The notes under the pieces are model-generated. The model was not told the origin of the DNA, made no database searches, and worked only from the letters and a program-made list of their open reading frames with translations. A stretch of DNA of 36,489 nt from Sulfurovum sp. UBA12169 (lineage in GTDB: Bacteria > Campylobacterota > Campylobacteria > Campylobacterales > Sulfurovaceae): the NCBI GenBank assembly GCA_002742845.1, contig DLUH01000002.1, positions 341 through 36,829 of the forward strand, in the 5' to 3' direction. This document shows positions 1 to 36,489 of the stretch, in pieces. A program made the position numbers and the translations under genes. The first letter of the stretch is position 1; each line of letters opens with the position of its first letter.

Positions 1-18
1 CCCGGGTCAAGCCCGAGG
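1..18. repeat. Imperfect GC-rich palindrome at window edge
   Basis: Two arms (positions 1-6 and 12-17, one mismatched pair) flank a TCAAG loop. The sequence is much more GC-rich than its surroundings. It resembles short dispersed palindromes of the CTCGGG-CTTGA-CCCGAG type that I recall from other bacterial genomes; that link is from memory, not a search. It lies inside the reading frame that begins as a phosphomannomutase. No second copy was spotted in the window, and any part to the left cannot be seen. Confidence 0.4.
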
Positions 19-109
19 ATGAGGGAAACATGGCTTTCAGCGTATCTTCACCACGCTCTTTAGCAAAAATCTTTCTGATATCGTACTCTCTGCAGATAGA
101 CGTTTTCAT
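1..109 (-). CDS. Phosphomannomutase/phosphoglucomutase, N-terminal fragment, possibly disrupted
   Basis: Only the first 36 codons lie in the window. The N-terminus reads MKTSICREYDIRKIF, which matches the start of the AlgC/ManB alpha-D-phosphohexomutase family (typically S-x-F-R-E-Y-D-I-R-G). These enzymes interconvert hexose-6-phosphate and hexose-1-phosphate to supply nucleotide sugars, which fits the polysaccharide locus. The ATG overlaps the galE stop codon as ATGA (106-109), so it was probably translated by coupling to galE. After about residue 26 the similarity stops. Where the family normally continues with a conserved helix, this frame reads FPSSSGLTR, encoded by the GC-rich palindrome at 1-18. 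The gene may therefore be interrupted by a repeat, or the window begins at a repeat-induced assembly join. The family call rests on the short N-terminus only. Confidence 0.55.
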   Translation of the reverse strand, partial: MKTSICREYDIRKIFAKERGEDTLKAMFPSSSGLTR

Positions 110-1128
110 GTCAGCTGCTTCTCCCATGCAAAGGCGCTTTGACAGATCAGCGCCAAATCCTCATAGCGCGGCACCCAGTGCATTTTGGTTTTGATCTTGC
201 GGTTATCCGAGATAAGCATTGCCGGATCGCCTGCCCTTCGCGGGGCGCTGCGCACTTCAAAATCAACTCCGGTTGTTTTTTTCATCGTATCGATCACCTC
301 TTTGACCGAATACCCTTTGCCGTATCCGACATTGAAGATATCGCTCTCATGCGTTTGCAGATACTCTATCGCTTTGATGTGTGCATCTGCCAGGTCATCC
401 ACATGGATATAGTCTCTTACGCCCGTACCGTCAGGCGTATCAAAATCATCTCCGAAAATCGACATCGCTGCCCTTTTGTGCGCGGCGCACTCTGAAGCGA
501 TCTTGATCAGATGGGTTGCATTGGGGAAGGATTGTCCGATCCTTGGCGAGAGTGTTTCGTTTTCGTAATATATATCCGCGCCGGCAACATTGAAATACCG
601 AAAGATCACATACTTAAACCCCTGATGTGCGTTTGCCGCATCCTGAAGCACCTTTTCGCTCATGAGCTTGCTCATGCCGTAAGGATTGATCGGGTGTGTC
701 GCATACGCTTCGCCGATGCCCTCAGGGGGCAGTTTTTCCGGTTCGCCGTACACCGCCGCCGTGCTGCTGAATATAAACCGCGATACCCCGTTTTCAACAG
801 AGGATTTGATCAGGTTTGTTGTGTTAACGGTATTGTTCATATAATATTTTAGCGGGTCGCTTACCGATTCGGGCACGACGATGGAAGCGGCAAAATGAAG
901 AATAGTGTCTATCTTGTTCTCTTTGATTGTTTCATGAACTTTTTCAAAAGCATTGAGGTCAAGCTGCACTGTTTTAAATGCCCTGATCGTTTGGAGTGTA
1001 TCAAGCGTTTTTTGGCTTCCCGTGCTTAAGTTGTCAAGTATAATGATGTTATGATCTGTGTATTCAAGAAGTTGTTTGGCTACATGGCTGCCTATATATC
1101 CTGCGCCGCCTGTTATGAGTATATTCAT
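106..1128 (-). CDS. galE: UDP-glucose 4-epimerase
   Basis: Short-chain dehydrogenase/reductase that interconverts UDP-Glc and UDP-Gal (or the N-acetyl forms) with bound NAD in the cytoplasm, feeding polysaccharide synthesis. The start is placed at the ATG at 1126-1128, giving 340 aa, the usual family length. From there the protein opens with the Rossmann motif GGAGYIG (residues 7-13). An upstream in-frame extension would add 27 residues with no family similarity. An AAGGA ribosome-binding site sits about 12 nt before the chosen ATG. The SST motif (121-123) and the catalytic YxxxK pair (Tyr150, Lys154) are intact. The C-terminus overlaps the phosphomannomutase fragment by ATGA. A palindromic hairpin separates it from the upstream glycosyltransferase gene. 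Substrate range (Glc/Gal or GlcNAc/GalNAc) cannot be read from the sequence. Confidence 0.93.
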   Translation of the reverse strand: MNILITGGAGYIGSHVAKQLLEYTDHNIIILDNLSTGSQKTLDTLQTIRAFKTVQLDLNAFEKVHETIKENKIDTILHFAASIVVPESVSDPLKYYMNNTVNTTNLIKSSVENGVSRFIFSSTAAVYGEPEKLPPEGIGEAYATHPINPYGMSKLMSEKVLQDAANAHQGFKYVIFRYFNVAGADIYYENETLSPRIGQSFPNATHLIKIASECAAHKRAAMSIFGDDFDTPDGTGVRDYIHVDDLADAHIKAIEYLQTHESDIFNVGYGKGYSVKEVIDTMKKTTGVDFEVRSAPRRAGDPAMLISDNRKIKTKMHWVPRYEDLALICQSAFAWEKQLT

Positions 1129-1212
1129 GGGTAAGTTGCATTCCTTTGGCGTTAATTTCTTTGGCTTGCCGGAGAGAATATCATTATAGCCAAAGAATCT
1201 TTGGTTCAAAAG

Positions 1213-1230
1213 ATCCCCTCCGGAGGGGAT
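1213..1230. terminator. Perfect 18-bp palindrome, likely (bidirectional) terminator
   Basis: ATCCCCTCC is followed directly by its reverse complement. On the plus strand a T-rich run follows (1231-1240). On the minus strand, the direction of the operon, a shorter CTTTT follows. It lies just downstream of the GT4 stop at 1239 and about 85 nt before the galE start, so it could attenuate transcription into galE or end the main polysaccharide transcript. The minus-strand T tract is short, so termination in that direction is likely partial. Confidence 0.55.
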
Positions 1231-1238
1231 TTATTTTT

Positions 1239-2372
1239 TTAGTGATTTGTTCCGATCTGTGCTTTGATGGCATCGATGTAGTGGCGGATCACGATCTTTT
1301 CATCAAACTCCCCCACAGCCTTCTCGCGTCCACGCTTGCCCATCTCTTCCCTTTTAGCTTCAGGCAGCAGCAGCATCTTTTCCATCGCATTGGCCAGGTC
1401 CTTGACGTCTTTGGCCCGGCACAAAAAGCCGTTGATCCCGTCTTCAACGACATCTTTGCATCCGGGAACATCGGTCGTGACGATCGGCTTTGCCATGCTA
1501 GAGGCTTCCAGAAGGACCCGCGAAAGCCCCTCACGGTAAGAGGGAAGCACCACGCAGGTTGCAGCTGCGATCACGCTTCTGACATCATCGCGGACCCCCA
1601 GATAGCGCACCGCTCCTTCTTTCACCCACCGGTGCATCTCCTCTTGGCGGATCGCCGTGGGATTGCCGGGGTAGAACGCCCCCAAAATCGCAAACTCGAC
1701 CTCGGGATATTTTTCTTTGAGCAGCCTGGCCGCCTCAACGTATTCGACGATCCCTTTGTCTTTGACCAGACGTGCGATAAACAAAAACTGCAGCGGCCTG
1801 CTGCTCGGACCGGCGTCTTTTGGGGGGGCAAATTTTTCCGTATCGATCCCCGATCCTGCCAGAAGCGCTGTTATTTGAGAGTTGACAAGTTTTTTGGCGA
1901 TAAACAGTTCGCGGTCGTCACTGTTTTGAAAAAAGACTTTTTTGGGTATGCGCATGGCAACCTTATAGAGAAATTTGGCGATCTTTGAAGGAAAACTGTT
2001 GGTGAGAAATACCGTTCCCAGACCTGAGATATTGGTGATAACGGGGATATCCAGTATATCAGCCGCGATGCTTCCATAGACATTGGGCTTGATCGTATAG
2101 TGCAGCAAGATGTCCGGTTTAACCTCTTTGTACAGCTTGACAAAATCATAGATCAGCCTGATCTCTTCTATCGGATTGGTTCCTTTGTTGTTGATCTTGA
2201 TTTCGTGATATTCATAACCCAGCGCTTCAAGTTTCTGCGAATACTCATCCCGCGGAGCGATCGTCACGATCCTGTAGCCTTCTTTTTCCAAAGCCTTGAG
2301 CAGGCCCAAACGAAAATTGTAAATATTCCACGATGTGTTTAGCACAATGGCAACCGTCTGTTTTCTTTTCAC
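1239..2372 (-). CDS. GT4 glycosyltransferase (PglA/WbpX-like fold)
   Basis: Retaining GT-B fold glycosyltransferase of 377 aa, predicted to add one sugar to a lipid-linked polysaccharide intermediate at the inner face of the cytoplasmic membrane. The N-terminal domain (NTSWNIYNFR, residues 12-21, and a PRDEY segment near 40-44) resembles bacterial glycosyltransferases of the PglA type that use UDP-HexNAc donors. The C-terminal donor domain has the GT4 EX7E signature, Glu281 and Glu289, in REGLSRVLLEA, followed by DVPGCKDVV. It starts with GTG at 2370-2372, directly after the TAA of the DUF218 gene, with GAGGAAG as ribosome-binding site. The family is clear from sequence. Donor, acceptor and linkage are unknown. 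Confidence 0.85.
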   Translation of the reverse strand: MKRKQTVAIVLNTSWNIYNFRLGLLKALEKEGYRIVTIAPRDEYSQKLEALGYEYHEIKINNKGTNPIEEIRLIYDFVKLYKEVKPDILLHYTIKPNVYGSIAADILDIPVITNISGLGTVFLTNSFPSKIAKFLYKVAMRIPKKVFFQNSDDRELFIAKKLVNSQITALLAGSGIDTEKFAPPKDAGPSSRPLQFLFIARLVKDKGIVEYVEAARLLKEKYPEVEFAILGAFYPGNPTAIRQEEMHRWVKEGAVRYLGVRDDVRSVIAAATCVVLPSYREGLSRVLLEASSMAKPIVTTDVPGCKDVVEDGINGFLCRAKDVKDLANAMEKMLLLPEAKREEMGKRGREKAVGEFDEKIVIRHYIDAIKAQIGTNH

Positions 2373-3017
2373 TTATTTTTCTTCCTCATGTGCGGCTCTA
2401 TAATTCATCACCCAGCTTTTCACCTCATCCAGCAATCCCACTTTATCGAGGATTCCGTACCCGATAAAGTTATAAATCAGCTTGAGTGCTTCGCTCATCG
2501 CGGCATGCCTGCCGATCTCGTTTTGATAATACTTTTCCTCATTCCACCATGCTACACCGCTGTCAACGATACGAAAACGCATCTCCTCATCTCCCCGGAT
2601 AGATACCAAAGAGGTCAAAAGGCTGACCCTTTTTGAATGCGATGGATGGGTGACGATCAGTGCTTCTTTATACCCGTGCGCTTTCATGTAACGCTTTATG
2701 GCATAGATCTCTTCGCCTGTATTTTCCGGCTCAAGATCAACAACAAAGCGAAGTTCGGGTTTGTATGTGCGCATATACTCCATATTGGCTTCGGCGTCTC
2801 CCACCAAAAACAATATATCTTTTGCGGCGTAGCCTTCTTCGTAAAGCAAGCCGGCCTTTTGGATCCTCTCTAAAGACCCGCCGCCCAGACAGACGATGAT
2901 GTCAGCCTTAAGGGGCTGCTGTGTCACATCGAGATATTTCCCCAGATTGAAGAAAAAAATGACAGGCAGCCCAACCGACAAAGCAGCGCAGATCAATACT
3001 TTGACTTTAGTTTTCAT
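2373..3017 (-). CDS. YdcF/SanA-like DUF218 membrane-anchored protein
   Basis: Protein of 214 aa with one N-terminal hydrophobic segment (about residues 5-26) and a soluble DUF218 (YdcF/ElyC/SanA) domain. Family hallmarks are the first strand ADIIVCLGGG, the PENTGEEI segment and ALIVTHPSHSKR, which together form the Rossmann-like DUF218 core. Some family members act in cell-envelope carbon-lipid or peptidoglycan metabolism (ElyC, SanA); biochemical function is generally unproven. The start is the ATG at 3015-3017, preceded by AAAAGGG; a TTG three codons upstream is possible but less likely. Its position between glycosyltransferases, adjacent to both neighbours, suggests a role in assembling or regulating the surface polysaccharide. 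Confidence 0.75.
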   Translation of the reverse strand: MKTKVKVLICAALSVGLPVIFFFNLGKYLDVTQQPLKADIIVCLGGGSLERIQKAGLLYEEGYAAKDILFLVGDAEANMEYMRTYKPELRFVVDLEPENTGEEIYAIKRYMKAHGYKEALIVTHPSHSKRVSLLTSLVSIRGDEEMRFRIVDSGVAWWNEEKYYQNEIGRHAAMSEALKLIYNFIGYGILDKVGLLDEVKSWVMNYRAAHEEEK

Positions 3018-3156
3018 GCCGATCAAACCCTTTTAAACTCATGTAAATTGCAAAAGACAACACCCCATAAACAAGCGATGACATTGTAGCGATTATCTTA
3101 TCATTTGTCATCACTGATTTGAACTTTTTACGCCAGGTTTTGGTATATGTTTTCAT
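3007..3156 (-). CDS. Possible small single-pass membrane protein
   Basis: A 49-codon frame (start ATG at 3154-3156, or an internal ATG at 3109-3111 giving 34 aa) fills the only gap in the operon. It overlaps the 3' end of the GT4 gene above and the 5' end of the DUF218 gene below. The peptide has a strongly basic N-terminus (MKTYTKTWRKKFKS) followed by one hydrophobic stretch (IIATMSSLVYGVLSFAIYM), the layout of a positive-inside single-pass protein. No good ribosome-binding site precedes either ATG, and I recognise no family. It could be spurious. The tight packing of the operon and the protein-like composition are the only arguments in favour. Confidence 0.3.
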   Translation of the reverse strand: MKTYTKTWRKKFKSVMTNDKIIATMSSLVYGVLSFAIYMSLKGFDRHEN

Positions 3157-4174
3157 GCGCTTTGACAACCGCTTCGATCGAATAGTCCTTTTTGACTTTT
3201 TCAAAGAGCGTTTGGGCTTTTTTTTGGGCATCGGCGTACTTTCTCAGTACCGTTTTCATCTTCTCTTCAAACGCTTCAGGCTCTGCCAGATAGGCATTTT
3301 CTTCGTTCAGCAACGACGGGATGCTCCCCACGGGCGCAGCAATGATGGGGATTTTGCTCGCGGCGCCTTCGAGTATCACGATAGGCAGCCCCTCCCATAA
3401 TGACGGCATAAGCAGGCAATGAGACCGGTTCAGCAGCAGCCCAATGTCCTTGCGGAGGCCCAGCAGCTTTACAGTGTCTTGGAGTTTATACGTTTGGATC
3501 ATCTCCTGCAGCTCGTTTCTCAAATACCCCTCGCCGACGATCTGCAGTTCAAAATCAAATTTGTCTTTCAAATGATGCGCAATTTCGATCAGCAATCGGT
3601 GGTTTTTAACTTTCTCAAGCCGCCCCACGGCAATAAAGGTAAATCTTGGATTTTTTGCGGCTGCTATATCGTACGCTTCAATCTTTACGCCGTTGGGGAT
3701 CACCTGATACTTTTTTTTATAAAAATATTTCCAAATTTCCTTGGAAAAAATGATATCCGTATCCCTCAACGGTTTAAGCAGGTACAAAATAAACTCTCTC
3801 ATCTTGGAACCTATGTTGAAACTGTGCGAAGTAAAGACGATTTTGACCGAGGGATGCAACAGCTTGATCATCGAAGCCACAATCACGGCATGGGTCATAT
3901 GGGCGTGAATGATATCTATCTTGTTTTTTTCTACAAACCTGCTGACGGATATGATGATCTTTATAAAGTCAAACAACGCGTTGGACTTTCGCAAAATGGT
4001 AGTAGGGATCTTGTTTTCCAAAAATTCATTCAAAAGCTCATCCCTTTTGGACATGGCCAGCACAAAAGTGTCAAATCGCGATTTGTCCGTATATCGGGCC
4101 AAATCCAACACTACTTTTTCAGCCCCGCCCATACCCAGTCCGGTCACAAGCTGTAAGATATTAATGTGCTTCAT
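3128..4174 (-). CDS. GT4 glycosyltransferase
   Basis: GT-B glycosyltransferase of 348 aa with all landmarks of family GT4. These are the N-terminal glycine loop TGLGMGGAEK (11-20), the acceptor-domain strand IDIIHAHMTHA, the hinge NGV (161-163), GRLEKVKN (184-191) which contacts the donor diphosphate, and the EX7E pair Glu261/Glu269 in WEGLPIVILEG. It probably transfers a sugar from a nucleotide donor to the growing repeat unit on undecaprenyl diphosphate. Its first 14 nt (ATGAAGCACATTAA) overlap the end of the upstream GT4, so translation is probably coupled. Sugar specificity cannot be told. Confidence 0.88.
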   Translation of the reverse strand: MKHINILQLVTGLGMGGAEKVVLDLARYTDKSRFDTFVLAMSKRDELLNEFLENKIPTTILRKSNALFDFIKIIISVSRFVEKNKIDIIHAHMTHAVIVASMIKLLHPSVKIVFTSHSFNIGSKMREFILYLLKPLRDTDIIFSKEIWKYFYKKKYQVIPNGVKIEAYDIAAAKNPRFTFIAVGRLEKVKNHRLLIEIAHHLKDKFDFELQIVGEGYLRNELQEMIQTYKLQDTVKLLGLRKDIGLLLNRSHCLLMPSLWEGLPIVILEGAASKIPIIAAPVGSIPSLLNEENAYLAEPEAFEEKMKTVLRKYADAQKKAQTLFEKVKKDYSIEAVVKAHENIYQNLA

Positions 4175-5237
4175 CGAGTTTACTCCTCATCATCGCGGTA
4201 ATGCGGTCCGCTACGTTTTTCCATTTGTACTTTTGGGCCAGCAGGCTATTGCTGTGAAAGATATTTTTTCGCATCTTAGGATCATCTTTTAAACGCTTGA
4301 TTTTATCTGCATATCTGTCTGGATCAAAATCATTCAGCACAAACCCGTTTTGATACTCTTTTACGATATGGCCTATCCCTCCGGCATTTGAGCTTACGAT
4401 CGGCAGCCCGCAGGCCATGGCTTCAAGTGCGGAAGTGGGCGTCCCTTCGGCGAACGAAGTAAGCAGGTAGCAATCGCTTTTTTGATAATACTCCCTTACC
4501 TCAGGGGCTGTTTTAAATCCTGCCAATGCAACATTGTTTATCTTCTCTTTTGCCAACAGATCCTGCAAACGTTTTTTTTCTGTGCCGTCGCCGATGACTA
4601 CAAAATCGCACGCTTTGAGCCTCTTGGCAATCTCAAACACCAGTTCTATATTTTTTACGGCAAACAGATTGGCCACCGTTACAACTGTAAACCGCTGAAA
4701 ATCAAATTTTTTATCAAACGGTTCAAAAAAAACATCGCTGATGCCGCTGGGCTGCACATGCACTTTCCTGCCGGTCAGCTTTGTGATCTCTTGCGCGGTA
4801 TCGTATCCTGTTGAAAAGATAAGATCGGCCTGTCTCAAAAGTTTTGGCAGCAGGTGCTGATGGGCAAAACGTTGCGTGATCCCCCCATGGATCGAGAAAA
4901 CAACACATTTTGCCGAAACTAGCTTTTTGATCATTGTCGCAAAAAGAAGAGCGCTCCAGTCTCCGTGGATATGCACCACATCATAAGACTGCCTGTCAAA
5001 CAGAAGTTTGATGCAGATCAAACCGTAAAACAAAACCATCCCCAGTGCCTGCGGACGGAGTTTGTACAGTTTGAAATATCCTATTTTCTCATCGGCAGGA
5101 GTAATCTTTTCTCCGTCATTAAACATCACCTTCACATGATGTCCCTGCCCGATCTGTTCGCGGGATAAATGAAAAATATGCTTTTCCATGCCTCCCTTCA
5201 GGGGCGGGAGTTTCGTATAGATCCTAAGAATGTTCAT
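4161..5237 (-). CDS. GT4 glycosyltransferase
   Basis: Protein of 358 aa. The N-terminus (TKLPPLKGGMEKHIFHL, residues 8-24) is the GT4 acceptor-side loop, followed by VVHIHGDWSA in the first domain. In the C-terminal domain, VANLFAVKN (188-196) stands where GRL-x-x-x-KN usually lies, and the EX7E pair is Glu264/Glu272 in AEGTPTSALEAM. Predicted to act on the cytoplasmic face of the membrane in repeat-unit assembly. It overlaps both neighbours by exactly 14 nt (4161-4174 and 5224-5237), the same length at both ends. The replacement of the usual Arg in the GRL motif by an ANLFAVKN sequence is a mild departure seen in some GT4 members. Donor unknown. Confidence 0.87.
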   Translation of the reverse strand: MNILRIYTKLPPLKGGMEKHIFHLSREQIGQGHHVKVMFNDGEKITPADEKIGYFKLYKLRPQALGMVLFYGLICIKLLFDRQSYDVVHIHGDWSALLFATMIKKLVSAKCVVFSIHGGITQRFAHQHLLPKLLRQADLIFSTGYDTAQEITKLTGRKVHVQPSGISDVFFEPFDKKFDFQRFTVVTVANLFAVKNIELVFEIAKRLKACDFVVIGDGTEKKRLQDLLAKEKINNVALAGFKTAPEVREYYQKSDCYLLTSFAEGTPTSALEAMACGLPIVSSNAGGIGHIVKEYQNGFVLNDFDPDRYADKIKRLKDDPKMRKNIFHSNSLLAQKYKWKNVADRITAMMRSKLDEAH

Positions 5238-6342
5238 AGCGCATGCTCACTATTTCGTTTTTGTACATTTCAAACACTTTGTGCCATTCGTATTTTTCGA
5301 CAACATCCCTGTATGCCCGTCTGGCAATACTTTCTCTCAAAAGGGCATCCTGCGTCAATGCTTTTATCGCATGAACAAGCGCATCGCATGGCTCTGAACC
5401 GATCACGATCGCATTGGAGCGGTCTGTCAATACTCCTAAGATGGAGCCGACATCAGTCGAGATGATAGGCATTTGCAAAGCCATCGCTTCCACTATGGTC
5501 CTGGGCATTCCTTCGCTGAGCGAATACTGGACATAGAGGTCTGAAGAGACGATAAGATCTGCCAAATCTTTTTGCTCCATCCACTCTATCAGACAAACTT
5601 TTTGTTCCAATTTGTGTGCATGAATATAGCGCTCATACTCATGTTTTAATTTTCCTCCGCCCACCAGGGTCAAATGAAAATCGGCAAAATTGGCATGAAG
5701 GCATTGGATCAGATTCAAATAATTTTTTTCCCAAACAAACCGTCCGACTGAAATGATTTTAAGCGGGCCTTTTACTGCAAAATCATTTTTTTGCACATTG
5801 AAAATGGCGAGATTGACACGGTTGGGGATAAGCACGATGTTTTCAGTGATCTTGTTTTGGACCAGCTTTTGCGTCATGGCTTCATTGAGAGAACGGATTT
5901 TACGCGTATGCTTAAAGGTGTATCTCATCAAAAAAGTACTTATCTTCGCAAAAAAAGATGTGCTTTGAAACAGTCTGAAATACTCTTCGCCGTGTACTTC
6001 AACCATCAGCGGGATATGAAAAAATTTGCTTGCCAAAGCGGCTGTAAACCCTCCTACGATCGGACACTGGGCCAAAAGATGAGTGATTTTGTATTTTTTA
6101 ATCAGCCAAAACATCCAAAAAGATGTCAAAAAAAAGATTTTGGATCGCTGGGTGAGTCTTGGCACCAGATGAAGGTGGATGTTCCCCTCACGGGAATAGC
6201 TGTAGGCATTGTTTTCGCTTCTTGCTAGGATATGATACTCCTCAAACCCCTCAGCGAGTTCTCTCCATATGTTTTTGGTGTGATGATGCCTGCCGTCTAG
6301 CGGAGGGTAGGTATTGGCGCTGATATGCAATAGTTTAGCCAT
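5224..6342 (-). CDS. GT4 glycosyltransferase
   Basis: Protein of 372 aa when started at the ATG at 6340-6342. The frame stays open for 11 further codons, but MAKLLHISANTYPPLDG is the normal opening of the family, and the ATG overlaps the end of the upstream gene by 8 nt (ATGGCTAA). Landmarks are VEVHGEEYF (114-122) in the acceptor domain, GRFVWEKN (200-207) and the EX7E pair Glu277/Glu285 in SEGMPRTIVEAMA. Predicted cytoplasmic or membrane-associated sugar transferase of the polysaccharide locus. A weak AAAAGA stands in for a ribosome-binding site, consistent with dependence on translation of the preceding gene. Confidence 0.87.
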   Translation of the reverse strand: MAKLLHISANTYPPLDGRHHHTKNIWRELAEGFEEYHILARSENNAYSYSREGNIHLHLVPRLTQRSKIFFLTSFWMFWLIKKYKITHLLAQCPIVGGFTAALASKFFHIPLMVEVHGEEYFRLFQSTSFFAKISTFLMRYTFKHTRKIRSLNEAMTQKLVQNKITENIVLIPNRVNLAIFNVQKNDFAVKGPLKIISVGRFVWEKNYLNLIQCLHANFADFHLTLVGGGKLKHEYERYIHAHKLEQKVCLIEWMEQKDLADLIVSSDLYVQYSLSEGMPRTIVEAMALQMPIISTDVGSILGVLTDRSNAIVIGSEPCDALVHAIKALTQDALLRESIARRAYRDVVEKYEWHKVFEMYKNEIVSMRYEHS

Positions 6343-7492
6343 GAAAAATCTTTTGTATATACATTTTCGCAACATTTTCAGTCGAGTAGCGCTTCACATG
6401 ATGAAGGTTTTCTTCTTTGAGTGCATGGCGCGCCTCGGGGCTGGCCATAAGCTGCTGCAGTTTATCGGAAAAGCCGTCGCGGTCGCGGATATCTACCATA
6501 TACTCAAGCTGTTTGGCTCCAAGGATATCCTTGATCCCGCCGGCATTGGTTGTGACAACAGGAAGACCCGAAGCCATCGCCTCGATCAGAACCCGCGGGA
6601 ACCCTTCCGTAAAGGTGGGATTGATAAAAATCTCTGCGATTTGGTAATACTTCTGGATGAGGGCATTGGGTTTTTCCCCCATGATACTGATAACATCATC
6701 AAGTTTTTTTGCTTTGACTTCATTTTCCAATACCTCTTTTTCCGACCCTCCGCCGATAACGATGCATCGGTACCCGTTTTTTCTCAATGCGTCTGCACAG
6801 GCCTCAATCACATACGGCATATAGTAAAGGCTCTTTCGTACAGGAGACAAGCGATGCACAAACAAAATAATTTTTTTGTCATCCTCAATATCCAGCTCTT
6901 TGCGAAGGGTTTTTCTTCCGTCCTCGGAGATTTCGGCAAAACGGCCAAGATCTATATCGTTGTATAGCACCATAAGCCGCTTTGGAGCAACCTTCACAAC
7001 ATCACGGTAATACTCTGCCATACTTTCAGGGCCGGTCACAAAATGCTCAACAAACGTTTTGGTCAGATAAAAAGGCAGGTCGGACTTCAAAAATCTTTTC
7101 AGATCCTGCAGGCTTCTTACTTTGGTATCGTTGACTAGATGGGTGGTACCGCTCTGCCAATAGTACACTTCACTGCCGTACAGCCTTGAAACTGCAATTG
7201 CCGGCAGTGCGGCATTTTGGGAAATACGGATAAAAATTTTTTTAAATCCCCGGGCATTGAGCCGCTTCAGTATGCCAAAGAGTTCAATCATTCGTTTAAG
7301 AGGATGGATTTCTTTTTGGGCGATGATTTGGATTCTGTCATGATTGAGGCGGGGCAGCTCATCGGCTTTTTCTATCACCAGAACAATCTCCACACCGTCA
7401 GAAGCAATCTCTTCGAGCAAATGCAGAATATGGTAAAAATGGCTGGCCTGATTTGAAGCGTAGTGGTTGAGGATATAGATCAGTTTATTCAT
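6335..7492 (-). CDS. GT4 glycosyltransferase
   Basis: Protein of 385 aa, the first sugar transferase in the transcript order of this operon. The N-terminal domain is more divergent than in its neighbours, with a long lysine-rich middle (roughly 120-150). The C-terminal donor domain is typical: FVHRLSPVRKS (211-221) replaces GRL-x-x-x-KN, followed by GGGSE and the EX7E pair Glu296/Glu304 in TEGFPRVLIEAMASGLPVV. The start codon overlaps the acetyltransferase stop as ATGA (7489-7492). The locus encodes five GT4 enzymes, implying a repeat unit of up to about six sugars if an initiating transferase exists elsewhere. Specificity is not predictable. Confidence 0.86.
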   Translation of the reverse strand: MNKLIYILNHYASNQASHFYHILHLLEEIASDGVEIVLVIEKADELPRLNHDRIQIIAQKEIHPLKRMIELFGILKRLNARGFKKIFIRISQNAALPAIAVSRLYGSEVYYWQSGTTHLVNDTKVRSLQDLKRFLKSDLPFYLTKTFVEHFVTGPESMAEYYRDVVKVAPKRLMVLYNDIDLGRFAEISEDGRKTLRKELDIEDDKKIILFVHRLSPVRKSLYYMPYVIEACADALRKNGYRCIVIGGGSEKEVLENEVKAKKLDDVISIMGEKPNALIQKYYQIAEIFINPTFTEGFPRVLIEAMASGLPVVTTNAGGIKDILGAKQLEYMVDIRDRDGFSDKLQQLMASPEARHALKEENLHHVKRYSTENVAKMYIQKIFHG

Positions 7493-8040
7493 TGTGTTAT
7501 CTTTGCCTTTTTGTGCCCGAATTTGTTATATACGAAGGGTTCTTGTTCCTGAAGAAGCGTTTCAAAACGTTCCCTGTCGCGAAATTTAACCACTTTTGCA
7601 GGATTTCCGACCGCCACGGCATAATCGGGAATATCTTTTGAGACTACGGCCCCTGCTCCCACCACGGCACCCTTTCCGATCGTCACGCCGGGCAAAATGA
7701 TCACATCTGAAGCAATCCATACGTAATCTCCGATGACGATCGGCGAACAGATCATTTTATTGTCAAAGGGCAGCGCTTCGAGTGACGGACCATCGTAATA
7801 ATGGGTGCGCGTATAGAGTGTCACATGGGGAGCGATCACAACCCCGTTTCCGATCTCAATACCCCCTGCGGCATCAAAATTTGCATTTTTACCGATATAC
7901 ACATTGTTGCCTATCGTAATATTTTCTGTATTTGTAAATTGGGAATGTATGGATTTAAAAAAACAATTTGATCCGATGCGGGCAAATTTTTTATTTCTGT
8001 ATTTTAAATACGAGAAAAAAGCAAGTAAAATTTTACGCAT
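7489..8040 (-). CDS. Left-handed beta-helix O-acetyltransferase (LbH, WbbJ/Maa-like)
   Basis: Protein of 183 aa built from hexapeptide repeats (ENITIGNNVYIGKNANF and IVIGDYVWIASDVIILPG...GKGAVVGAGAVV). This is the parallel beta-helix of the WbbJ/maltose-acetyltransferase superfamily, which uses acetyl-CoA. The loop TRTHYYD (about residues 77-83) carries the His expected to be the catalytic base. The C-terminus AVAVGNPAKVV is the usual CoA-binding end. Predicted to O- or N-acetylate a sugar of the repeat unit. The ATG overlaps the flippase stop as TAATG (one shared base), and its own stop overlaps the next glycosyltransferase. The acetylated sugar is unknown. Confidence 0.85.
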   Translation of the reverse strand: MRKILLAFFSYLKYRNKKFARIGSNCFFKSIHSQFTNTENITIGNNVYIGKNANFDAAGGIEIGNGVVIAPHVTLYTRTHYYDGPSLEALPFDNKMICSPIVIGDYVWIASDVIILPGVTIGKGAVVGAGAVVSKDIPDYAVAVGNPAKVVKFRDRERFETLLQEQEPFVYNKFGHKKAKITQ

Positions 8041-9182
8041 TAAAACGCTCCTGATACTTTTTTTAGATAGAGATACGCAATAGTTTCGCTAAGGGTGTAC
8101 GCCAAACAGATTGCCAGCAGCTGATCATAGTTTAGCGTCAGCATAAACACTGCAACAAAAACCGATATAAACCAAACAGTGTATCGGTTTAAGACGCCGG
8201 TTTGATACTGCATCAATAGAGTGTTGCGGATAAAAATAACCCTGGATATCGGAAAAACAAAAAGAGAATAAACAAGCAGCTCAGCCCAAGGTATTGAATG
8301 GTTTGAACTGTAAAGAAACATTGCAGACAGGGAAAAAATACCAACAAAACCTATCGTACCCAACAACAAAGGCATGTTTCCAGAATGCGTTTTGTACTGT
8401 AAAAAATTTACTTTTGACAGCAGCAGAGACTCCAAAATACGAATATTTCCCACCACAAACGAGGCGCATTTTTGAAAGATTGAAAAAATACCCAAAACAT
8501 TTGGCGCAACCAATGCGCCGATCATTAAAATCAATCCTGAATCTTTAAGACGTTTGGCAATAATATCCAAATAATACCCCCTAAATGTCTGATAGTGTGC
8601 TTTCATGTAGAAGATATAGTACGATAGCGAAACAATCTTCCTGTCTGCAAAAGAGCGATGAACTATAAAATACATTGAAATAGTAAAAAAATTTGAGACG
8701 ATATAGATCAAAAAAAGTGTTTCTATTGTCAGTTTTTCAAACAACAATAACACGACCGCAATACCCGATGCTGAAAAGAATTTTAAACCAAAATACGAGT
8801 GCAGCCGATTGTTTGCCTGAGAAACTATATCAATATAATTCAGCCAAATCGCACATAAAGCAAAACAAACAACAAGAAAATACAATAAAGAAAAATAAAA
8901 ACCTATAAAAGACAAGAAGACAAAAACAAGTGAGATATACACATAATGGGAGAACAGCATCTGATCAAAATGATTATTTTCTTTCTCCTGCAGATAAATG
9001 ATTGAAAAATTGGGCGGCAAGAGATAAACAATCAGCGAAATCATCGCAACAAAAGCGTTCCAATAAGCAAAAATCCCGATCAGTTCAAAACCTGACGTAT
9101 GGACGATAAGCCAGGTCGAAAAAAAACTCATCAGAGCCGTTAGCGTGTTGATTCCCACCAGGGATGCAAATTTTGTTAACAC
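8040..9182 (-). CDS. Wzx-like polysaccharide flippase
   Basis: Very hydrophobic protein of 380 aa with about 10-12 predicted membrane segments and the MATE/MOP-exporter layout of O-antigen/capsule flippases, which move undecaprenyl-diphosphate-linked repeat units to the periplasm. The opening (FASLVGINTLTALMSFFSTWLIV) is typical of the family. The start is a GTG at 9180-9182; no ATG and no clear ribosome-binding site precede it in frame, so initiation may be inefficient. It is shorter than most Wzx proteins (about 410-480 aa). Its DNA is more AT-rich than the flanking sugar-nucleotide genes, as is common for horizontally exchanged wzx genes. Function follows from fold and context, not from diagnostic residues. 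Confidence 0.75.
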   Translation of the reverse strand: MLTKFASLVGINTLTALMSFFSTWLIVHTSGFELIGIFAYWNAFVAMISLIVYLLPPNFSIIYLQEKENNHFDQMLFSHYVYISLVFVFLSFIGFYFSLLYFLVVCFALCAIWLNYIDIVSQANNRLHSYFGLKFFSASGIAVVLLLFEKLTIETLFLIYIVSNFFTISMYFIVHRSFADRKIVSLSYYIFYMKAHYQTFRGYYLDIIAKRLKDSGLILMIGALVAPNVLGIFSIFQKCASFVVGNIRILESLLLSKVNFLQYKTHSGNMPLLLGTIGFVGIFSLSAMFLYSSNHSIPWAELLVYSLFVFPISRVIFIRNTLLMQYQTGVLNRYTVWFISVFVAVFMLTLNYDQLLAICLAYTLSETIAYLYLKKVSGAF

Positions 9183-9201
9183 AGTGTGCTGTATTTGTTT
9201 G

Positions 9202-10242
9202 TTATATATTTTTTACATACCACGCAATTGCTTCTTTCATCCCCTGCTCGATCGTATGAGTGGGAGCATACCCGACAAGGGTTTGCGCCTTGGCAATATT
9301 GGCATTGGAGTGGCGGATATCGCCTGCTCTGAAGTCCCTGTATACGGGGCCTTTAGGAATTTTGAATTTTGAATTTTGAATTTTGAATTGCTCGGAAAGA
9401 TTATCAACGATGATCTTGTAGAGTTCGTTGAGGGTATTTCGTCCTCCCACAGCCACATTGAATGCTTCACCGAAAGCTTTGGTGTTTTCTGTTGTGCCGG
9501 CAAGAAGATTCATCTGGATGACATTGTCGATATAGGTAAAATCACGGCTGGTTTCTCCGTCCCCGTTGATGTAAATTTCTTCATTTGAAAGCAGTGAGCC
9601 GACCCATTTGGGGATGACGGCCGCATAAGCGCCGTTGGGGTCCTGGCGTCGGCCAAAAACATTGAAATAGCGCAGCCCTATCGTCTCAATACCGTAAGTG
9701 CGGGCAAAAACCCCTGCATAGAGCTCGTTAGCCATCTTCATGACCGCATAAGGAGAGAGAAGATTGCCTGTGCGTTCTTCGACTTTGGGCAGTTCGGCTG
9801 AATCGCCATAAACCGAACTGGAACTCGCATAGACAAAACGCTTGATCCCCGCATCTTTTGCCGCGGTAAGTATATTGAGAAACCCTGTAACATTGGAACG
9901 GTTGGAAGTGACGGGATCGGCGATGGAACGGGGAACAGATCCTAGAGCCGCCTGATGCAAGACGATATCAACCCCTTCGCAGGCTTTTTGGCATGTCTCG
10001 AAATCGGCGATATCCCCATGAATAAAGGTGAAATTTTTCGCCGCTTCGACTCCGACAGAAGAGAGCACATCATCGATATTGTGCTGATATCCCGTCGAGA
10101 AGTTATCCAGACCCACGACTTTTTGATGGTGTTTGAGAAGAAATTCTGTCAGGTTGGAACCGATAAAACCGGCATTACCGGTCACGAGCCATGTTTTCTG
10201 CTCCGTTTTGAATCGTTCGAGTAATTGTTCAAATGCGCTCAT
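9202..10242 (-). CDS. UDP-N-acetylhexosamine(uronate) C4-epimerase, WbpP/TviC type, with internal SSR
   Basis: Extended SDR epimerase of 346 aa. It has a leader typical of WbpP/TviC proteins before the NAD loop VTGNAGFIGSN (20-30), SSSSVYG (140-146) and the catalytic Tyr165/Lys169 (YAVMK). WbpP-type enzymes epimerise UDP-GlcNAc to UDP-GalNAc; TviC epimerises UDP-GlcNAcA to UDP-GalNAcA. Together with the dehydrogenase directly upstream (TAGATG junction) this predicts UDP-GalNAcA for the repeat unit. Residues 285-295 (QFKIQNSKFKI) are encoded by a heptanucleotide tandem repeat and look like an insertion relative to the family pattern. Gain or loss of one repeat unit would shift the frame and remove about the last 50 residues. 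As it stands the frame is open. Confidence 0.88.
   Translation of the reverse strand: MSAFEQLLERFKTEQKTWLVTGNAGFIGSNLTEFLLKHHQKVVGLDNFSTGYQHNIDDVLSSVGVEAAKNFTFIHGDIADFETCQKACEGVDIVLHQAALGSVPRSIADPVTSNRSNVTGFLNILTAAKDAGIKRFVYASSSSVYGDSAELPKVEERTGNLLSPYAVMKMANELYAGVFARTYGIETIGLRYFNVFGRRQDPNGAYAAVIPKWVGSLLSNEEIYINGDGETSRDFTYIDNVIQMNLLAGTTENTKAFGEAFNVAVGGRNTLNELYKIIVDNLSEQFKIQNSKFKIPKGPVYRDFRAGDIRHSNANIAKAQTLVGYAPTHTIEQGMKEAIAWYVKNI
9358..9389. repeat. Heptanucleotide tandem repeat (AATTTTG)4 inside the epimerase gene
   Basis: Four exact copies of AATTTTG (9358-9385) are followed by a partial AATT. On the coding strand this reads as a CAAAATT repeat. Because 7 is not a multiple of 3, any change in copy number shifts the reading frame. 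Copy number is low for a hypervariable contingency locus, but the position in a surface-sugar gene is typical of one. Confidence 0.9.
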
Positions 10243-11499
10243 CTACAGTCGTCCGTCCACTTTTTTGCTGTCAATAAATGATTTGATATCAAACAGGACG
10301 CACTTGTCCGTCTTGTGCAAATCAAGGGATTTAAACTGATGGTGCGCAACGGCCAACACCATTGCCTCATAGTTGCCATAATTGAATGATTCGATCATAT
10401 CTATGCCGTACTCATGTTTCACTTCAGCTTTGTCCGCCCATGGATCATACACGTCAACATTGACGCCAAACTCCTGTAGTTCACGGATAACATCGATGAC
10501 ACGGCTGTTTCGAATGTCGGGGCAGTTTTCTTTAAAGGTGATCCCCAAAACCAGCACTTTGGATCCTTCGATTTTATGCCCTTTTTTGATCATCAGTTTG
10601 ATCATCTGATTGGCCACATAGATTCCCATATTGTCATTGAGCCGTCGGCCTGCCAGGATGATCTCAGGGTTATAGCCGATCTCCTGCGCTTTATGAGTGA
10701 GATAGTAAGGATCAACGCCGATGCAGTGACCCCCCACGAGTCCCGGACGAAACGGCAGAAAGTTCCATTTGGTTCCGGCCGCTTGCAGTACTGCTTCAGT
10801 ATCGATACCCAGTTTGTTAAAGATCACCGCCAGTTCATTCACAAATGCGATGTTGATATCCCGCTGGGAGTTTTCGATGACCTTGGCCGCTTCAGCGACT
10901 TTGATCGTCGGGGCGAGATGGGTTCCGGCAGTGATGATGCTGGCATACAAAGCATCCACTCTTTGGCCGATATCCGGGGTGCTGCCGCTGGTGACTTTTT
11001 TGATCTTAGTGACAGTGTGCTCTTTATCTCCGGGGTTGATCCGCTCAGGACTGTAACCGCAGAAGAAATCAACGTTGAACTTCAACCCGCTGATTTTTTC
11101 CAGTACAGGTACGCACTCTTCCTCGGTACATCCCGGATAGACGGTACTTTCATAGATGACAATGTCATCTTTTTTAAGTACTTTCCCGATCGATTCACTC
11201 GCTTTGTACAACGGAGTAAGATCCGGTTTTTTGTGTTTGTCAATCGGTGTAGGAACAGTAACGATATAGATATTACACTCAGAGATATCCTCCAGTTTTG
11301 TCGTAAACTGCATTCCGTATTCGATAGCCTGCTGAAGCTGCTCACTGCTGAGTTCCAGTGTTCGGTCATGGGCTTGACGTAGCTCATCGATCCGCGCCTG
11401 ATGGATATCAAAGCCGACAATAGGATACTTTTCTGCAAATGCTGCGGCCAACGGCAGCCCCACATACCCCAAACCAATAACTGCGATTTTATAAGACAT
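10243..11499 (-). CDS. Nucleotide-sugar 6-dehydrogenase, WbpO/TviB type
   Basis: UDP-glucose/GDP-mannose dehydrogenase family enzyme of 418 aa that oxidises the C6 alcohol of a UDP-N-acetylhexosamine to the uronic acid using two NAD+. It has the N-terminal Rossmann motif GLGYVGLP (9-16), a central domain with Lys206 in [11 protein letters not shown], the catalytic Cys259 in [12 protein letters not shown], and a C-terminal domain ([16 protein letters not shown]) that closes the active site. The overall pattern fits the WbpO/TviB subgroup (UDP-GalNAc or UDP-GlcNAc) better than UDP-Glc dehydrogenase. It is the first gene of the operon, 27 nt from a TATAAT box, with an AGGA ribosome-binding site. 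The immediately following epimerase supports a UDP-GalNAcA product. Confidence 0.9.
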
Positions 11500-11525
11500 C
11501 TGTCATCCTCATCTAAAATTGGGAA

Positions 11526-11531
11526 ATTATA
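11526..11531 (-). promoter_or_regulatory. -10 box of the polysaccharide operon promoter
   Basis: The minus strand reads TGACTATAATTTCCC, a perfect TATAAT, about 27 nt before the dehydrogenase ATG. No good -35 is present at 16-18 nt, which is common in Campylobacterota, where the -10 dominates. It is the only clear promoter seen for the whole minus-strand locus down to about 1,240. Confidence 0.6.
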
Positions 11532-11653
11532 GTCAAACAAACTTTAATCTAACAAATCCCGCCTACCTCGCTGCAACTTTTTTAAAAAATGCAAAACACA
11601 AATATTTATGATATGATGATATCAAACAATAAAATAAAAAAGGAGATTCAACG

Positions 11654-11875
11654 ATGAAAAAGCTGAACATCAAATATATAGCGGCTGCCGCTGCTGTGGC
11701 GGTAGCAATGAGCGGATGCGCGCAAGTGGGTCCCAGCACAAAAAAAGGCGCTCTTATAGGAGCAGGAACCGGGGCAGTCGTTTCCGGTGTAACGGGACAC
11801 AATGTGCTTACAGGAGCGGTTGTCGGTACGGCAGTAGGCGCGGGGATCGGCTATCTGGACGATGAGACAAAATAA
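11654..11875 (+). CDS. Small glycine-zipper outer-membrane lipoprotein
   Basis: Peptide of 73 aa with a lipoprotein signal: basic MKKLNIK, an alanine-rich core, and the lipobox MSGC with the lipidated Cys at residue 22. The mature part (about 51 aa) is almost entirely a glycine-zipper region (GALIGAGTGAVVSGVTGHNVLTGAVVG and so on), ending GYLDDETK. This matches small YMGG/Rick_17kDa/OsmB-like lipoproteins whose glycine zippers pack in membranes. AAGGAG precedes the ATG by 9 nt. It is transcribed away from the polysaccharide operon, with which it shares an AT-rich divergent intergenic region. Role probably envelope stability; not determinable from sequence. Confidence 0.8.
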   Translation: MKKLNIKYIAAAAAVAVAMSGCAQVGPSTKKGALIGAGTGAVVSGVTGHNVLTGAVVGTAVGAGIGYLDDETK

Positions 11876-11890
11876 TTTTCTGCAGCATCA

Positions 11891-11915
11891 AAGCGCCGGA
11901 TTGATGCCGGTGCTT
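11891..11915 (+). terminator. Hairpin after lipoprotein gene, possible terminator
   Basis: AAGCGCCGG pairs with CCGGTGCTT (one G-T wobble) around a 7-nt loop, 15 nt after the lipoprotein stop. The following T tract is weak, so it may be an mRNA-stabilising stem rather than an efficient terminator. Confidence 0.45.
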
Positions 11916-12025
11916 TACAATCCTTTTACGACACTGTAAGATCAGCGTGCAAGAAACCAATCTTTAAAACTTCACAATTTTTCACAATCTTATCCTATAC
12001 TTTGCTATCAATACAAGGAGAGCGA

Positions 12026-12313
12026 ATGAAGCAAATTTTAACCTCAATCACAACAGGAATGCTGCTGGCCATTATGCCGCAGATACTCAGTGCAGACAAC
12101 CATCAAAAAGAAATGGTAAGGGAGTATCAAAAACACCAAGAAGAGATTGACAGAGAGGACTATAAACACCATGAAGAGATGCAGCGCGAAGCGATGAAAG
12201 ACCAGTATGAATTAGAACGCGAACAAATGAAAAAAGATAAAGAACAGCAAAAAGAGTATTTCAAAGAAGAAAAAGAGCGTCTAAAAAAAGAATATGAAAT
12301 GTACAAAAAATAA
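12026..12313 (+). CDS. Secreted, highly charged coiled-coil protein
   Basis: Protein of 95 aa when started at the ATG at 12026, which has an AAGGAG ribosome-binding site 5 nt upstream; an in-frame TTG at 12002 is less likely. Residues 1-24 form a signal peptide (MKQILTSITTGMLLAI... cut near LSA-DN). The rest is almost pure Glu/Lys/Gln/Arg with histidines and tyrosines (for example EYQKHQEEIDREDYKHHEE), predicted to be one long alpha-helical coiled coil. I recognise no family. Periplasmic proteins of this composition occur as small stress or chaperone-like factors, but that is only an analogy. An IS30 remnant begins about 30 nt after its stop. Confidence 0.65.
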   Translation: MKQILTSITTGMLLAIMPQILSADNHQKEMVREYQKHQEEIDREDYKHHEEMQREAMKDQYELEREQMKKDKEQQKEYFKEEKERLKKEYEMYKK

Positions 12314-12344
12314 GCTAGAGCTAGATTGCTAAGTTTTTGTTCCC

Positions 12345-12443
12345 ATACAGAACGAGCTAAACCAGAGACCTAGAAAAGTATTTGGTTACAGAACACCGTA
12401 TGAAGTATTTTTTACAGAATTTGCTAAAGTTTTAGCTGCTTAA
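12345..12443 (+). pseudogene. IS30-family transposase, C-terminal remnant
   Basis: A 32-codon open stretch encodes QNELNQRPRKVFGYRTPYEV and then FFTEFAKVLAA before TAA. This is the conserved C-terminal block of IS30-family transposases (LN-x-RPRK-x-LGYRTP-x-E-V/F). Nothing upstream continues it: a stop codon lies at 12330-12332 and the coiled-coil gene ends at 12313, so almost all of the transposase is gone. The 30-odd bases after the stop may retain the element's right end; I could not define inverted repeats. It lies about 60 nt from tRNA-Asn, consistent with past insertion at the tRNA edge of the accessory strip. Confidence 0.8.
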
Positions 12444-12500
12444 TGGAGGTGAAGTTGCATTAGCGATTAGAATTGGTGATTTGGTGATTTTTAAGAGAAG

Positions 12501-12575
12501 TGGCTCCGGATACTGGATTCGAACCAGTGACCAAATGATTAACAGTCATCTACTCTACCGCTGAGCTAATCCGGA
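12501..12575 (-). tRNA. tRNA-Asn (anticodon GTT)
   Basis: Read on the minus strand, the 75-nt gene begins TCCGGATTAGCTCAGCGG, has an anticodon loop containing CTGTTAA (anticodon GTT), the T-loop GGTTCGAATCC, and ends ATCCGGA-G-CCA. The 7-bp acceptor stem (TCCGGAT/ATCCGGA) is perfect, and the 3' CCA is genomically encoded. It stands alone, with its own strong promoter upstream. Confidence 0.97.
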
Positions 12576-12615
12576 ATGGTTAAGAAAAAGCTAAGGTGCT
12601 TGTTTCGTGGGTGAG

Positions 12616-12644
12616 ATTATAATAAAAAACTTTTTAAAAGTCAA
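12616..12644 (-). promoter_or_regulatory. Near-consensus sigma70 promoter of tRNA-Asn
   Basis: The minus strand has TTGACT (12639-12644), a 17-bp AT-rich spacer, then TATAAT (12616-12621), about 40 nt before the mature tRNA 5' end. It is the best promoter match in the window, in keeping with a stable-RNA gene. Confidence 0.85.
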
Positions 12645-12740
12645 GGGTTTTTAGAATAAAACAGAAAAATCACACCATTTTTTTCAACCCACGACCAATG
12701 CCGGGGATTTGCCAAAACAGTGTTTTTATGCTCTGTTGAT

Positions 12741-13775
12741 CTACCCTCTTTTGGAAAGTTCTTGGCAGAGGTTTACAAAATATTTTGCATTTTCTACAGG
12801 CACATCAGGCAAGATACCGTGACCGAGGTTGAAAATGTGTCTTCCCTCTTTCATCGTGTTTGCCAAAGATTCTACGCACTCTCTGGTCGCTTCTTGCGAG
12901 TAAAGACGGCACGGTTCCATATTGCCCTGAAGGACATATTTTTTACCCAATTTTTCTTTGGCAAGCACCATAGGCGTGGACCAATCCACACCAAACACAT
13001 CAAAGTTTCCGTACACGTTGTCCAAAAAGGCAGGCACTCCTTTGGGGAACATAATGATAGGAATATGAGGGTATTTTGCCTTGAGGTAGTCAGCGATCTG
13101 CACCATGTATTGCCATGAAAACTCATCATATTTGGCCGGTTCGATCGCTGCCGCCCAGCTGTCAAAGATCTGCACTACATCGATACCTGCTTGGATCTGT
13201 TTTTCCATATACAGCTTCACCACTTCGGTGACTTTTGCCAAGATGCGGTGCAAAAGCACAGGGTTTGAGTACATCATTTTTTTACAGATATTGTATGTTT
13301 TTGTCCCCTGCCCTTCAATCATATAGGTTGCCAATGTCCAAGGAGCACCGGTAAATCCTATGAGCGCCTTATCTTCTGCGAGCTGCTCTTTGATCAGTTT
13401 GATCGTCTCATACACATAAGTAAGTTTGCTTGCTGCTTCATTGCCGCCGATGAGCGCATCAAGATCCTCTTGCGTTTTGATAGGGCTTTCAAAAACAGGG
13501 CCCTCTCCCGTAATAAAATCAAGCTTCATGCCCATTTCGTTAGGAACCACCAGAATATCTGAAAACAAGATCGCTGCATCCACATCCAAAATATCCACCG
13601 GCTGCAATGTCACTTCGCATGCTCTGTGAGGATCATGGCATAAATTTAAAAAGTTTCCTGCTTGTGATCTGACCTCCCTGTACTCCGGAAGATAACGGCC
13701 TGCCTGCCGCATCATCCAAACCGGAGTATAGGGTGTCTCTTTGCCCAAACAGGCATCTACAAATATTTTACCCAT
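12741..13775 (-). CDS. hemE: Uroporphyrinogen III decarboxylase
   Basis: Protein of 344 aa, normal length for HemE, which removes four carboxyl groups from uroporphyrinogen III to give coproporphyrinogen III in cytoplasmic haem synthesis. The N-terminal signature [16 protein letters not shown] (18-33) carries the invariant arginines that bind substrate carboxylates. [14 protein letters not shown] supplies the catalytic Asp region, and [13 protein letters not shown] and the C-terminal [14 protein letters not shown] are also family hallmarks. The ATG shares a base with the stop of yqhA (TAATG), so it is the last gene of the gyrA-asd-yqhA-hemE string. No strong terminator is visible between it and the tRNA promoter region. 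Confidence 0.97.
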
Positions 13776-14290
13776 TAATGATTACCGCCTTTATGTAAAA
13801 AATAAAGCCCTACTGACAGCCCTAAAATAGAAACAGAAAAATAAAGCATCTCAAGAGCACCGTTATACTCCGTATGCAGTACTCTCTGGAAGAAACTGAC
13901 GATAAGCACCATCACGATTACTTTGGCCAATTTATCTTTGAGTTCATCAAGAGAATGGATCTCAAGGATTCTTGATGAGGCGCTTTGTTTGGCGATATCG
14001 ATATCGGAAATAAACAGCTCATACAATCCAAAGCCGAAGATAAACATTACGATCGCCATCAAATAAAGATCGATCGCACCGATCAATCCGCCCACAACCT
14101 CTTCATGAAAATCCTCAGGATGCAAATGGTTGATATAGACATTAGCCACATTCTTTACAACCTCCCATATATCCATACTTGCGACTATAAAGAGTGATAT
14201 TCCGCCCAGCATACTGAAAATCACGGCGAGCACTACAAAAAAACGCGTATTCCAAAGAATATTTTCAAAAAAACGTTCAATCAATTTCAT
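13775..14290 (-). CDS. YqhA family (UPF0114) integral membrane protein
   Basis: Protein of 171 aa with four hydrophobic segments (about 16-38, 69-94, 123-138 and 148-166) and the YqhA/UPF0114 pattern: basic N-terminal E-x-x-LW-x-R-F, a central [21 protein letters not shown], and [22 protein letters not shown]. Function of the family is unknown. The start codon overlaps the asd stop as ATGA (14287-14290) and the stop overlaps the hemE start. The tight linkage between asd and hemE therefore looks co-translational, although no functional link to either is obvious. Confidence 0.88.
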
Positions 14291-15321
14291 TCATGCTCCA
14301 ATTTAATCCATTTTTGCGCGATCCTTACTGCATTGGTCGCAGCGCCTACCCGTACCTGATCGGCCACACCCCAAAGGTGCAGCATATTTTTTGCAAAAAG
14401 ATCTTTTCTGATCCGCCCCACATAGGTTTCATCGGTATCGGTTGCCGTGGCAGGCATCGGATATTCGCCTTTTTCAAGGTTGTCTATAACAACAACATTT
14501 TCAAAAGCCGACAAAGCCTCTTTGGCTTTTTGTACATCCACATCAACATTCTCTTCAAAAGTAATCGTGATGGATTCGCTGTGGCTTCTAAGTACAGGCA
14601 CACGTACGCAGGTTGCCGATACAGCGATGGAAGAGTGCATGATCTTATTGGTTTCATTCACCATTTTCATCTCTTCTTTGGTGTAACCGTTGGGCTGAGC
14701 CGCATCAATTTGGGGAATGACATTGAGCGCGATTCTGTGCGCAAAGGCTTCCACCTTGGCTTGATCTAAAGAGAAATTGAAAAAAGCCTGCATCTGCATC
14801 ACAAGCTCTTCCATTCCTTTTTTCCCTGCCCCGCTTACTGCCTGGTAGGTACTCACATCCACTCTTTTAATCCCGTAAAGATCATGAAGCGGTTTAAGGA
14901 GGTGTACCATCTGAATAGTAGAGCAATTAGGGTTGGCGATGATTCCCGTCTCTTCCCAGCGCTTGATATCTTCAGGGTTTACCTCAGGCACCACCAATGG
15001 TACTTTTGGATCCATTCTGAAGTGTGAAGTGTTATCGATAACAACCGCCCCTGCTTCAACGGCATATTGTGCATATTTTGCAGAAATACTCCCGCCTGCC
15101 GAGAAAAAAGCGATATCAATATCTCTTCCTTCAAACACCTCAGGCGTCAACTCCTCTATCCGGTAAACTTCCCCCTGGCACTCAATCTCACCTCCTGCGC
15201 TTCTTGCACTTGCGAGCGGCAAAATATCATTGATAGGAAACTTTGTCTCTTCCAGTACTCTAAAGATCTCTTCACCTACCGCCCCGGAGGCACCTACAAC
15301 AGCAACATTATATTTTTTCAT
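14287..15321 (-). CDS. asd: Aspartate-semialdehyde dehydrogenase
   Basis: Protein of 344 aa that reduces beta-aspartyl phosphate to aspartate semialdehyde with NADPH, the branch point to lysine/diaminopimelate, threonine and methionine. It shows the NADP loop GASGAVGEE (10-18), the catalytic Cys133 in NPNCSTIQM, the substrate segment SGAGKKGMEEL and the second-domain motif CVRVPVLRSHSE. The ATG lies two bases after the gyrA stop. The AGGATTATAAGA just upstream provides a modest ribosome-binding site, so expression probably follows gyrA. Confidence 0.97.
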   Translation of the reverse strand: MKKYNVAVVGASGAVGEEIFRVLEETKFPINDILPLASARSAGGEIECQGEVYRIEELTPEVFEGRDIDIAFFSAGGSISAKYAQYAVEAGAVVIDNTSHFRMDPKVPLVVPEVNPEDIKRWEETGIIANPNCSTIQMVHLLKPLHDLYGIKRVDVSTYQAVSGAGKKGMEELVMQMQAFFNFSLDQAKVEAFAHRIALNVIPQIDAAQPNGYTKEEMKMVNETNKIMHSSIAVSATCVRVPVLRSHSESITITFEENVDVDVQKAKEALSAFENVVVIDNLEKGEYPMPATATDTDETYVGRIRKDLFAKNMLHLWGVADQVRVGAATNAVRIAQKWIKLEHE

Positions 15322-15323
15322 TC

Positions 15324-17816
15324 TTATAATCCTAGTGTATTATTTGTATTTTCTTCTTCATCGTCAGCGCTTGGCTCTTCTTCTTTGGAACACTTGGCGA
15401 TACTTACGACCTTGTCTTCTTTTTCCACATTGACAATCTTGACACCCGAGGTGTTTCTTCCGGCTTTACGGATCGTTTCCATATCTACACGGATCATTTT
15501 TCCGATACTGGTCAGACACATCAAATCCTTGTCTTCTTCCACAAACACCACACCAATCACATCGCCTGTTTTGGGGGTCAGCTTCATAGAAATAACCCCT
15601 TTGCCGGCCCTGTTCTGTTCTCGGTATTCACTCGCTGTTGTTCGTTTTCCAAGGCCTTTTTCGCTGATCATAAGCAATTCGTCTTCTTCATTTTCAATCG
15701 TTGTCGCACCGCACACATAGTCCCCTGCGATCTTAAACTTGATCGCCGTGACTCCTCTTGCCACTCGGCCGATCTCTCTAGCTTCTTCTACCTTAAACCG
15801 TATACAAAGACCTTTTTTTGTCGCAACAAAAAGCCATTTGGTGTCAGGCTTAACGATCTTGGCTTCCACCAGTTCATCATCTTCATCCAAGTTGATCGCT
15901 CTGACACCGTTGCTTCTGATATTTGCATATTCTGAAAGGTTTGTTCGCTTGACAATACCGTTTTTCGTAAAGAATACCAATCCTTTATCTGCATCAAAAT
16001 CCGTAGTCGGAATGATCGCCATGATCTTCTCGTCTTGCTCAAGATTGATCAAATTTACCACGGCTTTGCCTTTGGCTGTACGGCTTCCTTCGGGAATACG
16101 GTATACTTTGAGCCAATAGAGCTGCCCTTTGTCGGTGACAAACATGAGCGTATCGTGGGTTGTAGAAATAAAGAAACGCTCGATAAAGTCATCTTCGTGG
16201 GTAGTCACGGCGATCTTGCCTTTTCCTCCGCGGTGCTGCTTTTCATATGATTTAACCGGTACGCGCTTGATATATCCGCGGTGTGTAATCGTTACCACCA
16301 TCGGCTCATCGGGAATCAAATCTTCGATATCTATGTCATCATAGTCATCAATGATCTCCGTACGGCGCGCTGTGGTGTATTTTTCTTTGATCTCTATAAG
16401 TTCTGCTTTGATGATCTGATTGATCTTTTCTTCACTTTTGAGAATACTTTCAAGTTCTTCGATAAGTCTTCTGAGTTCGGCAAGTTCATTCTCGATCTTT
16501 TCGATCTCAAGGCCCGTTAAACGTCTTAGTCTCATCTCCAAAATCGCTTTGGCTTGAATCTCTGAAAGCTCAAAACGCCCCATCAGATTCTCTTTGGCCT
16601 CCGTATCGTCATTGCTTGCACGAATGATCTTGATCACCTCATCGATGTTGTCTACAGCGATTTTGAGGCCTTCTAAGATATGGGCTCTTGCTCTTGCTTT
16701 TTCAAGATCAAAAATGGTTCTGCGGATCACAACGGTTTTTCTATGCTTCAAAAAGAGATCAAAAAGCTCCAGAAGATTGAAAACTTTTGGTTCTTTGTTG
16801 GTGATAGCAAGCATGATGATGCCGAAGGTTACCTGCATCTGTGTGCTTTTCAAAAGATTATTGAGGACAATCTCGCTCATTGCATCACGTTTGAGTTCCA
16901 TTACAACACGGATACCTTCCCGATCAGATTCGTCTCTGATTTCAGAAATGCCTTCGATATGTTTCTCGCGAACCAATTGGGCGATGTTTTCAATCAACCT
17001 TGCTTTGTTCACCTGGTAAGGAAGCTCATCGATCACAATAATCTCTCGGCTTCCCTTCTCTTCTATGTGTGTTTTGGCGCGCACCTTGATACGTCCGCGT
17101 CCCGTTGTGTAGGCATCAGTAATACCTTTTCGCCCAAAAATGATACCTCCTGTCGGAAAATCAGGCCCCTGCACCTTGCCCATCATATCTTCAACGGTGG
17201 TCCGAGGATCATCAATGCGCAAGACCAGCGCCTCAATAAGTTCATCCAGACGGTGCGGGGGAATGTTGGTGGCCATACCTACAGCAATACCGGAACTTCC
17301 GTTAAGAAGGAGGTTTGGCACACGCGAAGGCAGCACATCGGGTTCGCTCATAGAGTCATCATAGTTAGGCACAAAGTCAACCGTATCTTTTTCCAGATCA
17401 TTCAAAAGATCTTCGGCGATTTTTGTCATACGCGCTTCGGTATATCTCATCGCAGCAGCGCTGTCCCCATCGACAGACCCAAAGTTTCCTTGTCCGTCTA
17501 TCAGCGGCGCCTGCATCGAAAAATCCTGAGCCATACGCACAAGCGCATCGTACACTGCCGTATCTCCGTGCGGGTGATACTTACCGATCACATCCCCGAC
17601 GATACGTGCGGATTTTTTATAGGGATTTCTGTGAGAAAGATTGAGTTCATTCATCGCATAGAGTATTCTGCGGTGTACCGGTTTAAGCCCGTCTCTGGCA
17701 TCGGGCAGCGCTCGACCGATAATTACACTCATCGAATAGTCAAGATAGCTCGATTTGATACTGTCTTCTATCAGCACCTCTTCAATATTGTTTTGATCTT
17801 CAAACAAATCACTCAT
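15324..17816 (-). CDS. gyrA: DNA gyrase subunit A
   Basis: Protein of 830 aa, the breakage-reunion subunit of the A2B2 type II topoisomerase that introduces negative supercoils. Residue Tyr125 in AMRYTEARM is the catalytic tyrosine that attaches to DNA. The quinolone-resistance region reads [10 protein letters not shown] (81-90), that is Thr86 and Asp90, the same numbering and wild-type residues as Campylobacter GyrA. Winged-helix, tower and coiled-coil regions (to about 500) are followed by the beta-pinwheel C-terminal domain with the GyrA box QHRGGKG. The acidic tail ([15 protein letters not shown]) is typical. AAGGAAG lies 5 nt before the ATG. It heads the gyrA-asd-yqhA-hemE unit. Confidence 0.98.
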
Positions 17817-17849
17817 TAGACTTCCTTATACTTTACAAAAAATTGGATT

Positions 17850-17855
17850 ATTATA
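17850..17855 (-). promoter_or_regulatory. -10 box of the gyrA promoter
   Basis: TATAAT on the minus strand, about 33 nt before the gyrA ATG, within AGCTATAATAATCC. No clear -35 is seen. Confidence 0.6.
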
Positions 17856-17949
17856 GCTTAGAGTTGGAACGAAACTACTTAAAAGAGGGCTTTATGGCGT
17901 TACTTGAGACCTCAAATGAGGATTTAACACATTTTTAACATACTTCATC

Positions 17950-17955
17950 TATAAT
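17950..17955 (+). promoter_or_regulatory. -10 box of the exbBD promoter
   Basis: TATAAT on the plus strand in CATCTATAATAGC, about 31 nt before the exbB ATG. The divergent gyrA -10 is about 95 nt away. No clear -35 and no obvious Fur box was seen. Confidence 0.6.
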
Positions 17956-17986
17956 AGCATTTCTATTTAAAAAAACAGGACAAAAT

Positions 17987-18439
17987 ATGCCCATCGAAGA
18001 GATAAAGAATATTATTGATTACGGGATAATCGGTTTGCTTGGTTTGCTTAGCTTTTTTACTTTTGCTTTCGCTATCGAAAGAGTGCTTTATTACCGTTCC
18101 GTTAAACTTTCCAGCTATCATAACAAGACTGCGCTGGAGCTTGATCTGTCCAAACATTTGGCCACTATCGCTTCCATAGGTTCCAATGCGCCCTATATCG
18201 GCCTTTTGGGTACGGTTTTGGCAATTATCCTTACTTTTTATATCGTCGGAGAGCAGCAAGACACGATCAATCCGGGCGAGATCATGAAGCACCTTGCCTT
18301 GGCGCTTAAAGCAACTGCGGCAGGACTTTTTGTTGCTATCCCCGCTACGGTGATCTACAATGCACTGCTTGCCAAAACAGATACCATTTTGGCACGATGG
18401 GAAATACGCCAAGAGCAGCAAGGCAACACAGACGCATGA
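17987..18439 (+). CDS. exbB: ExbB/TolQ-type proton channel subunit
   Basis: MotA/TolQ/ExbB family protein of 150 aa, the short form usual in Campylobacterota. It forms the inner-membrane proton channel with ExbD that energises TonB-dependent uptake (or Tol function). Three hydrophobic segments are visible (about 12-31, 67-88 and 105-124), with the conserved ASIGSNAPYIGLLGTVLAI stretch and the polar ALKATAAGLFVAIPA segment holding the channel Thr/Ser residues. AGGACAAAAT precedes the ATG. It overlaps exbD by ATGA. No tonB or outer-membrane receptor lies nearby, so the Ton and Tol assignments cannot be fully separated. Confidence 0.88.
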   Translation: MPIEEIKNIIDYGIIGLLGLLSFFTFAFAIERVLYYRSVKLSSYHNKTALELDLSKHLATIASIGSNAPYIGLLGTVLAIILTFYIVGEQQDTINPGEIMKHLALALKATAAGLFVAIPATVIYNALLAKTDTILARWEIRQEQQGNTDA

Positions 18440-18813
18440 GACGCGAACGCTTTGATAAGATGAATGTCGTTCCTTTTATCGACATTGTGCTTGTACTGCT
18501 GGTTATTGTATTGGCTACGGCTACTTTTGTTGTCAATCAAACCATTAAAATCGATCTGCCTACGGCTAGTTCGGAAATCAGTGAAGAGAGAAAAAGCATC
18601 CATATCGCCATCACTAAAGAAGGGGAGTATTTTTACGAAAAAGAGATGCTTGAGTTTAAAACAGTCAAAGAAAAACTCCTTGCACTCGATCCCAAAAAAG
18701 ACATAATCTCTTTGCATACAGACAAAGAAGCACAATTTCAAAAGTTTGTAGATATCATCGATATTCTCAAGTCCAAAGGGTTTGAGAACATCTCCGTCGT
18801 TACAAAAAAGTAA
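18436..18813 (+). CDS. exbD: ExbD/TolR-type energy transducer subunit
   Basis: Protein of 125 aa with a short cytoplasmic N-terminus (MRRERFDKMN), one transmembrane helix containing the essential proton-carrying Asp16 (VVPFIDIVLVLLVIVL) and a periplasmic domain. The N-terminal MNVVPFIDIVLVLL pattern is diagnostic of ExbD/TolR. The ATG at 18436 overlaps the exbB stop (ATGA). An earlier in-frame ATG at 18397 lies inside exbB and would place charged residues before the helix, so it is not preferred. It is followed within 7 nt by a terminator hairpin. Confidence 0.88.
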   Translation: MRRERFDKMNVVPFIDIVLVLLVIVLATATFVVNQTIKIDLPTASSEISEERKSIHIAITKEGEYFYEKEMLEFKTVKEKLLALDPKKDIISLHTDKEAQFQKFVDIIDILKSKGFENISVVTKK

Positions 18814-18819
18814 ATACGC

Positions 18820-18850
18820 AAACGCGGCATACAAAAAGCCTGCGTTTTTT
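18820..18850 (+). terminator. Rho-independent terminator after exbD
   Basis: AAACGC-GGC pairs with GCC-T-GCGTTT (one bulge) around an A-rich loop, followed by a T run. It also ends at the stop of the convergent thioredoxin-like gene. Confidence 0.7.
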
Positions 18851-19166
18851 ATCCGGTCATCATCTCATAGGGTCTTTGCAGTTTCCGGGTAAGCTGATGC
18901 AAGCTCACTGCTCTGCCCTCTCTGGCAAACTCTTTTCCGTCCAGAAAAACAACCATTGTCGGCACAGAAAAGACTTGAAAATGCACAGAAATATCGAGGT
19001 TTTCATGGGCATTGAGATAGATTTGCTTTAGCAGCGGAAAATGCATATCTGCCATCTCTTTTACCTTCGGTTTAAGCGCATGGCATACACTGCAGTGCTC
19101 ACCTGAAAAATAAACCAAAACACCTTTTTCTTTTTTGATACACTCTTGCAGTTCCTCCAGGATCAT
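18849..19166 (-). CDS. Thioredoxin-like protein (CSVC active site)
   Basis: Single thioredoxin-fold domain of 105 aa, without a signal peptide, so probably cytoplasmic. The redox motif is CSVC (Cys25, Cys28) in FSGEHCSVCHALKPK, unlike the CGPC of canonical thioredoxin. The cis-proline loop FSVPTMVVF and a shortened C-terminal helix are present. CxxC variants of this kind occur in thioredoxin-like reductants or co-chaperones of unknown partner. A promoter with TTGAAG and TATAAT separated by 16 nt lies upstream. It is monocistronic and convergent with exbD. Confidence 0.85.
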   Translation of the reverse strand: MILEELQECIKKEKGVLVYFSGEHCSVCHALKPKVKEMADMHFPLLKQIYLNAHENLDISVHFQVFSVPTMVVFLDGKEFAREGRAVSLHQLTRKLQRPYEMMTG

Positions 19167-19232
19167 CTTTGTCCTTTCTGTTTTGTTTCTTTTTTAATTT
19201 TCATTTTTGAAAAAACTGTTGTTTTTTGCAGT

Positions 19233-19260
19233 ATTATAGCCAATCTTGCAGCGCCTTCAA
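19233..19260 (-). promoter_or_regulatory. Promoter of the thioredoxin-like gene
   Basis: Minus strand: TTGAAG (19255-19260), a 16-nt spacer, then TATAAT (19233-19238), about 67 nt before the start codon. Confidence 0.6.
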
Positions 19261-19492
19261 CAGCGCTTTGCTGTTTCAGTCAATTAAAACTCTCCGATGG
19301 GATCATAAACCAGAGTGCGAATCAGCCCCTCAATGACAAAAATTATATCATCTTGACCTCAAATCACGTTAAGGATGACCGATATAAGATCCGGCAACTG
19401 CATTGCTTGGAAGGTTCTATTTTATTATAGCCTTTTGTCGTATCTTGCCGGTGCACCAGAACCGCTTCGAAAAAGCTTAAGTCAAAGCGGGG

Positions 19493-19498
19493 TATAAT
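19493..19498 (+). promoter_or_regulatory. -10 box of the yebC promoter
   Basis: TATAAT on the plus strand in GGGGTATAATGCC, about 35 nt before the yebC ATG. No clear -35. Confidence 0.6.
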
Positions 19499-19533
19499 GC
19501 CGTCAACAACTATACACAGCAAGGACATATAAG

Positions 19534-20271
19534 ATGGGTAGAGCGTTTGAATACCGAAAAGCAGCAAAACTAAAACGATGGGGGACAATGTCTAAAGTTT
19601 TCCCCAAATTAGGGAAACTAATCACCATGGCCGCCAAAGACGGCGGGCCGGACCCGGATATGAACCCCAAGCTTCGTACCGCTATCCTCAATGCTAAAGC
19701 GCAAAACATGCCAAAAGACAACATCGAAGCGGCCATCAAAAGGGCATCAGGCAAAGATGCGGCAGACATTAAAGAGATAAGTTATGAGGCAAAAGCTCCT
19801 CATGGCGTGCAGCTTTTTATTGAATGCGCTACAGACAACCATACAAGAACCGTTGCCAATGTCAAAGCGATACTCAACAGAAACAAAGGAGAAATGCTCA
19901 CAAGCGGCTCTTTGGATTTTATGTTTACGCGCAAATCAGTCTTTGTCTTTGACAAAAAAGAAGGGATGGATACCGAAGAGCTTGAACTTGATCTCATAGA
20001 TTTTGGCCTCGAAGAGATAGAGGAAGACAAAGAGCCCCAAGAAAGCGGCAGCGATAAAGAGATTGTGAGAATTTACGGTGCATTTACTGCCTTTGGAGAG
20101 TTGACCAAAGCGCTTGAAGAGAGAGGTATCGAAATCACTAAAGCAGAAATTCAGCGTATCGCCAACACCCCCATCGAACTCAACGATAAACAGCTCGCAG
20201 AGGTAGAGTCGCTCATCGACAAATTAGAAGACGATGATGACGTCCAGACAGTCTATACCAATATCGAATAA
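19534..20271 (+). CDS. yebC: YebC/PmpR/TACO1 family protein
   Basis: Protein of 245 aa, full length for the family. Members have been described as DNA-binding regulators, and more recently as ribosome-associated factors that help translation of proline stretches. The N-terminal block [20 protein letters not shown], the [20 protein letters not shown] segment and the central [19 protein letters not shown] are diagnostic. The C-terminus is acidic ([14 protein letters not shown]). AAGGA lies 8 nt before the ATG. It is transcribed alone, between its own promoter and a strong hairpin. Confidence 0.95.
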
Positions 20272-20281
20272 ATTCTTCTCG

Positions 20282-20320
20282 CCTCCTGCACTGCCGCAGG
20301 AGGATTGTCTTCTTTTTGTT
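20282..20320 (+). terminator. Rho-independent terminator after yebC
   Basis: CCTCCTGC (20282-20289) pairs with GCAGGAGG (20296-20303) around a 6-nt loop, followed by a T-rich stretch ending TCTTTTTG. Confidence 0.75.
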
Positions 20321-20339
20321 CTTTGGTTTGCCAAAGAAC
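20318..20339. terminator. Second hairpin at the yebC/ABC-F junction
   Basis: GTTCTTTGG (20318-20326) and CCAAAGAAC (20331-20339) form a 9-bp perfect stem with a TTTG loop, touching the stop codon of the convergent ABC-F gene. There is no T tract on the minus strand, so it may serve transcript 3'-end stability more than termination. Confidence 0.4.
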
Positions 20340-21940
20340 TAACAGTGGTTGCCGAAAGATTCCACAAAAGTTTCATAATCTCCTTCAAAATCAATGATCC
20401 GGCCGTCTTCACACAACTTGATAATTCTGTTGGCAAATGCATCGATAAGTTCCCTGTCATGGGAAACACAGATTACATTGCCCTGATAGTTATGCAGCGC
20501 TTCGCCTAATGCCACGATTGCTTCGAGATCAAGATGGTTGTTGGGCTCATCAAGCACAAGAAAATTGGCACTGTCCATCATCATCTTGCTTAGCATGATG
20601 CGGTGTTTCTCTCCTCCGGAACAGCTTCCCACTTTTTTCTTCTGCTCTTCTCCGGTAAAAAGCATACGTCCCAAACACTTGCGAAGATCATCAATATGCC
20701 ATTTTGGGTCATGAGATTGCAGCCACTGCGGAAGTTCTTCGTCTCCTGCGACAATATCCGTCGTATTTTGAGGAAAATAACTTGTCGTGATCGTCTGTCC
20801 CCAGGTAAAATTTCCGCTGTCTGGTTTAATCTTTTCCATAAGAATCTCAAGCAAAGTGGTTTTACCCGCACCGTTGGAGCCGATAAGCGCTACTTTATCG
20901 CCGCGCTTAAGCGTAAACGAGATATTTTCCAATACTTTTTCTTCACCGTAGCTTTTACAAAGATCCTTCACCTCAAGCACTTCGTTTCCTATCTCGCGAT
21001 GAGGCTTAAACATGATGGACGGATCTCTTCGGCTTGAGAGTTTTATCTCGCTGATATCAAGTTTATCCAATTGTTTTTGTCGGCTTGTTGCCTGCTTTGC
21101 TTTAGAAGCATTGGCAGAAAATCTTGCAATAAATTTTTCAAGCTCATCCTTCTCTTTGAGTGCTTTGCTTCTGTCTGTTTCGGCTTGTTTTGACAAAAGG
21201 TTTGCTGCGATATACCAGTCATCATAATTGCCCGTAAATTCACGGATATTTTGAAAATCAAGATCAAGGATATGCGTTACTACACCGTTAAGAAAATGTC
21301 TGTCGTGAGAGATAACCACCATGGTTCCCTCGTGACGTTTCAGTTCATTTTCAAGCCATGCGATCGTCTCCATATCGAGGTTGTTGGTGGGCTCATCAAG
21401 CAGCAGGACATCAGGCTTCAAAAAAAGAACCTGGGCAAGCAAAATCTTAAATTTGTCGCCCCCTGTAAGTGAACTCATCAGTTGTTCATGCTGGCTTGCA
21501 GGAAAGCCCAAAGACTCAAGAAGTTTCTCTATTTTGACTTCGCTCTCATAGGTAGGGTCTTCATCTGCACAGATCATTTCAAGCTCAGCGAGACGGTTGT
21601 TGACCTCATCGCTTTCAAAATCACCTTCCATATAAAGTCTTTCTTTCTCTTTTTGTGCATCGAAAAGTTTTTTGTTCCCATAAAGTACGGCGTCCTTGAG
21701 GGTAAAATTTTCAAAAGCATATTGGTTTTGGCTCAATACGCCCAATTTGAGTCCGGGCTGAAGCTGTACTTCTCCTTCGCTTGGCTCAATCTCTCCCGAG
21801 AGAATTTTAATAAAAGTCGATTTTCCAGCGCCATTCGCGCCGATAAGGCCGTATCTTTTTCCTGCATCTAAAGTGATATTTATTTTATCAAAAAGCACTC
21901 GCTTTCCGTAACGCTGTGTGAGGTTGACTGTACTTAACAC
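20339..21940 (-). CDS. ABC-F ATPase, YbiT type
   Basis: Soluble protein of 533 aa with two ABC ATPase domains and no membrane segment: an ABC-F ribosome-associated factor. Walker A motifs are GANGAGKST (34-42) and GSNGAGKTT in the second half. Signatures are SLTGGDKFKILLAQ and CSGGEKHRIMLSK, and Walker B plus catalytic Glu are LLLDEPTNN and LVLDEPNNH. The inter-domain linker is long and charged, as in proteins that reach the tRNA or peptidyl-transferase site. Length and motif set match YbiT best, rather than EttA or Uup. It probably acts in translation of difficult sequences. It is monocistronic, with a GGGAGAGG ribosome-binding site. Confidence 0.9.
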   Translation of the reverse strand: MLSTVNLTQRYGKRVLFDKINITLDAGKRYGLIGANGAGKSTFIKILSGEIEPSEGEVQLQPGLKLGVLSQNQYAFENFTLKDAVLYGNKKLFDAQKEKERLYMEGDFESDEVNNRLAELEMICADEDPTYESEVKIEKLLESLGFPASQHEQLMSSLTGGDKFKILLAQVLFLKPDVLLLDEPTNNLDMETIAWLENELKRHEGTMVVISHDRHFLNGVVTHILDLDFQNIREFTGNYDDWYIAANLLSKQAETDRSKALKEKDELEKFIARFSANASKAKQATSRQKQLDKLDISEIKLSSRRDPSIMFKPHREIGNEVLEVKDLCKSYGEEKVLENISFTLKRGDKVALIGSNGAGKTTLLEILMEKIKPDSGNFTWGQTITTSYFPQNTTDIVAGDEELPQWLQSHDPKWHIDDLRKCLGRMLFTGEEQKKKVGSCSGGEKHRIMLSKMMMDSANFLVLDEPNNHLDLEAIVALGEALHNYQGNVICVSHDRELIDAFANRIIKLCEDGRIIDFEGDYETFVESFGNHC

Positions 21941-22066
21941 ATCCTCTCCCTTCTATGATTCTATTGATTTGTGCAATTTTAGCATAATGTACTGAAACTA
22001 CCTCAAAAGGGCATTTGTGTACATGCTCTATGATTTTTAAGATGTTTCTTGCCGCCTAAAAGCTGA

Positions 22067-22909
22067 TCAGGCAGTTTCGTTTTCTTCAAGCCGGCCCTTA
22101 TTGTGCAGGGTGACAATTTTTTCATCTACACCTGCACATACACTCTTATCTTTGTCTTCATACTCGATGTTGCAAAGCAGATATCTTATCGCATTGAGTT
22201 TGGCTCTTTTTTTGTCATTCGCATCCAGTTCACACCAAGGGGCATAGGATGTGCCTGTCTTAGCAAACATCTTGTCTCTCAGCGCAATATAATCATCATA
22301 CGCTTCGTGTGATTTATAGTCAAGCGGGGTTATTTTCCAATTTTTCAGCGGATCCTTCTCTCTGTCTTTGAGACGGTTTGCTTGAGTATCTCGTGAGATG
22401 GTGAGATAAAATTTGAAAAATAAAATGCCGTCATCCACCAGCATCTCTTCAACCCCGTTAACCTGGCTGTAAAAGTGCTGATGCTGCTGAGGGGTACAAA
22501 AACCAAAGATATGCTCAATGCCTGCACGGTTGTACCAGCTTCTGTCAAAAAAAACCATTTCCCCCTCATTGGGAAGCTGCTTGAAATATCGCTGAAAATA
22601 CCACTGGCCCGTTTCTTTTGAGTTAGGCTTCGGCAGCGCCACGGTCCGTGCTTCTCGAGGGTTAAGAAACCGGCTGAACTCTTTGATGGTCGAACTTTTT
22701 CCGGCACCGTCCAGGCCCTCGACGATCACAAGCAGACGTTTGTTTTGCTCGATAACCCACTTTTGGAGCTTGACAAGTTCGTATTGAAGCTTTAAAGCCT
22801 CTTCCTCATAAAATTTGCTTTCCATTTTGCCGTTGCCCTTAAAGACTTTGGAATGTTTTACCGTATATTCAGGCAGGTTCGATGCATAGGTTGCTTTTTG
22901 TAAACTCAT
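22067..22909 (-). CDS. ppk2: Polyphosphate kinase 2 family phosphotransferase
   Basis: Single-domain PPK2 of 280 aa, which transfers phosphate between polyphosphate and nucleoside di- or monophosphates. It has Walker A GLDGAGKSS (65-73), Walker B FFDRSWYNRAG (110-120) and the lid-region sequence KFYLTISRDTQANRLKDREKDPLKNWKITPLD, all diagnostic for PPK2. The start overlaps the rmuC stop as ATGA (22906-22909), which favours it over a later ATG. The single-domain class I architecture suggests ADP or GDP as substrate; the exact nucleotide cannot be read. It is the last gene of lolA-rmuC-ppk2. The roughly 125-nt gap before the next convergent gene shows no clear terminator. Confidence 0.93.
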   Translation of the reverse strand: MSLQKATYASNLPEYTVKHSKVFKGNGKMESKFYEEEALKLQYELVKLQKWVIEQNKRLLVIVEGLDGAGKSSTIKEFSRFLNPREARTVALPKPNSKETGQWYFQRYFKQLPNEGEMVFFDRSWYNRAGIEHIFGFCTPQQHQHFYSQVNGVEEMLVDDGILFFKFYLTISRDTQANRLKDREKDPLKNWKITPLDYKSHEAYDDYIALRDKMFAKTGTSYAPWCELDANDKKRAKLNAIRYLLCNIEYEDKDKSVCAGVDEKIVTLHNKGRLEENETA

Positions 22910-24450
22910 TGATTTCTCTCTTTCAGTTCCACAGGAATCTCTTTGCTTGTCTGTACGCCAAGCTCTTTAAGCTGCTGTACCTGTCTCACCAGGTTGCCTC
23001 TTCCGTCGCTTAGTTTATTTTTGGCCGCATGAAAACTGTTTTGAATACTATCTATCTGCTTGGATATCTTGATAAGATCTTCAGAAAATCCGACAAATTT
23101 ATCATACATGGCTCCCGCGCGTCTGGCGATCTCTTTGACATTTTGATTTTGACGTTCGTATTTCCATATGTTTTCTACTGCACGCATGGCTACCAATAGC
23201 GTTGTCGGCCCCACAAGAAGTATCTTCTTTTTAAAAGCATTGTCATAAATACTGCTGTCATGCTCCAAAGCAATCGCCAAAGCTCCCTCAATGGGCATAA
23301 ACATAAAAATAAAATCCAAAGTATTGATTTCTTTGAGACGTTCATAGTTTTTCTGAGAAAGTCCGTCGATATGAGATCGGATAGAATCCAAATGTATTGT
23401 CAAATGATAAGGCTTCTCGTCCTCATGGGCATTGATATAACGCTCGTAGGCGACCAGTGAAGTTTTTGCGTCAATAATGACATCCCTTTTGTCTGGAAGG
23501 TGCACGATCACATCGGGCCTTAAGATTTCACCCTCTTCCGTACGCAGATTTACTTCTCTTTCAAACTCAAAACCTTTGCGAAGACCGGAGGCTTCAAGTA
23601 CATGCTCAAGCACCATTTCGCCCCATACCCCCTGCTGTTTGTTTTTGCCTTTAAGTGCATTGGTAAGATTGATAGCGTCCTGACTTATTTTTTGGTTAAG
23701 CTCTTTGAGGGAGTTGATCTCATTTTTAAGAACCGCTCTGTCTTGACTCTCCGTATCATACGTTTGTGCCACCTGTTTTTTAAACTCTGCGATCTGGGTT
23801 TGAAGCGGCTTGATCATACTGTCTAGATTTTGCCTGGAGAACTCTGCAAATTTTTGCGAATTGCCCTCAAACACTTTTCTGGCCAATACTTCAAACTCCT
23901 CTTTCAGCTGCTCTTTGTTTGACTGTATCATCTCGAGTTTTGCTGCTGTATGCCTCGCATCAGATTCCAATTTTGTAAGCAATCTGGCATTATTTGTGCG
24001 ATGCTTGTTGTTGTCTTCAAGCAAAATTTCGTTGCGTTCTTGCAGCGCTTTATGGTCTGCAGAGAGCTTCTCATAGAGCGTCTCTATGTTTTCAAGTTTT
24101 GTTTTTGTTTGACTTTGCAGCTTTTCAAGCTCATTGTATTTAGCCTGAATGCTTGCAAGCAGCTCTTCTTTGGATCCCAATATTCCTTTTGTTTCCGCAA
24201 ATTGCTGCAACTCCTGCTCATTGCTTGCATTTTTAATATTAAGCGTCGTCAGTTCCTGTTCGAGTTTCTCTATTTTTCTCTCTTTTTCCAAATGGCTCTC
24301 TTGAAGTTCGGCTACTTTTTGGGCCAATGTTTTGCTTTTGCTTGAATAGATCACAACGATCAATACGATTATCAGCAAGACCACCAAAGCGATACTGACG
24401 ATAAGTAAAAAAGTAGAATCATGCTGAAGTTTTTCAATCCAATTTTGCAT
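22906..24450 (-). CDS. rmuC: DNA recombination protein RmuC
   Basis: Protein of 514 aa with an N-terminal transmembrane helix (about 13-35), a long coiled coil (about 40-255) and the C-terminal RmuC nuclease-like domain. Domain hallmarks are QGVWGEMVLEHVLEASGLRKG (starting near residue 273), RPDVIVHLPDKRDVIIDAKTSL (PD-(D/E)xK-like core) and FMFMPIEGALAIAL. RmuC limits inversion and rearrangement at short inverted repeats in E. coli. Two bases separate the lolA stop from its ATG, and it overlaps ppk2 by ATGA, so it is in an operon with both. Membrane anchoring of a DNA-metabolism protein is normal for the family. Confidence 0.95.
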   Translation of the reverse strand: MQNWIEKLQHDSTFLLIVSIALVVLLIIVLIVVIYSSKSKTLAQKVAELQESHLEKERKIEKLEQELTTLNIKNASNEQELQQFAETKGILGSKEELLASIQAKYNELEKLQSQTKTKLENIETLYEKLSADHKALQERNEILLEDNNKHRTNNARLLTKLESDARHTAAKLEMIQSNKEQLKEEFEVLARKVFEGNSQKFAEFSRQNLDSMIKPLQTQIAEFKKQVAQTYDTESQDRAVLKNEINSLKELNQKISQDAINLTNALKGKNKQQGVWGEMVLEHVLEASGLRKGFEFEREVNLRTEEGEILRPDVIVHLPDKRDVIIDAKTSLVAYERYINAHEDEKPYHLTIHLDSIRSHIDGLSQKNYERLKEINTLDFIFMFMPIEGALAIALEHDSSIYDNAFKKKILLVGPTTLLVAMRAVENIWKYERQNQNVKEIARRAGAMYDKFVGFSEDLIKISKQIDSIQNSFHAAKNKLSDGRGNLVRQVQQLKELGVQTSKEIPVELKERNQ

Positions 24451-24451
24451 C

Positions 24452-24979
24452 TTAACCCTCTATAAGATCATAATCTCTAGGATAATCACATCTGATATCT
24501 TTAAGAGGCAAATCTCCTTTGCTGTATTTCATCCGCTTGAAAACAATCAGCACCGTATTGTCTAGATCATCATAATAAGCCACACGCGCAAGCTGTCCTT
24601 TGGCATCTACCTGTATCGTATATTCTTTGTTTTCGTACTTCGCAATAAACACGCTTTTTTTCTCTTTATACGGGGTTGCTTTTTTTAAAACTTCCGCAAG
24701 ATCGAACCCTTTGTTGATACGATAATTTGAAACCTGTTCAAGATCATGATCAACCACCAAAACCTCCACGCCATCGCTGCAAACCTCTTTTTTAGTGGGA
24801 GAAAGATACTCCCACTTGAGCCGATTCTTGTTTGAAAAATACACCTTTCCGTTGTAGGTGATCACTTTTTTCTTTGGATTGGTGATCGTTTGGGTAAAAT
24901 CTGCCTGAAAATTTTCGGGCACGTGTATTTGAGCAAACAACATACTGCTCATTATAAATGTCAATAATACTAATTTCAT
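24452..24979 (-). CDS. lolA: Outer-membrane lipoprotein chaperone LolA
   Basis: Periplasmic carrier of 175 aa that ferries lipoproteins from the Lol ABC exporter to the outer membrane. The start is placed at the ATG at 24977-24979, with AAAGGAAACAG immediately upstream. The open frame extends a further 68 codons upstream without signal-peptide character, and an ATG six codons earlier is a less likely alternative. Residues 1-16 (MKLVLLTFIMSSMLFA) form the signal peptide. The mature part shows the LolA pattern (FQADFTQTITNPKKK, KVYFSNKNRLKWEY, and D-G-x-x-x-x-x-DHDLEQV). It diverges from secA across a 206-nt shared regulatory region; the lolA/secA neighbourhood is also found in Campylobacter. 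Confidence 0.9.
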   Translation of the reverse strand: MKLVLLTFIMSSMLFAQIHVPENFQADFTQTITNPKKKVITYNGKVYFSNKNRLKWEYLSPTKKEVCSDGVEVLVVDHDLEQVSNYRINKGFDLAEVLKKATPYKEKKSVFIAKYENKEYTIQVDAKGQLARVAYYDDLDNTVLIVFKRMKYSKGDLPLKDIRCDYPRDYDLIEG

Positions 24980-25185
24980 CTGTTTCCTTTTGTTCATCAA
25001 AATATACCCAAAATCGACTTGTTTTGGGCTAACGTGTTGGTATTTTGTCATAAAATCGTGGAAGAAAGAGAGAAAAATATCTCTGCTAAAAATATACTCA
25101 AAAAAGCAATTTACACAAGGTTTAACCGTCTTTACATTTTTTTTGGATAAAATTATTCGAATTTTACAACTAGGCATACGCAATC
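24980..25185. promoter_or_regulatory. Divergent lolA/secA regulatory region
   Basis: AT-rich 206 nt between two envelope-export genes. On the plus strand GGATAAAATT (TAAAAT at 25148-25153) is the likeliest -10 for secA, about 33 nt before its ATG, with no good -35. I could not assign a convincing lolA promoter. No riboswitch, attenuator or secM-like leader was seen. Confidence 0.4.
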
Positions 25186-27822
25186 ATGATAAAAACCGTA
25201 CTTAAAATATTTGGCACACAAAATGAAAAGATCGTCAAAAACTATCTCAAAAAAGTGAAATCGATCAATGCGCTTGAGAGCAAATATGAAGCGCTCAGCG
25301 ACGAAGCATTGCAATCTGCTTTTGCAGCCCTCAGGCAAGAAGTACAAAGCGGTAAAGCAAATCTGAATGAGGTGCTCTATGATTCTTTTGCAATTACCCG
25401 TGAAGCATCTAAGCGTATTTTAGGGATGAGACATTTTGATGTCCAGATGGTCGGAGGCATGGTGCTGCATGATGGCAATATTGCCGAGATGAAAACAGGG
25501 GAAGGGAAAACCCTGGTTGCCACCCTTGCTGTTATACTCAATGCGATGAGCGGCAAAGGCGTGCATGTCGTTACAGTCAACGACTACCTTGCGCGCAGAG
25601 ACTCCGAACAGATGGGTATGCTCTATAGATTTTTGGGGTATTCTGTAGGCTGTATTACTTCCGATGTGCACGATGAGCGAAGCAGAAAAGCGCAATACAG
25701 TGCGGATATTGTGTACGGAACCAACAACGAATACGGTTTTGATTATCTGCGCGACAACATGAAAGTAAGAGTGGAAGAAAAAGTACAAAGAGAACATCAT
25801 TTTGCTATCGTGGACGAAGTGGATTCTATCCTGATCGATGAAGCACGTACACCGCTTATCATCTCAGGTCCCACACACAGAGACCAAAATCACTACGCCA
25901 GGGCAAATGCTATTGCCAGACAGATGGTCAGAGGTGAAAAAAAAGAAACCAAACCCGGCGAACCCGAAGAGACAACGGGAGATTTTATCGTTGATGAAAA
26001 AAACAGGGTTATCGTCATGACCGAACAGGGGCTCGAAAAAGCCCAAGAACTTTTTGAAGTAGAAAACCTCTACAGTTTGGAAAATGCAGCACTTTCACAC
26101 TATCTCGATCAGGCGCTCAAAGCGCATTATATTTTTGCAAAAGATGTTGATTATGTAGTGAAAAACAATGAAATTATTATCGTTGATGAGTTTACAGGAA
26201 GACTCAGCGAAGGACGCAGATACAGCGAAGGATTACACCAGGCACTCGAAGCCAAAGAGGGAGTGCAGATACAAGAAGAGTCCCAAACCCTAGCAGAGAT
26301 TACCTACCAAAACTATTTCAGACTCTATGAAAAACTCGCCGGCATGACCGGTACGGCTCAAACAGAAGCAACGGAGTTTGCCCAGATTTACAATCTTGAT
26401 GTCATCAGTATCCCCACCAATGTGCCTATTGCCAGAATAGACAAAAATGACCTCATCTACAACTCAGAACGAGAAAAACTCGATGCAGTAGTCAAAAGAA
26501 TTAAAGAGGTGCATACCAAAGGACAGCCTATTCTCATAGGAACAGCATCCATCGAAAAATCAGAAATGATTCATGAAAGACTCAAAAAAGAAAAAATTCC
26601 GCACAATGTTCTTAATGCCAAAAATCATGAACAAGAAGCGCAAATCATTATAAATGCAGGACAAAAAGGTGCCATAACCGTAGCTACAAATATGGCCGGC
26701 CGAGGAGTTGACATCAAAATAGACGATGAAGTAAGAAGTTTGGGCGGTCTGCTTATTCTCGGTACGGAACGTCACGAAAGCCGCCGTATAGACAATCAGC
26801 TCAGGGGCCGTTCCGGACGCCAGGGCGATCCGGGAGAAAGCCAATTCTATCTCAGTCTTGATGACAATCTGCTGCGTATTTTCGGCGGTGAAAAAATCAG
26901 AAATATTATGAACAGACTCGGCGTAGAAGAAGGGGAGTATATCGACTCAAAAATCGTGACAAAAAGTGTAGAAAAAGCACAGAAAAAAGTGGAAAACATG
27001 CACTACGAATCACGAAAACACATTCTTGAGTATGATGATGTCGCCAACCATCAAAGAAAAGCGATCTACACCTTCAGAAACCAGCTTTTGGATCCAAATT
27101 TCAATATCGCCGGAAAAATTACAGAAAATAGAGTTGAATTTATTGATCATCTTTTGGCTGAATGCGAGATTTTCGAAGGAATGCCTAAAGAAGATTATAA
27201 TTTGGAAAAACTTATTTTACTTCTCAAGGAAGAAGTGCTTGTTGACGTTCCCATGGAAATGCTGCATGAAAAATCAGCTCATGAAATTGCACAGATTGTC
27301 TATGAAAAGATGACCGATCTTTATGAAGCCAAAATGTCCAAAATCAACCCGCAACAAAGACAGGAAGTTGAGCGTATCCTTTATCTTCAGGTGCTTGATC
27401 CGCAATGGAGAGACCATCTTTATGAAATGGATGTGCTTAAAACGGGTATAGGGCTAAGAGGATACAATCAAAAAGATCCGCTTACAGAATACAAGCAAGA
27501 CAGCTTCAAACTCTTTACAGATCTGATACAGCGTATAAAATATGAGGCTGTAAAAGTACTTCAACTGGTTCAATTTGATTTCAGATCCTTCCAAGAGGAG
27601 CAAGAGGCCATAGAGAACATTAAAGAAGAACTCGAAAACGATATTGCCGATGCAGCCTTTAACCAATCTTATGAAGAAGGTGCTGTCACCGACGATTTGA
27701 GCCTTGCATCCGTTTTAGAAACCAAAAAACCCAAAAGAAATGATCCCTGTCCTTGCGGTTCAGGAAAGAAATACAAAAACTGTTGCGGACAAAGCGGACC
27801 CAAAAAAGGACTTTTAGCGTAA
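25186..27822 (+). CDS. secA: Protein translocase ATPase SecA
   Basis: Protein of 878 aa that drives preproteins through SecYEG with ATP. It has Walker A TGEGKT (104-109), the DEAD-like [15 protein letters not shown], the preprotein cross-linking domain, helicase motif IVa-VI segments ([32 protein letters not shown]) and helical scaffold/wing domains. It ends with the zinc-binding tail [13 protein letters not shown] (C-x-C-x8-CC), which contacts SecB or ribosomes. All functional motifs are intact. The ribosome-binding site is poor (TAGG about 11 nt upstream). The stop shares a base with the following lolE start (TAATG). Confidence 0.98.
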
Positions 27823-29033
27823 TGGGTAGCGCATTCAACGGACTTTTTGTTCGTCGCATCATCAGACATTACCTTAGGTATGATAAGGAGAATCCTTTTA
27901 TTTTCATCTCTGCCCTGCTTGCTTTTTTAGGTATTGCCGCAGGTGTCATGGTACTAATGATCGCGATGGGCATCATGAATGGCACACAAAAAGAGTTCAC
28001 TAAACGTCTTTTTGTGATGAACTACCCCCTTACGATACTCCCGCTGGAAGAAAAAAGTGTAGACCAGACGCTGATACAGACGCTCAAACAAAAATTTCCT
28101 CATCTCAAATTCAGCCCTTACTATACCACGCAGGTCATCACAAAAAACGAAGGGGCTGTACAGGGCAGTCTTCTTTACGGAGTGGACTTCCACCAGGAGA
28201 GCGGTCTTAACCCGATTTTTGCCGAAGCAAAAGGTGATGGAAAAAGCCCCTTCAGGGCAGTGCTGGGAGATGCGCTCTCTTTTGAGATGAATGCACCCAA
28301 AGGCGAAAAGGTCACCCTCTATTTTTCAGAACAGCAAGCTGTCGGTTTTGGCACCATGCCGTTACAAAAGCGGTTTGAGGTCGATGGTATTTTTGATTCG
28401 GGACTCAAAGCCTATGATAAGGCCATTATATACACTACCCTGGAAGCCTTTGAAACATTGCTCGATAGAGAAAAGGGATTTTATGACGGCTTGCACCTCT
28501 TTACGGAAAATCCGCTTGAAGAGATAGAAAGCATTAAAAAAGCCTTGCCGAGCAATGTGATTATCGAAGGATGGTGGGAACAAAACGGTAACTTTTTTAC
28601 AGCTATGGCGATGGAGAAAAAAGCACTTTTTCTTGTTTTGCTTCTGATTATCCTTGTTGCTTCCCTAAACATCATCTCTTCTCTTTTAATGACCGTGATG
28701 AGCCGGCGCAGCGAAATTGCCCTAATGCGTACACTGGGCGCCACCAAACAAGAGATACGTTCCATCTTTTTCAGGCTGGGAGTTATTATCGGCAGCGCGG
28801 GCATCATCGCCGGAACGCTTCTGGGCGGATTTGGCATCTGGGTCCTTACTACTTTTGACATTATCGCTATGCCGGAGGATGTATACGGCACAAGCAGACT
28901 TCCTGTAGATTTGGCTTTAAATGACTTTGGATTTATTTTATCGGGTACAGCTGTTATTATCTTGCTTTCTTCGCTCTATCCTGCAAAAAAAGCTTCACAA
29001 ACAGATCCTCTTACGGTCTTAAGAAACGAATAA
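27822..29033 (+). CDS. lolE: Lipoprotein-releasing permease LolC/LolE type
   Basis: FtsX-family membrane protein of 403 aa, the transmembrane half of the ABC machine that extracts lipoproteins from the inner membrane for LolA. The start is set at the ATG at 27822-27824, which overlaps the secA stop (TAATG) and has AAGGA 12 nt upstream; an in-frame start inside secA is discounted. One N-terminal transmembrane segment (about 27-52), a large periplasmic domain and three C-terminal segments follow, with the hallmark SLLMTVMSRRSEIALMRTLGAT and YPAKKASQTDPLTVLRNE. Campylobacterota generally have one such protein acting as a homodimer, so LolC versus LolE is a naming matter. The partner ATPase LolD is not in the window. 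Confidence 0.9.
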   Translation: MGSAFNGLFVRRIIRHYLRYDKENPFIFISALLAFLGIAAGVMVLMIAMGIMNGTQKEFTKRLFVMNYPLTILPLEEKSVDQTLIQTLKQKFPHLKFSPYYTTQVITKNEGAVQGSLLYGVDFHQESGLNPIFAEAKGDGKSPFRAVLGDALSFEMNAPKGEKVTLYFSEQQAVGFGTMPLQKRFEVDGIFDSGLKAYDKAIIYTTLEAFETLLDREKGFYDGLHLFTENPLEEIESIKKALPSNVIIEGWWEQNGNFFTAMAMEKKALFLVLLLIILVASLNIISSLLMTVMSRRSEIALMRTLGATKQEIRSIFFRLGVIIGSAGIIAGTLLGGFGIWVLTTFDIIAMPEDVYGTSRLPVDLALNDFGFILSGTAVIILLSSLYPAKKASQTDPLTVLRNE

Positions 29034-29035
29034 AT

Positions 29036-31600
29036 CTATTCTCCTATCATTGCTTCGGGTGTCTTGATCACACGCTTAAGAAATTGTATCGGCATCAGAA
29101 GAATATCTTCTGCTGCGGTGGTTCTGATTTTTGGATCGTCAAGAGCTCCGGATATTTTCAAGCCTACTGTCATACTCTTGTCTTCTCCTAGCATAATGTA
29201 CCCTACAACAGGAATATTTCCAAGGAATTTACCCAATTCTCTGGCAGTTTGAATCGCAAGATCTATCCGGATTATTTTTTGCTTCATATTGATTATTCCT
29301 TTTCCTGCTATCGTTGCGGATTTGCCTTGAATCAAAACAGAATCAAAAATAATAGTATCGCCCATGACACGATACTCAATAATACCCTCATTAATCAAAA
29401 AACCTTTTTTTGAAAATCCGGGACTGTTTAGTGTCGCCAAAGCGGGAACAGTATTGAGAAAAGCCAAAATATGGTTATAGGCTTTAAAATCACTCAAAAC
29501 CCCTCCTTCTATAATCATCTGCCCTTTCATTTCTTTATCCGGATCCCCGGATTGTTTCAAAGAATATCTGCCTTCTTTCAGGCCGTCAAAATGAATTAAA
29601 GGATGAAGCGCCCTATCTTTTATCCGCCAAGCCTGCAAAATGACCTTTTTGCCGTCTTTGTTAAATTTTATGATATCTTCATCCGAACTCCCCGTGGCTT
29701 TAATTGTGCCGTTTGGCATGACCTCAATATCGTAATTGTCCATCACAAGCGTATATTTGCCATATCTAAAATTGCTTTGTTTCCCTACGATGACCAGTTT
29801 TTTAATCGTTTCTTGTTCTTTCTGGCTTCTTGTGCTTAAAAATTTTTTAAGATCGATGTTAAGATTTGAAAGATTAATGCGAGAAGCATTCGGATTCCAA
29901 TGCAAACGCTTGTTAAATGCATAAAAATCCATCCCTTTTTTTCCTATTTGTCCGCTGCATGGCACCTTTACATGACATATGTTTTCCTTGTCATAAAAAA
30001 AACAGGTTTCCCTAAGCAGCTCTCCTTTGAAGTGGTAATTTTCAAAATCCTCACTCCAAATCTCCATCGTTCCGCCTTCTTCAATAAGACGCCTGTTCGT
30101 AAGAAAAGGTTTTATTTTTCTAAGATCCTTTAAAGTGACCAGTGTATCTTTTGTGCGTTTTTGAATTGTTATTCCCAATTTGGGTATGTTTACTTTTGGT
30201 TTATCGCCAAAATCAAGCTCAAAAGGCACTGCTTGATCTTTCAGCAGCAAATAAGGCTCCTTCTCTTTGCCTAATTTTATCTGCTTTGCCTCCAGTATAA
30301 GGGACGCTGTTTTTTCTTTGGGCTTTATCTTTCCTTTTAGCTTTCCTTCATACTGCGGACTTTTAAGATACACCTCTTTGAGAGTTATTTCATTTTTTTC
30401 ATAAGATACCGTTGCATTTTCTACAGGCAGCACCAGGGAAGAAACTTCAACCTCTCCTTTTTGAAGCTGGGCATCAAAGACAAAATCCTGTTTTTTTTCT
30501 GTAAGGTTTATGTGTGCCTTAAGCCTGGCTTTTGCATTTCCGCTTTTTTGCAACACCGGCACATGAAGATTGTAGGCTTGAAGTATTTTTTGAACTACCG
30601 AATCAAACGGGGTATTTAAGTGAAGGTCCAAATGAAGCATCTTTGGTTTTTTTCCAATCAAATGCACAATATCTACTGTGCTGCCTTCCAAACTTCTTTG
30701 TTCATAAAAAGGTTCTTTGAAATCAAAATGCAATGCGCCTTTTTTGTAGCTCAATAAAAAACTTTCAGCCACCACAGGCGGCAACTCCTGCTTGTAGTGA
30801 ACCTTTGCGTCCTCAAACAACATTTCGCCTTTAAGCGCATCGAAATCTATCTTCAGCGTACCTTTATTTTGCATCTTCGCTTTTCCCTCCAATGAGAGCA
30901 GCTGATACTTTTTTGCTTCCACTTTTTCAACCATCCAGCTCTTTACCGCTTCACTAAGCGTTAAAGTATCAATAAATGGTTTAAGGTCCGTAAAGGGATC
31001 GCTTTTCAAAGAAAAATGCAGCCGGTCCTGCTCTTTGGTCGCGGCAAATGTGCCTTTAATGTCATATGCATCAAAGCTTCCCAGGGCTTTTATCTTGTCT
31101 CTTTTAAAATCATAAGTAAGTTTTCCTGTAACGGTAGCCTGATTTTTTTTAATATAAAGTGAAGTAATATCTGCAATAATCTGATATTCTTTTTTGGCTA
31201 GGCTCCCCACAATTTCAAAGTCATCGCTGGCGATATAAAGGATATCATTTGCAAAGGCGATCTTGAGGGTATTATTCTTAAGGTAAACTCTCTCCAGTTC
31301 CAGATACTCAAAAAAGGTAAAGAGAAACTTGATGTCATTAAGCTTTTTGTCGATATTTTCCAAAGAAGGTTTTTCTCTGCTTGCAGGTACAATCAGCTCT
31401 TTAGCTTTGAGCGTAAGTTTTTTATCGAGTTTAATGTATAATTTCTTGACCTTGTATTCCCCAAAAGCCAGTTCATCAAACTGTATACCAGATTGAAGCC
31501 AAAAGAAAAGGGCCACGCCAATGACGATTAAAAAAATCAAACTATTTCGTACTGCTGCATGGATAGCATGGGCGGAATTTACAGCACTGCTTTTAATCAT
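29036..31600 (-). CDS. YhdP/AsmA-like (DUF3971) envelope protein
   Basis: Protein of 854 aa with one N-terminal membrane helix (about 21-36) and a very long beta-rich periplasmic region of repeated strands, ending in an AsmA-like C-terminal block (NIPVVGYIMLGEDKSMTVGL, then KISGALDDPKIRTTAAEDIL). This is the architecture of YhdP/TamB-type bridge proteins thought to move phospholipids between the inner and outer membranes. It is shorter than E. coli YhdP (about 1,266 aa). The only ATG places the first 80 nt of the gene antisense to the start of mltG; the next in-frame starts are a TTG and a GTG inside the membrane helix. Its stop lies two bases from the lolE stop on the other strand, with no space for a terminator. 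Confidence 0.8.
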   Translation of the reverse strand: MIKSSAVNSAHAIHAAVRNSLIFLIVIGVALFFWLQSGIQFDELAFGEYKVKKLYIKLDKKLTLKAKELIVPASREKPSLENIDKKLNDIKFLFTFFEYLELERVYLKNNTLKIAFANDILYIASDDFEIVGSLAKKEYQIIADITSLYIKKNQATVTGKLTYDFKRDKIKALGSFDAYDIKGTFAATKEQDRLHFSLKSDPFTDLKPFIDTLTLSEAVKSWMVEKVEAKKYQLLSLEGKAKMQNKGTLKIDFDALKGEMLFEDAKVHYKQELPPVVAESFLLSYKKGALHFDFKEPFYEQRSLEGSTVDIVHLIGKKPKMLHLDLHLNTPFDSVVQKILQAYNLHVPVLQKSGNAKARLKAHINLTEKKQDFVFDAQLQKGEVEVSSLVLPVENATVSYEKNEITLKEVYLKSPQYEGKLKGKIKPKEKTASLILEAKQIKLGKEKEPYLLLKDQAVPFELDFGDKPKVNIPKLGITIQKRTKDTLVTLKDLRKIKPFLTNRRLIEEGGTMEIWSEDFENYHFKGELLRETCFFYDKENICHVKVPCSGQIGKKGMDFYAFNKRLHWNPNASRINLSNLNIDLKKFLSTRSQKEQETIKKLVIVGKQSNFRYGKYTLVMDNYDIEVMPNGTIKATGSSDEDIIKFNKDGKKVILQAWRIKDRALHPLIHFDGLKEGRYSLKQSGDPDKEMKGQMIIEGGVLSDFKAYNHILAFLNTVPALATLNSPGFSKKGFLINEGIIEYRVMGDTIIFDSVLIQGKSATIAGKGIINMKQKIIRIDLAIQTARELGKFLGNIPVVGYIMLGEDKSMTVGLKISGALDDPKIRTTAAEDILLMPIQFLKRVIKTPEAMIGE

Positions 31601-32483
31601 CTCTTTTGCCTTTTATACGACGCTGCCCATTCAGACGACACAAACACTTTTTGTACCCCAAGGCTCTATAGACAATATTATAACACAGCTGACTAAAAAA
31701 GGATATGCTCTAACGCCTATAGATAAGTATATCCTTGCGGCTTTGGGCAAACCGCAAAGCGGATGGATCTATGTAGGCAGCACCCATTTGAATCGCATTG
31801 ATTTTTTATACAAACTCACCAGTGCAAAAGCACGCATTGAAAAGATTACATTAATCCCCGGTGAAACCAGTGCTATTTTTTTTAATGACTTGGCCGAAAA
31901 ATTGCACCTGGATAAAGAAGAGCTTTTTAAGTACTACCACACATTTTCAAATTACCCGGAAGCCGGAATTTACGCAGATACCTATTATGTGCCCTTAGGT
32001 ATCAAAGAAAAGCAGCTGATGGATTTTCTCATCAGAGAATCCGAGAAAAAATATAAAAATTTTTCGGAAAAAATTTACGGCAATTATGAGACAAAACGGT
32101 GGAAAAAAATATTGACTATCGCTTCCATCATTCAAAAAGAAGCAGCAAATAATGAGGAGATGCCGCTTGTCTCATCGGTGATCCATAATCGACTTAAAAA
32201 AGGGATGCGGCTGCAGATGGATGGCACACTCAATTATGGGGAATATTCTCACACCAGAGTCACTCCTGAACGAATCCGCAACGATGAAACAACATTCAAC
32301 ACCTACAAACACAAAGGCATACCCGATTCACCCATTGGAGCAGTAAGCATAGATGCAATCAAGGCTGCAATTAAACCTGCTAAAACCAACTATCTGTATT
32401 TTATGAAAAATGCGCAAGGCGTACATGACTTTACAGACACGTTCAAAGAGCACAGAAAAAATATCGAGAATATAAAACAATAG
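31521..32483 (+). CDS. mltG: Endolytic murein transglycosylase MltG (YceG-like)
   Basis: Protein of 320 aa with one N-terminal transmembrane helix (about 14-33), a LysM-like region and the YceG catalytic domain. MltG cuts nascent glycan strands and sets their length. The catalytic Glu is Glu207 in ASIIQKEAAN, matching Glu218 of the E. coli enzyme. The downstream VIHNRLKKGMRLQMDGTLNY and PIGAVSIDAIKAAIKPAKTNYLYF motifs are diagnostic. AAAAGGG lies about 8 nt before the ATG, which supports this start even though the first 80 nt overlap the YhdP-like gene on the opposite strand. Confidence 0.94.
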   Translation: MTIKKIKLFRTAAWIAWAEFTALLLIISFAFYTTLPIQTTQTLFVPQGSIDNIITQLTKKGYALTPIDKYILAALGKPQSGWIYVGSTHLNRIDFLYKLTSAKARIEKITLIPGETSAIFFNDLAEKLHLDKEELFKYYHTFSNYPEAGIYADTYYVPLGIKEKQLMDFLIRESEKKYKNFSEKIYGNYETKRWKKILTIASIIQKEAANNEEMPLVSSVIHNRLKKGMRLQMDGTLNYGEYSHTRVTPERIRNDETTFNTYKHKGIPDSPIGAVSIDAIKAAIKPAKTNYLYFMKNAQGVHDFTDTFKEHRKNIENIKQ

Positions 32484-32496
32484 CTTTATGAAATCA

Positions 32497-33387
32497 TTAA
32501 AGCAAATTTTTCAAATCATCCAGATCAAACAAAAGCAAACCTTCATCTTTGCATTGTAAAAGCTCATTGGAAAAACCGTCTTTGGAGAACAGAGCATAAG
32601 TGTTTACATCAAGTCCTGAGCGTACGGCTTTTGCTTTGAGTTTAGTCAGTTCGTTTTTACATACTTTTCTGTCTTTATATTTGCACTCCCCCAAGATAAG
32701 CTTCTCATCATCCGTTACAGCCAAAATATCAAATTCACTATCCCAATTCCAATAACTCCCGCTGCTTTTAAGCGGTGCATGATCTTCATAATGCTTTACC
32801 AAAAGCGCATCGCAAAGCTGTTCATACACCAAAGAGCGCAAACGCTCATAATGATTTTGAAAATTTTCCATAAACCGTTCGCCTTTGCCGCAAGCAAGCT
32901 CCTGCCTGTAGTACTCTACAAATCCAAACCAAAAGCGCATAAAAGGCTGCACAAACCGAAGCTTGTCTTGTATACGATAGGCTCTAAGTTCTTTTTTAAT
33001 CTTATGTTTTGGATGAATACGCAAAGGTGTTTCTCTGGATATTTCAAGCTTGAGAATATTTAAATCAAGCAAATCTTCTATGATTTTTTCGCCTGCAGCC
33101 TCACTCAGTCTGGCTTTTCTCAATACGCTATAGAGTTTGCCGTCTCCTCTTGCTGTAGCCATCAAGATCTCTTTGTAAGGACTTTCCAAAAGATAGCTCG
33201 GTCTTATAAGAGATTCAAAAATATGAAAATTTTGTACAAAATTGGATTCGACCATAGAAAAAATATCATCGAAATAGTCTAAAACGATGCTTTCTTCTAT
33301 ACCGCCTAAAATTGAAAAATATTCTAAAGCCTGCTCTATGGAAAGATAGTTAAAAAAACGGTGAAATGTTTTAAATGAAGTTTTAAT
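32497..33387 (-). CDS. DUF234-type protein, probable ATT start
   Basis: The ATG-initiated frame (from 33255) gives 252 aa, but the frame is open further upstream. The added 44 codons (KTFHRFFNYLSIEQALEYF... then SILGGI) continue the expected fold. The best ribosome-binding site, AAAAAGGG (33393-33400), sits 5 nt before an ATT codon at 33385-33387, giving 296 aa. The C-terminal part (YWNWDSEFDILAVTDDEKLILGECKYKDRK...ELTKLKAKA) is the DUF234 domain, with a restriction-endonuclease-like E/D...ExK arrangement. No Walker motifs are present, so this is the ATPase-less version. Function is unknown; a nucleic-acid role is an inference from the ExK-like core. It is convergent with mltG. Confidence 0.75.
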   Translation of the reverse strand: MKTSFKTFHRFFNYLSIEQALEYFSILGGIEESIVLDYFDDIFSMVESNFVQNFHIFESLIRPSYLLESPYKEILMATARGDGKLYSVLRKARLSEAAGEKIIEDLLDLNILKLEISRETPLRIHPKHKIKKELRAYRIQDKLRFVQPFMRFWFGFVEYYRQELACGKGERFMENFQNHYERLRSLVYEQLCDALLVKHYEDHAPLKSSGSYWNWDSEFDILAVTDDEKLILGECKYKDRKVCKNELTKLKAKAVRSGLDVNTYALFSKDGFSNELLQCKDEGLLLFDLDDLKNLL

Positions 33388-33392
33388 GAAAA

Positions 33393-33400
33393 CCCTTTTT
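33393..33400 (-). promoter_or_regulatory. Strong ribosome-binding site in front of an ATT codon
   Basis: The minus strand reads AAAAAGGG-TTTTC-ATT. Spacing (5 nt) and strength are near ideal, and the frame is continuous with the DUF234 protein. It decides the start in favour of ATT (or marks a lost ATG) over the ATG 44 codons downstream, which has no ribosome-binding site of comparable quality. Confidence 0.55.
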
Positions 33401-33457
33401 AATTTAGTTAGCCCGACACTCGAATAATTTTAACATACTTTTAGTTGAATTTCTATA

Positions 33458-33474
33458 TGATTAATAATTAAACA
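33458..33474. promoter_or_regulatory. 17-bp dyad upstream of the NtrC-like gene
   Basis: TGATTAA-TAA-TTAAACA matches the perfect dyad before amtB at 15 of 17 positions, with the same 7-3-7 layout. It overlaps a possible -10 (TATGAT, 33456-33461) about 30 nt before the regulator ATG, a position suited to autorepression. The region is AT-rich, so chance similarity is possible. Confidence 0.45.
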
Positions 33475-33488
33475 ATAAAAAGAATAAT

Positions 33489-34223
33489 ATGGAACAATTT
33501 TATACCAAATCTGAGCAAATACAAAATATTATCAAAGGGCTCAATCTTACAAGAACGCTTTTTGTCTCCTCTATTATCCTAGGAGAAGCGCATACAGGAA
33601 AAAAAACATTGGTACGTACTCTTTTTCCTGACACAACAACTGTTTCCGGCACCAATCAAAAAGAGGTGGAAGACGCACTTAAGGAGTATGATGAGCTGAT
33701 TATCACTGATTTTGAAAAATTAAACAATCAAAATAAATTTCAATTTGACAACAAACGCGTTATTGCTGTAGCCAATCACACAGGGAACCAAGAGATCATT
33801 GATAAGCTTTTTGCATTTATCTACATGCTGCCTCCTTTAAGAGACAGAACGGAAGACGCCCGCTATATGAAAGCACTTTTTTTTAAAGAAGCCTGCACGG
33901 TACTGATGAAAGATGAACATTCCCTCTCTTTGGAAAGTATCGCGACGGACCTTTCTGACAACAACCAAAGTCTCAAAAAATCTGTCTACGAACAGGTAAT
34001 CTACCGCAACATGCACCCCAAAGAGATTGAGCAGGTTTTATACACCTATCTCTTGGAGCATTTGGAAGGAAATAATGCCTATAAAGAGTATCTTGGGCTC
34101 TATGAAAAACCTCTTATTGAAGCAGGACTAAAAAAATTCAGATCACAGCTTCAGCTTTCACAGGTTTTAGGCATCAACAGAAATACTCTGAGGAAAAAAA
34201 TATATGAATACCGTATCGATTGA
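33489..34223 (+). CDS. Degenerate NtrC-like protein: AAA+ remnant plus Fis-type HTH
   Basis: Protein of 244 aa. A Walker A-like loop (GEAHTGKKT, 32-40) and a weak Walker B-like strand (DELIITDFE, 68-76) are followed by PPLRDRTEDARYMKALFF (115-132), which is the signature PPLRxRxED region of sigma54 activators. The C-terminus (LSQVLGINRNTLRKKIYEY, 223-241) is an unmistakable Fis/NtrC helix-turn-helix. There is no receiver domain, no GAFTGA loop for sigma54 contact, and the AAA+ core is shortened to about 110 residues. It is therefore probably a DNA-binding regulator that cannot remodel sigma54 holoenzyme. It overlaps the next gene by 20 nt and lies just upstream of amtB. Relation to NtrC is seen; the regulatory target is inferred. 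Confidence 0.8.
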   Translation: MEQFYTKSEQIQNIIKGLNLTRTLFVSSIILGEAHTGKKTLVRTLFPDTTTVSGTNQKEVEDALKEYDELIITDFEKLNNQNKFQFDNKRVIAVANHTGNQEIIDKLFAFIYMLPPLRDRTEDARYMKALFFKEACTVLMKDEHSLSLESIATDLSDNNQSLKKSVYEQVIYRNMHPKEIEQVLYTYLLEHLEGNNAYKEYLGLYEKPLIEAGLKKFRSQLQLSQVLGINRNTLRKKIYEYRID

Positions 34224-34905
34224 TTTTAAATCATTTGTTGAATGGGACAATAGTCCTTTCGTTCTTTTCAATCATCATGGCAAAATACTTTACCTCAACA
34301 GTGCGGCGGAACTGCTTTTTGGCCACACTACCCCCAGAGAAATCTTTGATATTGCACTTTTTTATGCGCCGCAAAATTTTGGCTACAAGACCACTATGCT
34401 TTCTTTAAATTATGATGCTTTCAGTTTTTATGCCATTACCGTGGGATACGAAAATGAAGAACAAATCGCCATACGGCTTTACAATAAACCGCGCATCAAG
34501 CAAAACATTATACTTCATAAAGAAAAACTGATCACCACAGATATCAATATTTTACTCGAAGCCAATATCGCTCTTTTCAAAATAAAAAATAACAATCATC
34601 TTGAACTTTTTACAGACCAAGACATACCCCCTTTTAAAATAGACCAAAATAATTTCTCAAAACTCTTAAGAAAAGTAATGGATGCCTTTAGGTCATCGGA
34701 CTCTATTTTTATTGAGCTTAAACTTCTTATCGGTGAACATATTATTATAGCTGACAAAAAAGAGTCTATCGTAAAGCTGACAATAGAAGCAGGCAGCCGA
34801 TACCATGATGCCGATGAAGAGATCGTTGCCCTTACAACCAATACCCATATTGCATGCTCTCTTAAAGAACACGCTATTAGACTCGATATACCGTTAATTC
34901 GTTAA
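34204..34905 (+). CDS. Degenerate NtrB-like protein: PAS domain plus kinase-like tail
   Basis: Protein of 233 aa. Residues about 8-95 form a PAS domain (FVEWDNSPFVLFNHHGKILY then LNSAAELLFGH), as in the N-terminus of NtrB. Residues about 110-233 follow the outline of a histidine-kinase ATPase domain: TDINILLEANIALFKIK, a D-x-x-x-F-x-x-LLRKVMDAF in place of the N-box, and a final IRLDIPLIR like the closing strand of such domains. However, no H-box histidine is present, the N-box Asn is missing, and no DxGxG boxes are seen. It cannot be an active kinase by these criteria. The start overlaps the NtrC-like gene by 20 nt, implying co-translation and perhaps a protein complex. Confidence 0.72.
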   Translation: MNTVSIDFKSFVEWDNSPFVLFNHHGKILYLNSAAELLFGHTTPREIFDIALFYAPQNFGYKTTMLSLNYDAFSFYAITVGYENEEQIAIRLYNKPRIKQNIILHKEKLITTDINILLEANIALFKIKNNNHLELFTDQDIPPFKIDQNNFSKLLRKVMDAFRSSDSIFIELKLLIGEHIIIADKKESIVKLTIEAGSRYHDADEEIVALTTNTHIACSLKEHAIRLDIPLIR

Positions 34906-34966
34906 TGTATTTTTATGCAGAAAGCACTTCGTTGTTTTTCTTTTGGTAATTTTTTTAATTAGATAT

Positions 34967-34983
34967 TGATTAAAAATTAATCA
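34967..34983. promoter_or_regulatory. Perfect 17-bp dyad upstream of amtB
   Basis: TGATTAA-AAA-TTAATCA, two perfect 7-bp arms with a 3-bp spacer, 68 nt before the amtB ATG. Its 17-bp length equals that of classical NtrC sites, and its centre would lie about 50 bp upstream of a transcript starting after the TAGTAT box (35015-35020). It is a candidate binding site for the HTH protein encoded by the nearby gene. Confidence 0.55.
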
Positions 34984-35050
34984 CTTTTTGCATAAATACA
35001 ATCTTTATCCGTGTTAGTATTGTAAGGTAAATTATTTTAAAGGACGATAC

Positions 35051-36358
35051 ATGAAGTTCAAAGCTTTATCTCTCTTGACAGCATTTTTGCCTATTGCGGC
35101 ATTTGCAGAAGACAAACTAAATTCAGGTGACACCGCATGGATGATGATATCCGTAGCGCTTGTTTTTTTGATGACACCCGCAGGCCTGGCATTGTTTTAC
35201 AGCGGCATGACAAGGAGCAAAAATACACTTAACACATTTGCGATGGTTACAGGCGCTTTTATTCTCACTATGGTTTTATGGATTTTTGCAGGATACTCTA
35301 TTGCCTTTGGCACTGCATCGAATGCAATGATGCAAAATGTGGCCGGAGGATTGGGAAACATGATGCTTGAGGGCATCAAATGGACAGATTTGAGCGGATC
35401 ATATCCTACGTATGTTTTTGTTATTTTTCAAGGCACTTTCGCCGCAATTACCGTAGCTATTGCTTCGGGATCAGTCATTGGGCGCATGAAATTCTCTTCA
35501 TGGCTGGTATTTGTAGCGCTCTGGGGCCTTATGGTCTATGCCCCTATTGCACATATGGTTTGGGGAGGAGAAGGGGCATTGCTTTTTGATGAAGGCGCAC
35601 TTGATTTTGCAGGAGGGACCGTAGTACATATGAATGGCGGTTTGGCCGGCTTAGTACTTGCTCTCCTGGTAGGAAAAAGAACAGGTTACCTCAAAACTCC
35701 GATGAAACCCTACAGCGTCTTGCTCTCGGCAGCAGGTGCAGCACTGCTTTGGTTTGGATGGTACGGGTTTAACGGAGGTTCTGCATTTGGCGCAAATGCA
35801 GTTGCGGGTTTAGCCGTACTGACTACAACCGTTGCGGCGGCTGTTGGCGGTGTAACATGGATGCTGCTTGAATGGATTATTTTCAAAAAACCAACACTTC
35901 TTGGCATTGCTTCGGGTATTGTGGCAGGCCTTGTTGCCGTTACGCCTGCGGCTGGGTTTGTAAGTGCCGGGGGTGCATTCATTATCGGATCATTTGGCTC
36001 GATCATCGGGTTCTTTGGGGTGGTGTGGCTCAAAAAAAAGTTTGGGTACGATGACAGCCTTGATGCTTTTGGAATCCATTTCTTGGCAGGTCTTTGGGGT
36101 GCGATTGCAACCGGTATCTTTGCACTGGACGACAAAGATCTGTTATGGGACGGACCGCTCAAAGAAAGCAGCGATCGAATGCAGCAGATTTTTGTACAAT
36201 GCGAATCAGTCCTGGCAGTAGGTCTCTTTACGCTTATTGGTACCATTGTTGTTTATTTTATTGCATCGGCTATTACCGGCGGTGCCCGTGTAAATATTCA
36301 GACTGAAGAGATCGGCCTGGACGAAAGCATTCATGGCGAAAAAGCAATGAATTTATAA
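35051..36358 (+). CDS. amtB: Ammonium transporter AmtB
   Basis: Protein of 435 aa with a cleavable signal peptide (MKFKALSLLTAFLPIAAFA, 1-19) and 11 membrane segments. It conducts ammonium across the inner membrane as a trimer. Conserved residues are Asp185 in ALDFAGG, the twin pore histidines His193 (VVHMNGGLAG) and His343 (GIHFLAGLWG), and the aromatic WFGWYGFNGGS segment. The C-terminal tail (VNIQTEEIGLDESIHGEKA) is the part that binds the PII protein. AAAGGA lies before the ATG. The PII gene follows after 111 nt, the classical amtB-glnK pairing. The two NtrBC-like genes directly upstream suggest local control. Confidence 0.97.
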   Translation: MKFKALSLLTAFLPIAAFAEDKLNSGDTAWMMISVALVFLMTPAGLALFYSGMTRSKNTLNTFAMVTGAFILTMVLWIFAGYSIAFGTASNAMMQNVAGGLGNMMLEGIKWTDLSGSYPTYVFVIFQGTFAAITVAIASGSVIGRMKFSSWLVFVALWGLMVYAPIAHMVWGGEGALLFDEGALDFAGGTVVHMNGGLAGLVLALLVGKRTGYLKTPMKPYSVLLSAAGAALLWFGWYGFNGGSAFGANAVAGLAVLTTTVAAAVGGVTWMLLEWIIFKKPTLLGIASGIVAGLVAVTPAAGFVSAGGAFIIGSFGSIIGFFGVVWLKKKFGYDDSLDAFGIHFLAGLWGAIATGIFALDDKDLLWDGPLKESSDRMQQIFVQCESVLAVGLFTLIGTIVVYFIASAITGGARVNIQTEEIGLDESIHGEKAMNL

Positions 36359-36372
36359 TAACGGCATGAGAT

Positions 36373-36435
36373 GGCATGAATGCCTTAACCCTAGAGTCGC
36401 ATAAGCGATTTTGATAGGCACAATTCATTGTGCCT
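36373..36435 (+). promoter_or_regulatory. Three short hairpins between amtB and glnK
   Basis: In order: GGCAT-GA-ATGCC (36373-36384), TCGC-ATAA-GCGA (36397-36408) and AGGCACAA-TTCA-TTGTGCCT (36416-36435, 8-bp perfect stem). No T tract follows any of them, so they are more likely to be mRNA-processing, stability or regulatory stems than terminators. Confidence 0.5.
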
Positions 36436-36469
36436 CCATACTATACATCATCAACCAAGGAGTTGTTTT

Positions 36470-36489
36470 ATGAAAAAAATTGAAGCTAT
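36470..36489 (+). CDS. glnK: PII nitrogen regulatory protein, 5' end only
   Basis: Only the first codons are in the window: ATG then KKIEA, the start of GlnB/GlnK family proteins (MKKIEAII). A strong AAGGAG (36456-36461) lies 8 nt upstream. The position immediately downstream of amtB makes GlnK the most likely identity. GlnB versus GlnK cannot be settled from these residues. Confidence 0.8.

Follow-up and report, generated by a model that had tools for sequence, protein, structure and literature searches.

Genes A and B, which overlap directly in front of the ammonium transporter gene amtB in Sulfurovum sp. UBA12169, have the modules of the nitrogen regulators NtrC and NtrB. We put a probability of roughly 0.7 on the reading that A acts as a nitrogen activator at sigma70 promoters and is held by B, and that the pair is a reduced descendant of the NtrB/NtrC switch. 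A wider reading, to which we give somewhat better than even odds, is that of an ancient two-protein Ntr switch in Campylobacterota that has lost phosphorelay and sigma54 alike. In that reading B would be a GlnK-responsive pseudokinase that directly gates A, and A, an activator derived from NtrC, would act at the sigma70 promoters of glnA, amtB-glnK and nitrate genes in the phylum's free-living lineages. The evidence comes from the domain make-up of both proteins, the loss of catalytic and sigma54-contacting parts, the co-occurrence of the two genes, and an operator with fixed promoter spacing and predicted targets.

The window is the whole stretch of DNA that was analysed (36,489 nucleotides). 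The features used here are as follows:

33456-33461: predicted -10 of A, TATGAT
33458..33474: operator 5' of A, TGATTAATAATTAAACA, one mismatch to TGATTA-N5-TAATCA; overlaps the predicted -10
33489..34223, + strand: gene A, 244 aa; degenerate bEBP/NtrC-type AAA+ domain and C-terminal Fis/NtrC helix-turn-helix (HTH)
34204..34905, + strand: gene B, 233 aa; PAS domain and degenerate histidine-kinase CA fold
34967..34983: operator 5' of amtB, TGATTAAAAATTAATCA, perfect TGATTA-N5-TAATCA
35012..35020, + strand: predicted extended -10 of amtB, TGT-TAGTAT (hexamer 35015-35020), 40 nt from the operator centre
35051..36358, + strand: amtB, ammonium transporter, predicted target of A
36470..36489, + strand: start of the PII gene (glnK), MKKIEAI..., cut by the window end

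The ORFs of A and B overlap by 20 nt and are followed by amtB and then glnK, so the two overlapping genes that an earlier note on this DNA had placed directly before amtB and the PII gene are present as described. amtB and the PII gene are presumably cotranscribed, and the amtB-glnK order is also present in relatives.

Domains and motifs of A and B

Protein A consists of an AAA+ domain (residues ~1-174) and a Fis/NtrC HTH (residues ~197-243). The HTH was matched by PF02954 with an E-value of 1.6e-6, above the family cut-off, and A also matched the C-terminal part of the NtrC equivalog profile. All 49 aligned A members matched TIGR01818 ntrC (best 8.6e-16), and 16 of them matched PF00158. In the AlphaFold model of A (pLDDT 90.7), residues 1-174 superposed on NtrC4, NtrC1 and PspF in a fold search (Z ~14, 170-172 aa, 2.7-2.9 A), although the domain is ~65 residues shorter than the sigma54-activator AAA+ domains that it matched. 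The receiver domain is absent, as AAA+ comes first in 49/49 members. The GAFTGA segment is also missing, and the stretch from Walker A to Walker B, which carries GAFTGA in such activators, is only ~35-40 aa long. Among the 49 members, the Walker-A glycines are invariant and the Walker-A Lys is found in 47; the Walker-B Glu is found in none, its column being Phe or Ile in every member, and the Walker-B Asp is not conserved. Because Walker A is kept and the Walker-B Glu is lost, these sequences suggest that A binds nucleotide without hydrolysing it.

FlgS/FlgR is the other NtrB/NtrC-type pair described for Campylobacterota (PMC2147049). FlgR, in contrast to A, serves flagellar genes as a complete sigma54 activator, and the FlgR profiles were matched by 15/49 A members compared to 49/49 for ntrC.

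Protein B is modelled as a PAS domain (residues ~9-95) and a CA fold (108-233), with ~12 residues between them. The PAS domain is weak by HMM, with Pfam PAS matched weakly by 19/50 members, but the PAS fold is present in the structure model and has an invariant P18 and N32. The tail of B is a histidine-kinase CA (Bergerat) fold, with a Z of 14.4 to NtrB 1r62 over 122 aa at 3.0 A. This relationship came only from the fold search, since a PDB profile search by sequence with B gave nothing useful. Five B members matched the profile of NR(II) (NtrB), which was the sole specific kinase family matched. The DHp/His domain is absent: the model has no DHp helices, and the domain cannot fit because PAS ends at ~95 and CA starts at ~108. 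The N-box is degenerate, with Asn in the Asn column in only 6/50 members. The model also has a single PAS domain and no H domain, so the second PAS and the H domain of NifL are absent from it.

These results agree with the earlier note, which had read A as an AAA+ remnant with a Fis/NtrC HTH and neither receiver nor GAFTGA, and B as a PAS protein with a kinase-like tail lacking the H-box His and the N-box Asn. The AAA+ and HATPase ancestries that it proposed were recovered from both models, the CA fold of B superposing on histidine-kinase CA domains including that of NtrB. Its claim that the phosphorelay and the sigma54 contact have been lost is supported by the missing receiver, GAFTGA and His domain and by the lack of rpoN in the window's genome. 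Because the receiver, GAFTGA and the His domain, by which NtrC and NtrB are defined, are lacking here, A and B are filed as a derived variant and not as members of those families.

Distribution and genome context

The closest named relatives of the locus are in Sulfurovum and other Sulfurovaceae. A and B were found together in 36/36 named family loci, 26 of which have the order A-B-amtB, and B was present in 52/60 relatives. Outside the genus, A and B were both present in 19 of 23 genomes and both absent in the other 4, even where the genes are unlinked. A phylum sample of 150 genomes contained clear B homologues in 44; these were missing from those sampled members that were listed under two large families, f10 and f13, with marginal matches only in four f10 genomes. 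Chance or decay of the ORFs is ruled out, as both are conserved across the taxonomic order and the A matches are without internal stops.

The four-gene arrangement, whose conservation the earlier note had named as a check, held within the family but not across the taxonomic order. In many genera, A follows tolB-pal and slyD and is followed by fabD, and B comes immediately after rpoD; these gene names were assigned by eye from the sequences. Gene order was insufficient as the main evidence, because in many genera amtB is not linked to A and B. Linkage to amtB or glnK was seen again in several other families (loci L050, L065, L066 and L067). The tolB-pal-slyD-fabD and rpoD contexts of A and B are not obviously nitrogen operons, an observation that counts against our preferred reading.

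rpoN (PF04552) is absent from the window's genome, which is 99.97% complete, and from 33/36 genus mates; it is present in most other genera. The window's genome has no clear sigma54 activator, and its weak PF00158 matches fit Clp/FtsH-like ATPases by length and score. Most of the other rpoN genomes tested show a single strong sigma54 activator, encoded in a ~370-480 aa frame whose size would suit FlgR.

All 19 genomes with A/B outside the genus have GlnK, and all tested genomes with A/B, including the window's own, have a GlnD-like protein. G045 and G048, both without A/B, have no canonical GlnK or GlnD. One genus without A/B, that of G043, still has GlnK, Amt and a GlnD-like protein, which also counts against the preferred reading.

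Operator and promoter geometry

The predicted operator is a 17-bp palindrome, TGATTA-N5-TAATCA, in a 6-5-6 layout. The amtB site is the only perfect copy in the 1.86 Mb genome of the window. Eight further sites have one mismatch; one of these is 5' of A, and most of the others fall inside genes or next to genes with no clear link to nitrogen. In most family loci, the operator is kept 5' of amtB and the surrounding sequence is not. Other genera in which A and B are unlinked from amtB have the same or closely related sites 5' of amtB or glnK, perfect or near-perfect ones among them, and operator variants were found 5' of amtB/glnK in most genera tested. An FNR/CRP-type box is ruled out by the spacing, which is TGAT-N9-ATCA here and N4 in the FNR box.

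A weight matrix trained only on the family amtB sites was then applied 5' of glnA. A TG...CA site was found there in 23/24 genomes with A/B vs 0/3 without, a count that takes in the TGTATA variant of G046 and G053 (Fisher p 0.0014, kinship uncorrected, the genomes compared being related and so not independent samples). The glnA sites are mostly 72-82 nt before the start codon, and the variant sites of G046 and G053 are at 74 and 68 nt. G042 has A/B but no glnA site, yet it has sites at amtB and A. The glnA site of the window's own genome is weak (TGATTATTTTTTGGGCA, 3/6 pairs, PWM p 0.013). Of 270 control upstream regions, 13 had at least 4 pairs and 1 had TG..TA-N5-TA..CA. Further sites were found 5' of nitrate-transporter-like and nitrate-reductase-like genes in G042, G050, G051 and G057 (functions read by eye).

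The operator of G046 and G053 is TGTATA-N5-TATACA, and residue 232 in the recognition helix of A differs in these genomes. This residue also differs in G050 and G047, yet their operator stays TG[AC]TTA. Clean covariation of the recognition helix with the operator was thus not seen, as these two genomes break the pattern.

The link to nitrogen, previously drawn from gene order alone, is now strengthened by an operator shared by amtB and A and, in other genera, by glnA and glnK, also where A/B are unlinked from amtB. From the comparison of genomes, we consider the DNA circuit, meaning the operator and its predicted targets, to be well supported.

Transcription starts and -10 boxes were predicted from sequence. 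The distance from the site centre to the best predicted -10 was 40-41 nt at 28/29 family amtB promoters, 10/13 amt/glnK promoters elsewhere and 19/24 glnA promoters. Two glnA promoters have a distance of 30-31 nt, one helical turn less. The operator centre is near -52 and clear of the -10, and therefore in an activator position at amtB and glnA. Among well-studied activators, -52 is an unusual position. In the family, the site at the A promoter overlaps the -10 or lies 3' of it, which suggests that A represses its own synthesis.

Known systems and alternative explanations

The closest comparison is with NtrB/NtrC (NR(II)/NR(I)), which has the same pair of modules: PAS with a CA kinase fold, and AAA+ with a Fis HTH. 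The core NtrC targets glnA, amtB and glnK (PMC5343134) are also the predicted targets of A. NtrC of E. coli has as its site the 17-bp palindrome TGCACCAnnnTGGTGCA (PMC8743547), whose length and 6-5-6 layout are shared by the operator predicted here by comparison; however, the half-site is TGATTA here and TGCACC for NtrC. A/B further differ from NtrB/NtrC in having no receiver, His/DHp or GAFTGA, in the degenerate N-box, in the lack of rpoN in the window's genome and in their genes often being unlinked.

A partial precedent is provided by NtrC of Rhodobacter capsulatus and Caulobacter, in which GAFTGA is deleted and sigma70 promoters are used, the Caulobacter targets including glnA and glnK (PMC10274813). 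At sigma70 promoters, the R. capsulatus protein depends on ATP being bound but not hydrolysed (PMC10274813), and A, with its kept Walker-A Lys and lost Walker-B Glu, resembles it. As in A, Walker A is kept in these proteins and GAFTGA is gone. In contrast to A/B, they have a receiver with a required phosphorylation site and a normal NtrB, and the AAA+ deletion is much larger in A. For control by B, the comparison is with NifL, which controls NifA by direct contact; GlnK probably acts on the GHKL domain of NifL (PMC8219145). Both systems pair a PAS and kinase-like (GHKL) protein with an AAA+ activator, and direct contact serves as a model for B and A with which their architecture is compatible. 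They differ in that NifL binds ADP and contains an H domain and a pair of PAS domains (FAD), and NifA has GAF and GAFTGA and needs sigma54.

On this basis, we infer that a dimer of A would bind TGATTA-N5-TAATCA. At amtB-glnK and glnA, from a site ~52 bp 5' of the start, the effect would be activation, A recruiting or activating sigma70 RNA polymerase with no sigma54 remodelling. In the family, the site at the promoter of A would serve to limit how much A is made. Depending on the GlnK state, B would keep hold of A or let it go through direct contact, as NifL does with NifA, and would read that state through the CA fold, the module bound by PII in NtrB and NifL; the contact of GlnK with B and the direction of the switch are parts of the same proposal. 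By analogy with NifL-NifA, GlnK probably controls B/A, and direct-contact control by PII or a PAS ligand, as the earlier note had suggested, is plausible.

Another possible explanation, although an unlikely one, is that A is a DNA-binding nitrogen regulator and B is independent of PII, with the PAS domain sensing a ligand, redox or energy state and B alone setting the activity of A. This would fit the invariant P18 and N32 kept in the PAS fold and the position of B behind rpoD, not beside glnK, in many genera. It would not account for the CA fold, the PII contact part in NtrB and NifL, being kept when its catalytic motifs are gone, or for GlnK and the GlnD-like protein being kept in the tested genomes with A/B. 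We consider it quite unlikely that A represses amtB and glnA and that nitrogen limitation lifts this repression. The amtB and glnA sites are fixed ~40 nt 5' of the -10 and clear of it, and the shift by a helical turn in two genera is as expected for activator contact, even though the site at A's promoter is in a repressor position and Fis-like proteins can repress.

There is also a slim chance that the operator is owned by another regulator and that A/B merely have the same distribution. The unchanged operator of G050 and G047, in which residue 232 differs, could be explained in this way; the site at A's own promoter in the family, the tracking of A/B presence at glnA, and the NtrC-like site architecture together with the NtrC-like HTH on A argue against it. 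Phosphorylation of A by another kinase is very improbable, with a receiver in 0/49 A members and no His domain in B.

The preferred reading, in which B holds the sigma70-dependent activator A, concerns a phylum in which the NtrB/NtrC system was reported missing. The Arcobacter butzleri genome was reported to be without NtrB/NtrC homologues (PMC2147049), and a proteobacterial regulon survey covering NtrC omitted epsilonproteobacteria for lack of orthologues (PMC5343134). The A/B pair was not described in any open-licence paper found in our literature search. In free-living Campylobacterota, A/B are probably what turns on the uptake of ammonium and the synthesis of glutamine. Together with a defined operator and predicted targets, the pair is a directly testable candidate for nitrogen control in this phylum. 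If the reading is true, a two-component system can lose both its phosphorylation and its sigma factor and keep its modules, operator layout and targets, and A/B would be a minimal model of pseudokinase control over an AAA+ transcription factor, comparable with NifL-NifA.

Operator variant and placement of A and B

The predicted operator TGATTA-N5-TAATCA is replaced by TGTATA-N5-TATACA in two genomes, G046 and G053 (loci L065, L066, L166 and L171). This variant is present at the promoters on the side of A, the AAA+ and helix-turn-helix protein (A/glnK or A/amtB), and at the glnA promoters alike.

A and B, the PAS protein with a degenerate kinase fold, are placed separately in many genera. There, rpoD is directly followed by B (L055, L056, L063 and L064), and A is flanked by slyD and fabD of a tolB-pal-slyD-fabD operon (L070-L080). 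Residues 77-195 of B were matched marginally (E about 5e-4) by 258-aa ORFs in G105, G109, G142 and G143, which belong to a single genus of family f10. These ORFs are possibly decayed relatives of B, or chance matches.

Genes flanking the regulators and amtB-glnK

Window 32497-33255, minus strand: DUF234 gene upstream of A, frame open to about 33420
G000:C2:37081-38196, just past the window end: distant second ammonium transporter gene, downstream of amtB-glnK

The product of the first gene is solely the C-terminal DUF234 portion of an ATPase-DUF234 protein. Since the open frame extending 5' of its ATG contains no ATPase domain, the gene looks like a truncated remnant.

This tandem amt layout was found again in relatives. 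Ammonium transporter domains also occur in open frames of 761-774 aa in G037, G040, G056 and G059, a size that suggests fusions with an additional domain.

A possible further regulon member

A family of 276-285 aa proteins is encoded directly after an operator in G058 (L135); in G050 (L067) its gene separates A from amtB. This family is a possible additional member of the regulon.
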